From Haloplanus vescus (GTDB lineage Archaea > Halobacteriota > Halobacteria > Halobacteriales > Haloferacaceae): a stretch of 64,000 bases of DNA. The stretch covers positions 62,001-126,000 of the forward strand of contig NZ_FNQT01000003.1 of assembly GCF_900107665.1 (NCBI RefSeq), in the 5' to 3' direction. This document shows positions 1 through 64,000 of the stretch, in pieces. How positions within the stretch are numbered: the stretch's first letter is position 1; the number at the start of each line of letters is the position of its first letter. The translations under genes and the position numbers were made by a program. Under the pieces are notes generated by a model. It was not told the DNA's origin. It made no database searches and was given only the letters and a program-made list of their open reading frames with translations.

Positions 1-453
1 GACGTCGTTGCGGGTCAGAAGCGACCGCGTGGCCGAGTGGCGCAGGCGGTCGATTTCGTCGTTGATGGAGGCGTCCTTGTCGATGAAGGTGTCCGTCTGT
101 TCGACGTAGGCCTCTGGTTGGTAGTAGTCGTAGTAGGAAACGAAGTACTCGACGGCGTTGTCCGGGAACAGAGTGCGAAACTCCTCGTACAGCTGGGCGG
201 CGAGGGTCTTGTTGTGGGCGATGACCAGCGTCGGCTGCTGGAGTTCCTCGACCACCCACGAGACGGTGTTCGTCTTGCCCGACCCGGTCACGCCGAGGAG
301 CGTCTGCTTGTCCATGCTGGCGTCGTAGCCGGCGACGAGTTCCTCGATGGCGTCGGGTTGGTCGCCCGCGGGGTCGAAGGGGGCGTCCACCCGAAAGGGT
401 CGGTCGGCGTCGGGACGGTCCGGCTGGAGCGGACCCGAGTTCGCGTCGCTCAC
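1..453 (-). CDS. uvrB: UvrB, excinuclease ABC subunit B (N-terminal part, cut by window edge)
   Basis: This is the first 151 codons of UvrB, the helicase-like subunit that receives DNA damage from UvrA and recruits UvrC for dual incision in nucleotide excision repair. The GTG start at 453 gives a short acidic haloarchaeal extension, then the typical [16 protein letters not shown] entry, the Walker A loop GVTGSGKT, the [16 protein letters not shown] motif and the [11 protein letters not shown] beta-hairpin region that clamps DNA. The frame runs off the left edge just after the RSLLTRNDV motif. uvrC lies near the other end of the window (60690); uvrA is not in the window. Confidence 0.96.
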
Positions 454-571
454 ACGCGTACTCGTCGCTCGAAGGACTTGACGGATTCGCTTGGGTGGGT
501 GACTGGCCGCCCGACGGGACGCCCGGCGGCGAGTGGATACTAACTTGACCCCCCCGTCCGTAGCGTCGCGC

Positions 572-835
572 ATGGGACACGAGCAACTCGAACGAGCGAG
601 TGACACACTGCACAGCGCGGCGGACCTGGCGACGGGCGACGCGGCCGAACGCCTCACCACACAGGCCGACCAGTTCGAAGAGCTGGCGGAAACGGGCGCC
701 GACCACGGGCGACTCGCCCGCCACGAGAACGCGCTCCGCGAAATCAAATCGTCGGCAAGCGACGAGGTTGTCGAGAAAATCGACGAGGCGATGTCGGCCA
801 TCACCGCGTACCGCGAGACAATCGAGGGCGTGTGA
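572..835 (+). CDS. Small acidic helical haloarchaeal protein (87 aa)
   Basis: An 87-residue protein beginning [10 protein letters not shown] that looks entirely alpha-helical: heptad-like leucine/alanine spacing, many Asp/Glu, no cysteine and no membrane segment. The ATG at 572 is preferred over the in-frame start at 533 because the upstream residues look like untranslated spacer. It ends AYRETIEGV, a tail I associate with a conserved haloarchaeal family of unknown function. It stands alone between divergent uvrB and the rubrerythrin-like gene. No function can be assigned. Confidence 0.8.
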
Positions 836-880
836 GGCGTTCCCGAACCCCCCTGATTTCAGGTGGAGGTCGGGACCGCG

Positions 881-1471
881 TCAGCAGACGTTTTTGGGCT
901 GGACGCCCATTGCTTCGAGCGTCTCGACGTAGTCGTCGTACGTCGCGTCGATGACCGTCGTGGCCGCGTCCTCGGCGCGTTCCCACGCGTCGTCCGAATC
1001 GCAGCGCGTTTCGAGCGTGTCGAGAATTGCTTCCTGAACGGCGTCGTGGTCGTCGCGGAAGCCGCGGAAGTCGTTGGCCGTCGAGGGGTCGGCGTCGCCG
1101 ACGAAGAAGCCGACCATCTGGCCGAGCGTGCGGTCGACGACGAGTGCGTAACCGAGCGCACCGCCGGCGCGTTCGACGGGGTCGTCGAACGACGCGAGGG
1201 CGTCGTAGGTTTCGCGGTCGGCGGCGTCGGCGTCGGCGTCGAGGGCGTCGCGCCGGTCGGCGGCGTCGGCCGCGAGCGTGTCGAACAGGTCGCCGTCCCA
1301 GTCCGCGAACGTCTCGGCGGCGGCGGCGGCGTCTGCGGCCGCCGCGGCCCGAATCGCCTCGCCGGTCATGTCGCCGTCAGTCAGTGCGTAGAGCCACTTC
1401 GAGGAGCCGAGCCGCGAGAGCTCGGTCTCCAAGTCGTCAGTCAGCGTGTCGACGAGCGTCGTCCCGTCCAT
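881..1471 (-). CDS. Rubrerythrin-like / ferritin-like haloarchaeal protein
   Basis: A 196-residue, almost wholly helical, very acidic protein. The opening LSRLGSSKWLYALTDG and the closing YVETLEAMGVQPK match what I recall of haloarchaeal proteins annotated as rubrerythrin family. That family usually stores or senses iron or peroxide through paired carboxylate/histidine helices. Here the expected ExxH metal motifs are hard to find, so a redox role is uncertain. The start at 1471 (MDGTTLVDTL) is preferred to the longer frame, whose first 33 residues are rich in Arg, Ser and His and unlike a haloarchaeal protein. Confidence 0.7.
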   Translation of the reverse strand: MDGTTLVDTLTDDLETELSRLGSSKWLYALTDGDMTGEAIRAAAAADAAAAAETFADWDGDLFDTLAADAADRRDALDADADAADRETYDALASFDDPVERAGGALGYALVVDRTLGQMVGFFVGDADPSTANDFRGFRDDHDAVQEAILDTLETRCDSDDAWERAEDAATTVIDATYDDYVETLEAMGVQPKNVC

Positions 1472-1558
1472 GCTCCGCGGTACGACAGCCCCTCGTTTGT
1501 ATGCATCGGGACGTGACTGGTCGGTCGTCAAAAGAAGATGAGAACAGAGGGGCGTGTT

Positions 1559-1674
1559 GCCCTGCTTCACAGTACGCTCGCCGTTCCGCGTCGAAGCCTC
1601 GCGTTATTCGGCTTCGCCCTGCTTCACGGCTACCACTCGCCGTTCCGCGTCGAGGCTTCGTGTTACTCAGCCTC
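1559..1674. repeat. Imperfect tandem direct repeat duplicating the 3' end of tssA
   Basis: Two units of about 57-59 bp (1559-1615 and 1616-1674) begin with GCCCTGCTTCAC, share CTCGCCGTTCCGCGTCGA, and end in a GCTTC/GCCTC tail. On the minus strand the second unit contains the last codons and TAA of tssA. The first repeats that end, including a copy of GEAE plus stop, downstream of the gene. The array therefore looks like a tandem duplication of the gene terminus and its 3' flank. Confidence 0.75.
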
Positions 1675-2529
1675 GCCCTTCTCGATGGGGACGCCGACGA
1701 GGTTGCCCCACTCGGTCCAGGAGCCGTCGTAGTTGATGGTGTCCTCGTAGCCGAGGAGCTCGTGAAGCGCGAACCACGCGACCGAGGAGCGCTCGCCGAT
1801 GCGGCAGTAGGCGACGGTCGTACCCTCGCCGTCGATGCCTTCCTCGGCGTAGAGCTGTGCGATTTCGTCGCGGGTTTTGAAGGTGCCGTCGTCGTTGGTG
1901 ACGGCCGCCCACGAGATGTTCTTCGCGCCGGGGACGTGGCCGCCGCGCTGGGCGGTCTCCTGCAGTCCCGGGGGTGCGAGAATCTCGCCCGTGAACTCCT
2001 CGGGCGAACGAACGTCAACAAGCGGCAGTTCGCGCTCGATGGCGTTCTCCACGTCCTCTCGGTAGGCGCGGATGCTCTCACGGGGACCGGACGCCTCGTA
2101 GTCGACGGGCGAGAAGTCCGGAACCTCCTCGGAGAGGGGGTAGTCGTGTTCGAGCCAGTAGTCGCGGCCACCGTCCATCAGGCGTACGTCGTCGTGACCG
2201 TAGTACTTGAACTGCCAGTAGGTGTACGCCGCGAACCAGTTGGAGTTGTCACCGTAGAGGACGACGGTCGAATCCTCCGTGATGCCGTGACTGCCAAGCA
2301 GGTTCTCGAAGTCCCCCTTCGTGAGGATGTCGCGCGTCGTCTGGTCCTGCAGCTGCGTCTCCCAGTTGAAGCCGATGGCGCCGGGGGCGTGGCCCTCGTC
2401 GTAGGCCTCGGTGTCGACGTCGACCTCCACGAGGCGATAGTCCGGGTCGTCGCTCTGGAAGTCCTCGAGGTGGTTCTCCACCCAATCCGCGGAAACGAGG
2501 ACGTCCTTCGCGTACGCTGAATCTGACAT
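1663..2529 (-). CDS. tssA: Thiosulfate sulfurtransferase / 3-mercaptopyruvate-type rhodanese
   Basis: A 288-residue two-domain rhodanese that moves sulfane sulfur from thiosulfate or mercaptopyruvate to an acceptor. The N-terminal domain (about 10-125) is the structural, cysteine-free copy. The C-terminal domain (about 150-285) carries the active loop CRIGERSS, whose cysteine takes the persulfide. GHAPGAIGFNW and GGHVPGAKNISW are the domain signatures. The ATG at 2529 has a TTATAG box (2556-2561) about 29 nt upstream, fitting a leaderless transcript. It is divergent from tssB, and its 3' end is duplicated (1559-1674). The donor specificity cannot be read from sequence. Confidence 0.92.
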   Translation of the reverse strand: MSDSAYAKDVLVSADWVENHLEDFQSDDPDYRLVEVDVDTEAYDEGHAPGAIGFNWETQLQDQTTRDILTKGDFENLLGSHGITEDSTVVLYGDNSNWFAAYTYWQFKYYGHDDVRLMDGGRDYWLEHDYPLSEEVPDFSPVDYEASGPRESIRAYREDVENAIERELPLVDVRSPEEFTGEILAPPGLQETAQRGGHVPGAKNISWAAVTNDDGTFKTRDEIAQLYAEEGIDGEGTTVAYCRIGERSSVAWFALHELLGYEDTINYDGSWTEWGNLVGVPIEKGEAE

Positions 2530-2761
2530 AGCAACTACCCCTACGACAGCCGGCCCTATAATCCCCATAGTGACGGCAGAGGCGGCCAACCCTCGCCCGA
2601 ACCAGACAATATTGCCACTACTGTCGGAGATGTGTCGTCGCTGGCGGCGACTTCTCCGGCCGCTCCGATGCCAGATGGCGAATATCCGGCAAATATTGTC
2701 CCCGGATGAGACGGCGGGGCGAAACGCCGTCACTAAAGCCCGCGCAGTCGTATCCACGCGC
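2530..2761. promoter_or_regulatory. Divergent tssA/tssB promoter region with two GACAATATT-like boxes
   Basis: The 232-nt spacer between the two sulfurtransferase genes holds the tssA TATA element (2556-2561, minus strand) and two AT-rich elements that stand out in GC-rich DNA: GACAATATTGCCAC at 2605-2618 and GGCAAATATTGTC at 2688-2700. The second carries the core CAAATATTG, which recurs in GACAAATATTGCCAC at 35326-35340, upstream of the nitrite/sulfite reductase. This suggests a shared regulator; none has been identified. Confidence 0.5.
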
Positions 2762-3544
2762 ATGACTGAGGACATCGTCGTATCTGTCGATTGGCTCGCG
2801 GCCCACTTAGACGAGGTGCGCGTCGTCGACGTGCGCGACGCGTGGGAGTTCGACGGCATCGGACACGTGCCGGGGGCGGTTAACGTCCCCTTCGACCGCT
2901 TCCGAAGCAGCGAGGGCGATGCGGGGATGCTGCCCGGCGCCGAGCGCTGGAAGACGCTGATGGAGGAGGCGGGTATCGACTCTGACGACCGACTCGTCGC
3001 GTACGATGACGAACACGGCGTGTTCGCCGCCCGATTCCTCGTCACCGCGATGCTGTACGGCCACCGCGATGTGCACCTGCTCGACGGCGACTTCAGCGCG
3101 TGGAACCGAGGTCACGAAACGACGAGCGACGCGCCGTCAACGCCGTCGGCCACCTACGACGTTCGAGAGCCGGAGGCGTCGCCGCTGGTGGACTTCGAGG
3201 ACGTGGAAGCGGCCCTCGACACCGATGCCACCATCGTCGATACCCGCGAACCCGAGGAGTACGCTGAAGGACACCTACCGGGCGCCGTCCAACTCGACTG
3301 GCGCGAACTCGTCGACAGCGAGACTCGGGGCCTGAAACCCGACGCCGAACTCGAATCGATTCTCACCGAGCGCGGAATCACGCCCGACAGACGGGTCATC
3401 CTCTACTGCAACACCGCCCGCCGCATCAGTCACACGTACGTCGTCCTCAAGCACCTTGGCTACGAGCGGGTCGACTTCTACGAGGGGAGTCTCACGGAGT
3501 GGCGCGAGCGAGGCGGTCCACTGGAAACCGAGGCAGACGCGTAG
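2762..3544 (+). CDS. tssB: Second thiosulfate sulfurtransferase (rhodanese)
   Basis: A 260-residue two-domain rhodanese, paralogous to the divergent tssA. DVRDAWEFDGIGHVPGAVN marks the first domain; the second has DTREPEEYAEGHLPGAVQLDW and the catalytic loop YCNTARRISH, with the persulfide cysteine near residue 222. The ATG at 2762 starts the recognisable MTEDIVVSVDWLAAHL sequence; the longer frame from 2570 runs through the promoter region and is rejected. The two active loops differ (CRIGERSS versus CNTARRIS), so the enzymes may prefer different donors or acceptors. Confidence 0.92.
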   Translation: MTEDIVVSVDWLAAHLDEVRVVDVRDAWEFDGIGHVPGAVNVPFDRFRSSEGDAGMLPGAERWKTLMEEAGIDSDDRLVAYDDEHGVFAARFLVTAMLYGHRDVHLLDGDFSAWNRGHETTSDAPSTPSATYDVREPEASPLVDFEDVEAALDTDATIVDTREPEEYAEGHLPGAVQLDWRELVDSETRGLKPDAELESILTERGITPDRRVILYCNTARRISHTYVVLKHLGYERVDFYEGSLTEWRERGGPLETEADA

Positions 3545-3545
3545 C

Positions 3546-4547
3546 TCAATCTTCTGCGACGGGGACGCGATTGAGTTCCGAGGAGAGAATCCGACCCATC
3601 TCGACGACGAGCGCGATAGCGAGCGGTCCGGCGATGATGCCGACGGTGCCGAGCGTGAGCAAGCCACCGACGAAGCCGACGAAGTAGAGGCTCCCGGGCA
3701 GGTCGGCCGTCTCGCGGGCGAGGCGCGGGCGAATCACGATGTCGGGGAGCCACGCGACGAAGAGGCCACCGAGGACGAAGACGAGGGCGGCCTGCGTCGG
3801 GTCGCCGACGGCCAAGTGCGCTACGGCGAGCAAGCCGACGAGGAGCGACGGTCCGACCACGGGGAGGAACTGTAGAATGGCCGAGAGAACGGCCAGCGTG
3901 AGGAAGTAGGGGTAGCCGAGGAGGAAAAAGAGCACCAGCGCGACGACGAAGGTGCCAGCGGCCGTCGCCGCCTGAAGGACGTAAATCGCGAAGAGCGTCG
4001 ACCGAGTGCGACGATTCAGCGCCCGTGCAACGTCGCGGTAGCCGTGCGGAACGATGGCTATCATCGCACGGTGCGTGTCGGCCGTCCGCGAGAGGAGGGC
4101 GAAGACGACCATCACGAACACGGTGAGTTTGAGCGAGAGGACGGGCGCAGCGAGAGCGGACGCGCGAGCGAGTCGACGGCCGAAAGCGACGACGAGGGCG
4201 CGGGTGTCGGTGAGGGATACCGTCGTCGAGAAGCCGTACAGATCGAGCGAGACTGTCGGTGGGAGCGACGCGAGAAAGGCGATGATGGCGTCCAATCGCC
4301 GGACGACGACGAAGGCGAGCGGAGAGGCGAGGAGGACGACGGCGGCGACGGCAGTCACCGTCGAGACGAAACTCGCCCCCCACGGCGAGAGGCCACGCCG
4401 AGTGAGTTCCTCCCGAAGCGGGAAGAGGAGGTACGCCACCGTCACCGCGAAAAAGACGGTGGCGAGAACGTCGGCGATGAGAAGCGCCGCGGCCAGGGTC
4501 AGCAGGCCGAACAGCGCTCCGAGCACGTATCGACGGTCCAGTGTCAC
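3546..4547 (-). CDS. AI-2E family transporter (PerM-like membrane protein)
   Basis: A 333-residue polytopic membrane protein of the AI-2E/PerM family (PF01594): two hydrophobic N-terminal helices, a soluble stretch (about 100-145), then about six more helices including GYPYFLTLAVLSAILQFLPVVGPSLL and the family-typical LYFVGFVGGLLTLGTVGIIAGPL. Known members include Na+/H+ antiporters and exporters; substrates differ and cannot be predicted. The GTG start at 4547 (VTLDRRYVLG) is chosen over an ATG at 4598, whose residues lack haloarchaeal character. It faces tssB tail to tail with a 1-nt gap. Confidence 0.85.
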   Translation of the reverse strand: MTLDRRYVLGALFGLLTLAAALLIADVLATVFFAVTVAYLLFPLREELTRRGLSPWGASFVSTVTAVAAVVLLASPLAFVVVRRLDAIIAFLASLPPTVSLDLYGFSTTVSLTDTRALVVAFGRRLARASALAAPVLSLKLTVFVMVVFALLSRTADTHRAMIAIVPHGYRDVARALNRRTRSTLFAIYVLQAATAAGTFVVALVLFFLLGYPYFLTLAVLSAILQFLPVVGPSLLVGLLAVAHLAVGDPTQAALVFVLGGLFVAWLPDIVIRPRLARETADLPGSLYFVGFVGGLLTLGTVGIIAGPLAIALVVEMGRILSSELNRVPVAED

Positions 4548-4633
4548 GGAATGACGTGGGACGGCCGCAGGCAAAACGATTCCCCAGGCCCAGACCACGC
4601 GCCTTTACGGTCGGTGGGGCACTCCGCTTCGGC

Positions 4634-5086
4634 ATGGTCGGAGTGCGCCGTCGCTTCAAACTCGCCGACACCGCACAGCAGATTGTGGGCGGATTCCTGC
4701 TCGCGGGGCCGTTCGTCGTCACCGAAGAGGTGTGGACGCTGGCGGCGAGCATGTCGTTACTGCAGACGCTGTCGACCGTCTTCATCGTCGTCGGCATCGG
4801 CTACGGCGCGCTCTACAAGGCCGACGACCGCGACCCGGATGCCGAGAGTGAGGTGGGCGGGATTCCCGTTCGGTTCGTCTCGCTCGTCCTCGTCGCGTAC
4901 GGTTCGGTCCTCGCTCTCGCACTCGCGTTCAACGCGCCGAACACCTTCGTCGGCGGGGGCGGCGAGAGGGCCAGGCTGCTGGGAGTCGACGTGCCGATTC
5001 GAACCGTCAGGGTGACGGTAAAGGCGGTGAGCGTCGGTGCGGTCTTCAGCGTCGTCGGCGCGGCGACGGCGGACTCGCTGTTCTGA
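4634..5086 (+). CDS. DUF2391-type integral membrane protein
   Basis: A 150-residue membrane protein. The ATG at 4634 gives MVGVRRRFKLADTAQQIVGG, followed by four hydrophobic segments (about 19-40, 48-65, 88-108 and 128-148). The opening matches what I recall of the haloarchaeal DUF2391 family, for which no function is known. It is divergent from the AI-2E transporter gene with under 90 nt between starts, so the two promoters overlap. Confidence 0.75.
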   Translation: MVGVRRRFKLADTAQQIVGGFLLAGPFVVTEEVWTLAASMSLLQTLSTVFIVVGIGYGALYKADDRDPDAESEVGGIPVRFVSLVLVAYGSVLALALAFNAPNTFVGGGGERARLLGVDVPIRTVRVTVKAVSVGAVFSVVGAATADSLF

Positions 5087-5146
5087 CCGCCGGACGACGC
5101 TCGCACTCACCCGCAGTCTTAAGTCCGTTCGGTCGGAGGGACGGAT

Positions 5147-5734
5147 ATGGATTACACGCTCGCCATCGACGGTGCGCCGGAGACAATCCCCGGCGGAACG
5201 GGTGTGCTCTTGTTGCACCCGAGCATCGGCGAGACGGACCGCATCGACACCGACTTCCTGAAGACCGACACCGACAACTTCCTCGTCATCTCGACGCGAA
5301 CCACCGCCCGCGAGGTGGAGCAAAAGCTCGAACACTACGACGTGGACGAGTCGCGCGCGGATATCCTCGATACACTCTCGGTCGAACGCGGCTACTCCCG
5401 ACGCCCCTCGGACCGCGTCCACTACGTCGCCTCGCCGGACGACCTAGACGGCATCGTCGCCAAGACGGAGGCCTTCCTCGACTCTCACGGCGGCAAGCGG
5501 CGGGTGAGCGTCGACTCGCTCACCGAGATGGCGTACTACGCCGACGAGGAACGCGTCTACGAGGCGACGAAACAGCTGCTCGACTTACTGGCCGAGTACG
5601 ACGCCGTCGGCCTCTTCCACCTCTCGAAAGAGGTGCACGACGAGGAGACGCTGGACCGCTTCCGCGACCTGTTCGATGGCGTCCTCGATTTGGGCGTCGA
5701 CGGCGGCGTGACCGTCGACTTCGAGACGGAGTAA
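5147..5734 (+). CDS. KaiC/RecA-like fold haloarchaeal protein without Walker motifs
   Basis: A 195-residue soluble protein starting MDYTLAIDGAPETIPGGTGVLLLHPS. Its alternating strands and helices (LLLHPSIGETDR, FLVISTRTTAREVEQ, VHYVASPDDLDGIVAKTEAFL, AVGLFHLSKEVHDEETLDRFRD) resemble the degenerate KaiC-like or DUF835-like domains that haloarchaea use near signal transduction genes. The P-loop GxxxxGKT is absent, so ATP hydrolysis is unlikely. The assignment rests on pattern resemblance only. Confidence 0.65.
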   Translation: MDYTLAIDGAPETIPGGTGVLLLHPSIGETDRIDTDFLKTDTDNFLVISTRTTAREVEQKLEHYDVDESRADILDTLSVERGYSRRPSDRVHYVASPDDLDGIVAKTEAFLDSHGGKRRVSVDSLTEMAYYADEERVYEATKQLLDLLAEYDAVGLFHLSKEVHDEETLDRFRDLFDGVLDLGVDGGVTVDFETE

Positions 5735-5744
5735 CGAGGCGGAG

Positions 5745-6524
5745 TCAGTCGGCACTCTCGAACGTCTTGCTCGCCCACTGCACCGCGTAGTCGGCGCCGT
5801 AGTCGACGTAGGCCGACGTATCGAGTGCGGCGAAGGGCGCCGGGAGGTCGAGTCCGTGTTTGATGGCGGCGCAGGCGAGTTCCGTCGCGTCGGAGAAGTC
5901 AGTCTCGTCGCGAGCGATGGCACCGGGCAGTCCGTCGACTCGGTCGCGGAGACGGTCCCCGGCGTCGACCCACGCGTCGTAGAGGTCGGGAGCGTCTTCC
6001 TGCCAACTCTCGAAAATCGGCCGCGTCTGGAGTCCTAGCCACGCGTCGTACAGCGCCGCGCCGATTTGGTACGTCGCCGCGGCGTCGAGCGGAATCGCGG
6101 CGTCGAGGTCGGGGTACCGCTCCCCGAAGAAGGGCAGAAACGACTCGGGCACGTCGAGGCCGACCTGCACCAACGCTTCCGCAATCAAGAAGTCGAGGAA
6201 GGGGTCCGGCGTCCCCTCCGCGCGCGCTTTACAGAAGACGATAGGCGGGTCGGTCTGTCGCGTCCACGTGACGGTTCCGTCGCCCGGGAGGCCGATGGTG
6301 AAATCGGGCCCCGCGTAGCGATGGAGTTGGCTCGGCGCGTCGTCGGGGACCCACTCGGTGGTGTAGGCCGCGGGGTCGAGGGATTCGACCAAGAGGCCGA
6401 GGTCCTCCGCCGCCGCTGGCGGGAGCGTCCCGAAGTCGTTCTCGACGTCCAAGACGAGTGCGTCGGGGGCGTGGTCGGCGCGGACCGCCTCGAGTTCGCC
6501 CGAGATAGACCGTCGCTCGAACAT
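5745..6524 (-). CDS. Conserved haloarchaeal protein of unknown function (259 aa)
   Basis: A 259-residue soluble acidic protein starting MFERRSISGELEAVR. The first third is mixed alpha/beta (ALVLDVENDFGTLPPAAAEDLG, VTWTRQTDPPIVFCKARAEG); the rest is helical, with repeated aromatic-rich segments. I recognise it as a family retained near the origin in haloarchaea but know no function. Its ATG overlaps the TGA of the upstream 29-residue membrane peptide (ATGA at 6524), indicating translational coupling. Confidence 0.75.
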   Translation of the reverse strand: MFERRSISGELEAVRADHAPDALVLDVENDFGTLPPAAAEDLGLLVESLDPAAYTTEWVPDDAPSQLHRYAGPDFTIGLPGDGTVTWTRQTDPPIVFCKARAEGTPDPFLDFLIAEALVQVGLDVPESFLPFFGERYPDLDAAIPLDAAATYQIGAALYDAWLGLQTRPIFESWQEDAPDLYDAWVDAGDRLRDRVDGLPGAIARDETDFSDATELACAAIKHGLDLPAPFAALDTSAYVDYGADYAVQWASKTFESAD

Positions 6525-6613
6525 CAGGCGAGGAGGATACTGACCGCGAGGGCGGCCGCGAGGACCGCCGAGATGCCCACCGTCCCGACTACGACCTGTG
6601 TCGCCTTGCTCAT
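6524..6613 (-). CDS. 29-residue single-pass membrane microprotein
   Basis: The frame from ATG 6613 encodes 29 residues: a short polar start (MSKATQ) and one continuous hydrophobic helix ending AVSILLA. Its stop overlaps the start codon of the following gene by the sequence ATGA. The overlap, the clean transmembrane helix and a possible TATA-like stretch (minus strand, near 6640) support a real gene. An alternative ATG at 6622 would add three residues. It may anchor the downstream soluble protein at the membrane or simply couple its translation. Confidence 0.6.
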   Translation of the reverse strand: MSKATQVVVGTVGISAVLAAALAVSILLA

Positions 6614-6771
6614 GCCCAACATCTCGGGACGGCAGCGCATAAATGTGGTCGCTCCGCGACCCGACTGGCACGAGTCCGCGTACCAACCCATCGTTTCACG
6701 TCCACAGGAATATCTCGTTTGAGCAGGTTTGAGCCACAAATTCGGAGAGTTTGCACTAGAAGCAAAGGGGT

Positions 6772-6873
6772 ATGTCTGACGAAGGGACGGGAGATACCGG
6801 TGGGCGAAGACGTGTGGACGAGGGTTCGACGGGTGAGAGACGGCGCCCGTCGAACGCGGCGGACAACGAGTAG
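6772..6873 (+). CDS. Possible small basic/acidic disordered protein (33 aa)
   Basis: A 33-codon frame starting MSDEGTGDTGGRRRVDEG. It is low complexity, rich in Arg, Gly, Asp and Glu, and probably unstructured. It fills the gap between the microprotein promoter and the convergent oapC gene. AT-rich sequence lies upstream (6700-6760), but the purine run just before the ATG is too close for a good Shine-Dalgarno site. It could be spurious. Confidence 0.3.
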   Translation: MSDEGTGDTGGRRRVDEGSTGERRRPSNAADNE

Positions 6874-6895
6874 CGCGGCGGGAAGGTAAAAGGCG

Positions 6896-7534
6896 TTACG
6901 TGTCGTCGTCGCGCCAAGTGTCGGCGACTTCGATGACGTAGTGACCGTCCTCTTGGAGCGAGATGATGCACTCCTGGCGGTCGTACAGCTCCATCAGGTT
7001 GAGCTCGTACTGTCCCGGTTCGAGGATTTTGATGCTCTCGAACTGGTCGTTGAGTTCGGCGCGCAGGTCCTCGATGTCGGGACCATCGTCCGAGTCCTCG
7101 TCCGGGGGGATGGCCCGGGCGGCGTCGGCGGCGGACGGTGGTGGCGACGCGGCGTCGTCGAGTTCGTCGTTCGTGACGACGCCACTGCGTGCGTCCGCCT
7201 GCGCGGTATCCTCCTCGAGGACGCTCGGGTCAGACTCGGCCTCGATGTAGTCGGTGTCGGTGTCCGCGGTGTCGGCCGACTGGGTATCGGGCCACGGGGT
7301 CCATCCCGATGAGGACGACGTGCCGTCTGCCGAGGGTGAATCTGCGTTCGTCGCCGTCGCGTCGGCTGGGTCGGACGCGGTGGCCGTGGTCGACTGGTCG
7401 TCGAGCGTCGGCGTCGGCGTCGCCGAATCGGGTTTGAACTGGAACTTGTTGCCCCCGCAGTCGGGACAGCCCGAGAGCATCTCCTTGGAGCCGTCCTCAA
7501 ACACCCGCTCACAGTTCGTACACTGGTGGGGCAT
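6896..7534 (-). CDS. oapC: OapC/ArvC family zinc-ribbon protein
   Basis: A 212-residue protein. The N-terminal zinc ribbon has cysteines at 5, 8, 23 and 26 (CTNC and CPDC). A long acidic, Thr/Ser/Asp-rich linker (about 36-140) follows, then a conserved C-terminal alpha/beta domain (DIEDLRAELNDQFESIKILE, CIISLQEDGHYVIEVADTW). It is the last gene of the oapA-oapB-oapC operon beside oriC1. The family is named origin-associated, and also Arv for its link to vesicle formation driven by the GTPase in Haloferax (recalled from literature). The linker length is typical of haloarchaeal salt-adapted proteins. Confidence 0.9.
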   Translation of the reverse strand: MPHQCTNCERVFEDGSKEMLSGCPDCGGNKFQFKPDSATPTPTLDDQSTTATASDPADATATNADSPSADGTSSSSGWTPWPDTQSADTADTDTDYIEAESDPSVLEEDTAQADARSGVVTNDELDDAASPPPSAADAARAIPPDEDSDDGPDIEDLRAELNDQFESIKILEPGQYELNLMELYDRQECIISLQEDGHYVIEVADTWRDDDT

Positions 7535-7538
7535 CGAT

Positions 7539-7934
7539 CTATTTGCGCGACACGAGCGCGCTGATGAGATTTTCGTCCTTGTGAAGTGTCTGAATCTGGT
7601 TGGCCGGACCGATGACGGTGAGTTTCTTCGTCGATTCGCGACCCATCAGCCGGTCGAGGAAGCTTCGGTCCGCCGTCTCGGAGCGGGGATAGGTCTCGAT
7701 TTCGATGCCGTTGAACTCGTCGGGGCTGATTTCGGTCATCGTCACCTCGATGAGCTTCGATTCCTCGTCGGGGGAGAGTCCCTCCTCGAGGATGACGATG
7801 TTGCCGTCGCGGACCCCGTCGAGGATGAGCCGTATTTTCTCCATGCTCGCGAGGTTCTCCATCCGCGCGCCGCTGATGAGGTCGATTTGAACACCGTCGA
7901 CGTCTGTTGGAGTGGCTTCCGGCAACTCAATCAC
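7539..7934 (-). CDS. oapB: OapB/ArvB, DUF2073 family protein
   Basis: A 131-residue alpha/beta protein of the DUF2073 family, found across archaea beside an Era-like GTPase. Conserved stretches are VQIDLISGARMENLASMEKI, LILDGVRDGNIVILEEGLSP and IGPANQIQTLHKDENLISAL. It overlaps the upstream GTPase by 4 nt (ATG at 7934, TGA at 7931) and is followed 4 nt later by oapC, so the three genes are surely co-transcribed. It probably acts as a GTPase partner. Confidence 0.93.
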   Translation of the reverse strand: MIELPEATPTDVDGVQIDLISGARMENLASMEKIRLILDGVRDGNIVILEEGLSPDEESKLIEVTMTEISPDEFNGIEIETYPRSETADRSFLDRLMGRESTKKLTVIGPANQIQTLHKDENLISALVSRK

Positions 7935-8572
7935 CCGAAGTACTCCGCGATTTGGTCGTACACTTCGTCCATGTTGTCACCTTCGAGCGCCGACAGCGGT
8001 ATCGTCTCGTGTTGCGGGAAAGCGTCCTCGATGCGCTTGATGTTCGAATCCTCAAGGTCCGTCTTGTTCGCGAGGATGAGCACCGGCAGCTCCTGGCTCT
8101 CGATGATGCCGATGAGCATCGTGTTCACCTGCGTGAACGGGTCCTCCGTGCTGTCGAGGACGTAGATGACGCCGTCGACGTCCTCGCGAAGCCAGTGCAT
8201 CGCCTCGGCGACACCCTCCGTCGCCTCGCGCGAACGCCGAACGGCGTCCTCCTCGTCGATGTCGTGTTCGAGGAACTCCTTGTAGTCGACTTTCGTCGTG
8301 ACCCCCGGCGTGTCGACGATGTCGATGGTGACGGTGCGACCGTTGCGTTCGATTTCGACGTTCTCCTTGCGCCGTGCGCGCCGGGTTTCGTGGGGGACGT
8401 GGCTCTCCGGGCCGATGGCGTCACCCGTCCAGTCGCGCGCGATACGGTTCGCGAGCGTAGTTTTCCCGGCGTTCGGCGGGCCATAGATCCCGATGCGTTT
8501 CGGGTCGCTGGCCGAGAACAGTCGTTCTGTAACTCGTCCGATGCTGTCTCTGAGTCCTGTGAGCAGTCCCAT
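7931..8572 (-). CDS. oapA: OapA/ArvA, Era-like small GTPase
   Basis: A 213-residue GTPase with G1 GPPNAGKT (residues 31-38), G3 DTPG, G4 NKTD and a G5-like SAL motif. It has no KH domain, so it is not Era itself. The family sits next to the replication origin in many Euryarchaeota and was shown in Haloferax volcanii to drive extracellular vesicle production (ArvA). The start at 8572 is favoured because a GGAGG sequence precedes it by about 6 nt; an in-frame GTG at 8587 lies upstream. Its promoter lies in the origin region, with a TTTATGG-type box near 8663. Confidence 0.93.
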   Translation of the reverse strand: MGLLTGLRDSIGRVTERLFSASDPKRIGIYGPPNAGKTTLANRIARDWTGDAIGPESHVPHETRRARRKENVEIERNGRTVTIDIVDTPGVTTKVDYKEFLEHDIDEEDAVRRSREATEGVAEAMHWLREDVDGVIYVLDSTEDPFTQVNTMLIGIIESQELPVLILANKTDLEDSNIKRIEDAFPQHETIPLSALEGDNMDEVYDQIAEYFG

Positions 8573-8790
8573 CCTATCCTCCCGCACCTCCCGTCTACCG
8601 CCGCGAGAGGAGCGTATGCGCGATGAAGGTTGCGCCGTTCACTTAAGTGTGCGTCAGACAACCATAAAGGGCCTGTCAGTAGGTGCCGGTCGGCGGCACT
8701 GTGGAGTCGAAGCGGACGGCATCGACGGCACGGGAACGGGCGGGCTTCACCGACAGTCGCGACCGTGCAGGGAGTGAACACGCCACTACC

Positions 8791-8822
8791 TCGCCCCCCA
8801 CCCCTTCGTTTCGAGTGGAACC
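8791..8822 (-). promoter_or_regulatory. Origin recognition box A (ORB)
   Basis: Read on the minus strand, this is GTTCCACTCGAAACGAAGG followed by GGTGGGGGGCGA. It contains the conserved haloarchaeal ORB core CGAAACGAAGGGG plus the trailing G-string. It points away from the AT-rich element, mirroring box B. Orc1/Cdc6 initiators bind such sites through their winged helix. Confidence 0.88.
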
Positions 8823-8875
8823 GTTCATCGGGCCGGTGGGCGAGTAGAAATCGGAGCGAGCTAGGCTAGTATTCC

Positions 8876-8958
8876 CCGACAACGACAACTAAAATAACTG
8901 TTTTGTTCGCTGTGCGGGTGTTGTTTTGTATACTATGTATTATAGATTTCCCTCCTAG
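8876..8958. other. AT-rich candidate duplex unwinding element
   Basis: About 80 nt rich in A/T (for example ACTAAAATAACTG, GTTGTTTTGTATAC and TATGTATTATAGATTTC) lie between the inverted ORBs A and B. In such GC-rich DNA this is the most easily melted sequence of the region, so it is the likely site of strand opening. Confidence 0.75.
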
Positions 8959-8993
8959 AACAACCGGCGACACCCCACCCCCGCCTCTCTGCC

Positions 8994-9022
8994 GTTCCAC
9001 CCGAAACGAAGGGGTGGGGGGG
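8994..9022 (+). promoter_or_regulatory. Origin recognition box B (ORB)
   Basis: GTTCCACCCGAAACGAAGG followed by GGTGGGGGGG. It is the same element as box A in the opposite orientation, differing at one position of the first half (CCC for CTC). The two boxes are about 170 nt apart across the AT-rich element. Confidence 0.9.
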
Positions 9023-9282
9023 TCGGATGGGTCGTGGTACCGTTCGACACTATCGGTAACCGTCTCCCAGCCGGTTCGCGGACTGACACGCTCGGTCGGC
9101 ACAGTTCGTGTGAACGCACTCCCCCATCGCGTGGGAACCACAACCCCCGCCCGCTTCCCGTCGAACACCACCCACCCTTGATGTCACTCACTCTGGGGCT
9201 CGGTTCGTCGCTCGAAATCGGGCCGAGTTCGGGTTCGTTCGGTTCCGAGGGGAAGGTTTTTCTACTACCTCCCCCTCTGTTT

Positions 9283-9321
9283 CCCCTGGATCATCTGGAC
9301 GTACTGAGCCAGTACCAGGGG
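9283..9321. other. Interrupted hairpin upstream of orc1
   Basis: CCCCTGG (9283-9289) pairs with CCAGGGG (9315-9321), and nested CTGG (9295-9298) pairs with CCAG (9309-9312), leaving a 10-nt loop and small internal bulges. It lies between ORB B and ORB C. It could form in the orc1 leader RNA or extrude from DNA at the origin; nothing in the sequence decides between these. Confidence 0.5.
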
Positions 9322-9357
9322 TTGGGGCACTCGCGTTACCCCGGTACGCGTCGCGTC

Positions 9358-9380
9358 CTCCACCCGAAACGACGGGGTTC
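9358..9380 (+). promoter_or_regulatory. Origin recognition box C, short form
   Basis: CTCCACCCGAAACGACGGGG then TTC, ending 5 nt before the orc1 start codon. It keeps the CGAAACG core but has C for A in GAAGGGG and lacks the G-string. Its position over the translation start suggests it could also let Orc1 repress its own gene. Confidence 0.78.
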
Positions 9381-9385
9381 AACGA

Positions 9386-10918
9386 ATGGATTCGAACGAC
9401 ACACCGCCGGACGACCACGCCGACACCGAGAACCCGGACGAGACCGATCTACATGGTGCACCCGCGCGTGACCGGACGACGGATATCTCCCGCGACGTCG
9501 ACATCGACGACGTCCTCGACGACGAGGACGACGACAACCAGGGCCTCTTCGACGACTTGCTCTCTGGCGAGCCTATCTTCGAGAACAAGGAGGTTCTCCG
9601 CCCCTCGTACACGCCACACGAACTCCCCCACCGCAACGAACAGATCAATCAGATGGCGACCATCCTCGTCTCGGCGCTCCGAGGCGATACGCCGTCGAAC
9701 ATCCTGATATACGGGAAGACCGGGACGGGTAAGACGGCGAGTGCGAAGTTCGTCAGCAAGGAGCTGGAATCCACCTCCCAGAAGTACGATGTCCCGTGTG
9801 AAGTCGAGTACATCAACTGCGAGGTGACCGACACGCAGTATCGCGTCCTTGCGCAACTCGCCAACAAGTTCATCGAGAAGAATCACGACGTCATCGACGA
9901 CCGACTCGACGACTTGCGCGACCTGCGCTCCCGTGTCGTCGACGACGAGGCGACGCTGACCGACACCGAGTACGGCTCCCTCGACGCCGTCGACGACCGA
10001 ATCGACGCACTCGAAACGGACCGCGAGGAGATGGAACCGGTCCCCATGACCGGGTGGCCAACCGACCGCGTCTACAGTTCCTTCTTCGAGGCCGTGGACT
10101 ACCACGAACGCGTGGTCGTCATCATGCTCGACGAAATCGACAAACTCGTCGAGAAATCGGGCGACGACACGCTCTACAACCTCTCGCGGATGAACTCGGA
10201 ACTCGAAACCTCCCGCATCTCCATCATGGGGATTTCGAACGACCTGAAGTTCACCGACTTCCTCGACCCCCGCGTCAAGTCGAGTCTCGGCGAGGAGGAA
10301 ATCGTCTTCCCGCCGTACGACGCCAACCAGCTCCGGGACATCCTCCAGCATCGCGCCGACGTGGCGTTCAAGGGCAACGCACTCACCGAGGACGTCATCC
10401 CGCTCTGTGCCGCCTTCGCGGCGCAGGAACACGGGGACGCCCGCCGCGCACTTGACTTGCTCCGGACGGCCGGCGAACTCGCCGAGCGCGGCCAAGCCGA
10501 CACCGTCGAGGAGAGCCACGTCCGGCAAGCCCAGGACAAAATCGAACTCGACCGGGTTGTCGAGGTGGTACGCACGCTCCCCACCCAGTCGAAAATCGTC
10601 CTCTTCGCCATCATCCTCCTCGAGAAAAACGGCGTCCACAACATCAACACGGGCGAGGTGTACAACATCTACAAGCGCCTGTGCGAGGAAATCGACGCCG
10701 ACGTACTGACCCAACGCCGCGTCACGGACCTCATCTCCGAACTCGACATGCTCGGCATCGTCAACGCCGTCGTCGTGAGCAAGGGTCGCTACGGCCGAAC
10801 CAAGGAAATCAGCCTCTCGGTTCCAGTCGAAGAGACGGAGGCCGTCCTCCTCTCCGATTCGCGACTGGGCGACATCGAGAACGCCCAACCCTTCGTGCAG
10901 GCGCGCTTCGACAACTGA
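9386..10918 (+). CDS. orc1: Orc1/Cdc6 replication initiator, oriC1 type
   Basis: A 510-residue AAA+ initiator. It has an acidic disordered N-terminus (1-55), Walker A GKTGTGKT (110-117), an insertion rich in Asp/Glu (about 168-220), Walker B VVIMLDEID (244-252), sensor motifs near FTDFLDPRVKSSLGEEEI, and a C-terminal winged helix (from about 415) that binds ORBs. The LDEIDKL and GDARRALDLLR signatures are typical. The gene lies directly next to the origin with ORB C touching its start, as expected for the cognate initiator. It loads the MCM helicase at the origin. Confidence 0.97.
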   Translation: MDSNDTPPDDHADTENPDETDLHGAPARDRTTDISRDVDIDDVLDDEDDDNQGLFDDLLSGEPIFENKEVLRPSYTPHELPHRNEQINQMATILVSALRGDTPSNILIYGKTGTGKTASAKFVSKELESTSQKYDVPCEVEYINCEVTDTQYRVLAQLANKFIEKNHDVIDDRLDDLRDLRSRVVDDEATLTDTEYGSLDAVDDRIDALETDREEMEPVPMTGWPTDRVYSSFFEAVDYHERVVVIMLDEIDKLVEKSGDDTLYNLSRMNSELETSRISIMGISNDLKFTDFLDPRVKSSLGEEEIVFPPYDANQLRDILQHRADVAFKGNALTEDVIPLCAAFAAQEHGDARRALDLLRTAGELAERGQADTVEESHVRQAQDKIELDRVVEVVRTLPTQSKIVLFAIILLEKNGVHNINTGEVYNIYKRLCEEIDADVLTQRRVTDLISELDMLGIVNAVVVSKGRYGRTKEISLSVPVEETEAVLLSDSRLGDIENAQPFVQARFDN

Positions 10919-10964
10919 CAAACGCGTCCGTACTCCTCGTCCAGCCTACTCTCCAGTCGAAACG

Positions 10965-11750
10965 CTACGCGGCCGTCGGTCCGCCGACGGCGGCCCGGCC
11001 GTCGTCGACTGTCACCATCGGCGTCGTGTCGAGGACAAGACTCGACACGCCGAGTCGGACCCAGCCGAGATACGGGATTCTGACGCGCGCGACCCCGACT
11101 ATCCACTCGGGTTTGACGGGTTCGCTGATGCCGTTGACCTGGTCGTACTGCCCGTTGGCGTCGCCTTTGGTGACGAACCCGGCGTTCGGCGCGGGGCAGT
11201 TCGGCATCGCGTCGCAGTCGGGCGCGGTCACGTACTCGGGGTTCGCGCGGTCATACCAGTTCTCGCCCTCGCTGACCCAGAACTGCGCCCGGTGAATGAC
11301 GGGTGGCCCGCCCCTCGTGGGGTTGTCGTAGACGACCACCGACCCGTGGGCGCCGAACTTCCAGTAGCCCGTCTCTCGGGCGGCGTCGCGGGTGACGACC
11401 CCGGTGTCGTTGTGGGCGGCGTCGGGCGTGAACCGACCGGTGTCGGTGATGAACACCAGGTCACCCTTCTGCATGTGGGGTTCCATGCTCCCGCTCTCGA
11501 CGGCGACCATCGGGGGCCAGACGCCGCTGATGGCGAAGAGGAGGAGACCGATGGCGACGACGGCGCCCACGCTCAGCGTCGTCTCGCGCACGACGAGCAA
11601 CAGGCCGTCGGTCGCCGTGGCGACCCGGCGAATCGGCCCCGCTGGTTCCTCGCCGTCACCCGAACGCTCCGTCTCGACGGCGTCACCGTCGCCGAACCCG
11701 GAGTCCGACGGGCGTTCGTCTGGCGAGCGAGAACCGTCGTCAGAACTCAT
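10965..11750 (-). CDS. sec11: Signal peptidase I, archaeal Sec11 type
   Basis: A 261-residue membrane serine protease that removes secretory signal peptides outside the membrane. It has a polar acidic N-terminus (1-40), a hydrophobic anchor (about 58-77), the catalytic motif SGSME with Ser88, the VIHRA motif bearing the His of the archaeal/ER-type Ser-His arrangement, the conserved TKGDAN box, and a second hydrophobic segment near residue 232-245. The ATG at 11750 is chosen over the longer frame. It converges on orc1 and diverges from polD1, an order I recall from other haloarchaeal oriC1 loci. Confidence 0.93.
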   Translation of the reverse strand: MSSDDGSRSPDERPSDSGFGDGDAVETERSGDGEEPAGPIRRVATATDGLLLVVRETTLSVGAVVAIGLLLFAISGVWPPMVAVESGSMEPHMQKGDLVFITDTGRFTPDAAHNDTGVVTRDAARETGYWKFGAHGSVVVYDNPTRGGPPVIHRAQFWVSEGENWYDRANPEYVTAPDCDAMPNCPAPNAGFVTKGDANGQYDQVNGISEPVKPEWIVGVARVRIPYLGWVRLGVSSLVLDTTPMVTVDDGRAAVGGPTAA

Positions 11751-11829
11751 CAATCTGAATTGATTGTCGGGTGAGTTGAAGGTTCTGGACTTCCGGCACG
11801 CTTTTGCCCGCACCTATCCTGGCTCCCTT

Positions 11830-13416
11830 GTGCCTCTGGAGACCCCCGCCCGCATCGTCCGCGAACTCGCCCAGCGGGGCTACAACGCCGAACGCGAAGC
11901 CGTGACGCTCCTCGCGGGCGCCGACGACTCGGCGGCCGCCCTTGACGCCGCCGTCGAGGCGGCGCCGGATGACGCCCTCCGACTCACCGCCGACCACGCT
12001 CGGACGGCAGTCGAGCGAGTGGCCACCGCCGCGACCGACGGGCCGTCTCCGACTCCGACCGACACCGCAGACCAACACCCCTCCGTTTCGACTCCATCGT
12101 CCCCATCCAACTCGGGGAATCAGGCTAAAAACGCTCCACTCGAAACGAAGGGGAACGCCGCGGAGACGCAGGCGGTCGGCGCCGACTCGGACACCACAGC
12201 CGAGGCCGTCGACCGCGCTATCGACATCGCTGGCGACATCACTGGGCGAAGCACCGGAACCGGCGAGTACGGCGACTTCGTCTCCGTCTTTCGCGACCGC
12301 TACGAGAAGCTCTCGGGGAAGCTCCGGGGGCGGGTGAACCACCGTCCGGCGTCCGCCGTCGCGGACATGACCGGCGGCAGCGACGTGGCGATGATCGGCC
12401 TAGTGAACGACGTGCGCTCCTCCGCGAACGGTCACTGGATCGTCGAACTCGAAGATACGACCGGGACCTTTCCCTGCCTCGTCACGAAAGACCGCGACAT
12501 CGCCGGCCTCGTCGACGAGCTCCTCCTGGACGAGTGTATCGCCATCGAGGGGACCCTCTCCGACGACGCGGGCATCGTCTTCGTCGACTCGCTTCACTTC
12601 CCGGACGTGCCCCGGACGTACAAGCCCTCGACCGCCGACCGCCACGTGCAGGCGGCGCTCATCTCCGACGTCCACGTCGGGAGTCAGGAGTTCATGGCCG
12701 ACGCCTGGCATCGCTTCGCCGACTGGCTCCACACCGACGAGGCCGAGGCGGTCGAATACCTCCTCATCGCGGGCGACATGGTCGAGGGCGTCGGCGTCTA
12801 CCCTGACCAGGACGAGGAGCTCGACATCGTCGACATCTACGACCAGTACGACCGCTTCTCGGAGTACCTGAAGGAAGTCCCCGGCGACTTGGACATCGTC
12901 ATGATTCCGGGTAACCACGACGCCGTCCGCCTCGCGGAGCCACAACCCGGCTTCGACGAGGAACTTCGCGACATCATGTCCGCCCACGACCCCCGAATCG
13001 TCGGCAACCCCGCCACCGTCACGGTCGAGGGTGTCTCCATCCTCATGTACCACGGCGTCTCGCTCGACGAGGTCATCGCCGAACTCCCCGAGGACAAGGC
13101 GAGTTACGACGACCCCCACCACGCGATGTACCACCTGCTGAAGAAGCGTCACGTCGCACCGAAGTACGGCGGCCACATGCGCCTCGCACCGGAGGAGGAG
13201 GACTACCTCGTCATCGAGGACGTGCCCGACGTGTTCCACACGGGCCACGTCCACAAGTTGGGCTACGGCAAGTACCACAACGTCCTCTCGGTCAACAGCG
13301 GGTGCTGGCAGGCGCAGACGGCGTTCCAGAAGAGCGTCAACATCGACCCCGACGCCGGCTTTGCCCCCATTGTCGACCTCGATACGCTCGATTTGACCGT
13401 CCGGAAGTTCGCCTAA
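11830..13416 (+). CDS. polD1: DNA polymerase D small subunit DP1 (exonuclease)
   Basis: A 528-residue DP1, the proofreading subunit of archaeal replicative polymerase D. The GTG at 11830 gives the family start VPLETPARIVREL; the TTG upstream is rejected. Domains: an N-terminal helical region (1-75), a low-complexity linker (about 80-130), an OB fold (about 180-270), then a calcineurin-like 3'-5' exonuclease with SDVHVGSQ, IAGDMVEGVG, IPGNHDA and HTGHVHKLG, all metal ligands present. The catalytic large subunit DP2 is not in the window. The linker DNA carries two ORB-like sequences (12075-12158). Confidence 0.95.
   Translation: MPLETPARIVRELAQRGYNAEREAVTLLAGADDSAAALDAAVEAAPDDALRLTADHARTAVERVATAATDGPSPTPTDTADQHPSVSTPSSPSNSGNQAKNAPLETKGNAAETQAVGADSDTTAEAVDRAIDIAGDITGRSTGTGEYGDFVSVFRDRYEKLSGKLRGRVNHRPASAVADMTGGSDVAMIGLVNDVRSSANGHWIVELEDTTGTFPCLVTKDRDIAGLVDELLLDECIAIEGTLSDDAGIVFVDSLHFPDVPRTYKPSTADRHVQAALISDVHVGSQEFMADAWHRFADWLHTDEAEAVEYLLIAGDMVEGVGVYPDQDEELDIVDIYDQYDRFSEYLKEVPGDLDIVMIPGNHDAVRLAEPQPGFDEELRDIMSAHDPRIVGNPATVTVEGVSILMYHGVSLDEVIAELPEDKASYDDPHHAMYHLLKKRHVAPKYGGHMRLAPEEEDYLVIEDVPDVFHTGHVHKLGYGKYHNVLSVNSGCWQAQTAFQKSVNIDPDAGFAPIVDLDTLDLTVRKFA
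12075..12158. promoter_or_regulatory. Inverted pair of ORB-like sites inside polD1
   Basis: A minus-strand site at 12075-12097 reads GGAGTCGAAACGGAGGGGTG. A plus-strand site at 12134-12158 reads CTCCACTCGAAACGAAGGGG then AACGC. Both contain the ORB core CGAAACG(G/A)AGGGG; the plus site matches box A over CTCGAAACGAAGGGG. They lie about 3 kb from the origin, in the DNA for the disordered polD1 linker, and repeat the minus-then-plus layout of oriC with a short A-rich spacer. Confidence 0.6.
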
Positions 13417-13847
13417 CTCGTCGGGTCGAACCGATACCGCGCGGTGGCTTTCCCGTCGAACTGCGGACCGGACCCTGCGCGTTCGAAGCCGGCGGCCGTC
13501 GCCGCGTCGGTGACCACCTTGTCGTCGTCGATGGCGAGGAGTTCGACGGTCATGCCCTCGCTCGTAGCGAAGCGAACGGGTTCGCCGAGTAGTCGTTCAC
13601 AGGCCTCGGTCGTCCCTGCGAGCTGGGTGACGTGGACCGTCCCTTCCCGAACGTCGAAGCTGACGAACCCGGCTACGTCTCTCTCGTCGTCCTCGCCGGC
13701 GTCGGCGTTCGGTCCGGCGTCGGTCGTGTCGCGTTCGGCGACGCGGACCGTCCGGTCGTGAATCAGATTGCGAACGACGTCCGCGGGCACGTCCGCGATG
13801 GCCGAGAGCGCGTCGGCGTCGGCCTCGACCGCGTCGCGCACTTTCAT
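13413..13847 (-). CDS. GNAT-like acetyltransferase family protein
   Basis: A 144-residue protein opening MKVRDAVEADADALSAIADV, the typical first strand and helix of a GNAT fold, with an acidic insertion near 50-62 and a later strand-helix segment (VELLAIDDDKVVTDAATAAGFERAGSG) resembling the end of GNAT domains. The acetyl-CoA loop is poorly conserved, so activity is uncertain. Its stop overlaps the polD1 stop by 4 nt tail to tail. The longer start MSTAT at 13862 is possible. Confidence 0.7.
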   Translation of the reverse strand: MKVRDAVEADADALSAIADVPADVVRNLIHDRTVRVAERDTTDAGPNADAGEDDERDVAGFVSFDVREGTVHVTQLAGTTEACERLLGEPVRFATSEGMTVELLAIDDDKVVTDAATAAGFERAGSGPQFDGKATARYRFDPTS

Positions 13848-13968
13848 AGTCGCCGTACTCACGGCAGCCGTTTAAACGCTCGCTCCGTGCAGGGCCGCTT
13901 ACCCCACTTTCGTCCCCGACGTGGGCAAGTGAACACAGTTATTACCGTCCCTCTCGCTATCCTCTGCC

Positions 13969-14016
13969 ATGCCTGAACACCCGTTCGATTCCGCGGAGGG
14001 CCCGCGATGCGCGTAG
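13969..14016 (+). CDS. Possible 15-residue leader peptide overlapping lysC
   Basis: ATG 13969 opens a 15-codon frame (MPEHPFDSAEGPRCA) whose TAG overlaps the start of lysC by 10 nt in another frame. A TTATTA box at 13939-13944 is 27 nt upstream of this ATG, the spacing of leaderless archaeal promoters. The most likely transcript therefore begins at this short frame rather than at lysC. The peptide has no run of Thr, Lys or Met codons of the kind used in classical attenuation. Confidence 0.4.
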   Translation: MPEHPFDSAEGPRCA

Positions 14017-15188
14017 TCGCAAAGTTCGGTGGGACGTCGCTCGGGAGCGGTGACCGGATCGAACGTGCCGCCGACACGGTCGCGAGAGCAGTCGAAGCGG
14101 GTCACGAAATCGCCATCGTCGCCAGCGCGATGGGGTCGACGACCGACGAACTCCTCGAAGAGATAACCTTCGAGGCCGAGGACGCCGACCGGGCCGAAAT
14201 CGTCAGCATGGGCGAACGGACGAGCGTCCGCATGCTGAAGGCCGCACTCGCCGCCCGCGGCGTCAACGCCACGTTCGTCGAACCCGGGACCGAAGCGTGG
14301 CCCATCATCACCGACGAGTACGGCGAAGTCGACGCCGAAGAGACGCTGAAACGCGCCGAGGCGCTCGCCGACGAGCTCGACAACGTCGTCCCCGTCATCA
14401 CGGGCTTTCTCGCCCAGACCATCGACGGCAAGGTGACGACGCTCGGCCGCGGCGGGAGCGACACCACCGCGGTCATGCTCGGCAAATTCATGCACGCCGA
14501 CGAGGTGGTCATCGTGACCGACGTGGAGGGCGTCATGACCGGCGACCCCCGCGTCGTCGAAGGCGCGCGCAACGTCGGCAACATCACCGTCGACGAACTC
14601 CGGAACCTCTCGTTCCGTGGCGCCGAGGTGGTCGCGCCGAGTGCGCTCTCCTACAAGGACGAGGACCTCACCGTCCGCGTCGTCCACTACCAGCACGGCG
14701 ACCTGCTGACCGGCGGGACGAAAATCGAGGGCCAGTTCCAGAACCTCATCGACATGCAGGACGAACCACTCGCCTGCATCACCGTCGCGGGGCGCGCACT
14801 CCGCAACCGTCCGGGCATCCTCGCCGACCTCACGCAGGCGCTCCGGAGCGAGGACATCAACATCGACGCCGTCGCCAGCGGGATGGACTCCATCACCTTC
14901 TACGTCAACGCCGACCTGGCCGAGGACGCCGAGTTCATCCTCCACGAACGCGTCGTCGAAGACGAGACGCTCTCCTCGGTCACCGTCGAGGACGACTTCG
15001 CCGTCATCCGCGTCACCGGCGGCGAACTCCCCAACCGACCCGGCATCATCCTCGACATCGTCCAACCCGTCTCCGAGGCCGGCATCAACATCCACGACCT
15101 CATCACGTCGGCCACCTCCGTCGCCATCTTCGTCGAGTGGGACGACCGAGAGGAGACGCTCGATATCGTCCAAAACCAGTCGATCTGA
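14007..15188 (+). CDS. lysC: Aspartate kinase
   Basis: A 393-residue aspartate kinase, first step from aspartate to Thr, Met and (where made) Lys. The catalytic amino-acid-kinase domain covers 1-255, with VAKFGGTSLGSGDRI, TTLGRGGSDTTAVMLG and the nucleotide-binding TDVEGVMTGDPR. Two ACT domains (about 262-330 and 335-393) provide allosteric control by end-product amino acids (Thr or Lys in known members). Threonine synthase, metX and metY genes lie further along the window. A short overlapping upstream frame (13969-14016) may influence translation. Confidence 0.96.
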   Translation: MRVVAKFGGTSLGSGDRIERAADTVARAVEAGHEIAIVASAMGSTTDELLEEITFEAEDADRAEIVSMGERTSVRMLKAALAARGVNATFVEPGTEAWPIITDEYGEVDAEETLKRAEALADELDNVVPVITGFLAQTIDGKVTTLGRGGSDTTAVMLGKFMHADEVVIVTDVEGVMTGDPRVVEGARNVGNITVDELRNLSFRGAEVVAPSALSYKDEDLTVRVVHYQHGDLLTGGTKIEGQFQNLIDMQDEPLACITVAGRALRNRPGILADLTQALRSEDINIDAVASGMDSITFYVNADLAEDAEFILHERVVEDETLSSVTVEDDFAVIRVTGGELPNRPGIILDIVQPVSEAGINIHDLITSATSVAIFVEWDDREETLDIVQNQSI

Positions 15189-15866
15189 TTACTGCCCGTC
15201 GAGCAACCGCGTCCCGATTCGGGACGGCAACCCCGCGTCGTCGACGGCGCCGATTACCTCGTCGATGTCGTAGCCGACACGTCGCTCCTCGACCGTCACC
15301 GCGTCGCCGCCCGTCCCCTCGTCCAGCGTCACTACCGCATACCCCGCGTCCGGGTCGCCGTCCCGTGGCTGGCCGACGCTTCCCGGATTCATCACGACGC
15401 CCCCGTCGAAGACGCGGTGGCCTTGCACATGCGTGTGCCCGGTCACTAGGAGGTCCTCGCCGTCCAGCATCCGCGCCGAGAACTCCTCGGGGTAGGTGTA
15501 GCGGTCCGGGTCGTCCGGGTGGCCGTGGACGAGTTTCACCCGCCCGTCGGCCACCGTCCGCGTCGGCGGCAGGTCGGCCAGCCACCCCAGGGCGTCCTCG
15601 TCCAGTTGCTCGCGGGCGTAGTCGACACCCGCGGCCGCCATCGAGTTGAAGCGGAACGGCGTCTCGCTCGCGACGGCCCGGTCGTGGTTGCCCATCACCG
15701 TCGGTATCGACCGCTCGCGCACCGCAGCCACGCACGCTGCGGGCCACGGGTTGTACCCCACCACGTCGCCCGCACAGACCAGTCGGTCCACCGTCGGCAT
15801 GTCGTCGAGGACGGCATCGAGGGCGATTCGGTTCCCGTGAATGTCGGAGATGACGCCCAGTCGCAT
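15189..15866 (-). CDS. Metallophosphoesterase (YfcE/MJ0936-like)
   Basis: A 225-residue calcineurin-like phosphoesterase with all metal motifs: SDIHGN (7-12), CAGDVVGYNPWP, GNHDRA, HGHPDD and TGHTHVQG. MNPGSVGQPRDGDPDAGYAVV is the family C-terminal signature. Relatives are phosphodiesterases of broad specificity, so the natural substrate is unknown. The gene ends immediately after lysC, tail to tail with no spacer. Confidence 0.9.
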   Translation of the reverse strand: MRLGVISDIHGNRIALDAVLDDMPTVDRLVCAGDVVGYNPWPAACVAAVRERSIPTVMGNHDRAVASETPFRFNSMAAAGVDYAREQLDEDALGWLADLPPTRTVADGRVKLVHGHPDDPDRYTYPEEFSARMLDGEDLLVTGHTHVQGHRVFDGGVVMNPGSVGQPRDGDPDAGYAVVTLDEGTGGDAVTVEERRVGYDIDEVIGAVDDAGLPSRIGTRLLDGQ

Positions 15867-15943
15867 GGGCTCGCTTGTCGGTCGGGTCGGTTAGGTGTTG
15901 TCGTGTGCCCAACGCTTACTTCGCTCTCTCACCATCTCCCGCT

Positions 15944-16312
15944 GTGACTGACCCCGACCGCCGAATCGTTCGCTTCGACCTGACAATCGCGGCGTCGAAC
16001 GTCGGTGTCGCGGGGATGCTGTCGACCGTCGCCGTCGCCACCGCGTGGTGGTGGCTCACCCCGCTCGCTGCCCTCGGGTCTGCCCTCCTGTTCGCTGCGT
16101 CCGACCGCTCGCGGAACGGTCTGTGGGCGCTCTTCGGCGTCGGCATCCTCGGCATGGCCGCCATCGTCTGGGCCGTCATCGCCACCGACTCCGGAGCCAG
16201 ATACCTACCCCCCGCGCTGCTGGGAGTGGGCGTCGGCTACGCCGTCAATCGGCTCCTCTTCGGCGTTGTCTGGTCGGTGCCGGCCGTCCGCCGCCAGCGC
16301 GAGACTAGCTAG
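15944..16312 (+). CDS. Small haloarchaeal membrane protein (122 aa)
   Basis: A 122-residue protein from GTG 15944 ([19 protein letters not shown]) with four hydrophobic stretches (about 18-35, 37-50, 58-77 and 85-102) and a basic C-terminus. The longer frame from 15875 reads through promoter sequence and has cysteines unlike the rest. It overlaps the purO stop by 4 nt. Function unknown. Confidence 0.65.
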
Positions 16313-16887
16313 GCGTCGTCGCCGTTCACGACGCTCGTCTCGACGGTGTCGTCGACGCTGATACCTGCTGCACAGACCGCGTGCTCGAAGTCGGCGTCGT
16401 ACGCCTCGCGGGCCGCGGCGTCGGCCGTCGCCGCCTCGAAGTCGAACGCCCGCGGGTCGTCCTCTTCGTAGGTGGCGACGAGCGTCGGTTCCGACACTTC
16501 CTCGACCAGCAGGGCGTCCCGGCGGACGATGCCCACCGTCGCCGCCTCCGCACCGACGACGCCCGCAACTCGGGGCGTGTCATAGTCGTCTTTCTCGTAG
16601 TCGAGGGATAGGAGCGCCGTCGCCAGCGCGTCGCGGGCGGGGTAGCCCATGTCGAGTTTCTCCGTAATCGGGTCGACGTGGCTGCCGTTGCCGAGGACGG
16701 CCCGCCCGTCGCTCTCGCGGACGCAGTTGTACGCGATGTAGGGATTGTCCGTCTCCGGGGCGTCCGGCGTCGGCGTGACGGTGAGCGTGCCGTCGCGCTC
16801 GACGATTTGTCGGTTCGGGAACGACCGGGAGGAGACGCGGTAGGCGCCGACCCCCGGGCCGACGACGATGAAACGTCCGATGTACAT
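16309..16887 (-). CDS. purO: IMP cyclohydrolase, archaeal type
   Basis: A 192-residue PurO, which closes FAICAR to IMP, the final step of purine synthesis in archaea lacking bacterial PurH cyclohydrolase. The opening [20 protein letters not shown] and RSFPNR are family signatures, as are YIAYNCVR and GNGSHVDPI. The length matches the family (about 190-200). The acidic tail [14 protein letters not shown] is a halophilic feature. No other purine genes are nearby. Confidence 0.95.
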
Positions 16888-16968
16888 GGACCGACGTTCA
16901 TCGACCCGCTACCTACGTCTTTCCCTCCCGCCTCACAGATTTAACATCGAGCGCGACGGAGTGACTGT

Positions 16969-18057
16969 ATGGCGCAGGCGACGGACCCCTACGCACCCCT
17001 GTGGTGTACCCGCCTCGCGAACGCCACCGGCGCCGACCGACTGGCCCGAGCACTCGGTCGGCCGGCGCTCGCGCCGTATCTGTTCGTCTCCGCCCTCCTC
17101 GTCCTCGACGGCGTCGTCCTCTCGACGGTCACCACGCTCTACATCGACCGCGCGCACCCACTCCTGACGGACCCGTTCTGGTACGCCGCGCCTGTCGGCC
17201 TGTGGTTCGCCGTCTGGAGTATCCGCTCGCTCGCCCGCGGGCACGACAGACTCGTCTCGACGTACGACTTCGACCAGCAGTTTGCCGCGCCCGACGTGAC
17301 CGCCGAGTCGGTCTACGACCTCCGGACGACCCGACTCAAACACGTCGTCTTCGGCCTCCTCCTAGTCGCTCACGCGGCGACTTACCTCCTCCTCGGCGAG
17401 TGGACCGCGGTGGTTCGGATGGACGGCACCGTCGTCGGCTTCCTCAAGTTCGGTTTCATCATCCCCTTCGGCTACTTCCCGGTCATCGCGGAGTTCGCCG
17501 GCCTCGTCCTCGCCACCCTCGTCGTCCTCCCGCGCTACGTCGTCACCAAGGAGTACCGACTCCAGTTCGATGACCCCCTCGACACCGGCGGCCTCGAACC
17601 CGTGGGTGACCTCATCAAACGAGCCACCTACATCTACGCCGTCGGCCTCCTCTTCGCCATCGCCTTCGAGTACGGGTCGGCCGCCTCCTCGACGTTCGAC
17701 CCCACCGCCTCCCCGTCGACGACGTTTCACACCGCCGAGTTCGTGGTCGTCTGGGCAGTCGGCGTCGTCCTCGTCCTCTACGCGACGTTCACGCTCCACG
17801 CTTACATGCAACGGAAGAAACTCGCGAAGATTCGCGAACTCGATGCCGAAATCCGGGAGTTCGGCGACGACGACCGGGGCTTTCCCGAAACCGACCCCGC
17901 GGACCCCGAGTATCCGCGTCTCGAATACGAGTACCTCCGCCTCCAGAAGGTCAAGGACACCTCCACCTTTCCGTTCACCCCGGCGACCGAGGAACGCGTC
18001 GTCGTCTCGGCTGTCGTTCCGCTGGCGCTCGAACTCCTGATCAACGTCTTGGTCTGA
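16969..18057 (+). CDS. Polytopic haloarchaeal membrane protein of unknown function
   Basis: A 362-residue protein with about six or seven membrane helices, including YLFVSALLVLDGVVLSTVTT, WYAAPVGLWFAVWSI, VVFGLLLVAHAATYLLL, FVVVWAVGVVLVLYAT and the C-terminal VVPLALELLINVL. A charged cytoplasmic segment (about 268-330, MQRKKLAKIRELDAEIREFG) lies before the last helix. I do not recognise a transporter signature. It precedes the 7TM histidine kinase by 40 nt on the same strand, so the two may be one transcription unit. Confidence 0.75.
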   Translation: MAQATDPYAPLWCTRLANATGADRLARALGRPALAPYLFVSALLVLDGVVLSTVTTLYIDRAHPLLTDPFWYAAPVGLWFAVWSIRSLARGHDRLVSTYDFDQQFAAPDVTAESVYDLRTTRLKHVVFGLLLVAHAATYLLLGEWTAVVRMDGTVVGFLKFGFIIPFGYFPVIAEFAGLVLATLVVLPRYVVTKEYRLQFDDPLDTGGLEPVGDLIKRATYIYAVGLLFAIAFEYGSAASSTFDPTASPSTTFHTAEFVVVWAVGVVLVLYATFTLHAYMQRKKLAKIRELDAEIREFGDDDRGFPETDPADPEYPRLEYEYLRLQKVKDTSTFPFTPATEERVVVSAVVPLALELLINVLV

Positions 18058-18097
18058 GGGGAGGTTCTTTACCACCCGCCGCCCGTTTCGGGGACGT

Positions 18098-19807
18098 ATG
18101 ATCGACGCCGCGCTCCCCGCTTGGCCCGCCATCGGGTCGCTCGCCGCCGGCGTCGGCTCTCTCTCGCTCCTCCGGTTCGTCTATCACTACCGGGACCGAC
18201 CCGGGGCCCTGTGGTTTCTGGGCGTCCTCGTCGCGCAGGCGCTCTGGTGTCTCGCCTACGGTGTCGGCCTCCTGCTGTTCGACCCCGCGCTCCGTCTCGC
18301 GTTCGAACTGGCGATGTGGGTCGGCATCGTCTGGACCGGGCTGACCTTCCTCGCATTCGCGCTGGAGTACACGGGCCGCGGCGGACTCGTCTCCGGGCGC
18401 GCGCTCGCGTGGTTTCTCGGCGCCGGCGTCGCCGCCTCCATTCTCGTCGTCACCAACCCCCTTCATCGCCTGCTGTGGACGGGATTTCGACTCGACCCCG
18501 TGTTCGGCGTCGCCACCGTCCGCTACACCCTCCTGCCGCCGGCGTATCTCCTCATCGGCGTGTCGACGCTCGCCGTCGTCGTGAGCGTCGTCCTCCTCGT
18601 GGACACTTTCCTCAACTACGGCCCGCTGTACCGCCGAGAGACGGCCGCCGTCGCCGTCAGCGCGCTCCCGCCCGGACTGGCGCTTCTCGTGTGGGCCGGT
18701 GGCCTCGGCCCCGTGCCCCAGCTGTCGCTCGCGCCCATCATGTTCATCCCCCACGTCGCCCTCGACGCCTACGCCTTCGGGCGCGCGGAGATGTTCGAGC
18801 GCGACCCGACGACGGTCCGGGCGGCGGAGCGCACCGCCATCGACGACTTGGCCGACCCCATCCTCGTCGTCGACCGCGACGAGCGAATCGTCCGCCTCAA
18901 CCCCGCGGCTCGCCGGGCGTTCGTCGCCGACGGCGCCATCGACCGAACCCTCGACTCGGTGCTCGGCGTTTCGCTCGACGACGACGACATCGGCCCCATC
19001 ACCGCCACCGTCGACGGCGAGCAGCGAACCTACGCCGTCTCGGTGTCGCCGCTCTCGGACCCCGCGGAGACACACGTCGGCTGGACCGTCGTCTGCTCGG
19101 ACGTGACCGAACGGGAGCGCCAGCGCCAGCAACTCGAAGTCCTCAACCGCATCCTCCGGCACAACCTCCGGAACGACGCGGGCGTCGTCCACGGCTACGC
19201 CGACATGCTCGTCGACCGGTTGGACGACCCCCAGTTGCACCGCATGGCCGACGCCATCGAGCGTCGGTCCGCCGCCCTCGAATCGCTGGGCGAGAAGGCC
19301 CGCACCGTGGATACGCTCTTGGAGGGGGAACGGGCCGCGCCGCTCGCGGTCGGTCCGCTCGTCGACGGCGTCGTCGCCGACGCGCGGGCCGACGCCCCCG
19401 ACGCCCAGATATCGCTCGACGTTCGCGCCGACGTGACGGCGACGCTCCCTGAACGCACCTTCGAGGCGGCCGTCGAGAATCTCGTCGAGAACGCCGTCCG
19501 CCACCACGACGGGGAGGGCGTGGAACGCCCCGACGGCGACCCGTGGGTCAGCGTGACCGTCGAACGCGATGAGGAAACGCTGGTCGTGCGCGTCGACGAC
19601 GACGGCCCGGGCATCCCCGACGCCGAGCGCGCCGCCATCGAAGCCGGCGAGGAGACGGACCTCCAGCACGGCTCCGGACTGGGACTGTGGGTCGTCCACT
19701 GGGCGGTGAACGCCCTCGGCGGCACCGTCGAGTACGCTGACCGCGAGCCTCGGGGTACCGCCGTCACGCTTCGGGTCCCCATCGACGCCGCCGAGTCGGC
19801 GACCTGA
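18098..19807 (+). CDS. 7TM-type membrane sensor histidine kinase with PAS domain
   Basis: A 569-residue sensor kinase. Residues 1-235 form a seven-helix N-terminal sensor (7TM histidine kinase type), followed by a PAS domain (about 245-345, DDLADPILVVDRDERIVRLN). The dimerisation/phosphoacceptor helix has LNRILRHNLRND with the phospho-His near 355. The ATPase has an N box NLVENAVRHH, DDDGPGIP and GSGLGLWVV. No response regulator adjoins it, which is common for haloarchaeal kinases. The downstream gene encodes a FlaD/E-domain protein, hinting at a motility link. Confidence 0.92.
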   Translation: MIDAALPAWPAIGSLAAGVGSLSLLRFVYHYRDRPGALWFLGVLVAQALWCLAYGVGLLLFDPALRLAFELAMWVGIVWTGLTFLAFALEYTGRGGLVSGRALAWFLGAGVAASILVVTNPLHRLLWTGFRLDPVFGVATVRYTLLPPAYLLIGVSTLAVVVSVVLLVDTFLNYGPLYRRETAAVAVSALPPGLALLVWAGGLGPVPQLSLAPIMFIPHVALDAYAFGRAEMFERDPTTVRAAERTAIDDLADPILVVDRDERIVRLNPAARRAFVADGAIDRTLDSVLGVSLDDDDIGPITATVDGEQRTYAVSVSPLSDPAETHVGWTVVCSDVTERERQRQQLEVLNRILRHNLRNDAGVVHGYADMLVDRLDDPQLHRMADAIERRSAALESLGEKARTVDTLLEGERAAPLAVGPLVDGVVADARADAPDAQISLDVRADVTATLPERTFEAAVENLVENAVRHHDGEGVERPDGDPWVSVTVERDEETLVVRVDDDGPGIPDAERAAIEAGEETDLQHGSGLGLWVVHWAVNALGGTVEYADREPRGTAVTLRVPIDAAESAT

Positions 19808-19848
19808 CCGCCCAAAGAGCCTTGACCGCGCCCGCCGATACAGCAGGC

Positions 19849-20325
19849 GTGCTCGACCCGTCGGACTACGACCCGTCCGAACTCCGGTCGCTCGCCGGCA
19901 CCGAGGCCGCCGACACCGGCGTCAGCCTCCCGCGAGCCGACGGGTCGACCTACCGCCCGCCGACGGACGCCGAACCCTCTCACGGGCAGTGCGAGCGACT
20001 GGTCGCGCTGGGCGGTGTCGACCCCGAAGCGCTCGGCGAGCGACCGTATCTCCCGACCTTTCCCGACGTACCTGCGGGACGCCGCGTCGGCCGGGACTGG
20101 ATCGCCTACCTCGTCCGGACGGCGGGCGAAGCGCCGACCCGTGACGCTATCGCCCGCTACCGGGCGCTCGGGTGGCTCGGCGAGGATGCGGCGGCGACAC
20201 TCGACGCGCGCGTCGGCGACGCGGTGGCGGCGCTGGACCCCGGTGACGGCGACCTCGACCGCGCGGACGACCTCCTCGGGTTCGCGCACGTGATCCGACT
20301 GCTTGGCATTGCGACCCGGGAGTAA
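19849..20325 (+). CDS. FlaD/FlaE-domain (archaellum accessory-like) protein
   Basis: A 158-residue protein from GTG 19849. VLDPSDYDPSELR resembles the opening of haloarchaeal FlaD/FlaE-like proteins, and the middle PYLPTFPDVPAG...WIAYLVRTAG...ARYRALGWL matches the Arch_fla_DE domain pattern that connects chemotaxis proteins to the archaellum motor. No archaellum or che gene is in the window, so it is an orphan copy. It starts 41 nt after the sensor kinase on the same strand, so co-expression is plausible. Confidence 0.7.
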   Translation: MLDPSDYDPSELRSLAGTEAADTGVSLPRADGSTYRPPTDAEPSHGQCERLVALGGVDPEALGERPYLPTFPDVPAGRRVGRDWIAYLVRTAGEAPTRDAIARYRALGWLGEDAAATLDARVGDAVAALDPGDGDLDRADDLLGFAHVIRLLGIATRE

Positions 20326-20407
20326 CCCCTGCCGTATCCCGACTTCGCAACACTCATATGCGATTCGCGGTTATGGATTGGTGACGACGGGAGACCGGCG
20401 TCGTAGC

Positions 20408-20480
20408 AGTCCCATGGGGTAGTGGCCAATCCTGAAGCCTTCTGGGGGCTTCGACCCAGGTTCGAATCCTGGTGGGACTA
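20408..20480 (+). tRNA. tRNA-Gln (anticodon CTG)
   Basis: A 73-nt cloverleaf. Acceptor AGTCCCA pairs with TGGGACT and A is the discriminator base. The D arm contains GGGGTAGTGGCC. The anticodon stem AAGCC/GGCTT encloses loop TTCTGGG with anticodon CTG. The T arm is CCAGG-TTCGAAT-CCTGG. CCA is not encoded and no intron is present. A T-rich run (20484-20489) directly after it probably ends transcription, and a TTATGG element near 20370 may be its promoter. Confidence 0.96.
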
Positions 20481-20667
20481 TTCCCTTTTTGCACCGTCGT
20501 TCTCGTCGCCCAGTCACGGGTGTGCCGTGTCCACGCCACCTTCTCGAACTCCGGGTAGCGTGCGAACCGTCTGTATGTCTGTCTGACACGTAGTTCGTTG
20601 GGAACACGGCCGAATCACCGCGCTCGTCCCCCGACTCACTCATCCCGAGAATCGGTTTACAGATAGC

Positions 20668-20685
20668 AAATCGAAATTTCGATTT
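20668..20685. promoter_or_regulatory. 18-bp perfect palindrome upstream of katG
   Basis: AAATCGAAATTTCGATTT is a perfect palindrome ending 28 nt before the katG TATA box (20714-20720). In this GC-rich genome such an AT-rich dyad is rare. Its place just upstream of the promoter suits an activator or a peroxide-responsive regulator; no regulator gene is adjacent. Confidence 0.6.
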
Positions 20686-20707
20686 ACCGGGGAACACAGT
20701 GCATTAA

Positions 20708-22903
<2,196 letters not shown>

Positions 22904-22978
22904 CGCACCCTGCGGGCCGCGGCTCTCGTTTTCGCCGACCGGTGCGTATTCCCGTTCCGCTCCCGTATCGCGCCACCG

Positions 22979-24121
22979 ATGGTCTCTCAGCGTGCCGCCG
23001 ACGTGACCCCGTTCATGGCGATGGACGTGCTCGAACGGGCGAACGAACTCGACGACGTGATTCACCTCGAAGTCGGCGAACCGGACTTCTCGCCGCCGGA
23101 GCGTGTCATCGAGACGGCAGTCGAGTCGCTCCGCGCGGGCCACACGAACTACACCGCCGCCCGCGGCAAGCCCGAACTCCGGCGGGCCATCGCCGCCCAC
23201 TACGACCGCGAGTACGGCGTCGACATCGATCCCGACCGAATCGTCGTCACGCCCGGCACCTCGCCCGCCCTCCTCCTCGCGATGGCCGCGCTCCTCGACC
23301 CCGGTGACGAGGTGGTGCTCACCGACCCCCACTACGCCTGCTACCCCAACTTCGTGCGGGCGGTCAGCGGGCACGTTCGGACCGTTCCCCTCCGCCCGGA
23401 ACGCGGCTTCCAGCCACGGGTCAGCGACTTCGACGCCGCCGTCGACGCCGACACCGCGGCCCTGTTGCTCAACTCGCCCGCTAACCCGACAGGGGCGGTG
23501 ATGGACGGCGAGACGCTCGCGGGCCTCGCCGACGTGGCTACCGACGCGGACGCAACCCCCGTCGTCGACGAGGTGTATCACGGCCTCTCTTACGACGCCG
23601 CCGAGCACACGATGCTCGAATACACCGACGATGCCATCGTCCTCAACGGCTTCTCGAAGCGGTTCGCGATGACTGGCTGGCGTCTCGGCTGGATGGTCGT
23701 CCCGCCCGAATACGTCGACGCGGTCAACCGCCTCGCGCAGAACCTCCTCATCTGTGCCCCCAACTTCGTGCAGGACGCGGGCGTCGCGGCACTCGAAACG
23801 CCGCCGTCACGACTCGACGAGATTCGGGAGACGTACCGCGAGCGCCGCGACCTGTTGGTCGATGCCGTCGCTGACTGGGGCTTGGACCTCGGCTACACGC
23901 CACAGGGCGCGTATTACCTGCTCGCGGACGTGAGCCATCTGCCGGGCGACGCCCGCGACGTGGCGAATCTCCTCTTGGAGGAAGCCGGCGTCGCGGTCAC
24001 GCCAGGTGTCGATTTCGGCGAGGAAGCGGCCGACTACCTCCGGTTCTCGTACGCCACCGACGCCGACGCCATCGAGACGGCAATCGAGCGAATCGAGCAG
24101 GTTCTGCCCGACCGGGCTTAA
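22979..24121 (+). CDS. PLP-dependent class I/II aminotransferase
   Basis: A 380-residue fold-type I aminotransferase similar to archaeal aspartate aminotransferases. It has VGEPDFSPP, TNYTAARGKPELRRAIA, NSPANPTGAVMD (the substrate-binding Asn), VVDEVYHGLSY and FSKRFAMTGWRLGW, in which the Lys forms the PLP aldimine. SYATDADAI carries the Arg-associated C-terminal element. The substrate could be aspartate, alanine or aromatic amino acids. It begins 75 nt after katG with no visible promoter element. It converges on the response regulator gene, overlapping by 4 nt. Confidence 0.9.
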   Translation: MVSQRAADVTPFMAMDVLERANELDDVIHLEVGEPDFSPPERVIETAVESLRAGHTNYTAARGKPELRRAIAAHYDREYGVDIDPDRIVVTPGTSPALLLAMAALLDPGDEVVLTDPHYACYPNFVRAVSGHVRTVPLRPERGFQPRVSDFDAAVDADTAALLLNSPANPTGAVMDGETLAGLADVATDADATPVVDEVYHGLSYDAAEHTMLEYTDDAIVLNGFSKRFAMTGWRLGWMVVPPEYVDAVNRLAQNLLICAPNFVQDAGVAALETPPSRLDEIRETYRERRDLLVDAVADWGLDLGYTPQGAYYLLADVSHLPGDARDVANLLLEEAGVAVTPGVDFGEEAADYLRFSYATDADAIETAIERIEQVLPDRA

Positions 24122-24756
24122 CCCGTCCACTCGTCGGGGCCAGCCATCGTCTCGAACAGATTGTTTATTTCGTCGGGGTCGAGCGACGCCACGATGTCGT
24201 CGACTTCGCGCCGGAGCGTGTCGCGGCGCTCCACGAGGTCGGTGTACTTCTCGCTCTCGGCCAACTCGGACCGTGTTTTCTCGGCTTCCAGTGTCCCGAG
24301 TTTCTGGCTGACACCGTACAGGTCGGACAGTTTGTCCCCGTAGCGTTCGATCTGTAGCAGTCGGTCGACGACCCGTTGTAGCGTGTCGCCGTCCACCGGT
24401 TTCGAGACGTAGTGGTCGAAGGGCATATCGACGATGTCGAAGTCGGGGTCGACGGCCGTGACCATCGCAATCCGGCAGTCGTAGCCCGCCTCGCGAATCC
24501 GCGAGAGGACTTCGTCGCCGGACAGCCCCGGCATGTGCCGGTCGAGCAACACCACGTCGATATCGTCGTCCATCTTCGACAGCGCCTCTTCCCCACCCGT
24601 CGCGGTCACGACCTGATACGCGTCCTGTAACCAGAGCTCGAACGCTTCGCAGACGCGCGGTTCGTCGTCGACGATCAACACCGACGCTTTCTCGCTTTCG
24701 TCTGCGCTCGGCTTCGAACTGTCCGTCCCCTCCTCGCGGCTGTCTGTCTCAGTCAT
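24118..24756 (-). CDS. HalX-type response regulator
   Basis: A 212-residue regulator: an acidic N-terminus (1-24), a receiver domain (25-140) with the phosphoacceptor Asp72 in VVLLDRHMPG, paired acidic residues DDE and the Lys of YVSKPVDG, then a HalX domain (about 145-205), a helical output domain found in haloarchaeal receivers and lacking a DNA-binding motif. It overlaps the stop of the upstream PAS kinase by 8 nt, so the two form a two-component pair. The output is unknown; it may act by protein contact. Confidence 0.92.
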   Translation of the reverse strand: MTETDSREEGTDSSKPSADESEKASVLIVDDEPRVCEAFELWLQDAYQVVTATGGEEALSKMDDDIDVVLLDRHMPGLSGDEVLSRIREAGYDCRIAMVTAVDPDFDIVDMPFDHYVSKPVDGDTLQRVVDRLLQIERYGDKLSDLYGVSQKLGTLEAEKTRSELAESEKYTDLVERRDTLRREVDDIVASLDPDEINNLFETMAGPDEWTG

Positions 24757-25903
24757 TGGTTTCTATCTCGAAGCGTGCCCCGCCGTCGTCGCCCGTCGTC
24801 GCGGTGACGGTCCACCCGTGGGCGCGGGCGATTTCGTCGACGATGCTCAGGCCGAAGCCAGTCCCCGTCTGGCTCGTGGTGTAGCCGTGGTCGAACAGGT
24901 GGTCCGTCTCGGCGCCGTCGAAGCCAGTCCCGTCGTCCGCGACGGCGAAACCGCGGCCCCCGTCGAGCGAGTCGACACGAACCGTCAGCGAGTCGGCCGG
25001 GACTCCGGCGTGCTCCACGCTATCGCCGGACTCCGTCCGGCTATCTGTTGAACCGTGTTCAACGCTATCATCGGCCCGTGACCGATTGTTCGTGGAGCCA
25101 TGCTCCACGCTATTCCGGAAGAGATTCTCGAACAGCGTCCGGAGGCGTTCTGGGTCTGCCGTCACCGCTGGTAGGTCGTCGTCGACGACGAGCGTCGCCC
25201 CCGCCGTGTCGGTGGTCTCCCACGCGTCCGATGCGACGGCGCCGAGGTCGACGGGTTCGGGTTCGCCGACGGTCTCGCCCTGTTTCGCCAGCGTCAGCAC
25301 GTCGTCGATGAGCGTTTCCATGCGGTCGAACACCGAATCGAGTTCGTCGAGCGCTTCCTCGTCGCCCGCCTGTGCCACCGCGAGCGTCGCTTGCGCGGTC
25401 TGGAGCGGTTCGCGCAGGTCGTGGGAGACGATGCTCGCGAACCGCTCGAGCCGTTCGTTCTGCCGTTCGAGTTCCTCTTCGCGCTCGACCCGGCCGGAGA
25501 TGTCGCGCATGATGCCCGAGAAGACGCGTTCGCCGTCGTAGCGGTGCTCCTCGAACGTGACCGAGAGCGGTATCTCCTCGCCGTCGCGACGCTTCGCCGG
25601 GAGCTCGATGTCGTTCCAGTCGAGCGCTCGCTCGTCCGTCTCGACGTAGTGCTCGATTCCCTCCAGATGCGCGTCGTGCAACCGCTCGGGCATGATCTTC
25701 GTCAGTTGCTCCCCGATGAGTTCCTCTGGCTGATAGCCGAAGACGCGCTCGACCGACTCGTTGGCGTAGCGAATCGTGCTCTCCTCGTCGATGGTGACGA
25801 TTGCGTCGGAGCCGTTCTCGACCAGCGAGCGGAAGAACTCGGTGTCCCGAACGAGCGCGTCCAGTTCGCTCGTCGCGACTCCCGACTCTTCGAACGCTCC
25901 CAT
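24749..25903 (-). CDS. PAS-domain soluble histidine kinase
   Basis: A 384-residue cytosolic kinase: a PAS domain (about 20-135, SDAIVTIDEESTIRYAN), HisKA with FASIVSHDLREPLQ (phospho-His near 164), and a HATPase with N box LFRNSVEHGST, DDGTGFDG and GTGFGLSIV. The N box is followed by an unusual threefold SVEHGST-type repeat (DNA 25011-25113) that lengthens the ATP lid region. ATG 25903 (MGAFEESGVA) is preferred to the frame start at 25921. It is divergent from the peroxiredoxin gene, so the kinase may respond to redox state; that is inference. Confidence 0.92.
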   Translation of the reverse strand: MGAFEESGVATSELDALVRDTEFFRSLVENGSDAIVTIDEESTIRYANESVERVFGYQPEELIGEQLTKIMPERLHDAHLEGIEHYVETDERALDWNDIELPAKRRDGEEIPLSVTFEEHRYDGERVFSGIMRDISGRVEREEELERQNERLERFASIVSHDLREPLQTAQATLAVAQAGDEEALDELDSVFDRMETLIDDVLTLAKQGETVGEPEPVDLGAVASDAWETTDTAGATLVVDDDLPAVTADPERLRTLFENLFRNSVEHGSTNNRSRADDSVEHGSTDSRTESGDSVEHAGVPADSLTVRVDSLDGGRGFAVADDGTGFDGAETDHLFDHGYTTSQTGTGFGLSIVDEIARAHGWTVTATTGDDGGARFEIETND

Positions 25904-26048
25904 TGTCCTACAACAGGCCACCTCGTACTAATATTCTCGGCCAAAGTCACGACGGCTCCACTCGCCGAGTGCCGGCAGCATTGAATACTGCTACCATGCC
26001 ACACGGTTCGTGGTTGGTTTTATTCCCGCGGCGACCGTTCGTCCGTCT

Positions 26049-26522
26049 ATGGTTTCGACTGGTGACACGGCACCGACGTTCACGGCGACGCTCGGCACGG
26101 CAGAGCACGAATCGTTCGACCTCGACGACCACCTCGGTGACGGCCCCGTCGTCCTCGCGTTCTTCCCCGGGGCGTTCACCCCGCCCTGCCGAAACGAGAT
26201 GATCGCCCTCCAGAACCACCTCGGCGACTTCGAGGACGCGGGCGCGACGGTGTTCGGCATCAGCGCCGACTCGCCGTTCTCGCAGGGCGCGTTCCGCGAG
26301 GAACACGGTCTGGAGTTCGACCTCGTGAGCGACATGGGGGGCGACGCCATCCGCGCCTACGACCTCGAGATGTCGATTCCGGACCTCGGCCTGCACGGCA
26401 TCGCGAACCGCGCCGTCTACGTCCTCGACGACGACGGCGTCGTCACGTTCAGCTGGGTGGCCGACGACCCGACGAACGAACCGGACTACGACGCGATTCT
26501 CGACGCGGTCCGCGACGCCTAA
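26049..26522 (+). CDS. Peroxiredoxin (AhpE/Prx5-like)
   Basis: A 157-residue thioredoxin-fold peroxidase. The peroxidatic Cys47 lies in PGAFTPPCRNEM, the position of the canonical PGAFTxxC motif. Later motifs are VFGISADSPFSQGAF and NRAVYVLDDDGVV. There is no second cysteine, so it is a 1-Cys enzyme needing an external thiol. ATG 26049 is chosen; the longer frame from 26010 runs through the promoter. The stop overlaps that of the convergent permease gene by 4 nt. Confidence 0.92.
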   Translation: MVSTGDTAPTFTATLGTAEHESFDLDDHLGDGPVVLAFFPGAFTPPCRNEMIALQNHLGDFEDAGATVFGISADSPFSQGAFREEHGLEFDLVSDMGGDAIRAYDLEMSIPDLGLHGIANRAVYVLDDDGVVTFSWVADDPTNEPDYDAILDAVRDA

Positions 26523-27349
26523 CGGAGCGACCGGAGCGTTCCGAGCAGCGTCGGGTCGCTCGACTCGAACCGGCGGAGTTGCGCGGCGTCGGTGAACGCC
26601 GCCCGCCCGAGGAGGAGGCTGGCCGTCATGCTGGTCAGCCCCCCCGCCGCGAATATCATCCCCATGATGACAAACTGGTACTCCGCGGCGTAGATGGGGT
26701 TCGCGCCGCCGAGAATCATCCCCGACATCATGCCGGGGATGTACACCAACCCGAGGGTCCGCATCGCGTCGACGACGGGGATGAGCGACGCGCGGACGGA
26801 CTCGGTGACGAACTCGGAGATGGCGCGCTCCGGCGGGACGCCGAGTGCGAGGACGGCCTCGATTTCCTCGCGGTTCGACTCCACCTCGCTCTGGAAGCGG
26901 TCCAGCGTCAGCGAGTTGGTCTTCATCGCGTTGGCGATAATCATCCCACCGACGGGGACGAGATTCCGGACCGTCCGCTCGATGGCGCCCGCCGCGACCA
27001 TCGTGACGATGACGACGGCCGACCCGAGACCCAGCGCGAGTATCGAGATACGGAAGGCGTGAGGGACGCCGTCGCCGCGCTTGCGCGACTCCCACGCCGC
27101 GTAACACACCATCGCCGCGAGCAAGAGTCCCGAGTAGGCCAGCGGGATGGCGAAGAGCGCGCCGATGAGCGCGCCCATGGCGATGACTTGGACGAATCCC
27201 CGGACGAACGACCCGCCGAGTTCGCGCTCTAGCCCGAGGTCACGGAGTGAGGAGATTCCGATGACGACGGCCGCGAGCACTGTCGCCGCCGCCACCTGAT
27301 ACAGCCCGCGAACCACGACGGGGTCGGTCAGTCGGTCGAGCAGCGCCAT
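26519..27349 (-). CDS. FetB-like ABC permease (UPF0014, iron export type)
   Basis: A 276-residue membrane protein with about seven helices and the UPF0014 signatures VPVGGMIIANAMKTNSLTLDRF and YIPGMMSGMILGGANPIYAAEYQF. FetB exports iron in Escherichia coli and protects against oxidative stress. The ATG at 27349 overlaps the TGA of the ATPase gene (ATGA), so the two subunits are translationally coupled; a GTG one codon upstream (27352) is the alternative. The neighbouring peroxiredoxin and katG fit an iron/peroxide defence theme. Confidence 0.9.
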   Translation of the reverse strand: MALLDRLTDPVVVRGLYQVAAATVLAAVVIGISSLRDLGLERELGGSFVRGFVQVIAMGALIGALFAIPLAYSGLLLAAMVCYAAWESRKRGDGVPHAFRISILALGLGSAVVIVTMVAAGAIERTVRNLVPVGGMIIANAMKTNSLTLDRFQSEVESNREEIEAVLALGVPPERAISEFVTESVRASLIPVVDAMRTLGLVYIPGMMSGMILGGANPIYAAEYQFVIMGMIFAAGGLTSMTASLLLGRAAFTDAAQLRRFESSDPTLLGTLRSLR

Positions 27350-28017
27350 CACGCGATCACCTCCTTCGGCCGCCCCACGTCGACGATTCGGCCGTCGTCG
27401 AGCCGTGCCACGCGGTCGGCCAGTCGCTCCGCCTGTCGCTCGTCGTGCGTGACGAGGACGGCCGTCCGCTCACCGGAGGCGAGAAGGTCGTCGAGCAGGC
27501 GTTCCACCTCGGCTTCCGCGGCGCTGTCCAGACTCGCCGTCGGTTCGTCCAAGAGGATTACTTCGGGATCGTTGACGACGGTCCGGGCGATGGCGACTCG
27601 CTGTGCCTCGCCGCCCGAGAGGTCGCTCGTCGTTCGGTCGGCGTACCCCGCGAGGCCCACGGCGTCGAGCAGGTTCGCCAGTCGCTCCTCGGACACAGTT
27701 TCCCCGCGGAGACGCGGGCCGATGGTGACGTTCTCGCGGACGGTCCCCGACCGGAGCGCGGGGTCCTGTGGCACCAGTCCGACGCGCTTCCGGAGTTCCT
27801 GCGGGTCGATAGTCCGATAGTCGGTCCCGTCGAGATGCACAGTACCGCCCGTCGGTTCGTCGAGGCGGTTGAGCAGGCGGAGCAGCGACGACTTCCCCGC
27901 ACCGGACGGACCGACGATGGCCATCGTCTCCCCGCTCCCCACGTCGAGCGATACCCCGTCCAGAATGCGCTCGCCGTCGATTTCGTAACTCAGGTGGTCG
28001 GCGCGTACGTCTGTCAT
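27349..28017 (-). CDS. FetA-like ABC transporter ATP-binding protein
   Basis: A 222-residue ABC ATPase: Walker A GPSGAGKS (36-43), Q-loop VPQDPAL, signature LSGGEAQR, Walker B VILLDEPTASLD and the switch His in LVTHDERQ. It precedes the UPF0014 permease and overlaps it by one codon, so it energises that exporter. No periplasmic binding protein is encoded, which supports export rather than uptake. PstB-like phosphate ATPases look similar, but the permease identity decides. Confidence 0.92.
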   Translation of the reverse strand: MTDVRADHLSYEIDGERILDGVSLDVGSGETMAIVGPSGAGKSSLLRLLNRLDEPTGGTVHLDGTDYRTIDPQELRKRVGLVPQDPALRSGTVRENVTIGPRLRGETVSEERLANLLDAVGLAGYADRTTSDLSGGEAQRVAIARTVVNDPEVILLDEPTASLDSAAEAEVERLLDDLLASGERTAVLVTHDERQAERLADRVARLDDGRIVDVGRPKEVIA

Positions 28018-28114
28018 TGGTCGTGCGACCGCCCCATACGCTGCCTACCTCCGCCCACCGCATGAACGTTCGCCCCCGAAAAACCGAAGGATCTTGCATA
28101 ATAATATATGTTAT

Positions 28115-28504
28115 ATGCCGAGTGACGTGACGGTCGACACGGGCGAGGCACCGATTACCGGCGCAGTCGTTGAGCGCGTGGCCACGGGCGTCGACCCCGA
28201 CTCGACGGACATCGTCGACGCACTCCTGGCGGTCAACGCGGAGTTACTCGGCCGGCACGGCCAGTTCGAACGGGCCGCCGACTACGTCACCGTCGACGGG
28301 ACGCGCGCCTACCGAATCGAGCGAGCGATGTGGGATGACCTCATCGACGACTTCGACTTCGACCAGTCGCTGGCCGCGGCCGTCCGCCTCACGCACACCG
28401 AGCAGGCGAGAAACCTGTTCACGACGACGGTCGGTGCCGACGACCGGTTCGCCACCAACGAAGTGGGGGTCGTCGTCGGCATCGACACCGCCGAACAGTT
28501 CTGA
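28115..28504 (+). CDS. Haloarchaeal protein of unknown function (129 aa)
   Basis: A 129-residue acidic soluble protein (MPSDVTVDTGEAPITGAVVE) with mixed helices and strands, including DALLAVNAELLGRHGQFERAADYVTVDGTRAYRIE and VGVVVGIDTAEQF. No family is recognised with confidence. Start choice is open: an AT-rich TATA-like element at 28096-28107 is too close to ATG 28115 but is 27 nt before the in-frame GTG 28127, which would suit a leaderless start. It is followed tail to tail by the universal stress protein. Confidence 0.7.
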   Translation: MPSDVTVDTGEAPITGAVVERVATGVDPDSTDIVDALLAVNAELLGRHGQFERAADYVTVDGTRAYRIERAMWDDLIDDFDFDQSLAAAVRLTHTEQARNLFTTTVGADDRFATNEVGVVVGIDTAEQF

Positions 28505-28513
28505 CGCGTCGCC

Positions 28514-28933
28514 TCAGTCCTTACCCTTCCGCGTCTGTTCGACCGTCACGACTGGCACGTCCGCGTTGGCCAGGATGAGTTTCGAGACGCTTCCGAGCAG
28601 AATCTTGCCGAGTCCCGTTCGCTTGCGCGACCCGATGACGATGTAGTCCGGGTTGAGCTCCTCGGCCACTTGCAGGATGTGATTCGCCGTCCGTCCCGTG
28701 GGCAGGTCGCGGCGCGTCTGCTCGGGCATGATTCGGAGGTCGACGCCCTCCAGGTCCCCGATGACCGACGTGACGATGTCTTCGACCTGCTGTCGGGCCG
28801 CTTCCTCGTCCCCGTCCTCCGGCACGACATGGAGAATCACGAGCTGCATGTCCATGCTCGTCGCGAGGTCGTAGGCAGTCTCCACGACGCCCTTGCAACC
28901 GGGGTCTCTGTCAATGGCTGTCAGTATCACCAT
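28514..28933 (-). CDS. Universal stress protein (UspA family)
   Basis: A 139-residue single UspA domain starting MVILTAIDRD. Conserved parts are LVILHVVPE, ADELNPDYIVIGSRKRTGLGK (the ATP-binding GxxGxGK-like motif is GSRKRTGLGKILLGS) and VSKLILANADVPVVTVE. The G-2x-G-9x-G(S/T) pattern is present, so nucleotide binding is likely. The ATG at 28933 has a TTTAATTATT box about 27 nt upstream (28955-28964, minus strand). It is divergent from the Nramp-like transporter with 332 nt between starts. Confidence 0.93.
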   Translation of the reverse strand: MVILTAIDRDPGCKGVVETAYDLATSMDMQLVILHVVPEDGDEEAARQQVEDIVTSVIGDLEGVDLRIMPEQTRRDLPTGRTANHILQVAEELNPDYIVIGSRKRTGLGKILLGSVSKLILANADVPVVTVEQTRKGKD

Positions 28934-29265
28934 GCTATCAATAATTCCTAACAATAATTAAATCGCTTTCGACCGCGTCATCATTACTCGGCGTTTCTCT
29001 CGTGACAGATTGCTGAGAACGATACCCCGACGCTGTCTGCTGATTCTCGAACATTTAAGCGTCTTAAATGTCCTTAAATAACATGGTATACATGATAAAT
29101 CATGCAAAAAGTGCACCTTTCCTCATTTATACCGTCCCTACGGTCTTTCATGAATTTGAACATGCGGCAGAGACCAGCACGACTCACTTCGTCGCCGAGT
29201 TATCTCGGCACGCCGGGGCGCATCAACCAACTCCAGCCAGGCACGCACTCACGGGGTGATGGTGC
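28934..29265. promoter_or_regulatory. AT-rich divergent regulatory region (uspA / Nramp-like gene)
   Basis: These 332 nt are markedly AT-rich for this genome. They hold the uspA TATA element (28955-28964), a perfect inverted repeat (29051-29071), a run CCTTAAATAACATGGTATAC with TATA character just after it, and a smaller dyad CATGATAAATCATG (29090-29103). I see no convincing gene: the 63-codon frame from 29068 overlaps the repeat and has no haloarchaeal composition. Confidence 0.65.
29051..29071. promoter_or_regulatory. 9-bp-arm inverted repeat, candidate operator
   Basis: ACATTTAAG-CGT-CTTAAATGT is a perfect inverted repeat with a 3-nt centre, about 195 nt before the start of the Nramp-like gene and directly upstream of an AT-rich promoter-like stretch. 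Its size suits a dimeric helix-turn-helix metalloregulator such as the DtxR/SirR family; the regulator is not identified. Confidence 0.6.
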
Positions 29266-30657
29266 GTGAGTACCGAGACTGCGTCGGAGACGCGCATCTC
29301 CGAACCGCCGTCGAACCTGAAGGAGTTCCTGAGCTACATGGGGCCGGCCTGGGTGTTCACCGCCTCACAGATCGGTGGCGGTGAGGTCCTGAGCGTTCCC
29401 CTCGGGGGCGCGTACCTCGGGATGGAGGGCATCTGGCTCATCCCCCTGATTACGTTCACGAAGATTTTCGGCCAGTACTACCTCGTCCGCTACGGCGTCA
29501 TGACCGGGGACACGTTCCTCGACGCTCTCTACGAGCGTAGCTGGGCGCTGAAGTGGATTTTCTACTACGTGTTCCTCGGCGGGCTCATATACGCCATCGG
29601 CCTCTCCGGCCACTTGGGTGAGACAGCCGGTGCGTTCAACTCACTCGTTCCCGCCATCTCGAACACGTGGTGGATGCTCATCACCGTCGTCGCGGGCCTG
29701 CTGGTCGTCGGCATGCGCTCGTACAACCTTATCGAGAAGCTCGCGACGTCGCTGCTGTGGATCTTCCTGGTCCTCATCGCTTTCGTCTCGCTCTCGACGA
29801 TGAACGTCTGGGGGCCGAACCTCGCCTCCGGTCTCGTCCCGTCCATGCCCGGCCGCGTTGAAGGGCTGGGCGTCGGCGGCATGGCGTTCGTCCTCACGAT
29901 GTTCGGCTGGATCGGTGCCGGCTTCGGTCCGACCGTCTCCTACGTCTGGTTCGCGAAGGACAAGGTCATGGGGATGTTCGAACCGCTCGACAAGGGCATT
30001 GAGATCGACAAGTACGACCTGACCGACGAGGAGATTAGCCACCTCAAGGGCTGGGGCGACATCGTCCTCTGGCAGAACATGCTCTCCTCGACCATCCTCG
30101 CCGTCTTCTCGTTCTTCATGTGGACGGCCGCAGCCGCGACCCTGCACGTTCAGGGCATCCAGCCCAGCGGCTTCACCGTCATCCCCGAGATGGCGGCCAT
30201 CTTCACGACGCAGTTCGGCCAGTGGTCCGCGACGCTGTTCCTGCTGACCACCGTCGCCGCGCTGTTCTCGACGCTCATCGGTCCGATGTACGGCATGTCG
30301 CGGCTCTGGGAGGACGCCTTCGCGCTCCACGGCCTCTTCGAGAAGTACCCCATCACCCGTGACACCGTCTTCCGGATGACCATCGTCCTGTTCGCAGTCA
30401 TCCCGCTCTCGCTGAACCTCTTCCTCGAAGCGCCGCTCATCCTGTTCGCGCTCTCGGGGGCGCTGTTCGCTCCGGCCGTCGGGCTCATGTACCTCGCCGT
30501 GATGTACATGTCGTTCGACATCGACATCGACTCCCTCTCGCCGACGCGCAAGTGGGCAGTCGGTCTCGCGCTGTTCGCCGGCATCGTGATGATTATCTCT
30601 GGTGTCTGGGAAGCGCGCAGCTCTCTCGAGACGATTCAGACGCTGCTCGGGCTGTAA
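29266..30657 (+). CDS. Nramp-family-like divalent metal transporter, non-canonical motifs
   Basis: A 463-residue membrane protein of about eleven helices with the Nramp (PF01566) layout. Helix 1, GPAWVFTASQIGGGEVLSVP, aligns with the Nramp region that usually contains the metal-binding DPGN, here replaced by IGGGEV. The helix 6 MPH motif is also not visible. GTG 29266 is the start (MSTETASETRISE). A cytoplasmic insertion of about 35 residues (MGMFEPLDKGIEIDKYDLTD) lies near 240. Because the coordinating residues differ, the substrate may be a different ion or a small organic solute. Confidence 0.8.
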   Translation: MSTETASETRISEPPSNLKEFLSYMGPAWVFTASQIGGGEVLSVPLGGAYLGMEGIWLIPLITFTKIFGQYYLVRYGVMTGDTFLDALYERSWALKWIFYYVFLGGLIYAIGLSGHLGETAGAFNSLVPAISNTWWMLITVVAGLLVVGMRSYNLIEKLATSLLWIFLVLIAFVSLSTMNVWGPNLASGLVPSMPGRVEGLGVGGMAFVLTMFGWIGAGFGPTVSYVWFAKDKVMGMFEPLDKGIEIDKYDLTDEEISHLKGWGDIVLWQNMLSSTILAVFSFFMWTAAAATLHVQGIQPSGFTVIPEMAAIFTTQFGQWSATLFLLTTVAALFSTLIGPMYGMSRLWEDAFALHGLFEKYPITRDTVFRMTIVLFAVIPLSLNLFLEAPLILFALSGALFAPAVGLMYLAVMYMSFDIDIDSLSPTRKWAVGLALFAGIVMIISGVWEARSSLETIQTLLGL

Positions 30658-30703
30658 GCCCGGCCTCGTTCGCGCCCCGCGCTTTTCTTCGATATTCCGC
30701 CGC

Positions 30704-31348
30704 TCAGCGCATCGCTCGCCACTCGTCGCGGGCGGCCAGTCGCTCCACCTGCGCCATCGACAGCGGTTCGTAGCCGGTCAGTTCGACCGAACAGTTGACC
30801 GTCCGTCGCCCCGGGTTCGCCAGCGGATAGTGCTCCGGCCAGTTGTTGTGGTGGTGACCGTGGATGCGCCAGCCGTTCCACCGGTCGGCGAGATTCTCCG
30901 GCATCCGCTCTGCGAACGCCTCCGGCATTCCCCCGCCCGGAAGCGACGACGGCGTATCGCCTGGGAAGTGACTCACGAAGAAGGCTCGGTCACCGTGTCG
31001 AATCTCGGCGGTGTAGACGACTCGGTCGGCCGACGACGGATACACGTGGTCGTGGTCGCCGCGGACGAACACCTTCTCGCCGTTGAGCGTGTCCCACAGG
31101 TTGTCCACTTTCCGCTGGGCCGCCGCACCCTCCATGAACCACGCGAAGTCGCCGACGAAGACGACCGTATCCTCGGCGTCGACGCGACGGTTCCAGTTCG
31201 CCAGCAGCGCCCAGTTCATGTCGTCGAGCCCCGCCTGTGTCGTCTCGAACCGCTCGTCGCGACAGTAGTCGATGATGTTGGCGTGATTGAAACCCAGGTC
31301 GGAGACGACGAAGTCCACGTCGGTCAGGACGATATCGGCGAGGGTCAT
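30704..31348 (-). CDS. Calcineurin-like metallophosphoesterase
   Basis: A 214-residue phosphoesterase with SDLGFNHANII, VVFVGDFAWF, GDHDHVYP, SHFPGD and HGHHHNNWPE. The opening Asp-x-His is present as a variant (SDLGFNHANI), as in a family of phage-like and microbial phosphoesterases. The C-terminal VNCSVELTGYEPLS is typical. The start ATG 31348 (MTLADIVLTD) follows a Met five codons upstream (31363). The substrate is unknown. It converges on the Nramp-like gene. Confidence 0.87.
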   Translation of the reverse strand: MTLADIVLTDVDFVVSDLGFNHANIIDYCRDERFETTQAGLDDMNWALLANWNRRVDAEDTVVFVGDFAWFMEGAAAQRKVDNLWDTLNGEKVFVRGDHDHVYPSSADRVVYTAEIRHGDRAFFVSHFPGDTPSSLPGGGMPEAFAERMPENLADRWNGWRIHGHHHNNWPEHYPLANPGRRTVNCSVELTGYEPLSMAQVERLAARDEWRAMR

Positions 31349-31427
31349 CGGCGTCACCGACACGCGCCGCTTCCTAAGTCACACCGCCTGCGTCGAAAAA
31401 ACGAAGCCGCGACTTCGGGACCGCGAT

Positions 31428-32786
31428 TCAGTCGAGGTTCGGTTCGACGTCGTCGAGGTTCTTCCGGGCCGAGTCGAGGAGGAGTTTCCGCTCGGCGCGG
31501 GCGACGACGCGGCGCACCTCGTCCACGGCGTCGATGTTCGAGGAGAGCGAACTGATGCCCTTCTCGACGAGGAACTTCGCCATGTCGGGGTGGGAACCGG
31601 ACTGCCCCGTGATGGTCGTGTCCACGTCGTGTTCGTTACACGCCTCGATGACCTCCGCCATCGCTTCGAGGATGGTCGGGTGGAAGTCGTCGAAGCGGTC
31701 GGCGACCTGCGCGTTGTTGCGGTCGACCGCCAGCATGAACTGGACAATGTCGTTGGTGCCGAGGGCGACGAAGTCGATGCCCTCGTCGATGATTTCGTCG
31801 ATGGACCGGATGCTGGCCGGCGTCTCGATCATCGCGCCCCAATCGTGTTTGTCCCGGTCGATGCCGACTTCGTCCATCAGCTCTCGCGCCCGACGCACGT
31901 CCTCTGCGTCGTTGGGAAGCGGGAACATGACCTCGACGTTGTCGTAGCCCATGTCGTGGAGGCGCTTGAACGCCCGCAGTTCGAGCTTGACCATCTCCGG
32001 CTCCTTGAGGCTCCGTCGGATGCCGCGGTAGCCGAGCATCGGGTTGTGCTCGTGGGGTTCGTTCTCGCCGCCTTCGAGCTCCGCGAGTTCGTCAGTCGGG
32101 GCGTCGAGCGTTCGGGCGCGTACCGGGCGCGGGTAGAACGCGTCGGCCACCTTCCGAATCTCCTCGGAAATCTCCTCGACGAAGGCCTCCTCGCCGTGGT
32201 CGGCGACGTACTTCTCCGGCGTCTTGCTCGTCGAGAGCAGGATGTGCTCCAAGCGGAGCAGGCCGACGCCGTCGGCGCCGGTGTCGGCGGCGCGCTGGGC
32301 CGCGTCCGGGATGGAGACGTTCACTTTGACCTCCGTCGCCGTCGTCGGCGCGGACCCGGTCGGCACCTCGCGGTCCTCGTCGATGTCGGCTTCTTCGACG
32401 TCCGTCGAGTCGTCCTCGGGTTCCGCGACGACGACAGTCCCTTTCTCGCCGTCGAGCGTGATGCGCTGGCCGTCCGTGAGGGCGTCCGTCGCGTCACCAC
32501 AGCCGACGATGGCGGGGACGCCGAGTTCGCGCGAGACGATGGCCGCGTGGGAGGTCATCCCACCCTCGTCGGTGATGATACCCGCCGAGCGCTTCATCGC
32601 CGGCACCATGTCCGGCGCCGTCATCTCGGTGACGATGACGTCGCCTTCGTCGATGCGGTCGGCTTCCTCGATGTCCTCGATGATCTTGACCGGCCCCGTC
32701 GCAACGCCGGGACTCGACCCATAGCCCGTAGTCAGTTCTGTGCCCGGTTCCTGCTCCTCGTCGACTGCCGCGCTTTCGTTCGCCAT
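31428..32786 (-). CDS. PEP-synthase-like protein lacking the ATP-grasp domain
   Basis: A 452-residue protein equal to the C-terminal two thirds of phosphoenolpyruvate synthase: the phosphohistidine swivel domain with GGMTSHAAIVSRELGVPA (His80) and the PEP/pyruvate TIM barrel (about 155-445) with RTLDAPTDE, NPMLGYRGIR, ETPAS and GTNDIVQF. The ATP-grasp nucleotide domain of PpsA is absent, and no partner lies nearby. The barrel motif normally reading ICGQ reads ITGQ (Thr393), replacing the catalytic Cys of PpsA/EI enzymes. It directly abuts the gap stop (TAA then ATG), so it is co-translated with type II GAPDH. It could be regulatory or work with a separate ATP-grasp protein. Confidence 0.85.
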   Translation of the reverse strand: MANESAAVDEEQEPGTELTTGYGSSPGVATGPVKIIEDIEEADRIDEGDVIVTEMTAPDMVPAMKRSAGIITDEGGMTSHAAIVSRELGVPAIVGCGDATDALTDGQRITLDGEKGTVVVAEPEDDSTDVEEADIDEDREVPTGSAPTTATEVKVNVSIPDAAQRAADTGADGVGLLRLEHILLSTSKTPEKYVADHGEEAFVEEISEEIRKVADAFYPRPVRARTLDAPTDELAELEGGENEPHEHNPMLGYRGIRRSLKEPEMVKLELRAFKRLHDMGYDNVEVMFPLPNDAEDVRRARELMDEVGIDRDKHDWGAMIETPASIRSIDEIIDEGIDFVALGTNDIVQFMLAVDRNNAQVADRFDDFHPTILEAMAEVIEACNEHDVDTTITGQSGSHPDMAKFLVEKGISSLSSNIDAVDEVRRVVARAERKLLLDSARKNLDDVEPNLD

Positions 32787-33782
32787 TTAAATCTCGCCAA
32801 TGCCCATGACTTCGTTCGTCAGTTCGATGCTCTCCTCCGCGTCGGCGTCGCCCATCATCGCTCGGATGGCGTCCACGTTCTCCGGCACCACGTCGCTCTC
32901 GCGGTGGATGGACTGGAAGAGGTGGAGCTGGTTGCCCTGCTCGACGGTGATGGAGTCCTCGAAGATCTGGTTCTCGTAGAGGTTCATGCGGTCGCGCCCG
33001 CGGTCGAGGGCGAACTCTTGGAGTTCCCACCCCGAGTCGATGCCGAGGTCGCCGTCGATGACGTGGATGCGCGACTGGGACGCGAGCAGGTCACGGACCT
33101 CTTCGGCGCTCACGTCCTCGCCGAGTTCTACGTTGATGCCGTGGAAGTGGTGACGCACCGTCGGCACCTTCATCCCCATCGTCGTAATCGGGCCCATATC
33201 CGGAATCACTTCCAGCGCGTCCGGGCCGTGGTGTGAAGGAAGCGTGACGGGGTCTGCAGACGTGACCGCGTGCTCGCCTCGGCAGCGAACGAGCGTGATG
33301 CTCGCGCGGTCGACGCCGTACTCCTCGTGCAGGGGCGCGAACATCCGGTTCAGCCCTGTCGTGTTACAGGAGACGATGCGGACGTAGTCCTTGTCCGTCG
33401 CCTCGTCGTAGTTGGCTCGGGCGGTGAAGCTCGCGTCCGCCACGTCCGCGCCCTCGCCACCCTGGAAGAGGGCGGGCGTGTCGTGTTCCTCGTAGATGGG
33501 GCGATACTCCGCGCCCATCCCCGCCGGCGTCGCGTCGGCGACGATGTCGCTCGCGTCGATGAGGTCGTGGATGTCGCCCGCGACGTCCATGCCGACGTCC
33601 TCCCATCGGTCGTGCCGACCGTCGGGGACGTAGATGTCGTAGCCGCGGTCCGCGGCCGCGTCCGCCGTGTGGTTCGGACTGGCTTTCCCGATGCCGACTA
33701 ACTCCATGTCGGGCATCGAATTTACTGCGTCGGCAACCCGCTTGCCGATGGTACCATAGCCGTTGACGCCTACGCGTATCAT
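32787..33782 (-). CDS. gapB: Type II glyceraldehyde-3-phosphate dehydrogenase
   Basis: A 331-residue archaeal (type II) GAPDH: Rossmann motif VGVNGYGTIGKRVADAV, catalytic Cys139 in SCNTTGLNR, and RCRGEHAVTSADPVTLPSHHGPDA. In Haloferax the type II enzyme serves gluconeogenesis, consistent with the PEP-synthase-like gene following at zero spacing. The start at 33782 has a TATATGG box (minus strand, about 33804-33811) 26 nt upstream, so the transcript is probably leaderless. The longer frame to 33857 lies in the promoter. Confidence 0.95.
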   Translation of the reverse strand: MIRVGVNGYGTIGKRVADAVNSMPDMELVGIGKASPNHTADAAADRGYDIYVPDGRHDRWEDVGMDVAGDIHDLIDASDIVADATPAGMGAEYRPIYEEHDTPALFQGGEGADVADASFTARANYDEATDKDYVRIVSCNTTGLNRMFAPLHEEYGVDRASITLVRCRGEHAVTSADPVTLPSHHGPDALEVIPDMGPITTMGMKVPTVRHHFHGINVELGEDVSAEEVRDLLASQSRIHVIDGDLGIDSGWELQEFALDRGRDRMNLYENQIFEDSITVEQGNQLHLFQSIHRESDVVPENVDAIRAMMGDADAEESIELTNEVMGIGEI

Positions 33783-33903
33783 ACCGGTCGTTGACCTCAA
33801 CCCCATATAGTGGCGACGCACTGCGCATATTTTGCATGAACTTTCGTCTTTAACCATGAGGGACGCAGAGAGAACACGTCAGCCACCGCGGCGCTCTCCA
33901 ATT

Positions 33904-34113
33904 ATGAACGATCCGAAACAGCAGGTCTCGTCCCGTGGTATCCGCATTCTAGGTGTCTTCGTCGTCGCCTATCTCCTGGTCGGCTCCTACCTCTACTTCT
34001 ATCTCAAACCGCCCGACATCGTCTTTATCGCCTACGGGATTTTGAGCTGGGTGGGTGGGATGCTCCTGTTCTACTACCTCCACACGACCTACATGGCGCA
34101 GTTCGACCCCTGA
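33904..34113 (+). CDS. Small two-helix membrane protein (69 aa)
   Basis: A 69-residue protein starting MNDPKQQVSSRG with two transmembrane helices (about 14-32 and 40-60) and a short YMAQFDP tail. A TTTAAC promoter-like element lies at 33849-33855. An in-frame ATG at 33856 could add 16 Arg-rich residues. It is divergent from gapB. The short length and two-helix hairpin suggest a subunit or assembly factor, but no family is recognised. Confidence 0.65.
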   Translation: MNDPKQQVSSRGIRILGVFVVAYLLVGSYLYFYLKPPDIVFIAYGILSWVGGMLLFYYLHTTYMAQFDP

Positions 34114-34266
34114 CCGGCCAGTCCCCGCCCGTCGACTCACTCCCTATTTATCAGTAACGTTCATTTACTTTACCGGCAGTATTCTTCAGTATCATTCATT
34201 TTAATCATGGTCGTTGATTACCTCGTTAAATATATTGGGGTACAGCCATAACTTGCTAGCAGAACG

Positions 34267-34503
34267 ATGGCCGCCGTATCCGATCTGAATCAGTGGGGAA
34301 CCGAGACGGGAGGACAGGTAAGCGACGCCCGCGTCGCTCTCGGCACTGCGATGGTGGTCACCATCGCCGCCGTCGCCGCTGCCGGGGAGTTCCTCGGTCC
34401 GGCCGCCGCCGGGCAGGCCGCCGCGGCGATGCTGCCGGTCGTCGCCGTCACGATGTTCCGCGCACCGCTCGACAGCTGTTCGATTTACGCGTCGCTCCGA
34501 TAA
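34267..34503 (+). CDS. Small hydrophobic haloarchaeal protein (78 aa)
   Basis: A 78-residue protein: 22 polar residues (MAAVSDLNQWGTETGGQ), then an Ala/Val-rich hydrophobic region (about 24-62), ending CSIYASLR. It could form one or two membrane helices. A strong TATA-like GTTAAATATA (34224-34233) is about 35 nt upstream, giving a leader of about 10 nt. The 150 nt before it are AT-rich and hold no gene. Function unknown. Confidence 0.6.
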   Translation: MAAVSDLNQWGTETGGQVSDARVALGTAMVVTIAAVAAAGEFLGPAAAGQAAAAMLPVVAVTMFRAPLDSCSIYASLR

Positions 34504-34589
34504 CCCGTTTCGTCTCTAAGAACCGTTCCGCATCGACTATCTCGCTCGCGACGACGACGGTCGCGACGTCTGATTCTTCAGGAAAACTA

Positions 34590-34748
34590 TCAATCTGCGC
34601 CGTCGCGCGTCTCGCTCAGATGTTCCCAGATTTCCGTGCAGCCAGCCCCAGCCTCGACGTCGGAGAGGTGGTTGTGCTCTTCGGCGTCGTCGTCTCGCTC
34701 GGCGTCGACCTGCGCCGACGCAGTCGCGGTCTCGCTTTTCTCGGTCAT
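34590..34748 (-). CDS. Conserved small acidic haloarchaeal protein (52 aa)
   Basis: A 52-residue protein on the minus strand, starting MTEKSETATASAQVDAERDD and ending GAGCTEIWEHLSETRDGAD. The C-terminal half, with one Cys and Trp in GAGCTEIWEHLSE, resembles a widespread short haloarchaeal protein I recall; the first 25 residues are acidic and disordered. The box GTATAA at 34773-34778 (TTATAC on the coding strand) is 27 nt upstream, the leaderless spacing. Function unknown. Confidence 0.7.
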   Translation of the reverse strand: MTEKSETATASAQVDAERDDDAEEHNHLSDVEAGAGCTEIWEHLSETRDGAD

Positions 34749-34974
34749 CGATATTCCATACGTGTCTCCCCCGTATAAGGCCGTCTTCGCACGTAATCAC
34801 TACCCGTTCTCCCGCATGGAGGCGCTCCTTTCCGGTATCCGTGACGGGGGAGATTCGGGTGAATCGGTCGCAGTCTGTCGATTCGTTCGCTCTCGGTCCC
34901 GAAACCGCGTCTGACGACCGGCAAACACGACGCGTGTCGACGGCCTTACCGACCCTGGCCCCTTAGCATGCGAC

Positions 34975-35310
34975 ATGACGACCTCGGTTCACCAGCTCGA
35001 CGACGGCGCCTGGGTCAGCGTCAACGACTCCCGCGAAGTGAACGTGAGCGACCTCTGGCGGCTCGCACGCCACGATTTCTGCCGTTGCCGACTCGCCGAC
35101 TTCCTCGTCGAGGGCTTCGTCGAAGTCGCGCCCGACGGCGCCGACGTCGAGGCGCGGGTCGCCGGGCGGTGCATCCAGTGCGGTGCGAGCGGCGTCACCG
35201 ACTGGCTGACGCTCGGCCGCGTCGATCCGGAGACCGACGAGTTCCGGCCTGTCGTCCCCGAGAGCGTTCACGTCCCCGGTCGACGCTCCCGTCTGGCGAC
35301 GCCGCCCTGA
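34975..35310 (+). CDS. Small cysteine-bearing haloarchaeal protein, possible metal site
   Basis: A 111-residue soluble protein (MTTSVHQLDDGAWVSVNDS) with a CRC motif near residue 36-38 and CIQCG near 66-70, which together could bind zinc or an Fe-S centre. The spacing is irregular, so this is only suggestive. The C-terminal third is polar. It lies 99 nt upstream of the reductase gene on the same strand, separated by that gene's own promoter. Confidence 0.65.
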   Translation: MTTSVHQLDDGAWVSVNDSREVNVSDLWRLARHDFCRCRLADFLVEGFVEVAPDGADVEARVAGRCIQCGASGVTDWLTLGRVDPETDEFRPVVPESVHVPGRRSRLATPP

Positions 35311-35325
35311 CGGCTCGTACATAGC

Positions 35326-35408
35326 GACAAATATTGCCACCTATCCGGAGAGCCGGGGAAGGTTGACGAGGTGCCGGACCGTATATGTGCAGGCCTGCAC
35401 TAGCTAGT
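35326..35408 (+). promoter_or_regulatory. Reductase promoter with stacked palindromes and GACAAATATTGCC box
   Basis: From left to right: the AT-rich box GACAAATATTGCCAC (35326-35340), a TATA element GTATATG (35381-35387) centred 26 nt before the reductase ATG, a perfect 14-bp palindrome GTGCAGGCCTGCAC (35387-35400) overlapping the TATA edge, and a second palindrome ACTAGCTAGT (35399-35408) touching the start codon. This predicts a leaderless mRNA and a repressor that blocks TBP/TFB or polymerase entry. Confidence 0.65.
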
Positions 35409-35409
35409 T

Positions 35410-37188
35410 ATGCCGTCTAAGGTCGAGCGCTGGAAAGACGAAGCCTACGGGATGGAGGTACGTGACCACCTCCTCCGATTCGCCGAGGAAGGCTGGGACG
35501 CCATCCCCGAGGACGAACACGACGCCTGGTTCGAGCGGTTCAAATGGTGGGGACTGTACCACCAGCGGAAGGGTCAGGAGAGCTACTTCATGATGCGCAT
35601 CGGGACGCCGATGGGCCGCATGACCCCCGAACAGCTTCGAACCGTGGGCGAAGTCGCGAAGAAATACGCCACCGGCCCCGTCGACAACCCCGAGTTCGGC
35701 GAGGCGTACGCCGACTTCACCACTCGCCAGTCGATTCAGCTCCACTGGATCAAAGTCGAGGACATCGCCGACATCTGGGAGGAACTCGAATCGGTCGGCC
35801 TCTCCACGATGCAGGCGTGTGGTGACTCGTGGCGCAACATCGTCGGCTCGCCCGTCGCCGGGCGCGACGCCGACGAACTCATCGACGTCTGGCCCATCGT
35901 CCAGGAACTCCACGAGACGTTCAAGGGCAACGACCTCTACGCCAACCTGCCCCGGAAGTGGAAGGTCGCCATGACCGGCGACCGCCGCGGCTCCGGACAG
36001 GGTGACATCAACGACCTCGCCTTCGAGCCTGCGACCAAGGAAATCGACGGCGAGGAAGTCGTCGGCTTCAACGTCCACGTCGGCGGCGGCCTCGCCCGCA
36101 AAGAGCCGCGTTTCGCTCGCGATATCGACGTCTTCTGCCGTCCCGAGAACGCCGCCGACATTGCTGGCGGTCTCTCTGCACTCTTCCGTGACTACGGTGA
36201 CCGCGAAGACCGCTTCAACGCCCGCATCAAGTTCCTCGTCGACGAGTGGGGTCCCGAGAAGCTCCGCTCGGTCCTGCAGGAGGAGTACGTGGACTACGAA
36301 CTCCCCACCGCGGGCGAGGACCTGCGCGACGAGTACGACTACAACGCCGGCCGCTCGGACGCCCCCGGCGACTACGTGGGCGTCCACGACCAGAGCGACG
36401 GCCAGAACTTCGTCGGTCTCTCCGTCCTCGTCGGGCGCATGGGCGCCGACGACGTCATCGAACTCGCCGACCTTGCCGACGAGTACGGCTCCGAGATGAT
36501 CGGTCTGACCCAGCGTCAGAACGTCATTGTCGGCGACATCGCCGACGAGGACCTGGACAATTTCCTCGGCGAGGACCTCCTCGACGACTACTCGCCCGAC
36601 CCGCACCCGTTCATGCGCGGCTCTATCGCCTGTACGGGCACCGAGTACTGCTCGCTCTCTATCGTCGAGACGAAAAATCGGATGGTTCGCTACGGGCGCT
36701 GGCTCCGAGACAACGTGCCCGTCCCCGAGGGCGTCAACGATTTCCACATCCACCTCTCGGGCTGTACCGCCTCGTGTGCCCAGCCCCAGATTGCCGACAT
36801 CAGCCTGCGCGGCATGAAGACGCGCAAGGACGGCGACGCAGTCGAGGCGTTCGACGTCGGCCTCGGCGGTGGCCTCGGCGAGAACCCGCAGTTCGCCGAC
36901 TGGGTGAAGATGCGCATCCCGGCCGACGAGATTCCGGGCTATATCGCCAACCTGCTCGAAACCTACGAGGCAGAGCGTGAGAGTCCCGAGGAGTCCTTCC
37001 GTGACTTCGTCGCCGCTCGCGACGAGGACGAACTCGCGGCCCTCGCCGACGGCGAGGAGACGAGCTACGAGGACCCGTACCTCGGCAACACGAAGATGAC
37101 GTGGTACCCCTACGCCGAGGACACGTCGATGGACGCCTCCCCCGCCCCGACGGACGGGACGGGCGAATCCCTCCCCTCGGACGACTAA
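35410..37188 (+). CDS. nirA: Ferredoxin-dependent nitrite (or sulfite) reductase
   Basis: A 592-residue siroheme/[4Fe-4S] reductase that adds six electrons to nitrite (giving ammonia) or sulfite (giving sulfide). It has two nitrite/sulfite reductase half-domain pairs and the cluster motifs CTGTEYC (near 408-414) and SGCTASCAQ (near 452-456). NLPRKWKVAMTGD and INDLAFEPA are closer to plant/cyanobacterial nitrite reductases than to sulfite reductases, so nitrite is favoured. No nitrate reductase or transporter adjoins it. It heads a siroheme gene cluster. Confidence 0.9.
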   Translation: MPSKVERWKDEAYGMEVRDHLLRFAEEGWDAIPEDEHDAWFERFKWWGLYHQRKGQESYFMMRIGTPMGRMTPEQLRTVGEVAKKYATGPVDNPEFGEAYADFTTRQSIQLHWIKVEDIADIWEELESVGLSTMQACGDSWRNIVGSPVAGRDADELIDVWPIVQELHETFKGNDLYANLPRKWKVAMTGDRRGSGQGDINDLAFEPATKEIDGEEVVGFNVHVGGGLARKEPRFARDIDVFCRPENAADIAGGLSALFRDYGDREDRFNARIKFLVDEWGPEKLRSVLQEEYVDYELPTAGEDLRDEYDYNAGRSDAPGDYVGVHDQSDGQNFVGLSVLVGRMGADDVIELADLADEYGSEMIGLTQRQNVIVGDIADEDLDNFLGEDLLDDYSPDPHPFMRGSIACTGTEYCSLSIVETKNRMVRYGRWLRDNVPVPEGVNDFHIHLSGCTASCAQPQIADISLRGMKTRKDGDAVEAFDVGLGGGLGENPQFADWVKMRIPADEIPGYIANLLETYEAERESPEESFRDFVAARDEDELAALADGEETSYEDPYLGNTKMTWYPYAEDTSMDASPAPTDGTGESLPSDD

Positions 37189-37189
37189 C

Positions 37190-37471
37190 ATGGCCGACCG
37201 CGTGATGAAGGTCAACGCCTTCACGACGTTCGACCTCCTCGACGCCAGCGTCGAGGGGCACGGCTTCGAGGAGGAGGCCTTCGCCACGCTCAACGTGCGC
37301 ACGGCCCGCGAAGACCCCGAGGAGATTACCCTCGAACTCGAACTCGACAACACCCAACTCGAGAACGTGCCGGCCCACGCCGACCGCGTGACGCTCTCGG
37401 CCGACGAGGCGCGCACCTTCGCGACCGAACTACAGAAGGCCGCAGAGCGCGTAGACGACACCGACCAATGA
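37190..37471 (+). CDS. DUF6360 family protein
   Basis: A 93-residue acidic protein (MADRVMKVNAFTTFDLLDAS) of the haloarchaeal DUF6360 family, with the conserved opening and a final helix LSADEARTFATELQKAAERV. It starts 1 nt after the reductase stop and overlaps the CbiX gene by 4 nt (ATGA). That tight packing between a siroheme enzyme and a siroheme-synthesis gene suggests it helps assemble or feed the reductase. No biochemical role is known to me. Confidence 0.85.
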   Translation: MADRVMKVNAFTTFDLLDASVEGHGFEEEAFATLNVRTAREDPEEITLELELDNTQLENVPAHADRVTLSADEARTFATELQKAAERVDDTDQ

Positions 37472-38970
37472 CCGATCAGGCGCTGATCGTCGCGGCGCAC
37501 GGCTCCCACCGCAACCCCGATTCGGCGACGCCGACGTACGCCCACGTCGATGCCATCCGGGAACGGGGCTGTTTTTCACAAGTTCGCGAAGCGTTCTGGA
37601 AGGAGGCACCCGCGTTCCGGGACGTGCTCCGCACTGTCGACGCCGACGAAACCTACATCGTCCCGCTGTTCGTGAGCGAGGGCTACTTCGTCGACCAGGT
37701 GCTCCCCCGGGAGTTCGCCCTCGGCATCACCGACGCCGCCGGCACCGACCACGAGTCCGAAATCATCTACACCGACCCCGTCGGAACCCACCCGGAGATG
37801 ACCGACGTGGTCGCGGCGCGCGCCCGTCGCTATCTCGACGACGACGTGGACGAGTCCGAGACGGCACTCGCCGTCATCGGCCACGGCACCGAGCGCAACC
37901 CTAACAGCGCCGACGCCATCTACAATCACGTCGACGCGCTCCGCGAGACGACTGACTTCGCGGAGGTCGACGCGCTCTTCATGGACGAAGCGCCGTACGT
38001 CGACGACGTACTGGATGTCTTCGACGCCGACGACATCGCCGTCGTCCCCCTCTTCATCGCCGACGGTTTTCACACCCAAGACGAGATTCCGGAACTCCTC
38101 GGCATCACCGACGACCCCCGCTCCGGCTACCCCGTCCCCGGCGAGGTGTCCGGGCGGCGAATCTGGTACACCTCGGCGGTGGGCACCGACCCCCTCATGC
38201 CCGAGGTACTCCTCGAACGCGCCGCCGATGCCGGGGCGGATATCGACCACACCGTCGAGACGGAGACGCCCGTTCGCCCCGACGCCGGTGAGGCGTTCCG
38301 CTCGTGGGTCGACGACGCGCCGACTCGGGCGTGGGGCGACCTCTCGATTCGCCACACGGACGCGGGCTACGAGCTCCGACACCGCACCGACCGCGACGCC
38401 GGACGCGCGGCACTCGAACGGCGCGCCCCCGACGGCTTCCGCGAGTTCGTCCGCACCGACGACGACGGCCGATACCGACCCTTCGCGGGCGAGCAATCGC
38501 TCCCGACCGGGTGGGTGCTCACCGACCTCGACGCGTCCGGTCTCCTGCGCGCCGTATCGACCGTCTACCCGGCCGCCGTCGAGACGTGGCACGACGACCC
38601 CGAGGCCGTCCCCTACCGCGAGACGGCGGCCCGTCAGACCGGCATCTACGAGCGAGTCTCGAACCTCTCTCGCGAGGAACTGGTCGACGTGACGACTGCG
38701 GTGTGTGGAAACTGCGCCAAGCGCCGCGACTGGGACGAGTCCGACGACGACTCGCTCCCCGTCGAACGCGGCGAGGGCGAGCTCCCCTGTCGCGAACCGT
38801 GTTCGTTCCTCGTGGCCGCGGCCCGCGAAGTCCTCGTGGACGAACCCACAGACGAACAGGCTCCCGACCACCCCGATTCCGACGTGCCGCCGGGCGACCT
38901 GACCGACCCGGCCAACCGCTATCGGGTCCGCTACCGGCAGGCACGCGACGCTCCCGAACCAACCCACTGA
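37468..38970 (+). CDS. cbiX: CbiX sirohydrochlorin chelatase fused to DR2241 domain
   Basis: A 500-residue protein. Two CbiX/SirB-type halves (about 1-125 and 128-250) have metal-binding IVAAHGSHRNP, VVPLFVSEGYFVDQV, GHGTERNP and VPLFIADGFHT; they insert Fe2+ (siroheme) or Co2+ into sirohydrochlorin. The C-terminal half (about 260-490) is DR2241-like with cysteines in CGNCAKR and CREPCSF, the layout of an Fe-S site. The DR2241 role is not established. The gene overlaps DUF6360 upstream and the SUMT gene downstream (TGATG), so all are co-translated. Confidence 0.9.
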   Translation: MTDQALIVAAHGSHRNPDSATPTYAHVDAIRERGCFSQVREAFWKEAPAFRDVLRTVDADETYIVPLFVSEGYFVDQVLPREFALGITDAAGTDHESEIIYTDPVGTHPEMTDVVAARARRYLDDDVDESETALAVIGHGTERNPNSADAIYNHVDALRETTDFAEVDALFMDEAPYVDDVLDVFDADDIAVVPLFIADGFHTQDEIPELLGITDDPRSGYPVPGEVSGRRIWYTSAVGTDPLMPEVLLERAADAGADIDHTVETETPVRPDAGEAFRSWVDDAPTRAWGDLSIRHTDAGYELRHRTDRDAGRAALERRAPDGFREFVRTDDDGRYRPFAGEQSLPTGWVLTDLDASGLLRAVSTVYPAAVETWHDDPEAVPYRETAARQTGIYERVSNLSREELVDVTTAVCGNCAKRRDWDESDDDSLPVERGEGELPCREPCSFLVAAAREVLVDEPTDEQAPDHPDSDVPPGDLTDPANRYRVRYRQARDAPEPTH

Positions 38971-39806
38971 TGAGTACGACCACCACCGGAACCGTCTACC
39001 TCGTCGGCGCCGGCCCGGGTGACCCCGACCTGCTGACGGTCAAGGCCCGGCGCTTGCTCGACGAAGCCGACGTCGTCCTCCACGATTCGCTCGTGGGCGA
39101 CGGCGTCGTCGAATCGATTCCTGACGGCACGCGCGTCGAGAACGTCGGCAAGCGCGCCGACGGCGAACGCACGCCGCAGGCAGAGATAAACGACCGCCTC
39201 GTGCAGGAGGCCCGCGCCGGGCGCGACGTGGTGCGCCTGAAGGGTGGCGACCCCACCATCTTCGCCCGCGGGGGCGAGGAAGCCGAACACCTCGCCAACC
39301 ACGGCGTCGCCTTCGAAGTCGTCCCCGGCATCACCAGCGCCATCGCCGCGCCGGGCGTCGCGGGCATCCCCGCGACCCACCGCGACCACGCCTCGACGCT
39401 CGCCGTCGTGACGGGTCACGAAGACCCCACGAAGGCTGACAGCGCCCTCGACTGGGGTGCGCTGTCTGACCTCGTCACCGCCGGCGGAACGCTCGTCATC
39501 CTGATGGGCGTGGGTCGACTTCCGGACAACGTCGACGCCCTCAGCGAACACGGCGTCGCCGCCGACACGCCCGTCGCGATGGTCGAACGCGCGACGCTCT
39601 CGGACGAACGCGTCGTCACCGGCACCCTCGACACAATCGTCGAGCGAGCGGACGAAGCGAGCGTCGACCCGCCCGCCGTCACCGTCGTCGGACGAGTCGT
39701 CGGCGTCCGCGAGACGGTCGCGCACTGTCTCGGCGGGTCCGACGCGCTGGCGGACGTGTCCGTTTCCGCCAGCCCCGAGGGCGTCGTGGAGGTGAATCGC
39801 CAATGA
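38970..39806 (+). CDS. cobA: Uroporphyrinogen-III C-methyltransferase (SUMT)
   Basis: A 278-residue SUMT that makes precorrin-2 from uroporphyrinogen III with two SAM molecules, the entry to siroheme. Motifs: VYLVGAGPGDPDLLTVKA (SAM and substrate loop), RLKGGDPTIFARGGEEAE, VPGITSAIAAPGVAGIPATHR and VILMGVG. The ATG overlaps the CbiX stop (TGATG), and the gene overlaps the next by 4 nt. With sirC and cbiX this completes siroheme synthesis within the cluster. Confidence 0.95.
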   Translation: MSTTTTGTVYLVGAGPGDPDLLTVKARRLLDEADVVLHDSLVGDGVVESIPDGTRVENVGKRADGERTPQAEINDRLVQEARAGRDVVRLKGGDPTIFARGGEEAEHLANHGVAFEVVPGITSAIAAPGVAGIPATHRDHASTLAVVTGHEDPTKADSALDWGALSDLVTAGGTLVILMGVGRLPDNVDALSEHGVAADTPVAMVERATLSDERVVTGTLDTIVERADEASVDPPAVTVVGRVVGVRETVAHCLGGSDALADVSVSASPEGVVEVNRQ

Positions 39807-40849
39807 GCGAGGAGTGGCCGCTCAAGCGCCTGATGACCGAGGTGGTCGGTTCCGGCACCAAGTCCGCGGAGGACATGACCCGCGAACAGGCCGCCGAGGC
39901 CATGCGCCGCATCTTCGACGACGACCCCGACCCGACGACGCTGGGCGCCTTCTGGCTGGCTAACCGCTGGAAGCACAACACCGCCGAGGAACTCGCCGCC
40001 TTCACCGACGAGATGTGTGACCGGGTGGAGTACGCCACGCCCGACGCCGACCCCGTCGACTGCGGCGCCAACTACGACGGCAAGGGTCGCTCCGCAATCC
40101 TGGGCGTCGCCGCCGGCGTCGTCGCCGCCGCGGCCGGCACGCCCGTCGTCGTCCACTCGGGCGACCGCGTCCCCACGCAGAAACAGGACGCGTACAAGCA
40201 CGTCCTCGACGAACTCGACGTGGCGACCGAACTCACGCCCCAGGACTCCGCGGAGATGGTCGACGAGACTGGCTTCGGCTTCTACTACCAGCCAGCCTTC
40301 AACCCGGCCGTCGCCGACCTGTTCGACCGCCGCGACCAGATGGGCGTGCGAACGTTCGTCAACACGGTCGAGACGCTCGCCAACCCCGCCGGCGCGAGCG
40401 TCCACCTCGGCTCGTTCTACCACCTCTCCTTCGCGAAGAAGGTGGTCGATACGTTCGAGGCGAGCGAGACGCACGACCTTGACCGCGTCATCATGTTCCA
40501 GGGGATGGAGGGGTACGACGACATCCGCCCCGGCTACACCAAGGTCGCCGACTGGTCCGCCGACGGCACCTTCGACGACTTCGAAATCGAGACGGCCGAG
40601 TACGGCATGGACTTCGAGGAGGCGGACCTCCACGTCGACAGCGTGGCCGCCGACAGCGCGCGCTACACGCGCGAGGTACTCGACGGCGACCGGACTGACC
40701 ACTGGCGCGACGCCGTCGCGCTCAACGCCGCGTTCCGCATCTACGCCGGCGGCGACGCCGACTCCCTTGACGCCGGCCTCGACGCCGCGCGGACGGCCAT
40801 CGACGACGGCTCCGCCGCCGCCGTCCTCGACGACCTCCAGTCGTTCTGA
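39803..40849 (+). CDS. TrpD2-like glycosyltransferase family 3 protein
   Basis: A 348-residue protein with the anthranilate phosphoribosyltransferase fold: a helical N-terminal domain (1-70) and an alpha/beta domain. The PRPP-binding motif GTGGDG of true TrpD is replaced by CGANYDGKGR, and the HGN loop by VVVHSGDRVPTQKQDAYKHVL, as in TrpD2/YbiB relatives whose substrate is unresolved. It is therefore unlikely to serve tryptophan synthesis. It is translationally coupled to SUMT (ATGA overlap), suggesting a linked role in siroheme or reductase biology. Confidence 0.85.
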   Translation: MSEEWPLKRLMTEVVGSGTKSAEDMTREQAAEAMRRIFDDDPDPTTLGAFWLANRWKHNTAEELAAFTDEMCDRVEYATPDADPVDCGANYDGKGRSAILGVAAGVVAAAAGTPVVVHSGDRVPTQKQDAYKHVLDELDVATELTPQDSAEMVDETGFGFYYQPAFNPAVADLFDRRDQMGVRTFVNTVETLANPAGASVHLGSFYHLSFAKKVVDTFEASETHDLDRVIMFQGMEGYDDIRPGYTKVADWSADGTFDDFEIETAEYGMDFEEADLHVDSVAADSARYTREVLDGDRTDHWRDAVALNAAFRIYAGGDADSLDAGLDAARTAIDDGSAAAVLDDLQSF

Positions 40850-40897
40850 GAACGCGCTGAGCGCACGCCTTTTACTCGCCCGCCCCAACTCTCGTCC

Positions 40898-41233
40898 ATG
40901 AGCGACGACGTACTCCGACCGAGCGACATCGGCGATTCCGATGCACCGCCGGTCGAGGACAAGCCCTACAAGATAATCTTCGAGGCGAACAAGTGCTTCG
41001 GAGCGGGGAAATGCGCCGAAGTCTCTTCGAACTGGGACCTCGACCTCTCGACGGGGCTCGCCCGCCCGAAGACGTACTACGTCGGCGAGGACGACCTCGA
41101 CCACAACGTCCGCGCGGCGGAAATCTGTCCCGCCAAGAAAGGAAAAGGCGTCATCCACGTCATCGACCGCCGGACCGACGAGGAAATCGCCCCCGACCCC
41201 GAGGGCGACGGCACGCTGAGCGTCGACTGGTAG
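40898..41233 (+). CDS. Three-cysteine ([3Fe-4S]-type) ferredoxin
   Basis: A 111-residue acidic ferredoxin. CFGAGKC supplies Cys33 and Cys39 and ICPAKK supplies Cys77 followed by Pro; no fourth ligand is seen, so a [3Fe-4S] cluster (or a [4Fe-4S] with an outside ligand) is expected. The core is flanked by acidic halophilic extensions. It lies 48 nt after the TrpD2-like gene on the same strand and is the obvious electron donor for the reductase. It ends right at the convergent sirC gene. Confidence 0.85.
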   Translation: MSDDVLRPSDIGDSDAPPVEDKPYKIIFEANKCFGAGKCAEVSSNWDLDLSTGLARPKTYYVGEDDLDHNVRAAEICPAKKGKGVIHVIDRRTDEEIAPDPEGDGTLSVDW

Positions 41234-41872
41234 TCAGCGCTCGGCGTCGACGACGGCCGCGACGGCGTCGCGGACGGCCTCCTCGTCGCCCGTCTGCGCG
41301 GCCGTCCACACCTCTTCTGCCTCGGCGGCGGCCCGAATCGCGTCGCGGCGGCGTTCGGGGTCGACGCCCTCGGCTTTCATGGCTTCCCGTGCCTCACTCA
41401 CCGCCGTCGCGACGAGGCCCGCGCCCGCGACGACGGACTCCAGTTCCCGGCGGAGGTGGCGACTCACTGCCGGACTGGACCCGCCCGTCGTGACGGCGAC
41501 GCTCACGGGGTCGTCCTCGACGGTGGCGGGGACGACGACGCTCCGCCGGTCGCGCGCGCCGCTCTGGTCGGCGCGGTTGACGAGAATCCCGGCCTCGGTC
41601 GCGGCGCGTTCGATGGCCGCGTTGAGCGCCGTGTCGTCCGTGGCGGCGACGACGAGCATCGGGTCCGCGGCGTTGACCCACGCCTCGATGTCTTCGGGCG
41701 TCGGCGCCGCGCGGACGAACTCGCTCGCGCCGAAGTCGGCGTCCGCGAAGGTCGGACTGACGACGACGACGCGCGCCTCGCGGGCGAACCGGCGGGCTTT
41801 CCGGGCGCCGACGCTCCCGCCGCCGAACACAAGCACCGTTTCGCCCTCGAAGTCGTGAACGAGCGGAATCAC
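41234..41872 (-). CDS. sirC: Precorrin-2 dehydrogenase (sirohydrochlorin synthase)
   Basis: A 212-residue NAD-dependent enzyme that oxidises precorrin-2 to sirohydrochlorin, like the N-terminal part of CysG. It starts MIPLVHDFEGETVLVFGGGSV with the dinucleotide motif GGGSVGARKA, followed by VVAATDDTALNAAI and VPATVEDDPVSVAVTTGGSSPAVSRHLR. It is convergent with the ferredoxin gene with no spacer. It thus supplies the step between SUMT (38970) and CbiX (37468). Confidence 0.95.
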   Translation of the reverse strand: MIPLVHDFEGETVLVFGGGSVGARKARRFAREARVVVVSPTFADADFGASEFVRAAPTPEDIEAWVNAADPMLVVAATDDTALNAAIERAATEAGILVNRADQSGARDRRSVVVPATVEDDPVSVAVTTGGSSPAVSRHLRRELESVVAGAGLVATAVSEAREAMKAEGVDPERRRDAIRAAAEAEEVWTAAQTGDEEAVRDAVAAVVDAER

Positions 41873-41952
41873 ACACCCACACCTCGCTGGCTGCCGTGAA
41901 AAACCGTCGGTCGTTCCCGAATCGTTTTGTCGTGGACTCCGTATCCGGACGT

Positions 41953-42300
41953 ATGTTCCGCCGCGTGCTCGCGTGGTTCGGCGTCGGTGACGACGCCGAT
42001 TCGGACCCCGACCTCGACTGGGCCGACCCCGACGTCGAATACGGCGGGGACGGTCCCACTCGACGCTACACGTGCCCGGAGTGCTCGGCGACCATCGAGG
42101 GCACCGGCCCCGACGAGCAAGTGACCTGTCCGGCCTGCGAGACGGCGTTCAAGGGCGTCCTCGTGCCCGACGCCGCGGTCTGTCCGGACTGTGGCTCGCG
42201 GATGGACGATATCTCCTTCTACCCCGAGACACGCCGCGACACGGAGCACGCCGCGTGTTCGACCTGCGACTACCGGTGGGAGAGCGACCCGCGGCGTTAA
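41953..42300 (+). CDS. Zinc-ribbon protein with four CxxC pairs
   Basis: A 115-residue protein: an acidic N-terminus (MFRRVLAWFGVGDDADSDPD) and two zinc ribbons built from CPEC...CPAC and CPDC...CSTC. Such proteins often bind nucleic acids or partner proteins. The ATG at 41953 is favoured over the frame start at 41896, which overlaps the sirC promoter. Its stop overlaps that of the next gene tail to tail by 3 nt. No specific family is recognised. Confidence 0.8.
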   Translation: MFRRVLAWFGVGDDADSDPDLDWADPDVEYGGDGPTRRYTCPECSATIEGTGPDEQVTCPACETAFKGVLVPDAAVCPDCGSRMDDISFYPETRRDTEHAACSTCDYRWESDPRR

Positions 42301-42608
42301 CCCTCGATTAGCGTCGTCTCGTCGCTCTCGGCGTGGCGAAGCGTCACGTCGTGGCGCGTGTGGCGGGCGTGTGTCTTCGCCCACCGGCGCACCGCGCTCT
42401 CCGACAGTCGCTCGACGCCGTCCGGGCAGTTCCGACACGTCGCGCGCCACGTCGACACGTCGTCGGGGTAGTGGCCCGTGTGGCGTTCGTGGTCGAGAGC
42501 GAACTGTTCGACGGCGCGATTCCCCGCCATCAACTCGTCGAGTTCGTACGAGAGCTCCCACTCGCGTCCACACCGCTCACAGGTGACGATTGGGTCGGTA
42601 TCTGACAC
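42297..42608 (-). CDS. Zinc-finger haloarchaeal protein (103 aa)
   Basis: A 103-residue protein from GTG 42608 (VSDTDPIVTCERCGREW) with CERC, later HERHTGHYP and CRNC, which together could form one or two zinc sites. The C-terminal part is His-rich (THARHTRHDVTLRHAE). The frame continues upstream to 42686 but those residues look like spacer. Function unknown. Confidence 0.75.
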   Translation of the reverse strand: MSDTDPIVTCERCGREWELSYELDELMAGNRAVEQFALDHERHTGHYPDDVSTWRATCRNCPDGVERLSESAVRRWAKTHARHTRHDVTLRHAESDETTLIEG

Positions 42609-42703
42609 GCGCGGGGGTACGGTCGCGACGCTCTTGAACGTGCCACCTCGAAAGGGGGGTGGGCCATGGCAGGGGGGGGAAGCCACGGCCCGGAAATCGG
42701 CGA

Positions 42704-42802
42704 TTAATCGTCCACCGGCACGACGATAATCGACGTGTGGGGTGCCTCCACTAACCGGCGGACGGGGTAATACTCGAATCCGCCCGTGGTAATGTTTTTC
42801 AT
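42704..42802 (-). CDS. Possible 32-residue small protein downstream of fhs
   Basis: A 33-codon frame starting MKNITTGGFEYYPVRRLVEA and ending SIIVVPVDD, a beta-rich peptide with normal haloarchaeal codon use. An upstream in-frame stop just after fhs means it is a separate frame, starting about 60 nt after the fhs stop on the same strand. It may be co-transcribed with fhs. No family is recognised. Confidence 0.4.
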   Translation of the reverse strand: MKNITTGGFEYYPVRRLVEAPHTSIIVVPVDD

Positions 42803-42862
42803 TCGCTGCCGCAGTCTTCGCTGGGCCGAGACGACTGTAATCGACGGACGGTGGGCTGGGAG

Positions 42863-44578
42863 TTAGAACAGCCCGGTGATATTACCGTCGTCGTCGACGT
42901 CCATCCCCTCCGCGGCGGGTTCGGCGGGGAGGCCCGGCATCGTCAGCACGTCGCCGGTGAGGACGACGACGAAGCCAGCGCCCGCGTCCGGGTAACACTC
43001 CCGAACCGTGAGCGTCCAGTCGTCTTTCGGCGCGCCCTTCCGCGTCGGGTCGTCTGTCGTCGAGTGCTGGGTCTTCGAGAGACAGACGGGCATGTCGCCG
43101 TAGCCCTGTTCCTCGAGGCGCTCCAGGTCGTCCTGCGCGTCATCGGTGATGTGGGCGTCCTCGGCGCCGTACACCTCCGTCGCGACGGTTCGAATCTTCT
43201 CCTCCAGGCTCGCGTCGAGGTCGTAGAGCGGTTCGAACCCGCCCTCGTCGCTGTCGGCGAGGTCTTTTGCCGTCTCCGCGAGTTCCGCGGCACCCTCGCC
43301 GCCCTTGTCGAACGCCTCGCTGACGACGACCGGGTATCCCTGTTCTTCGCAGTGGTCGATAATCGCTTGAATCTCCGCGTCCGTGTCCGTCGGGAAGCGG
43401 TTGATGGCGACGACGAAGGGGACGTTGAACTTCTCGATGATGCCGGCGTGGTGGTCGAGGTTGACCATCCCGTCGCTGACGGCCTCGGGGTTCGGCTCTT
43501 TCAGCTTCTCGTAGTCGGTCGGCCACATGTCCAGCCCGTGGTATTTCATCGACCGAACGGCCGTCGTCAGGACGACGGAATCGGGCGAGACGCCACGGCG
43601 CGAGACAATATCGCCGAACTTCTCGAAGCCGAGGTCCGCGGCGAAGCCGGCTTCGGTCACCAGATAATCGCCGAGCGAGAGGCCGAGTTTATCCGCGAGC
43701 AGGGAGTTCGTCCCGTGGGCGATGTTGGCGAACGGACCGCCGTGGACGAACGCGGGCGACCCCTCGATAGTCTGGACGAGGTTGGGGCGGAGTGCGTCCT
43801 TGAGGAGCATCGCCATCGCACCCTCGATGCCCAGGTCGTCGACGGTGACCGGATTGCCGTCCGGGTCGTACGCGACGATCATGCGCGCGAGGCGCTCTTT
43901 CAGGTCTGCGAGCGAGTCGGAGAGACAGAGGACCGCCATCACTTCGGAGGCGGCGGTGATCTGGAAGCCCTCCTCGCGCGGCGGGCCGTTGGTCTGGCCG
44001 CCGAGGCCCACGACTACGTCGCGGAGCGCCCGGTCGTTCATGTCGAGCGCGCGCTTCCAACTCACGTTGTCCACGTCCACGTCGAGTTCGTTGCCGTAGT
44101 GGACCTTGGTGTCGAGCGTCGCCGAGACGAGGTTGTGCGCCGTCGTCAGCGCATGGAGGTCACCCGTGAAGTGGAGGTTGATGTCCTCCATCGGGAGCAC
44201 CTGCGAGTGGCCGCCGCCCGCGGCGCCGCCCTTGATGCCGAACACCGGCCCGAGCGACGGTTCGCGAACCGCGACGACGCTCTGCTCGCCGAGGTGGTTG
44301 AGTCCCTGCCCGAGGCCGACGGTCGTGACCGTCTTCCCCGCGCCCTTGGGCGTCGCCGTCGTCCCCGTCACGAGGATGAGTTTCCCCTCGTCGGCGTCGC
44401 TGAGCGTTCGCTGGATGGCGTCCTGTTCGATCTTCGCGATGCCGTTCCCTTGCGGATCGAGGTCGTCCGGTTCGAGGCCGAGGTCGCCCGCTACGTCCTC
44501 GATGGGCCGCGTCTCCGCCGCCTGCGCGATCTCCATGTCCGTCGGTACGTCCTCGCTATCCGCGTCGTCCGAGGTCAT
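42863..44578 (-). CDS. fhs: Formate--tetrahydrofolate ligase
   Basis: A 571-residue ligase making 10-formyl-THF from formate, THF and ATP for one-carbon metabolism. It has VTGTTATPKGAGKTVTTVGL (ATP loop), REPSLGPVFGIKGGAAGGG, NLHFTGDLHALTTAHNL, AFVHGGPFANIAHGTNS and TGDVLTMPGLP. The length is normal for the family. The start at 44578 adds a 14-residue acidic tail before MEIAQAAETRPIEDVA, and the Met of the latter is an alternative start. It is divided from the neighbouring genes by small spacers and appears to be singly transcribed. Confidence 0.95.
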   Translation of the reverse strand: MTSDDADSEDVPTDMEIAQAAETRPIEDVAGDLGLEPDDLDPQGNGIAKIEQDAIQRTLSDADEGKLILVTGTTATPKGAGKTVTTVGLGQGLNHLGEQSVVAVREPSLGPVFGIKGGAAGGGHSQVLPMEDINLHFTGDLHALTTAHNLVSATLDTKVHYGNELDVDVDNVSWKRALDMNDRALRDVVVGLGGQTNGPPREEGFQITAASEVMAVLCLSDSLADLKERLARMIVAYDPDGNPVTVDDLGIEGAMAMLLKDALRPNLVQTIEGSPAFVHGGPFANIAHGTNSLLADKLGLSLGDYLVTEAGFAADLGFEKFGDIVSRRGVSPDSVVLTTAVRSMKYHGLDMWPTDYEKLKEPNPEAVSDGMVNLDHHAGIIEKFNVPFVVAINRFPTDTDAEIQAIIDHCEEQGYPVVVSEAFDKGGEGAAELAETAKDLADSDEGGFEPLYDLDASLEEKIRTVATEVYGAEDAHITDDAQDDLERLEEQGYGDMPVCLSKTQHSTTDDPTRKGAPKDDWTLTVRECYPDAGAGFVVVLTGDVLTMPGLPAEPAAEGMDVDDDGNITGLF

Positions 44579-44634
44579 CTACGGATGCTACACCACCACT
44601 GCATATGTAAGCCCCGACGCTGGCGATTTTCACA

Positions 44635-45126
44635 TCATTTTTCGACATCCAGAAGCGCGACGCGTTCCGCCACGAGGTCGGCGAGGTCACCGTCGGTGAC
44701 GCCGAGTTCCGCGTCGGTCACGTCGAAAAACGCCCGCACTCGCTCGGCGTCGGTGTCGTCGAGCGTCGACGCCGGGTCGAGCCATCCCTCGACGGTCGCC
44801 GCCGCGGCGTCCTCGTCGCCCTCGCCGCTCACGACGACGGCGAGTGGCGTCCGCCCCTCACCGACGCCCATCGTCAGCGCGTCGTCGATTTGGCGACGCC
44901 CCGCCGCGTACAGCATGATTTCGACCCCGCGGTCGCGGGCGACGTTCTCCCCGCGCGCGATGGCGCGGTCCGCGAGTTCGACCGCGCGCTCCAAATGTCC
45001 GCGCCCCACGACGTAGCGGGCGTCGAACGCCTGTATCGTCACGCCGTGGTCGTCGGCGACCTGCCCCAGTCGCGACAGGAAGTCGTCCACGTCCTCGATG
45101 TCCGCGACGCCCTCGACGACTCTCAT
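44635..45126 (-). CDS. cgi121: KEOPS complex subunit Cgi121
   Basis: A 163-residue Cgi121 protein, the KEOPS subunit that captures tRNA 3' ends for t6A37 modification. The conserved parts are [52 protein letters not shown] and the ALLDVEK tail. It overlaps the hel308 stop by 4 nt (ATGA) and follows it, an arrangement I recall from other haloarchaea. The other KEOPS genes (Kae1-Bud32, Pcc1) are not in the window. Confidence 0.92.
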
Positions 45127-47393
45127 TCGAAATCACCCAGACTGGCCTGCTGGTCGCTCGCCGACGCCGCTGGCGCGTCGGCGTCGGTCGCCTCGTCCGC
45201 CTCGTCGTCGGGCGCAACGCCCCCGTCCGCGTCCACGTCGTCCATCGACGGGTCGCGCCGCCCCGCGTTTTCGAGGATTCGCTCGGCCGTCCGCTCGCGC
45301 CCCCGGAGCGCCCCGAGGACGGTCGACTTTTCTGCCTCTCGGAGGTCCGCGCGGCTCTCCACGCCTGCTTCGAACAGCCGACGAGCGCGCTTTCGGCCGA
45401 TACCGCGAACCCCCGCCAAGTCGAGGAGTTCGTCGCGGACGCCGTACTCGACGCGCTTTTTCGCCTCGCGGACGGCGACCACGCAATCTAGGTCAAGGTC
45501 GGTCGCCAGACGCTCCGCCGCGCCGAGCAACCACTCCGCGGTGTCGACTTTCCCCCGGATGTCGCCGGGACCGACGCCGTAGCGGTCGGTGAGGCGGTCC
45601 TCGTCCACCTCGCGCGTCCAGTCTTCGAGCAACTTCGCCGTCTTCAGCGCCGAGAGCCACTCCTCGAAGCGCACGTCCTCGAACTCGGAGGGGACACGAC
45701 CGAGAAACTCCGTCTCGCGTTCGTAACAGAGTTCGGTGTACGTCTCGCGGTCCCCCGACTTCAGGTAGAGTTCGTACATGTCCGGGGTGCGGCAGACGAG
45801 GTGATAGAGGCCGAGGGGGGTTGGGTCGTCGGCGTCCTGGAGGCCGTCGACGATTTCCGCCGCGCTCATCGGGTCGAGGTAGAGTCGCGAGACGGTGTGA
45901 CCGAGGTTGGTTGCCGTGATGGTCTCGCCATCTCGCTCCACGAAGTCGTTGGCGACGAGATACTCGATGGTCGAATCGACGACCGAGGCCAGCTGCCCCG
46001 AGTCGTCGCTCGCTTGCGTCGCGTACAGCGTCCGGTCGAGGAATTCGAGCAAGCCCTCGCGGGTGCGGGCGAACCCGGAGGCGACCGTCGCGAGCAGGTG
46101 GGTCCGCATCGCGGGTTCGCGCGCCAGCTTCGAGGAGACCGGCTCCGGGTCGGCCTCGACGTAGCGGTCGAACAGTTCGTCCATCGTGTCGTGGTCGTCC
46201 GCGAGGAGGACGGCCTCGCCGTACGGGTCGAGGCCGGGACGCCCCGCGCGCCCGAACATCTGGTGGACTTCGAGCGTGTCGAGCGGTTTCATCCCCCCGA
46301 ACTCGCCGTCGTAGCGCCGCCAGTCGCGGACGATGACCCGTCGGCTCGGCGTGTTGACGCCGGCGGCGAGCGTCGGCGTCGCGCAGATGGCCTTCAACAG
46401 GCGGTCGCGGAACGCGTCCTCGACGAGCGAACGGTGGTCGGCGGCGAGGCCGGCGTGGTGGAACGCGGCCCCCTTTCGTACGACTGCGGCGAGGTCGTCG
46501 CTCGTCTCGGTGTCGGAGACGGCCGCCACCTCGTCGGCGATGTCCGCGAGTTCGGCGCGTTCGTCGTCGGTCAGGTGCGCCTCCGTCACGTCGCTCAGTC
46601 GGCGCGCCGCGGCCTCGGCGTTCCGCCGCGAGTTGACGAACACGAGCGAGGAGCCGTCTTCGTCGAGGGTGTCGTCCACGAGCGCCGCGGTCGGTCGCTC
46701 GCCTCGCCCCACCGGCACCTCGCGTTGGCTGTCGTCGTCGAAGGTGATGGCGTCGCCGTAGTGGACGCCGGTCCGGAGGTCGACCGGGCGCCAGTCCGAT
46801 TTCACCAACTCGGCGTCCAGCCAGTCGGCCACCTCGTCGGCGTTGTCGACGGTGGCCGAGAGCGCGACCACCTGCAGGTCGGCGGCGATGCGCCGGAGTT
46901 TCGCGAGCGTCACCTCCAGCGTCGGGCCGCGGTTCGGGTCGTCGACGAGGTGGACTTCGTCGGCGACGACACAGGTGAGGTCCTCTATCCACGGCGCGCC
47001 GTTGCGAACCAGCGAGTCCACCTTCTCGCTGGTCGCGACGACGATGTCGCGGGACGCCAGCCACTCCTCGCTCGACTCGTAGTTGCCGGTGGAGATGCCC
47101 ACGTCGATGCCGAACTCGTTCCAGCGCTCGAATTCGGCCTTCTTCTCGCTGGCGAGGGCGCGAAGTGGGACGACGTAGAGCGCCTTGCCGCCGCGTTCGA
47201 CGCTCGACAGCATGGCGAGTTCCGAAATCAGCGTCTTGCCGCTGGCGGTCGGCACGCTGGCGACGAGGCTCTCGCCCTCGGTGACGCCGGCGTCGACCGC
47301 TTCGGCCTGTGGCGGATAGAGCGCCTCGATGCCCGACTCGCGGAGGAAGTCGGGGACGCCCGCCGGCAGGCCGGGGATGTCCACGGGGTTCAT
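45123..47393 (-). CDS. hel308: ATP-dependent DNA helicase Hel308
   Basis: A 756-residue Ski2-like 3'-5' helicase that works at stalled forks. It has the Q motif YPPQAEA, Walker A ASGKT, DEVH box, motif III LSATV and motif [12 protein letters not shown], then a winged helix, ratchet domain and the C-terminal helix-hairpin-helix [20 protein letters not shown]. The acidic tail ends QASLGDF, a PIP-box-like sequence for PCNA binding. The start ATG 47393 ([12 protein letters not shown]) fits; the longer frame is promoter. It is co-translated with cgi121 (4-nt overlap). Confidence 0.96.
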
Positions 47394-47490
47394 TTCGTCT
47401 ACCGAACCTTGGCGCGTCCCGGCGTTTAACCTGTCGGGTCGGGGTCGGCCGAGCCGCGGGTTTAACCCCGCCCGGCGGTAACGGATACGC

Positions 47491-47874
47491 ATGTCAGAGA
47501 CCGACCCCGACGCCCCTGACATCGAGGACCTCGTCGGTGTCGAGGAACCCAGCTTTCAGCACGTCCTCAGCTGTGTCTTCGGTATCGAGGACCACGAGAG
47601 TCGGGCCTATCTCGCCTTGCTCGACGCGCCGGACAGTACCGTCGCCGAACTCGCCGACGCCCTCGACCGCGACCGGAGCAACGTCAACCGCTCGCTGACG
47701 ACGCTCCTCGACAAGGGGTTGGCCGAGCGCGAACGCCGCCTACTCGACCCCGGCGGCTACGTCTACCAGTACACCGCGACGCCGCTTCCCGAGGCCAAGG
47801 AGATGCTCCACCAGACCCTCGACGCGTGGGTCGTTCGCGTCCACGACGCCATCGACGACTTCGGTACCGAGTGA
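47491..47874 (+). CDS. TrmB/HTH-type transcriptional regulator
   Basis: A 127-residue protein with a winged helix-turn-helix: [33 protein letters not shown] is the helix-turn-helix, followed by a wing ([21 protein letters not shown]) and a C-terminal helix that may dimerise. It resembles the short TrmB-related regulators of haloarchaea. It is divergent from hel308 with under 100 nt between starts, so it may control itself and hel308; the target is unproven. Confidence 0.85.
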
Positions 47875-47919
47875 CGCGGAACCCCCCCGTTTTTCACGCC
47901 GTAGGCCCTCCCTCCGCTA

Positions 47920-49179
47920 ATGAGTCTCGACCTGACTGCGGACACTCCCTCGGCACCGGCCGTCGCCGACGACGGCGTCTGGCTCGCGTGTATCGAGTGC
48001 GGTGAGACGTTCGCCCCCTTCTCGGCGATTCGCTACACCTGCGACCACTGCGACGGACTGCTCGAAGTCCGGTACGACGACCCGCCCACCTTCGACGACT
48101 TCGAGGGTCGCGGCGTCTGGCGCTATTCCGCCGCACTCCCCTTCGAGATGGGCGTCTCGCTCCCCGAAGGCGACACGCCGCTTCATCACGTCCCCCGTCT
48201 CGAAGAGGAGATTGGCATCGAGCGTCTCCGCGTCAAACACGAGGGGATGAACCCGACCGGGAGTTTCAAAGACCGCGGCATGACCGTCGGCGTCCGCGTC
48301 GCGGAGGAACTCGGCGTCGACCGCCTCGCCTGCGCGTCCACGGGGAACACGAGCGCCGCCCTCGCGGCTTACGGTGCCCGTGGCGGCATGCCGACGCTCG
48401 TCTTGCTCCCTGCGGGGAAAGTCGCCGCCGGCAAAATCGCGCAGGCGGCGCTTCACGACGCCCGCATCCTCGAAGTCGACGGCAACTTCGACGACTGTCT
48501 CGACATCGTGCAGGACCTCGCCGCCCGCGGCGAGGTGTACCTCCTCAACTCGCTCAACCCGTTCCGCCTCGAGGGCCAGAAGACCATCGGCCTCGAAATC
48601 TTAGAGGAGTTCCACGCCGACCACGGCACGTATCCGGACCGCATCGTCCTCCCCGTGGGCAACGCGGGCAACACCTCGGCGCTCTACAAGTGCTTCCGCG
48701 AACTCGTCCAGAGCGGCGCGCTCGACGCCGACGACGTGCCGAAGCTCACGGGCGTGCAGGCCGAGGGCGCCGCGCCGATGGTCGAGGCAATCGAGGAGGG
48801 CAACGACGAGGTGCGTCGCTGGCCCGACGTGGAGACCATCGCCACCGCCATCCGCATCGGCAACCCGGTCAACGCGCCGAAGGCGCTCCCGGGGATTCGA
48901 CAAACCGGCGGCACCGCCGTCTCCGTCACCGACGAGGCCATCACCGACGCCCAGCGCTCCCTCGCGAGCGAGGGCGTGGGCGTCGAACCCGCTTCCGCAA
49001 CCTCAATCGCCGGCCTCCGAAAGCTCCGCGAACAGGGCGTCGTCGACGACGACGAACAGGTCGTCTGTCTCACCACGGGGCACCTCCTCAAGGACCCCGA
49101 CGCCGCCTTCGCTGCGGGCAACAAACCGGAGAGCGTCCCGAACGACACCGAGGCCATCCTCGACCACATCGCGGAGTAG
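47920..49179 (+). CDS. thrC: Threonine synthase
   Basis: A 419-residue PLP enzyme converting O-phosphohomoserine to threonine. An N-terminal zinc-ribbon-like segment has CIEC (24-27) and CDHC (41-44). PLP Lys117 lies in NPTGSFKDRG. CASTGNTSAALAAYGARGG and LPVGNAGNTSALYK bind the PLP phosphate. It is the threonine end of the aspartate pathway begun by lysC (14007). It follows the HTH gene by 45 nt on the same strand. Confidence 0.95.
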   Translation: MSLDLTADTPSAPAVADDGVWLACIECGETFAPFSAIRYTCDHCDGLLEVRYDDPPTFDDFEGRGVWRYSAALPFEMGVSLPEGDTPLHHVPRLEEEIGIERLRVKHEGMNPTGSFKDRGMTVGVRVAEELGVDRLACASTGNTSAALAAYGARGGMPTLVLLPAGKVAAGKIAQAALHDARILEVDGNFDDCLDIVQDLAARGEVYLLNSLNPFRLEGQKTIGLEILEEFHADHGTYPDRIVLPVGNAGNTSALYKCFRELVQSGALDADDVPKLTGVQAEGAAPMVEAIEEGNDEVRRWPDVETIATAIRIGNPVNAPKALPGIRQTGGTAVSVTDEAITDAQRSLASEGVGVEPASATSIAGLRKLREQGVVDDDEQVVCLTTGHLLKDPDAAFAAGNKPESVPNDTEAILDHIAE

Positions 49180-49247
49180 CGCGGCTCCACGGGATGTGAC
49201 GGGACGAAAAACAGTGGGCTACCCCGTGCCCGTGCGGTCGGTTTCTT

Positions 49248-49550
49248 TCAGGCGCCGATGTCGGGGTCGGCGGCCAAGTCGTCGAAGCCAGCGAGGCGGT
49301 AGGCGCGCGAGTCCGTGCAGTCCTCGTTTTCGGCCGCCAGGTCGCCGATGGCCAGGTCGTAGCGGTGCGCGAAGCCATCGTAGTCGTCCGTCGCCTCGAC
49401 GGCGTCGAGGAACGCCTCGGCGGTCAGGTCCTCGTCTTCCTCGTTGCGGTAGGCGGCGGCTTTCTCGGCGGCGGCCGCGGCCGTCTCCTCGTCGGCGCCG
49501 AAGCGGTCGGTGAACGCGTCACGAACTGTTGTCTCGAAGTCGTCGCTCAT
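49248..49550 (-). CDS. Small acidic haloarchaeal protein (100 aa)
   Basis: A 100-residue, mostly helical acidic protein (MSDDFETTVRDAFTDRFGAD), rich in Ala, Glu and Asp, with one Cys near the end (NEDCTDSRAYRLAGFDDL). No membrane helix and no known motif. The start at 49550 is chosen because the upstream codons are unlike the rest. It is divergent from the coiled-coil gene (49640). Confidence 0.65.
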   Translation of the reverse strand: MSDDFETTVRDAFTDRFGADEETAAAAAEKAAAYRNEEDEDLTAEAFLDAVEATDDYDGFAHRYDLAIGDLAAENEDCTDSRAYRLAGFDDLAADPDIGA

Positions 49551-49639
49551 GGACGACTGTCGGCGACGTGCGCCCCTATACGTTTCGTCCGACGACCGTC
49601 TGACGAGACTTTTTGATGGTGTGACAACTAGACACATGC

Positions 49640-49948
49640 ATGGCACCTACCGGGTTCCCGACTGGCACCGTGAGCAGCGGCCGCGAGGAGTCCGAGACCG
49701 GTCGCCGGCCCACGCAGAGCGCCGACACCGACCTCGAAACGCGCGTCGTCGAACTCGAACGCGAGAACGCGGCGCTCCGCGACGCCCTCGAGCAACAGCG
49801 TCGCGAGAACGAGCGCATCGTCGAACGGTACGAACGGTTACTGGACCAAGAGCGCGGCGGGGACGAGGCGCCGTCCCGAGACGAGACGCCCGCGGACCCC
49901 GCCGACGCCGGCGCCCTCGCCCGCGTCGCTCGCTTCTTCGGCGTGTAG
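49640..49948 (+). CDS. Coiled-coil haloarchaeal protein (102 aa)
   Basis: A 102-residue protein: a polar N-terminus, then one long coiled coil (about 30-70, DLETRVVELERENAALRDAL and RRENERIVERYERLLDQ), an acidic linker, and an amphipathic C-terminus ALARVARFFGV. It probably dimerises. No family is recognised. It ends 1 nt before the serA stop, tail to tail. Confidence 0.65.
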   Translation: MAPTGFPTGTVSSGREESETGRRPTQSADTDLETRVVELERENAALRDALEQQRRENERIVERYERLLDQERGGDEAPSRDETPADPADAGALARVARFFGV

Positions 49949-49949
49949 G

Positions 49950-51542
49950 CTACTCGTCGTCGTCGTTGCCGAGCGTAATCTGTTTCACGTCGATGATTCG
50001 CTCGTCGGCGCGAATCGTCGCCGCGGCGTCTTCCGGCACCGGCGAGTCGAGGTTGTACACCGTCATCGCTTCGCCGCCCAGCGTCTCGCGGCCGTTGAAC
50101 ATCCCCGCGATGTTGACGCCGTTGTCGCCGAGAACTGTCCCGATGAGGCCGAGGACGCCCGGGCGGTCGTAGTTGCGAACGACGAGCATCTGCCCGTGCG
50201 GGACGGCGTCGACTCGGTAGCCGTCGATGCGCACGATTCGGGGGTCGTCTCCGGTAAAGAGCGTACCGCAGACGCGCACCGAATCCGTGCCGTCGCCGAC
50301 GGTGACGGTGACGAGACTCTGGAAGTTCTCGCTCTGTCGCGTCTTCTCCTCCGTCACCTCGATACCTCGCTCCTCGGCGATTTTCGGGGCGTTGACGGCG
50401 TTGACCTGCCACTCCAGCGGTTCGAACACGCCCTTGAGCGCGCTCGCGGTGACGAACTCCACGTCTTCCTCCGCGATGTCGCCCTCGTAGCGCACCCGGA
50501 CCTCAGAAATCCGTCCCTCGAACATCTGGGCGGCGACTTTCCCCGCCGTCTCCGCGAGGTCGATGTACGGCTGGACGCGGGGGAACGCGCTCTCGTCGAT
50601 GGAGGGGGCGTTGAGCGCGTTCGCGACGGGTTCGTCGTCGAAGGCGGCGACCACCTGGTCCGCGATGCTCGTGGCGACGTGTTCCTGTGCGGCCTCCGTC
50701 GACGCGCCGAGGTGGGGCGTGACGACGATGTCGTCGACCGACAGCAGCGGGTTGTCCGGGTCGACGGGTTCGTCCGCGAACACGTCGACGGCGGCGCCGG
50801 CGAGGGTGCCGTCCTCGACGGCCGCCGCGAGCGCCGTCTCGTCGACGACGCCACCGCGCGCGCAGTTGACGAGATAGCCGCCCTCCAGCAACGCGAGCTC
50901 GTCCTCGGCGATCATTCCCTCCGTCTCCGGCGTCAGGGGGGTGTGGACCGTCAGGAAGTCCGCGCGCTCCAGACACGCCTCGAACTCGACGAGTTCGGCG
51001 CCGAGCTGGTCGGCGCGCTCCTCGCCGATGTAGGGGTCGTAGGCGACGAGGTCCATCCCGAGCGACCCGAGGCGTTTCGCCACCTCTTGGCCGACGCGGC
51101 CGAGGCCGACGACGCCCAGCGTCTTGGCGTTGACTTCCGTGCCGAGGTAGTCGCCTTTCGCCCACTCGCCGGCGCGGAGGCGGGCGTGGGCCTGCGGGAT
51201 GGAGCGGGCGGTGGCGAAGGTCATCGCCACCGTGTGCTCGGCCGCCGCCCGGACGTTCCCCTCGGGGGCGTTGGCGACGATGACGCCGTGGTCGGTCGCA
51301 GCGTCGATGTCGATGTTGTCGACGCCGATGCCCGCCCGCCCGACGATGACGAGGTCGGGCGCCGCCTCGAACACCGCCTCGGTCACGTCCGTCCCGGACC
51401 GCACGATGAGCGCGTTGGCGTCTGCAACGGCGTCGAGCAGGGCGTCCCCCTCGACGTCGTAGGCCGTCTCGACCTGGTGGCCCGCCGCCCGCAGGCGGTC
51501 GAGGCCCGCGTCCGCTATCGGGTCCGTGACGAGTACCTTCAT
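49950..51542 (-). CDS. serA: D-3-phosphoglycerate dehydrogenase
   Basis: A 530-residue type-1 SerA, the first step of phosphoserine synthesis: a D-2-hydroxyacid dehydrogenase core with GRAGIGVDNID, VVGLGRVGQEVAKRLGSLG (NAD loop), NCARGGVVDE and TPHLGAST (His of the catalytic pair), then the ASB domain (about 320-450) and a C-terminal ACT domain (about 455-525) for serine feedback. The start ATG 51542 (MKVLVTDPIADAGL) is standard. It is divergent from serB with 89 nt between starts. Confidence 0.95.
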   Translation of the reverse strand: MKVLVTDPIADAGLDRLRAAGHQVETAYDVEGDALLDAVADANALIVRSGTDVTEAVFEAAPDLVIVGRAGIGVDNIDIDAATDHGVIVANAPEGNVRAAAEHTVAMTFATARSIPQAHARLRAGEWAKGDYLGTEVNAKTLGVVGLGRVGQEVAKRLGSLGMDLVAYDPYIGEERADQLGAELVEFEACLERADFLTVHTPLTPETEGMIAEDELALLEGGYLVNCARGGVVDETALAAAVEDGTLAGAAVDVFADEPVDPDNPLLSVDDIVVTPHLGASTEAAQEHVATSIADQVVAAFDDEPVANALNAPSIDESAFPRVQPYIDLAETAGKVAAQMFEGRISEVRVRYEGDIAEEDVEFVTASALKGVFEPLEWQVNAVNAPKIAEERGIEVTEEKTRQSENFQSLVTVTVGDGTDSVRVCGTLFTGDDPRIVRIDGYRVDAVPHGQMLVVRNYDRPGVLGLIGTVLGDNGVNIAGMFNGRETLGGEAMTVYNLDSPVPEDAAATIRADERIIDVKQITLGNDDDE

Positions 51543-51631
51543 ACTCGAATCGAACGACGGATGGCTGTTAAGGGTTTCCAAGAACCGGCTCGCGGCGGGA
51601 GATTCAAATCCTCCGACGGCGACGATGACGT

Positions 51632-52273
51632 ATGCGACTCGTCGCGTTCGACTTCGACGGCACGCTTTCGGACTCCGAGATGACGGTCCTCCTCGGCGAG
51701 CAGTGCGGCGTCGCCGACCGGATGGCCGACGTGACCGAACGGGCGATGAACGACGAGATAAGTTACGCCGAGAGCCTGCGGGAGCGCGCCGGCCTCCTTG
51801 ACGGCCTCAGTCTCGCGCGGGCGGACGACGCCTTCGCACAGGTCCGCCTCCGCTCGGGCGCCGCCGACGTGCTCGGACGCCTCCACGACGCCGGCCACCA
51901 CACCGCCATCCTCACCGGCGGCTTCGAACGCGGCGTCGAGGCGGCGCTGACGCGTGCCGGGGTCGAAGAATACGTCGACACCATCGTCGCCAACCGCCTC
52001 CCAGCGGCGGACGGGAAACTGACTGGCGAGGTGGAGGGACCGCTGGTTGAGGGGACGAAAGACGAGGCGCTTGAGTCGTTGGCCGAGGAGGTGGACGTCC
52101 CCCTCTCGCGGACCGTCGCCATCGGTGACGGTGCCAACGACCTCCCGATGCTGGAGGTGGCCGGCCTCTCGGTCGGCTTCCTCCCCAAACCCGCCGTCCG
52201 GCCCGCCTGTGACGTGGTGGTCGCGTCGATGGACCGCCTCGGCGAGGTGTTCGAGGAACGGGACCTGCTCTAA
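51632..52273 (+). CDS. serB: Phosphoserine phosphatase (HAD family)
   Basis: A 213-residue HAD hydrolase. DFDGTLSDSE carries the nucleophile Asp7, followed by TGGF (motif II), the Lys in EGTKDEA and GDGANDLPML (motif IV). Divergence from serA supports the serine pathway assignment. It overlaps the metY stop by 4 nt, tail to tail. Related HAD enzymes act on other phosphates, so context adds most of the certainty. Confidence 0.9.
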   Translation: MRLVAFDFDGTLSDSEMTVLLGEQCGVADRMADVTERAMNDEISYAESLRERAGLLDGLSLARADDAFAQVRLRSGAADVLGRLHDAGHHTAILTGGFERGVEAALTRAGVEEYVDTIVANRLPAADGKLTGEVEGPLVEGTKDEALESLAEEVDVPLSRTVAIGDGANDLPMLEVAGLSVGFLPKPAVRPACDVVVASMDRLGEVFEERDLL

Positions 52274-53562
52274 GTCGCGGCGTCGATGGCCTGCTCTAAG
52301 TCGGCGACGATGTCCTCGACGTCTTCGAGTCCGACCGAGAGCCGAATCATGTCGGGCGTGACGCCCGCGGCCTCCTGTTCTTCGTCGGTCAGCTGCTGGT
52401 GCGTGGTCGAGGCGGGGTGGATGACGAGCGTCTTCGCGTCGCCGACGTTGGCGAGCATCGAGGCGAGTTCGAGGTTGTTGGCCGTCTCCTTCGCCGCCTC
52501 GTAGCCGGCTTCGAGGCCGAAGGTAATCATGCCGCCGTAGCCACCCTCCAGATACTCGCTGGCCATCTCGTGAGTCTCGTGGGACTCCAAGCCGGGATAG
52601 TTCACCCAACTCACGTCGGGATGGTCCTCCAGATACTCGGCGACGACCATGGCGTTCTCGCAGTGCCGTTCCATCCGCATCGGGAACGACTCCAGTTTCT
52701 GCGTGGTGACCCACGCGTCGAACGGTGACTGGGTGTTGCCCAGGTCACGCAGGCCGCGGGCGATGGCGGCGTAGGTGAAGCCCGCGGGTGCGAACGTCTC
52801 GTGGAAGTTGATGCCGTGGTACGCGGGATTGTCCGCGGCAATCTCGGGGTAGTCCTCCGCGTACTCGTCCCACGGGAAGGTGCCGCCGTCGACCAGAATC
52901 CCGCCGACGGTCGACCCCGCGCCGTGGAGCCACTTCGTCGTCGAGTTCCACACGAGGTCCGCGCCGTGTTCGAGGGGCCGGCAGAGGTAGGGAGTGGCGA
53001 AGGTGTTGTCGACCAGTAGCGGGACGCCGTGGTCGTGGGCGATGTCAGCGATGCGCTCGATATCGGGCGTCACGAGCGCCGGGTTCCCGATGGTTTCGAG
53101 GTGGACGTAGGCGGTGTCGTCGTCGATGGCCTCCTCGTAGGCCTCGTAATCCAGCGTGTCGACAAAGCGCGTCGTGATGCCGCGGCGCTCCACCGTGTGG
53201 GTGAGGTAGGTGTACGTCCCGCCGTAGAGCGCCGACGCGGTGACGATGTTATCGCCCGCTTCGGCGAGGAGGAACGTCGCCAAGTCGAATGCGGCCATCC
53301 CCGACGACGTGGCCGCGGCGCCCACGCCACCCTCCAGCGAGGCCAGTCGCTCCTGAAGCGTGCCCACGGTGGGGTTCATCAACCGCGAGTAGATGTGGCC
53401 CTCCTTCTCCAACGCGAACTGCTGGGCCGCGTCCTCGGCGTCGTCGAAGACGTACGAGGTGGTCTGGTAGATTGGCGGCGCCCGCGCACCCGTCGCGGGG
53501 TCGGGGTCCTGTCCTGCGTGGAGGCTTCGCGTGTAGAATCCGGGACTGTCGTCGTCTGCCAT
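52270..53562 (-). CDS. metY: O-acetylhomoserine aminocarboxypropyltransferase (MetY)
   Basis: A 430-residue PLP enzyme of the Cys/Met metabolism family that makes homocysteine from O-acetylhomoserine and sulfide. It has [36 protein letters not shown] and NSTTKWLHG with PLP Lys210. The length and the SVGLEDVEDIVADLEQA tail fit MetY. A second, closely related copy lies at 56088 next to metX. The 207 nt before it are AT-rich toward the divergent CBS gene. Confidence 0.93.
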   Translation of the reverse strand: MADDDSPGFYTRSLHAGQDPDPATGARAPPIYQTTSYVFDDAEDAAQQFALEKEGHIYSRLMNPTVGTLQERLASLEGGVGAAATSSGMAAFDLATFLLAEAGDNIVTASALYGGTYTYLTHTVERRGITTRFVDTLDYEAYEEAIDDDTAYVHLETIGNPALVTPDIERIADIAHDHGVPLLVDNTFATPYLCRPLEHGADLVWNSTTKWLHGAGSTVGGILVDGGTFPWDEYAEDYPEIAADNPAYHGINFHETFAPAGFTYAAIARGLRDLGNTQSPFDAWVTTQKLESFPMRMERHCENAMVVAEYLEDHPDVSWVNYPGLESHETHEMASEYLEGGYGGMITFGLEAGYEAAKETANNLELASMLANVGDAKTLVIHPASTTHQQLTDEEQEAAGVTPDMIRLSVGLEDVEDIVADLEQAIDAAT

Positions 53563-53769
53563 ACCCCCCCAATTGCACCGCCTCCATCCTAAAACCGCTG
53601 CCGAACGTCATCGAAGAAACAAAATGAATATTCGTGCCTCTATCGACGAAAAATTGAAAATAACAAAAACTAATTCGCGATTTAGGATCAGGTATATCTA
53701 GAAATACTAGGATTATCAAGACATGCATACAGAGAGTTAAGTACTCGGAATCGTTGATGTACTCACACG

Positions 53770-54219
53770 ATGTTCGAGATAACGGTCGAAACGGCGCTGA
53801 CGGGATACGGCGAAACGGTATCACCCACGACATCCGCGAACGAGGCGGCAGAGCGACTTCGGGACCCCGACGTTCCGTTGCTCGTCGTCGAGGACGACGG
53901 CGTCGAGGGCGTCGTCACCGAATCTGACTTCGTGGCGATGGTCGCCGAGACGACTGACCCGGTGCCGGTGTCGGAACTTATGTCCGACCCGCCGGTCGCG
54001 GTGTCGCCGACGACGCCGCTCGAGACAGTCGTCGACGAGATGCGCACGTACGGCGTCAAGCAGGTGTTGGTCGTCGACCAGGGCGAGTACTGGGGCTTCG
54101 TCTCGACGGAGTCGGTCGACCCCCACCTCGCCGACGACACCATCGAGGTGTCGTGGAACGGGTCGCCCACGCGAATCGACGCGTCCGCGGGCGGCGCGGT
54201 CAAGACCGCCAGCGACTGA
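53770..54219 (+). CDS. Two-CBS-domain protein, copy 1
   Basis: A 149-residue protein of two CBS repeats (about 5-60 and 75-130), the module that senses adenosyl ligands such as AMP, ATP or SAM. Motifs: VPLLVVEDDGVEGVVTESDF and VKQVLVVDQGEYWGFVS. It shares an identical 74-nt block (53881-53954) with copy 2 (54349). It lies between the metY and metX operons. An AT-rich promoter region (53620-53760) precedes it, and the TTAAG element near 53737 may be its TATA box. Confidence 0.88.
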   Translation: MFEITVETALTGYGETVSPTTSANEAAERLRDPDVPLLVVEDDGVEGVVTESDFVAMVAETTDPVPVSELMSDPPVAVSPTTPLETVVDEMRTYGVKQVLVVDQGEYWGFVSTESVDPHLADDTIEVSWNGSPTRIDASAGGAVKTASD

Positions 54220-54348
54220 GTCCGTGTCCCTCGCTGGCGTGTCTTGCCTTATCTTTGTTTCATGATTTCCATTCCCATATTAGGTCAGTAAAGGTACTAC
54301 TACACGTACATACAGAGATTAAAATGGATGGCGCCAATCGATAGAAGT

Positions 54349-54807
54349 ATGATGCAATCCCTTGCAGCCGAGATGGCCCTCACGGGTTACGGCCGCACCG
54401 TTTCGCCCGACGCCTCCGCGACCGAGGCCGCTCGCATCCTCCGCGACTCCGACGTGTCCCTCCTCGTCGTCGAGGACGACGGCGTCGAGGGCGTCGTCAC
54501 CGAATCTGACTTCGTGGCGATGGTCGCCGAGACGACCGACCCCGTGTCGGTCTCCGAAATCATGTCGTCGCCGCCGGTCGCGGTGTCGCCGATGACGTCG
54601 CTCGAGACAGTCGTCGACGAGATGCGCACCCACGGCGTCGAACGCGTCTTGGTCGTCGACGAGACGCCGCAGTCCGCCGACGAGTACTGGGGCTTCGCCT
54701 CCATCCGCTCGGTTGCCGAGCACACCACCGAGGAGACGGTCGACCTGACGCAGGTCACGCCCTCGGCCGACGCCGACGCGCCCGCTACCTCCATCACGAG
54801 CGACTAA
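54349..54807 (+). CDS. Two-CBS-domain protein, copy 2
   Basis: A 152-residue paralogue of the preceding gene with the same two CBS repeats and the same block at 54463-54536. Its second domain has an insertion VDETPQSADEYWGFAS not found in copy 1. The start at 54349 (or 54352) aligns with copy 1; the frame start 54328 would overlap its TATA-like GATTAAAATGG. Both genes share a CATACAGAGA(G)TTAA promoter motif. A SAM-sensing role in methionine control is a guess from location. Confidence 0.88.
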   Translation: MMQSLAAEMALTGYGRTVSPDASATEAARILRDSDVSLLVVEDDGVEGVVTESDFVAMVAETTDPVSVSEIMSSPPVAVSPMTSLETVVDEMRTHGVERVLVVDETPQSADEYWGFASIRSVAEHTTEETVDLTQVTPSADADAPATSITSD

Positions 54808-54864
54808 GCGGCCACTTCTTTCGAGACCATCCTTTTCGCGCCGAATCTCCTGCCTAGCGACGCC

Positions 54865-56091
54865 TCACCCGCCGAACAGCGAGTTGTGGACCGGCGCGAA
54901 GTCGTCGCTGTCCGTCTCTTCGTCCGCTTCGGCGGTGTCGTGGATGGCGCGACCCTCCAGTCCGGCCGCGAGGAAATCGCGGAGCGGCGGCCCCACCTTC
55001 TCCGGTTCGACGAGGAAAGCGTCGTGGCCGTGGTCGGATTCGACGACGTGGTGGGCGACCGGCACGTCCGCGCTCCGGCACGCTTCGGCGACCGACTCCG
55101 ACTGCGCGACCGTGAAATGCCAGTCGCCGGTAAAGGACATGACGAGCGCTTCGCCCTCGTAGGCCGCAAGAGCGTCGGCGTCGCTCTCGTACCCCTCGCT
55201 GAGGTCGTAGTCGTCCATCGCCCGCGTGAGATACAGGTACGAGTTGGGGTCGAAGCGGTCGACGAACTTCTCCGCCTGGTAGTCGAGATAGGACTCCACC
55301 TCCCGGTACGGGAAGTAGCCCGCGGCGCGGTCGGCGGGGAAGGAACGCACGGCGTCGCGGCCCGCCGCGCGCCGCCCGAACCGCTCCTGCATCGACGTCT
55401 TCGAGAGGTACATCACGTGGCCAATCTGGCGGGCGAGTGCGAGGCCGTCGGTCGGTGGCTCGGACCCGTAGTAGTCGCCGCCCTGCCAGTCGTCGTCGCT
55501 CGTGATGGCGCGGCGGGCGATGGCGTCCAGCGCGAGACACTGGGCGTCGAGACGCGCCGCCGCCGCGACGGGGACGATTCGCGCCACGTCGTCGGGGTAC
55601 TGGACCGCCCAGTCGAGGACGTTCATGCCGCCGGCGCTCCCGCCGACGACGGCGTGCAGGCGCCCGACGCCGAGTTCGTCGAGGAGGCGTCGCTGGGCCC
55701 GCGTCCAGTCGCTCACCGTCACGGGCGGGAAGTCGGTGCCCCACGGGTCGCCCGTCTCCGGGTTCTCCGACGCCGGCCCCGACGACCCGTAACAGGAGCC
55801 GGGGACGTTGGCGCAGACGACGTAGTACTCGGTGGTGTCGATGGCCTTCCCCGGGCCGACGATGTCGTTCCACCACGCTCGGGCCTGTCCGGACGTGCCC
55901 GCGACGCCCTCGCTCGCGACGTTCTGGCTTCCAGTGAGTGCGTGACAGATGAGGACCGCGTTGCTCCCGCCGTCGGCGTGGGCCTCGAAGTCGCCGTACG
56001 TCTCGTAGGCAATCTCTAGGTCGTCGATGGACTCGCCACACTCGAAGGTGAACGCGCCCAGACTCCGCGTGCCGCTCTCGACGGAGGTCAT
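54865..56091 (-). CDS. metX: Homoserine O-acetyltransferase
   Basis: A 408-residue alpha/beta hydrolase that activates homoserine for MetY. Nucleophile Ser152 lies in GGSAGG; most MetX enzymes have GGSMGG, a conservative change. The Asp in MSFTGDWHF and His in [10 protein letters not shown] complete the triad. [13 protein letters not shown] is the oxyanion-hole region, and [13 protein letters not shown] is a family signature. It overlaps the second metY by 4 nt (ATGA), so acetylation and sulfhydrylation are coupled. Confidence 0.94.
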
Positions 56092-57350
56092 AGCCCTCGT
56101 TCCAGGTCGGCGATGATGTCGTCGGCGTCCTCCAGTCCGACCGAGAGTCGAATCATGTCGGGCGTGACGCCGGCCGCGCGCTGTTCCTCCTCGCTCAACT
56201 GCGAGTGCGTGGTGGAGGCGGGGTGGATGACGAGCGTCTTCGCGTCGCCGATGTTGGCGAGGAAGCTCGCCAGTTCCACCGTCTCACACAGCTCCTTCGC
56301 GGCTTCGTAGCCGTCGGCGAGGCCGAAGGTGACCATGCCACCGTAGCCGTTGAGGTACTTCTCGGCCGTGTCGTGGGTCTCGTGGGAGTCGAGGCCGGGG
56401 TAGTTCACCCAGCCAATCGCGTCGTGGTCGTTGAGGAACGCCGCGACTCGCTCCGCGTTCTCGCAGTGGCGGTCCATCCGAAGCGGCAGGGTTTCGAGTC
56501 CCTGTAGGGTCGCCCACGCGTCGAACGGCGACTGGGCGCTGCCGAGACTGCGCAGGGACCGGTAGCGGACGGCGGCGGCGAGCGCTCGGTCACCGAAGCG
56601 CTCGCTGAAGTCGAAGCCGTACGCCGGGTTCTCGCCCGCGAGTTCGGGGTAGTCCGCGTCGGGGTGGTCCCACGGGAAGGTGCCGCCGTCGACGAAGACG
56701 CCGCCGAGCGTCGTCCCCGACCCGTGAATCCACTTCGTCGTCGACTCCCAGACGGCGTCGGCCCCGTGTTCGATGGGGCGACACAGGTAGGGGGTGGCGA
56801 AGGTGTTGTCGACGACGAGGGGGACGGCGTGGTCGTGGGCGATGCCGGCGATGCGCTCGAAATCCGGCGTCATCAGCGACGGGTTGGCGATGGACTCGAC
56901 GTGGACGAATGCGGTGTCCTCGTCGATGGCCTCGGCGTAGGCGTCGTAGTCCAGCGTATCGACGGTCCGGAACTCGATGCCCCGGCGCGACGCCATCTTC
57001 GAGAAGTAGGTGCTCGTCCCGCCGTACATGTCCGCGGAGGCGACGACGTTGTCGCCGGCGGCGGCGAGCATGCTTGTCCCCGCGTCGAGGGCGGCCATCC
57101 CTGACGCCGTGGCGACGGCGTCGGTACCGCCCGACAGCGACGCGAGTCGGCGTTCGAGGGTCCGGACCGTCGGGTTCGAGAACCGCGAGTAGATGTTGTC
57201 CTCGACGTCGAGGCGGAAGCGTTCGGCCGCGTCTTCGGCGTCGTCGAAGACGTACGATGTCGTTTGGTAGATTGGCGGCGCTCGCGCACCCGTCGCCGGG
57301 TCTGGCTCCTGCCCAGCGTGGAGGCTCCGGGTGTGAAAGCCATCAGTCAT
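56088..57350 (-). CDS. O-acetylhomoserine sulfhydrylase / Cys-Met family enzyme, second copy
   Basis: A 420-residue PLP enzyme closely similar to metY at 52270, with [49 protein letters not shown] and ESTTKWIHG (PLP Lys). Overlap with metX makes it the probable partner for O-acetylhomoserine. The two copies may split sulfide use and cystathionine formation; sequence does not decide. TTATAAG (57376-57382, minus strand) is about 28 nt before ATG 57350, giving a leaderless operon start. Confidence 0.9.
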
Positions 57351-57442
57351 GTGTGTAGCGCATATTTCTCTAATAACTTATAACCAACAGTTACGCACTC
57401 CATCATAAACGCCTTGCCGCTCGTCCGCCTCCCTTCGCACGA

Positions 57443-58552
57443 ATGACGCACGAGCGCGAATACTCGGGCGACTACCCCGACAAGACCCTGTACATCCCCG
57501 GACCGACCGAGGTGCGCGAGGACGTCATCGAGTCGATGGCTCAGCCGATGTTCGGTCACCGGATGGACCGCATGACCGACCTCTACACGACCATCGTCGA
57601 GGACACGAAGGACTTCCTCGGCACCGACAACGAGGTCATGATTCTCACCGCGTCCGGCACGGAGTTCTGGGAGGCGTCGACGCTCAATCTCGTCGACGAG
57701 AACATCCTCGTGCCGACCTGTGGCAGTTTTAGCGAACGCCACGCCAACGTCGCCGAGCGACTCGGCAAGTCCGTCGACCGCCTCGAATACGAGTGGGGGC
57801 AGGCGGTCAAACCCGAAGACGTTCGCGAGGCTCTGGAGACCAGCGACACCGACTACGACGTGGTTGCCTGCGTCATGAACGAGAGTTCGACCGGCGTCCG
57901 CAACCCCATCGAGGAAGTCGGCGACGTGGTCGCCGAGTATCCGGACACCTACTTCGTCGTCGACGCTGTCTCCGCACTCGGCGGCGACCATGTCGATATC
58001 GACGCCCACGGCATCGACGTCATCTTCGCATCGACCCAGAAGGCCTTCGCCATGCCCCCCGGACTCGCTGTCTGCGTCGTCAGCGACGACGCCTACGAGC
58101 GCGAACTCGAGAAGGACTCCGCCTCGTGGTACGGCGGCTTCCAGCGCGCCCTCGACTACTACGACCGGAAGGGCCAGACCCACTCCACGCCCGCTATCCC
58201 CATCATGCTCGCCTACCGCCAGCAGATGAAGCACATGCTCGACGAGGGGCACGCGGCCCGCGCCCGTCGCCACCGCGAGATGGCCGAGTACACCCGCGAG
58301 TGGGCACGCGAGCACTTCGACCTCTATCCCGAGGCGGGCTACGAGTCCCAGACCGTGAGCTGCATCGAGAACACGCAGGACATCGACGTCGCCGCCACCA
58401 TCGAGGAGGTGTCCGAGCGCTACGACATGGTCTTCTCGAACGGCTACGGCGATATCGGCGAGGAAACGTTCCGAATCGGTCACATGGGCGAACACACCGT
58501 CGAGAGCATCCGCACCCTGACCGACGCTATCGAAGACGTCGCCGACCTATAG
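57443..58552 (+). CDS. Class V aminotransferase (alanine/serine-glyoxylate type)
   Basis: A 369-residue PLP enzyme of the class V family. PGPTEVREDV and GHRMDRMTDLY open it, TASGTEFWEASTLNL and MNESSTGVRNPIEEV bind PLP and substrate, VDAVSALGGD carries the Asp, and ASTQKAFAMPPG holds the PLP Lys. Relatives include alanine-glyoxylate and serine-pyruvate aminotransferases and a phosphoserine-related group, so it could act in glycine or serine formation beside serA/serB. It overlaps the ABC permease stop by 6 nt. Confidence 0.9.
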   Translation: MTHEREYSGDYPDKTLYIPGPTEVREDVIESMAQPMFGHRMDRMTDLYTTIVEDTKDFLGTDNEVMILTASGTEFWEASTLNLVDENILVPTCGSFSERHANVAERLGKSVDRLEYEWGQAVKPEDVREALETSDTDYDVVACVMNESSTGVRNPIEEVGDVVAEYPDTYFVVDAVSALGGDHVDIDAHGIDVIFASTQKAFAMPPGLAVCVVSDDAYERELEKDSASWYGGFQRALDYYDRKGQTHSTPAIPIMLAYRQQMKHMLDEGHAARARRHREMAEYTREWAREHFDLYPEAGYESQTVSCIENTQDIDVAATIEEVSERYDMVFSNGYGDIGEETFRIGHMGEHTVESIRTLTDAIEDVADL

Positions 58553-59371
58553 GTCGGCTTCCTGGAACCACAGCAGTCCCAGCAGCGGCGGGACGAGAAT
58601 CCACACGAGGAGCATGAGCGTCGCCGACACCTGCATGCTCACGTTCCCCTGCGTGTACAGCGCACCCTGGAGGAACGCGTTCGAGACGATTTTGAACGAG
58701 CCCGTGGGATTGAGCAATCGAAGCATCCGAAGCACCTGCTGACCGGTCAGCGGGAGCCACGACGGTGAGCCGCTCATCCCCAGATAGAGCTGGAGCGGGA
58801 GTTGAACGGCGCCCCACAGCGGCACGAACAGGAAGTAGGTGCCGATGGCGCCCCCCACCGCGCGCCGACTCGACGACGCGGCCGTCGAGAAGCCGACGGC
58901 GATGGCGACGAAGGCGACGCCCAGTATCGCCGTCAGCGCCGTGTAGCCGAGATACGACGCCACGTCGAAGTTCACCGCGGGGACGATGACGAAGATGAGC
59001 GCGGGGAGCAGGAAGCCGGCACAGACGGGTGCGGCGATGGCGCCCGAACGGCCGATGACCTTCCCGAACACCACGTCTGCCCGGGAGTGGGGAAGCGAGA
59101 GCAGGAGCTTCAGCGACCCCGATTCCCGCTCGCCGATGACGGCGTTGTAGGCGACGACCAACGCGATCAGGGGGATCAGCGTCGTCACCAGCGCGTCACG
59201 GATGAGCCGCGAGTTGAGAATTTGATTCGAGCTGATGGTCTGTCCCGGCGCCGGCCGCGCCAGATACGCCGCCAGCGACACCAGCAGGACGAACAGCACC
59301 GACAGGCCGAGCACCCACCGCGACCGGACAGCGTCCTCGAAGTCCTTGCGCGCGACGGCCTGCCACGTCAT
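58547..59371 (-). CDS. ABC-2 type exporter permease
   Basis: A 274-residue membrane protein with six helices and the ABC-2 permease layout: a first helix after MTWQAVARKDFEDAVRSRW, an amphipathic segment IGERESGSLKLLLSLP (the coupling-helix motif), and helices ending at about 255-270. It overlaps the ATPase gene by 4 nt. Such pairs export small molecules or antibiotics in archaea; the substrate is unknown. Confidence 0.88.
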   Translation of the reverse strand: MTWQAVARKDFEDAVRSRWVLGLSVLFVLLVSLAAYLARPAPGQTISSNQILNSRLIRDALVTTLIPLIALVVAYNAVIGERESGSLKLLLSLPHSRADVVFGKVIGRSGAIAAPVCAGFLLPALIFVIVPAVNFDVASYLGYTALTAILGVAFVAIAVGFSTAASSSRRAVGGAIGTYFLFVPLWGAVQLPLQLYLGMSGSPSWLPLTGQQVLRMLRLLNPTGSFKIVSNAFLQGALYTQGNVSMQVSATLMLLVWILVPPLLGLLWFQEADL

Positions 59372-60282
59372 GCTGACACCTCCCCTTCCGTGTAGGCGAT
59401 AAACAGGTCTTCGAGCGACGTCTCCTCTGTCTGGAAGTCCTTGACGCTCACGCCCGCGTCTTCGAGGGCGCCGATGACTGCCGTCTTCGCGTCCGGGTCG
59501 CAGGTGACCGTCACCGTGCCGCCGTCCGTCGTCGCGTCGGTCACGCCGTCGAGTGCGCGCACCGCGTCGAGGTTCTCCTCGCTCGCGGCGTCGACGGTGA
59601 TGACCAGCGTCTCGCCGCCCTCCACGGCGTCGCGGAGGCCCTCGATGCTGTCCTCGGCGACGAGCTCGCCCTCGCGCATGATGCCGACGCGGTCACACAC
59701 CGATTCGACCTGTCCGAGGACGTGACTGGAGAAGAAGACGGTCGCACCGCGGTCCGCCTCTGCCCGCACGATTTCGCGCATCTCACGAGCGCCGCCCGGG
59801 TCGAGACCGGAGGAGGGCTCGTCGAGAACCAGCAGATCCGGGTCGCCGACGAGCGCCATCCCGAGCGTCAGGCGCTGGCGCATCCCTTTCGAGTAGCCAC
59901 CGGCCTTGCGGTCGGCGGCGTCGGCGATGCCGACGCGCTCCAAAATCGCGTCCACGTCGCCGTCGACTTCCTTCGAGCGCATGGCGAATTCGACGTGTTT
60001 GCGCCCCGTGAGGCGGTGATACACGTCGTAGCCTTCGGGGAGGACGCCCGTCCGCCGGCGGACGGCGACGCTCTCGCGTTTGGCGTCCAGACCGAGGACG
60101 CGCACCTCGCCGGCTGTCGGGCGGACGAAATCGAGCAACATGTTGATCGTCGTCGACTTTCCCGCACCGTTCGGCCCGAGGAACCCGAACACCTCGCCCT
60201 CGGGGACCGTGAGGTCGAGGTCGGAGACGGCCGTGACGTCACCGAACTGCTTGGTCACGCCGTCGAGTTCGATTGCGGCCAT
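59368..60282 (-). CDS. ABC-2 exporter ATP-binding protein
   Basis: A 304-residue ABC ATPase of the CcmA/drug-exporter group: Walker A GPNGAGKS (36-43), Q loop, signature YSKGMRQRL, Walker B LLVLDEPSSGLDPGG, switch His in FFSSHVLG, and a C-terminal domain (about 220-300). ATG 60282 is chosen; an ATG two codons upstream (60288) is possible. A CTTTAAC box (minus strand, about 60309-60315) is about 27-30 nt upstream. It is partnered with the following permease (ATGA overlap). Confidence 0.92.
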   Translation of the reverse strand: MAAIELDGVTKQFGDVTAVSDLDLTVPEGEVFGFLGPNGAGKSTTINMLLDFVRPTAGEVRVLGLDAKRESVAVRRRTGVLPEGYDVYHRLTGRKHVEFAMRSKEVDGDVDAILERVGIADAADRKAGGYSKGMRQRLTLGMALVGDPDLLVLDEPSSGLDPGGAREMREIVRAEADRGATVFFSSHVLGQVESVCDRVGIMREGELVAEDSIEGLRDAVEGGETLVITVDAASEENLDAVRALDGVTDATTDGGTVTVTCDPDAKTAVIGALEDAGVSVKDFQTEETSLEDLFIAYTEGEVSA

Positions 60283-60324
60283 GCCCATGCCTTGGGCCAG
60301 TCTCTGTTAAAGGGTTTAGGTATC

Positions 60325-60591
60325 TTACACGCGCTCGTCCGGGTCGTGGCGCTCGGCCATCCGCGTCGCCTCGTGTGCGTAGCGTTCGCGCCGGTCCTCG
60401 TCTTCGACCGCCGTGAGTTCGTCGCGCTCTGCCTCGACCGCCGCAGTTACGCCACCCGACCGCTCGACGGCGATGGGCGCTCGCTCCATCCGCCGGGCCA
60501 ACGTCCCGTCGGTCGTCGCGTACGCGAGCGAGATGAGTCCCTTGTCGTCGTAGGTGCGCTCGACCAGCCACAGTCGCTCCGTCTCGGCCAT
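60325..60591 (-). CDS. Small haloarchaeal protein (88 aa)
   Basis: An 88-residue acidic/basic mixed protein starting [19 protein letters not shown]. It has a beta-strand-rich first half and a charged helical second half ([23 protein letters not shown]). No family recognised with confidence. It is divergent from uvrC, about 100 nt apart, and is followed on the same strand by the ABC exporter genes, though with a separate promoter. Confidence 0.65.
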
Positions 60592-60689
60592 GGTCGACTC
60601 TCGTCACCGTCGTGGTTATCTCTGGTGCTCCGTCACGTGAACGTCTCGACGCGTCAGGCTCATTGGCGTTCGGCGGCTACCACACGACG

Positions 60690-62423
60690 ATGGACGCGAC
60701 GGCGGTACGGTCGCGGGCAGCCGAGTTGCCGCGGGAACCCGGCGTGTATCTCTTCTACGAGGACGAGAGCGTCCGCTACGTCGGCAAGGCAGTCGACCTT
60801 CGCGACCGGGTGCGCTCCTACGCCGACCCGCGGAGCGACCGCATCCGGCAGATGGTCACCCGCGCCGACCGAATCGACATCGCCGTCACCGACACCGAGA
60901 CGCAGGCGCTCTTGCTCGAAGCCAACCTCATCAAGCGCCACCAGCCGCGGTACAATGTCCGCCTCAAGGACGACAAGTCCTACCCGCTCGTCCAACTCAC
61001 CGACCACCCGGCTCCGCGCATCGAGGTGACGCGCGACCCCGCCGAGGGCGCCACCGTCTTCGGCCCCTTCACCGACAAGGGCCGCGTCGAGACGGTGGTG
61101 AAGGCGCTCCGGGAGACGTACGGCCTCCGTGGCTGTTCCGACCACAAGTACCAGGGCCGGGACCGCCCGTGTCTCGACTACGAGATGGGGCTCTGTAGCG
61201 CGCCCTGCACCGGCGAAATCGACCTCGACGCCTACGCCGAGGACGTGGAGGCCACCACCCGCTTTTTCGAGGGCGAGACGGGCGTCGTCGCCGACCCCCT
61301 CCGGCGGGAGATGGAGGCCGCCGCCCAAGCGCAGTCTTTCGAACGCGCCGCCAACCTCCGGGACCGACTCGAAACCGTCGAATCGTTCCACGGGTCGGGT
61401 GGCGACGCCGTCTCGACGCCCGGCGACGAGCGGACGGTCGACGTGCTCGGTGCCGCCATCGAGGGCGACCGGGCGACCGTCGCCCGCCTCCACAGCGAAC
61501 GCGGCCAACTCGTCGACCGCTCGCGACACCGACTCGACGCCCCCGACGGCGAGGACCGCGTGGGCGCCCTCCTCGCGGCCTTCATCCCCCAGTATTACGC
61601 CGACCGCGAACTCCCCGACGCCGTGCTGTGCTCCGAACAGCCCGCCGACCCAGACGTGCGCGCGTGGCTGGAAGCCGAGGGCGTCGCCGTCCGCGTCCCG
61701 GGCGCCGGTCGCGAGGCGAAACTCGTCGACCTCGCGCTGAAGAACGCCCGCAAGCGAACGGGCTCCGACGACGCGAGCGCCCGCCTCGCCGACGAACTCC
61801 GTCTCGATACCGTCGAGCGAATCGAGGGGTTCGACGTGAGCCACACTGGGGGCACGGACGTGGTTGGCAGTAACGTCTGCTTCGTCGACGGGAGCGCCGA
61901 GAAGTCTGCATACCGCCGGAAGAAACTCGCCGAGCGCAACGACGACTACGCGAACATGCGAACGCTCGTGCGCTGGCGAGCGGAGCGCGCCGTCGAGGGC
62001 CGGGACGACCGACCCGACCCGGACCTCCTCCTCATCGACGGCGGCGACGGCCAACTCGCCGCCGCTCGGGACGCCCTCGCCGAAACCGGGTGGGACGTGC
62101 CCGCCGTGGCACTCGCCAAGGCCGAAGAGCGAGTCGTCACGCCAGACGGCGTTCACGACTGGCCCGCCGACGCCTCTTACCTCCACCTCCTCCAGCGGGT
62201 CCGCGACGAGGCCCATCGCTTCGCCGTCCAGTATCACAGCAGCGTCCGCGACGAGGTGTCGACAGCCCTCGACGACGTGCCGGGTGTCGGCCCCGAGACG
62301 CGCCGGCGACTCCTCCGGCGGTTCGGGAGCGTCGAGAACGTGCGCGCAGCGTCGCGGGCCGACCTGCTGGACGTGGAGGGTGTCGGCGAAAAGACGGCAG
62401 CGGAACTGGCCGGGCGACTGTGA
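60690..62423 (+). CDS. uvrC: UvrC, excinuclease ABC subunit C
   Basis: A 577-residue UvrC, which makes both incisions in nucleotide excision repair. The N-terminal GIY-YIG nuclease has [18 protein letters not shown]. The Cys-rich segment has [21 protein letters not shown] and the UVR motif lies near 200-235. The RNase-H-like second nuclease spans about 375-520 with [16 protein letters not shown] and [10 protein letters not shown]. Two helix-hairpin-helix motifs close it ([27 protein letters not shown]). ATG 60690 is chosen over frame start 60612. uvrB is at the left window edge. Confidence 0.96.
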
Positions 62424-62425
62424 GT

Positions 62426-62491
62426 GCGAACAGGTGGCGCCACGGCGTCGTCGCGGGGCGTGGCGCCACGCGTTCGCAAGCGCCCCGCGAC
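62426..62491. repeat. Overlapping inverted repeats between uvrC and mdh
   Basis: First repeat: GCGAAC-AG-GTGGCGCCAC (62426-62443) against GTGGCGCCAC-GC-GTTCGC (62460-62477), 18-nt arms with a 2-nt mismatch; the decamer GTGGCGCCAC is itself palindromic. Second repeat: GTCGCGGGGCG (62450-62460) against CGCCCCGCGAC (62481-62491). The two share sequence, so an RNA could form one or the other but not both. They lie just past the uvrC stop and could act as a terminator or processing signal. Confidence 0.7.
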
Positions 62492-62549
62492 CAGTCGTCA
62501 GGTCACGGGGCGGATGGCCGCGCTATCGGTGATAAACGTCGGGCGTCGG

Positions 62550-63464
62550 TCAGGCGATTTCGTCGTACTGGTCGCGAAGCTTCTCCGCGGCGTCGTCCAT
62601 CAGGTCCGCCTCGTAGTCGTCGAGGTCCCACTCCACGACTTCCTCGACGCCGTTGGACCCGAGTTTGACGGGGACGCCGAACGCGGTGTCTTCGTAGCCG
62701 TACTCGCCGTCGAGGACGACGCTCCCGGGAAGCACCTCGCCCGTGTCGCGGATGACGGCCTCGACCATGTGGCCGACCCCCGTCGCCGGACCCCACTCGG
62801 TCGACCCCTTGCGCTCGATGACGTCCATCGCGGACTCCTGCAGGTTGCCGAGAATCTCCTCGCGTTCGTCGGCGTCGAACTCGGGGTCGCGGCCGTCGAC
62901 GCGTACCTTCGAGAACGCGGGGACCTGCGCGTCGCCGTGTTCGCCGAGGATAGTCGCCTCGACGTTCTGGACTGGCGCGTCGAAGCGCTCCGAGAGGACG
63001 TAGCGGAAGCGCGCGGAGTCGAGGCGGCCGCCGAAGCCGATGACCGAGTGTCGGTCGCGGTCACCCGCCTCGTAGAGGTGGCGGTTGAGCAGGTCGACCG
63101 GGTTCGAGGTGGTGATGGACACGAAGTCGTCGTTGTACTCCGCGAGCGACGAGCTGATGTCCTCCATGATGGGAGTGTTGTCGCCCGCGAGGTCGATTCG
63201 CGTCTGGCCCGGTTTGCGGGGAATGCCCGCCGTGATGACGACGACGTCCGACCCCTCCGTCGCCGAATAGTCGCCCTGTCGAACGACCGTGTTCGAGTCG
63301 TAGGCGATGCCGTGATTCGTGTCGGCGGCTTGGCCGACGGTTTCCGACTCCATATCCGGGATGTCCACGAAGACGACTTCGTCCGCGATGTCCCGGAGGG
63401 CGATGTTGTAGCCTGCCGCGGCCCCGACGTTCCCCGCCGCGCCGATGACACTCACTTTCGTCAT
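62550..63464 (-). CDS. mdh: Malate dehydrogenase (LDH-like)
   Basis: A 304-residue NAD-dependent malate dehydrogenase of the lactate-dehydrogenase-like archaeal type. [15 protein letters not shown] is the dinucleotide loop; the residue after the second beta strand is acidic (VDIPD), favouring NAD over [23 protein letters not shown] carries the substrate-loop Arg residues, [10 protein letters not shown] and [13 protein letters not shown] the catalytic His. It serves the citric acid cycle. It converges with uvrC and has its own promoter near 63480-63500. Confidence 0.95.
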
Positions 63465-63598
63465 ATCGTCTATCGGTGGCGTCGGATTCCGATTAAACGC
63501 TTCGGATGCCCCGAATTCGGCCCGCAGTCGGCACGCAGCCGTTCGACTCGTGTCGAAATGTCGTGAGGTTTTTCGACGTCGCCCGCCTGTTCGTCTCC

Positions 63599-64000
63599 AT
63601 GAGCGGGTTCGACGAGGAGGCCGAGCGTGAGCGACTCCGGGAGAAGTACGAGGAGAATCAGGAGGAACGCGAGGCCACCCAGCGCATGAGCGAACTGCTC
63701 TTGAAGGGGGCGACGATGACCAACAGCCACTGCGACACCTGCGGCGACCCCCTCTTTCGCCACGACGGGCAGACCTTCTGCCCGACGTGTCAGGCCGCCG
63801 GCGGTGAACAGGCCGCCACCGACGCCGAGGCCGCTTCCGCCGAGGACTCGTCGGACGCCGAGCCGTCGCCCGCCGCTACCGAACCGGCGCGTGACGCCCC
63901 CGCGACGCCGACGCCGAACACCGCCCGCGAATCGCCGAGCGGTGGCGACGCCTCCACTGACGCCGCCCCCGTCGCGGACCGCCCCGCTCCGCGCACCGAG
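63599..64000 (+). CDS. Sjogren/scleroderma autoantigen-1-like (UPF0148) zinc-ribbon protein, cut by window edge
   Basis: The first 134 codons of a protein: a helical N-terminus ([20 protein letters not shown]), the [16 protein letters not shown] motif and a zinc ribbon with CDTC and CPTC, followed by an Ala/Glu/Pro-rich disordered stretch that runs off the window. This N-terminal pattern matches the archaeal UPF0148/autoantigen-1 family (PF06677), whose role is unknown. The ATG at 63599 has no alternative nearby. Confidence 0.85.

Follow-up and report, generated by a model that had tools for sequence, protein, structure and literature searches.

An inverted pair of Orc1-type ORB sites conserved within the polD1 coding sequence of haloarchaea is a candidate non-origin Orc1-binding module

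Many haloarchaea hide two facing signals for the replication initiator Orc1 within the gene of a replicative polymerase, polD1, and these seem to mark a place of control or storage rather than a second start of replication. The two sites share the ORB motif, lie at a constant place in the gene with a nearly constant spacing, are conserved as DNA and differ from the ORBs of the origin oriC1. Judged from these sequence features, the pair could be a conserved non-origin module for binding of Orc1 that sequesters the initiator and/or couples it to the expression of orc1 and polD1, an explanation to which we give an even chance of being right. In the accessible parts of earlier reports, ORBs, G-strings, oriC1 and intergenic ORBs flanking the orc genes are already known (PMC3528665, PMC7776575, PMC4595724), and neither a description of ORBs inside polD1 nor ChIP or footprint results at this gene were found in the open-access literature. 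The surveys of haloarchaeal origins, as presented in the available text of two of these papers, took only the intergenic regions beside orc/cdc6 genes (PMC3528665, PMC4595724), which left them blind to an intragenic pair.

The pair was studied in the window, which is the whole 64-kb stretch of Haloplanus vescus DNA that was analysed and also contains oriC1 and the gene for its initiator. The inner ORBs of oriC1, both of the long class (GGGGTGGGGGG), were matched at 8801..8819 on the minus strand and at 8996..9014 on the plus strand, and the region between them (8820..8995) has an AT-rich stretch whose GC content falls to 30% over 60 nt. An extra ORB-like site with two mismatches (TCCAGGGGAAACAGAGGGG; 9272-9290, minus strand) is located between oriC1 and orc1, and a short-class ORB (GGGGTTCAA; 9359..9377, plus strand) immediately 5' of the ATG at 9386 that starts orc1/cdc6, the initiator gene of oriC1 (9386..10918, plus strand). 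One gene on the other strand separates orc1 from polD1 (11830..13416, plus strand), the open frame of which begins at 11764, with a likely and conserved GTG start at 11830; its product was assigned to DP1 by the Pfam domains DNA_pol_E_B and metallophosphatase.

A previous reading of this DNA, made from the sequence only, had placed two inverted Orc1-type cores inside polD1 in minus-then-plus order, and both were found exactly there, with 38 bp between the ORB frames and 57 bp from start to start. The minus site, TGGAGTCGAAACGGAGGGG followed by TGTTGG (12078..12096), is of the short class, without the extended G-string, as is the class of the plus site, TCCACTCGAAACGAAGGGG followed by AACGCC (12135..12153), and the spacer between them (12097..12134) has 55% GC. 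Their respective cores are CGAAACGGAGGGG (12078-12090, minus strand) and CGAAACGAAGGGG (12141-12153, plus strand). Compared with the 19-nt ORB TCCANNCGAAACGNAGGGG, the minus site has two mismatches and the plus site none, and the ORB core TCCA..CGAAAC..AGGGG is present in both. The minus site codes for part of HPSVSTP and the plus site for part of APLETKG, around residues 105-130 of the protein P0001, within the stretch of lowest confidence (92-174) of a structure model that was weak overall (mean pLDDT 54) and was used for the linker only, with no claims on the fold. A partial copy 3' of orc1 (10951..10964, plus strand; CTCCAGTCGAAACG / TCCAGTCGAAACG), also pointed out in that reading, is present as well, though without the G-run, and is probably not functional. 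Over 82 loci, the interval 3' of orc1 contained 17 ORBs with up to two mismatches.

Within the H. vescus genome (2.78 Mb), the core CGAAACGNNGGGG occurred seven times, five of them within 3.35 kb, and its reversed control was absent, which goes against a random frequency of the cores genome-wide. The two other exact-core matches, at C3:343916 and C5:19762, are without the TCCA half and resemble chance occurrences. When up to two mismatches were allowed, TCCANNCGAAACGNAGGGG was found six times in the whole genome, always within the 3.4 kb that run from oriC1 to polD1. At three mismatches, a scattered background was detected (27 matches in total vs 8 for the reversed control), and a loose 13-mer with up to two mismatches barely exceeded chance in the window (13 vs 7.4). 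The significance of the pair thus derives from the exact cores, their clustering and the comparison with relatives.

For this comparison, polD1 was detected in 291 of the 293 genomes of the order. A set of 101 loci was used, consisting of our own and 100 picked for spread among the best-scoring matches listed, which favours genomes near our own, and the pair in each locus was taken as the best match in the linker. The best inverted pair was spaced by 57 bp from start to start in 82 of these loci and by 54 bp in 8, as expected if relatives keep the cores where the linker varies; absence of the cores from close relatives, the alternative considered in the sequence-only reading, was not what was found. 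In this sample, with labels assigned by hand from the genome listing, every one of the 7 families and 43 of the 47 genera had pairs with one of these spacings, and pairs with no more than three mismatches per site were present in 69 loci from 36 genera. The base frequencies of the 90 polD1 pairs agree with those of oriC1 over the ORB core. Among 80 named loci, which overlap the genomes of the 101-locus set and are not independent of it, the pair was present in 70 (57 bp in 64, 54 bp in 4).

An even draw among the haloarchaea, with 27 genomes besides our own, yielded 12 good pairs (54 or 57 bp and at most six mismatches in total), 8 cases with one strong site only (up to two mismatches) and 7 with neither. 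Among the genomes without a good pair were the seven from genus g2 and several from family f12. In all seven loci of genus g2 (L074, L078, L081, L085, L092, L131 and L133), the plus site was kept with 0-3 mismatches and the minus site was missing. Likewise, Haloplanus ruber has the plus site only, Halobellus salinus the minus site only and Haloquadratum walsbyi J07HQW2 neither a pair nor a plus site, and the polD1 sites of Haloferax are degenerate. Several lineages have thus lost the pair or keep it on one side only, and it is not essential throughout. Genus g2 represents a natural single-site variant of the polD1 pair, in which the minus site was lost.

The gene orc1 was located within 6 kb upstream of polD1 in 82 of the 101 loci, and the same order can be read from the available part of a report on Hfx. 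volcanii, with orc1 at 258-1952 and polD1 at 2942-4540 (PMC2841640). The genomes of the other 19 loci do all hold orc1, in 18 cases on the same contig at a distance of 8-221 kb. The 57-bp pair persisted with polD1 placed 8-193 kb from orc1; the 221-kb case showed a weak pair, with five and two mismatches, and the spacing was neither 54 nor 57 bp in 3 of the 18 distant-orc1 loci. A simple spill-over from oriC1 is ruled out by this persistence of the pair in polD1 far from orc1. A search with TCCANNNGAAACNNNGGGG and up to two mismatches in 36 non-haloarchaeal loci (L218-L253), of which 18 also include orc1, gave no site in the N-terminal portion of DP1, and an ancestral euryarchaeal feature is consequently not supported. 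Because the pair is kept far from orc1 and was not found in the DP1 N-terminus of these non-haloarchaeal loci, the module is most plausibly a haloarchaeal invention that belongs to polD1 itself. In two related non-haloarchaeal genomes of family f25, a single ORB-like site was seen some 1 kb inside DP1 (TGCAGTGGAAATRGAGGGGG; L220:5789 and L224:6640, after orientation).

Judging from codon choice, the constraint on the pair is at the DNA level. The codons of the linker match the ORB, with GAA for E in 101/101 cases (background 24%), CCA for P in 93/93 (5%) and ACT for T in 73/73 (4%), and the same was observed for the further ORB-forced codons GGA for G (78/78; background 7%) and GTT for V (70/75; 6%). 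With one locus per genus, counting the loci that have the residue, the values were 43/43 for GAA, 39/39 for CCA, 34/34 for ACT, 35/35 for GGA and 34/34 for GTT. The p-values of a first codon test were biased by the choice of the pair as best match, and this was corrected by searching each re-coded sequence anew. When 200 synonymous versions of each linker, drawn from the codon usage of its gene, were searched in this way, 92 of the 101 genes beat all of their re-codings, and a pair score of 6 or less was reached by 0.5% of the re-codings compared to 86 of the 101 genes. In the alignment, the spacing of the pair is fixed although the linker otherwise varies in length, and the spacer peptide varies between species while its length is almost invariant. 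Together, the synonymous-codon tests and the fixed spacing lend support to the earlier suggestion that a disordered linker tolerates such a constraint on its DNA. With 300 shuffled patterns, an inverted pair appeared in none of the loci, compared to 71 of 101 for the real pattern, 64 of these at 57 bp; a chance origin of the pair is ruled out by the genome-wide counts, the shuffled patterns and the synonymous re-coding.

In the explanation that we favour, two short-class inverted ORBs, at a fixed 57 bp or sometimes 54 bp, are written into the codons of a disordered segment, and the Orc1 encoded at oriC1 would bind them, because ORBs are the sites of that protein. Orc1 occupies an ORB as one monomer, with polarity, and oriC1 of Sulfolobus requires ORB2 as well as ORB3, according to the accessible sections of PMC12141716; on the polD1 pair, two monomers would bind in one fixed arrangement. 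Loading of MCM there would be unproductive, as the pair has neither the extended G-string nor an AT-rich opening. Bound Orc1 would be kept away from oriC1, and the pair would act as a small sink that damps initiation, by analogy with oriC2D of Haloarcula hispanica. The occupancy by Orc1 may also feed back on the expression of orc1 and polD1, because the short class is also found at the start of orc1.

In bacteria, datA and the titration of DnaA are an example of initiator sites that lie away from the origin and may limit the free initiator. This titration is named as a comparison in the available text of the H. hispanica study (PMC3936714); the polD1 pair resembles it in having initiator sites outside the origin, whereas the initiator and the motif are other ones and the polD1 sites lie in the coding sequence of a polymerase. 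As far as the same text goes, oriC2D is a non-origin ORB region downstream of cdc6E that lowers the activity of oriC2, two downstream ORBs had a moderate effect, and titration of the initiator was proposed from genetics (PMC3936714). The polD1 pair would be similar, with separate non-origin ORBs downstream of the initiator gene, and its ORBs do lie outside the origin on the orc1 side in the 82 loci with orc1 close upstream. In contrast, oriC2D belongs to oriC2/cdc6E, is intergenic and has 11 ORBs in 722 bp, whereas in polD1 two ORBs of the oriC1 type are intragenic, have a fixed spacing and are spread over the order. A many-ORB cluster, such as the 11 ORBs of oriC2D or the 3 of Halorubrum lacusprofundi that the available text mentions (PMC3936714), was not found in polD1, which has two. 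Several observations go against the sink: a fixed spacing in one gene exceeds the needs of a plain sink, two sites in a gene are few compared to the intergenic cluster of oriC2D, and a good pair was present in just 12 of the 27 genomes of the even draw, with one-sided or lost pairs in several lineages.

The main rival explanation, possible but rather unlikely, is that Orc1 on the pair would directly control polD1 transcription, for instance by acting as a roadblock within the first third of polD1, in such a way that the initiator sets the supply of polymerase; with the ORB at the orc1 start, both genes would form an Orc1 regulon. The permanence of the module in polD1 even at 8-193 kb from orc1 is consistent with this. 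So is the finding, in 75 of 82 loci, of a plus ORB (up to three mismatches) close to where orc1 starts, 71 without and 4 with the extended G-string, although the starts were guessed mechanically, so that the positions are rough and a few of the matches are origin ORBs. By its sequence and position, this short plus ORB suggests autoregulation of Orc1. A short-class ORB inside orc1 in 25 of the 30 loci of family f7 also argues for direct control, as does Orc1-2 of Sulfolobus islandicus, a non-initiator relative that the accessible part of one paper presents as a global regulator of gene expression (PMC9738581). The likeness to the latter is in the action of an Orc1-family protein on gene expression; the difference is that Orc1-2 is a non-initiator, whereas the polD1 sites are ORBs of the oriC1 class. 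On the other hand, the minus site lies anywhere between about 190 and 400 nt from the start of polD1, so there is no fixed promoter geometry.

The ORB of family f7 (up to three mismatches) is part of an insert within the coding region of orc1, around 1.0-1.2 kb from its 3' end (for example in L043, L044, L046, L056, L064, L066, L075, L083 and L087), and in none of the 25 loci has the extended G-string. It is read in the same frame as in polD1 and encodes nearly the same peptide, SP-x-ET-x-G, with ORB-type codons. The synonymous test gave values below 0.01 in 21 of the 25, and 11 of the 24 examined had a weak partner site on the minus strand, at 48 bp. It is tentatively proposed that two functional classes of ORB exist, in which the long ones would open the origin and the short ones, in or at replication genes (the start of orc1, the polD1 linker and, in one family, the Orc1 insert), would let Orc1 directly regulate itself and the replicative polymerase. 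If this were true, sites concealed in disordered coding DNA would link initiation to the supply of polymerase.

Sites for partition such as parS occur in coding sequence, and by analogy the pair could be a chromosome-organising or partition-type landmark near the origin, which we consider improbable. Its fixed inverted geometry, its mostly origin-proximal position and its persistence in coding DNA would fit such a landmark, but its sequence is that of the initiator's sites and points to no partner protein other than Orc1.

An accessory initiation site, one of the roles suggested in the sequence-only reading, is disfavoured by the comparison with oriC1, and an accessory or dormant replication origin appears very unlikely. 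The pair does share with the inverted pair of oriC1 the 19-nt ORB core, the minus-then-plus order and the region of the replicon, at about 3 kb from oriC1 in our own genome. However, the extended G-string, defined as at least four G at positions +20 to +24, was present in 150 of the 150 inner ORBs of oriC1 (75 pairs) and in 0 of the 180 polD1 ORBs (90 pairs), and the available text on H. hispanica describes it as essential for oriC1, with loss of plasmid replication in G-string mutants (PMC3936714). The inner pairs of oriC1, upstream of orc1, were spaced by 179-425 bp, with 50 distinct values in the 75 loci with an inner pair, compared to the fixed 57 or 54 bp in most polD1 genes, a contrast of 50 vs 2 spacings for which the polD1 set was itself selected by these two spacings. 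Between the polD1 ORBs, just 38 bp apart, no AT-rich unwinding region was found, the mean GC of the spacer being 64%, compared to 69% in the flanking DNA and 63% over the remainder of polD1. Finally, an origin would be expected in an intergenic region adjoining orc/cdc6, whereas the pair is inside polD1 and is kept there at long distances from orc1.

Least probable of all is a protein-level cause, by which (D/N)PSVSTG and PVET(E/K)G, two conserved islands of the alignment in an otherwise variable linker, would serve DP1 as short functional motifs, with the ORB arising as a by-product: the codons used are those of the ORB instead of the ones that the gene prefers, residues change at the degenerate positions of the ORB (PVET, PPET, PLET, PHET, PSET, PDET), a PSVSTG-like peptide without the DNA site was found with strict patterns in 0 of the 15 loci lacking the site, and SP-x-ET-x-G recurs with ORB codons in the unrelated Orc1 insert. 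Conservation of the peptide only, as the main cause, is ruled out by the codon and re-coding tests and by this strict-pattern count.

The polD1 pair bears on the coordination of replication initiation with growth in archaea. If the module for sequestering or coupling Orc1 works as a sink or a switch, it would provide a simple handle, as both sites can be erased synonymously without change in the protein, which makes the control of oriC1 and polD1 by Orc1 directly testable in culturable species. The polD1 linker is, in addition, a clear case of a DNA signal that shapes a disordered protein segment. Extra perfect ORBs were also observed tens of kb or more from oriC1 (for example in L275 around 1547, L276 around 1525 and L277 around 1539); in some genomes, these distant sites are apparently at gene ends or intergenic, with no shared gene.

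Follow-up and report, generated by a model that had tools for sequence, protein, structure and literature searches.

Several described regulators have features in common with the element analysed here. SurR of the Thermococcales responds to sulfur and has an operator of the form GTT-N3-AAC, while the NrpR operator of methanogens reads GGAA-N6-TTCC. In bacterial regulons of the CysB/CymR type, sulfite reductase is co-regulated with other sulfur genes, and repressors occur among the bacterial sulfur regulators. The Lrp/AsnC activator Ptr2 of Methanocaldococcus reportedly has sites of the form GGACGA-N3-TCGTCC. Archaeal activators of the Lrp type occupy a degenerate palindromic dimer site just upstream of BRE/TATA at a constrained distance, with one or more further sites two to three turns upstream (PMC2995911). 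OxsR of Haloferax volcanii has a CG-rich repeat as its motif, positioned 5' of BRE/TATA at activated genes (PMC9426492). We found no sulfur-assimilation regulator of haloarchaea described in the open literature.

The DNA studied here is a window of 64,000 nucleotides from Haloplanus vescus (the whole stretch that was analysed), in which an initial annotation had noticed an AT-rich box shared by the promoter of a siroheme reductase gene and the spacer between two divergent sulfurtransferase genes, tssA and tssB, and had proposed a common regulator. We consider it quite likely that a dedicated haloarchaeal transcription factor uses this box as its DNA operator and controls a sulfite reductase together with the two divergent sulfurtransferases, presumably as an activator. 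The box would then be a new and small operator of a known type, with deep conservation among haloarchaea. As at the sites of Ptr2 and Ss-LrpB, we see a degenerate palindrome at a constrained distance upstream of BRE/TATA, but the Ptr2 site differs from it in sequence, and no Lrp gene was seen linked to the box. With SurR the box shares the sulfur link and a short inverted repeat spaced by 3 bp, but when the operators are compared by eye, using the SurR motif as given above, the half-sites are GTT/AAC in the one and CAA/TTG in the other. The NrpR operator resembles the GG-MAA...TTK-CC of the box at first sight, but its spacing differs. OxsR is haloarchaeal and acts 5' of BRE/TATA, as would be expected for the box, but its CG-rich repeat is unlike it. 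Finally, the co-regulation of sulfite reductase recalls the CysB/CymR regulons, but the operator is unrelated and the basal promoter here is archaeal.

In the reductase promoter, the conserved footprint that we call box A (35323-35340, -) contains the quasi-palindrome GACAAATATTGCC (35326-35338). The other two boxes lie between a gene of 288 aa on the tssB side (1663-2529, -) and a gene of 260 aa on the tssA side (2762-3544, +), both encoding two-domain rhodanese/sulfurtransferases; the tssB-side box spans 2601-2618 (-) and the tssA-side box 2685-2702 (-). The three copies first reported, GACAAATATTGCCAC at 35326-35340, GGCAAATATTGTC at 2688-2700 and GACAATATTGCCAC at 2605-2618, were all found at those coordinates, and the 9-mer CAAATATTG, said to be confined to the two regulatory regions, does occur within the window only at 2690 and 35328. 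It never appeared in 100 dinucleotide shuffles of the window, and an exact search of the 2.78-Mb genome for GNCAAATATTGNC returned exactly two matches, both at the reported sites. The core of the third copy, CAATATTG, is present eight times genome-wide, the other copies being mostly in or near unrelated genes. Across the genus, the motif is a degenerate inverted repeat of about 17 bp, roughly CCGGMAA-N3-TTKCCGG, of which GNCAAATATTGNC is one form; the pattern GRCAA(A)TATTGYC of the initial annotation is the AT-rich form of this consensus. On the tssB side, the half-site spacing is one base shorter than the genus consensus at that place (GGCAACATTTTCC-like in other species), and thus the perfect 12-bp palindrome GACAATATTGCC (2605-2616) is a local variant. 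With an 18-bp profile trained on the reductase upstream regions and tss spacers of 12 Haloplanus genomes, each of the 36 training regions gave a match. The three window sites scored 26.5, 24.9 and 22.7, the next best position in the window reached 8.4, and the maxima in ten 64-kb Markov-2 random sequences were 9.5-17.5; in a scan covering 322 kb from Haloplanus, no sites but these three scored at least 17. A common occurrence of the motif, which by the initial annotation would have spoken against a shared regulator, was not observed: besides the two exact genome matches, the off-promoter matches in the 12 Haloplanus genomes were at background.

The idea of a shared regulator also depended on conservation upstream of orthologues, and this was found both within and beyond the genus. 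In all 12 Haloplanus genomes the box stands at a near-constant place upstream of the siroheme reductase gene and at two places in the tssA/tssB spacer. We then extended the scan to 100 bp upstream of the reductase gene in 78 named haloarchaea outside the genus (Haloferax, Haloarcula, Halorientalis, Natronomonas, Halobacterium, Halorhabdus, Halosimplex and others), with control windows further upstream. A profile score of at least 6 was reached at 81% of these loci, the corresponding fractions being 2.4% for dinucleotide shuffles and 6% for control windows, and the median best score was 10.8 as against -5.4 and -3.9, respectively. Among the Haloferax species, H. prahovense, H. massiliensis, H. 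larsenii and H. profundi show a clear box. In the tss spacer, 15 of 18 relatives outside the genus scored at least 10, compared to 1.1% of shuffles. The loci are related by descent, so that these percentages do not represent independent trials, but the box has kept its place while much of the neighbouring non-coding sequence diverged. When these relatives were divided by the presence of a sulfite-type reductase, the spacer box was found in 14/14 genomes with it and 1/4 without (Fisher p 0.005; two of the four genomes are incomplete). The tss-spacer box goes with the reductase: genomes that do not have the reductase mostly do not have this box either. Taken together with the TATA spacing described below, the rarity and conservation of the box support the proposal of a shared regulator well, and from them we infer the common regulator itself.

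The distance of the box to the basal promoter is equally constrained. The reductase gene has the TATA element GTATAT (35381-35386, +), placed by its conservation and by its distance of about 27 bp to the ATG; the minus-strand rhodanese gene has ATTATAG (2557-2563, -) and the plus-strand one the TATA-like ACTAAAG (2732-2738, +). In all three genes about 27-30 bp separate the TATA-like element from the ATG downstream of it, the distance expected for leaderless haloarchaeal genes. The centre of box A precedes TATA by 49 bp in the window and by 47-49 bp in 12/12 Haloplanus genomes, and that of the tssB-side box precedes it by exactly 49 bp, again in 12/12. On the tssA side the distance is about 38 bp in the window and, across the genus, 36-38 bp in eight genomes and 45-53 bp in three, with one genome having no assignable distance. 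The same distance to TATA in two unrelated genes is difficult to account for unless a DNA-binding protein common to both acts on the basal machinery.

The reductase promoter carries a second conserved element, box B (GAGAGCCGGGGAAGGTTGACG; 35348-35369, -), 28 bp downstream of box A. The promoter block GAGnnCCGGGGAnGGTTGACG, at this distance of 28 bp from box A on the gene side, is conserved even more than box A, and the element is unique in the genome allowing up to 3 mismatches. The match of box B to box A is weak; nevertheless, its reverse complement was the best second match to the box A profile at one fixed position in 53/87 promoters, and in 55/87 when the search was limited to the region downstream of box A; for this restricted search, 200 column permutations gave 17 on average and 51 at most. 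This is suggestive of box B being an inverted, weaker second copy of the box A motif. The spacing of 28 bp corresponds to about 2.7 helical turns, compared to the 2 or 3 turns reported at Lrp-type sites.

Binding of a protein to the box, activation, the signal sensed and the identity of the protein are what we infer, and the mechanism could be envisioned as follows. A dimer would recognise the inverted repeat of about 17 bp resembling CCGGMAA-N3-TTKCCGG, and at the reductase promoter it would sit on box A and on the weaker, inverted box B 28 bp nearer the gene, ending just upstream of BRE/TATA. In this upstream position it would most likely recruit basal factors and thereby activate, possibly under a shortage of reduced sulfur or in the presence of sulfite or thiosulfate, and the siroheme-related genes downstream of the sulfite reductase would come under the same control. 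We favour an activator site because the box lies upstream of TATA, as do the sites of the archaeal Lrp-type activators. The opposite sign of control, in which the box would be a repressor operator, occupied in the presence of ample cysteine or sulfide and released on sulfur limitation, seems improbable to us but is the strongest of the competing interpretations. It could draw on the repressors included among the bacterial sulfur regulators and on the two boxes flanking the divergent tss promoters, an arrangement that may allow looping; however, the box centres are 36-53 bp upstream of TATA, overlapping neither TATA nor the start, and in archaea a site that lies upstream of BRE/TATA usually serves activation (PMC2995911).

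The box would tie the reductase functionally to rhodanese-type sulfurtransferases, and two distant haloarchaea (G032 and G026) carry both activities fused, with the rhodanese and the K-x-K reductase making up one ORF of 778-793 aa. In G032, box-like sites are present upstream of the fused gene. The fused ORFs themselves (L072:1492-3873 and L306:1504-3840) are each followed by a gene for an FrhB/FdhB-like 4Fe-4S protein. It is conceivable that the genes behind the box serve detoxification rather than assimilation and that a redox or electrophile-stress regulator, responding to oxidised thiols or reactive sulfur species, binds there. Removal of sulfane sulfur and of sulfite is established biochemistry of the rhodanese and sulfite reductase families, so that these targets would suit such a role as well, and thiol-based regulators do exist in haloarchaea, OxsR being one (PMC9426492). 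We nonetheless regard this as rather unlikely: the published OxsR motif is CG-rich, unlike the box, and the siroheme-related genes downstream of the reductase suit a biosynthetic role. These are a DUF6360 gene (37190-37471) and a gene for a CbiX-type sirohydrochlorin chelatase (37468-38970), both on the plus strand (37190-38970, +), which probably belong to the reductase operon; in several relatives, a tetrapyrrole methylase takes the place of the chelatase. Throughout the family, the reductase gene is immediately preceded by a conserved gene for a small CxxC protein with no Pfam match (34968-35324 in the window).

Whether the reductase acts on sulfite or on nitrite bears directly on the nature of the regulon. 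The protein (592 aa; 35410-37188, +) belongs to the NIR_SIR family, with NIR_SIR and ferredoxin-like half domains (PF01077, 3.8e-46; PF03460, 2.1e-36), and the cysteines of its siroheme/[4Fe-4S] ligand motif CX5C...CX3C (C408/C414 and C452/C456) are invariant in an alignment of five sequences. Its anion pocket has a Lys-x-Lys pair (K183-x-K185), seen as PRKWK in every Haloplanus orthologue for which the motif was retrieved and as PRK-x-K in the rhodanese-fused homologues of G026 and G032. The corresponding pair, Lys460 and Lys462, is among four residues reported as conserved across sulfite reductases (PMC10229431), while wild-type tobacco nitrite reductase (3b0g) has PRKWN at this position, the second residue being Asn. 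The same contig also encodes a paralogue, at position 45651 and 16 kb before the window start, which has PRKFN (K-x-N) and no box; it adjoins a formate/nitrite transporter and a tetrapyrrole methylase, with a cyanate lyase nearby. On the strength of its sequence, the window protein is a probable ferredoxin-type assimilatory sulfite reductase. Of the two options given in the initial annotation, sulfur or nitrogen, the contrast between the K-x-K reductase and its box-less K-x-N paralogue favours sulfur. Sulfite is likewise favoured over nitrite as the putative substrate when the K-x-K residues, the box-less paralogue, the co-occurrence of box and reductase and the rhodanese fusion are considered together. 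The box would also offer independent evidence for a sulfite role in a gene family most closely related, among characterised enzymes, to nitrite reductases.

That the box is instead a nitrogen-control operator, with the reductase being an assimilatory nitrite reductase, is in our view quite unlikely, even though the similarity searches lean in that direction. No NCBIfam equivalog, for sulfite or nitrite, was passed by the reductase: it fell below the cut-offs of the sulfite reductase equivalogs (185 bits vs 457 and 138 vs 731), and the best match, also below its cut-off, was ferredoxin-nitrite reductase (425 vs 594). Among solved structures, too, plant nitrite reductases come out best, and a box-like site occurs upstream of the ammonium transporter gene amt in two genomes, G008 and G001. 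Against this stand the rhodaneses as partner genes, the second reductase, whose nitrite-type K-x-N and adjoining nitrite transporter come without a box, and the nitrogen-gene promoters themselves: amt and nirA of the H. vescus genome (G000) share different elements, ACCTTATA, TAATAAACCGGAC and CATTTGTNAACG...CTTATA. These elements, kept in seven Haloplanus species for amt, are likely a nitrogen-regulon promoter pattern. Moreover, the NrpR gene (PF01995) is absent from 12/12 Haloplanus genomes and was present in 1/40 relatives. The amt/nirA elements are located at L292:1089-1419 and L134:10336-10650 (contig C3 of G000, outside the window). The box-like site upstream of amt, CGGACAATTGTTGCCGGA / GGCAACATTTGTC, lies about 240 bp from the gene at the same place in G008 (L304:3255) and G001 (L303). 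We rejected amt as a fourth target, the box being absent in G000, G009, G004 and G007; its presence in 2/7 Haloplanus genomes hints at a wider or different signal.

The search for the regulator gene among the candidates examined (OxsR, NrpR and P0005) did not find it. OxsR was set aside for its published CG-rich motif, the box being AT-centred, and NrpR for the absence of its gene from the genus. P0005, a 79-aa winged-helix gene, is divergent from the reductase in one relative (G031; L070:1110-1349), with a box and GGCAA/TTGCC half-sites in between. Its homologues are ubiquitous and multi-copy, and upstream of the 30 best-matching loci there was no consistent box outside G031 itself (weak scattered scores), so that P0005 is a local lead only. 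The conserved operator offers a direct handle for finding the regulator, with box A usable as bait. As a broader proposal, to which we give an even chance, a dedicated transcription factor present in a large part of the class Halobacteria would act through paired inverted-repeat sites upstream of TATA on a very small regulon, the sulfite reductase and the tssA/tssB pair, sensing sulfite, sulfane sulfur or sulfur limitation as the haloarchaeal equivalent of CysB or SurR.

That the AT-rich promoter sequences resemble one another by chance can be dismissed almost with certainty: AT-rich stretches are indeed concentrated in the intergenic DNA of haloarchaea, but the zero count in shuffles, the class-wide conservation, the fixed TATA spacing and the background-level matches elsewhere all speak against it. 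The size of the regulon was judged from genome-wide pattern searches and profile scans of selected stretches, an approach that leaves room for weak extra targets. The specific form RRCAANATTKKYC has 29 matches in the 12 Haloplanus genomes (about 40 Mb), 14 of them in reductase or tss promoters; the other 15 compare with 16 in a reversed-pattern control, and those inspected were mostly coding or isolated. The excess is confined to the reductase and tss promoters, and the core regulon therefore seems to be restricted to these genes. With one mismatch allowed, a degenerate 17-bp pattern gave matches at background level only, so that no large regulon can be read from that pattern, and the other genome matches with 0-1 mismatch were mostly in coding DNA or distant from starts. 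The matches inspected did not show the enrichment that had been anticipated in front of other cysteine or sulfate genes, and in the source genome (G000) no further sulfur gene of the regulon was found. Among the pattern matches in this genome, two pairs share the same offset: on contig C4 (201 kb), identical sequence recurs at a distance of 104,006 bp (G000:C4:53822 and C4:157828; L006 and L007), pointing to a large duplication or to a plasmid assembled at double length.
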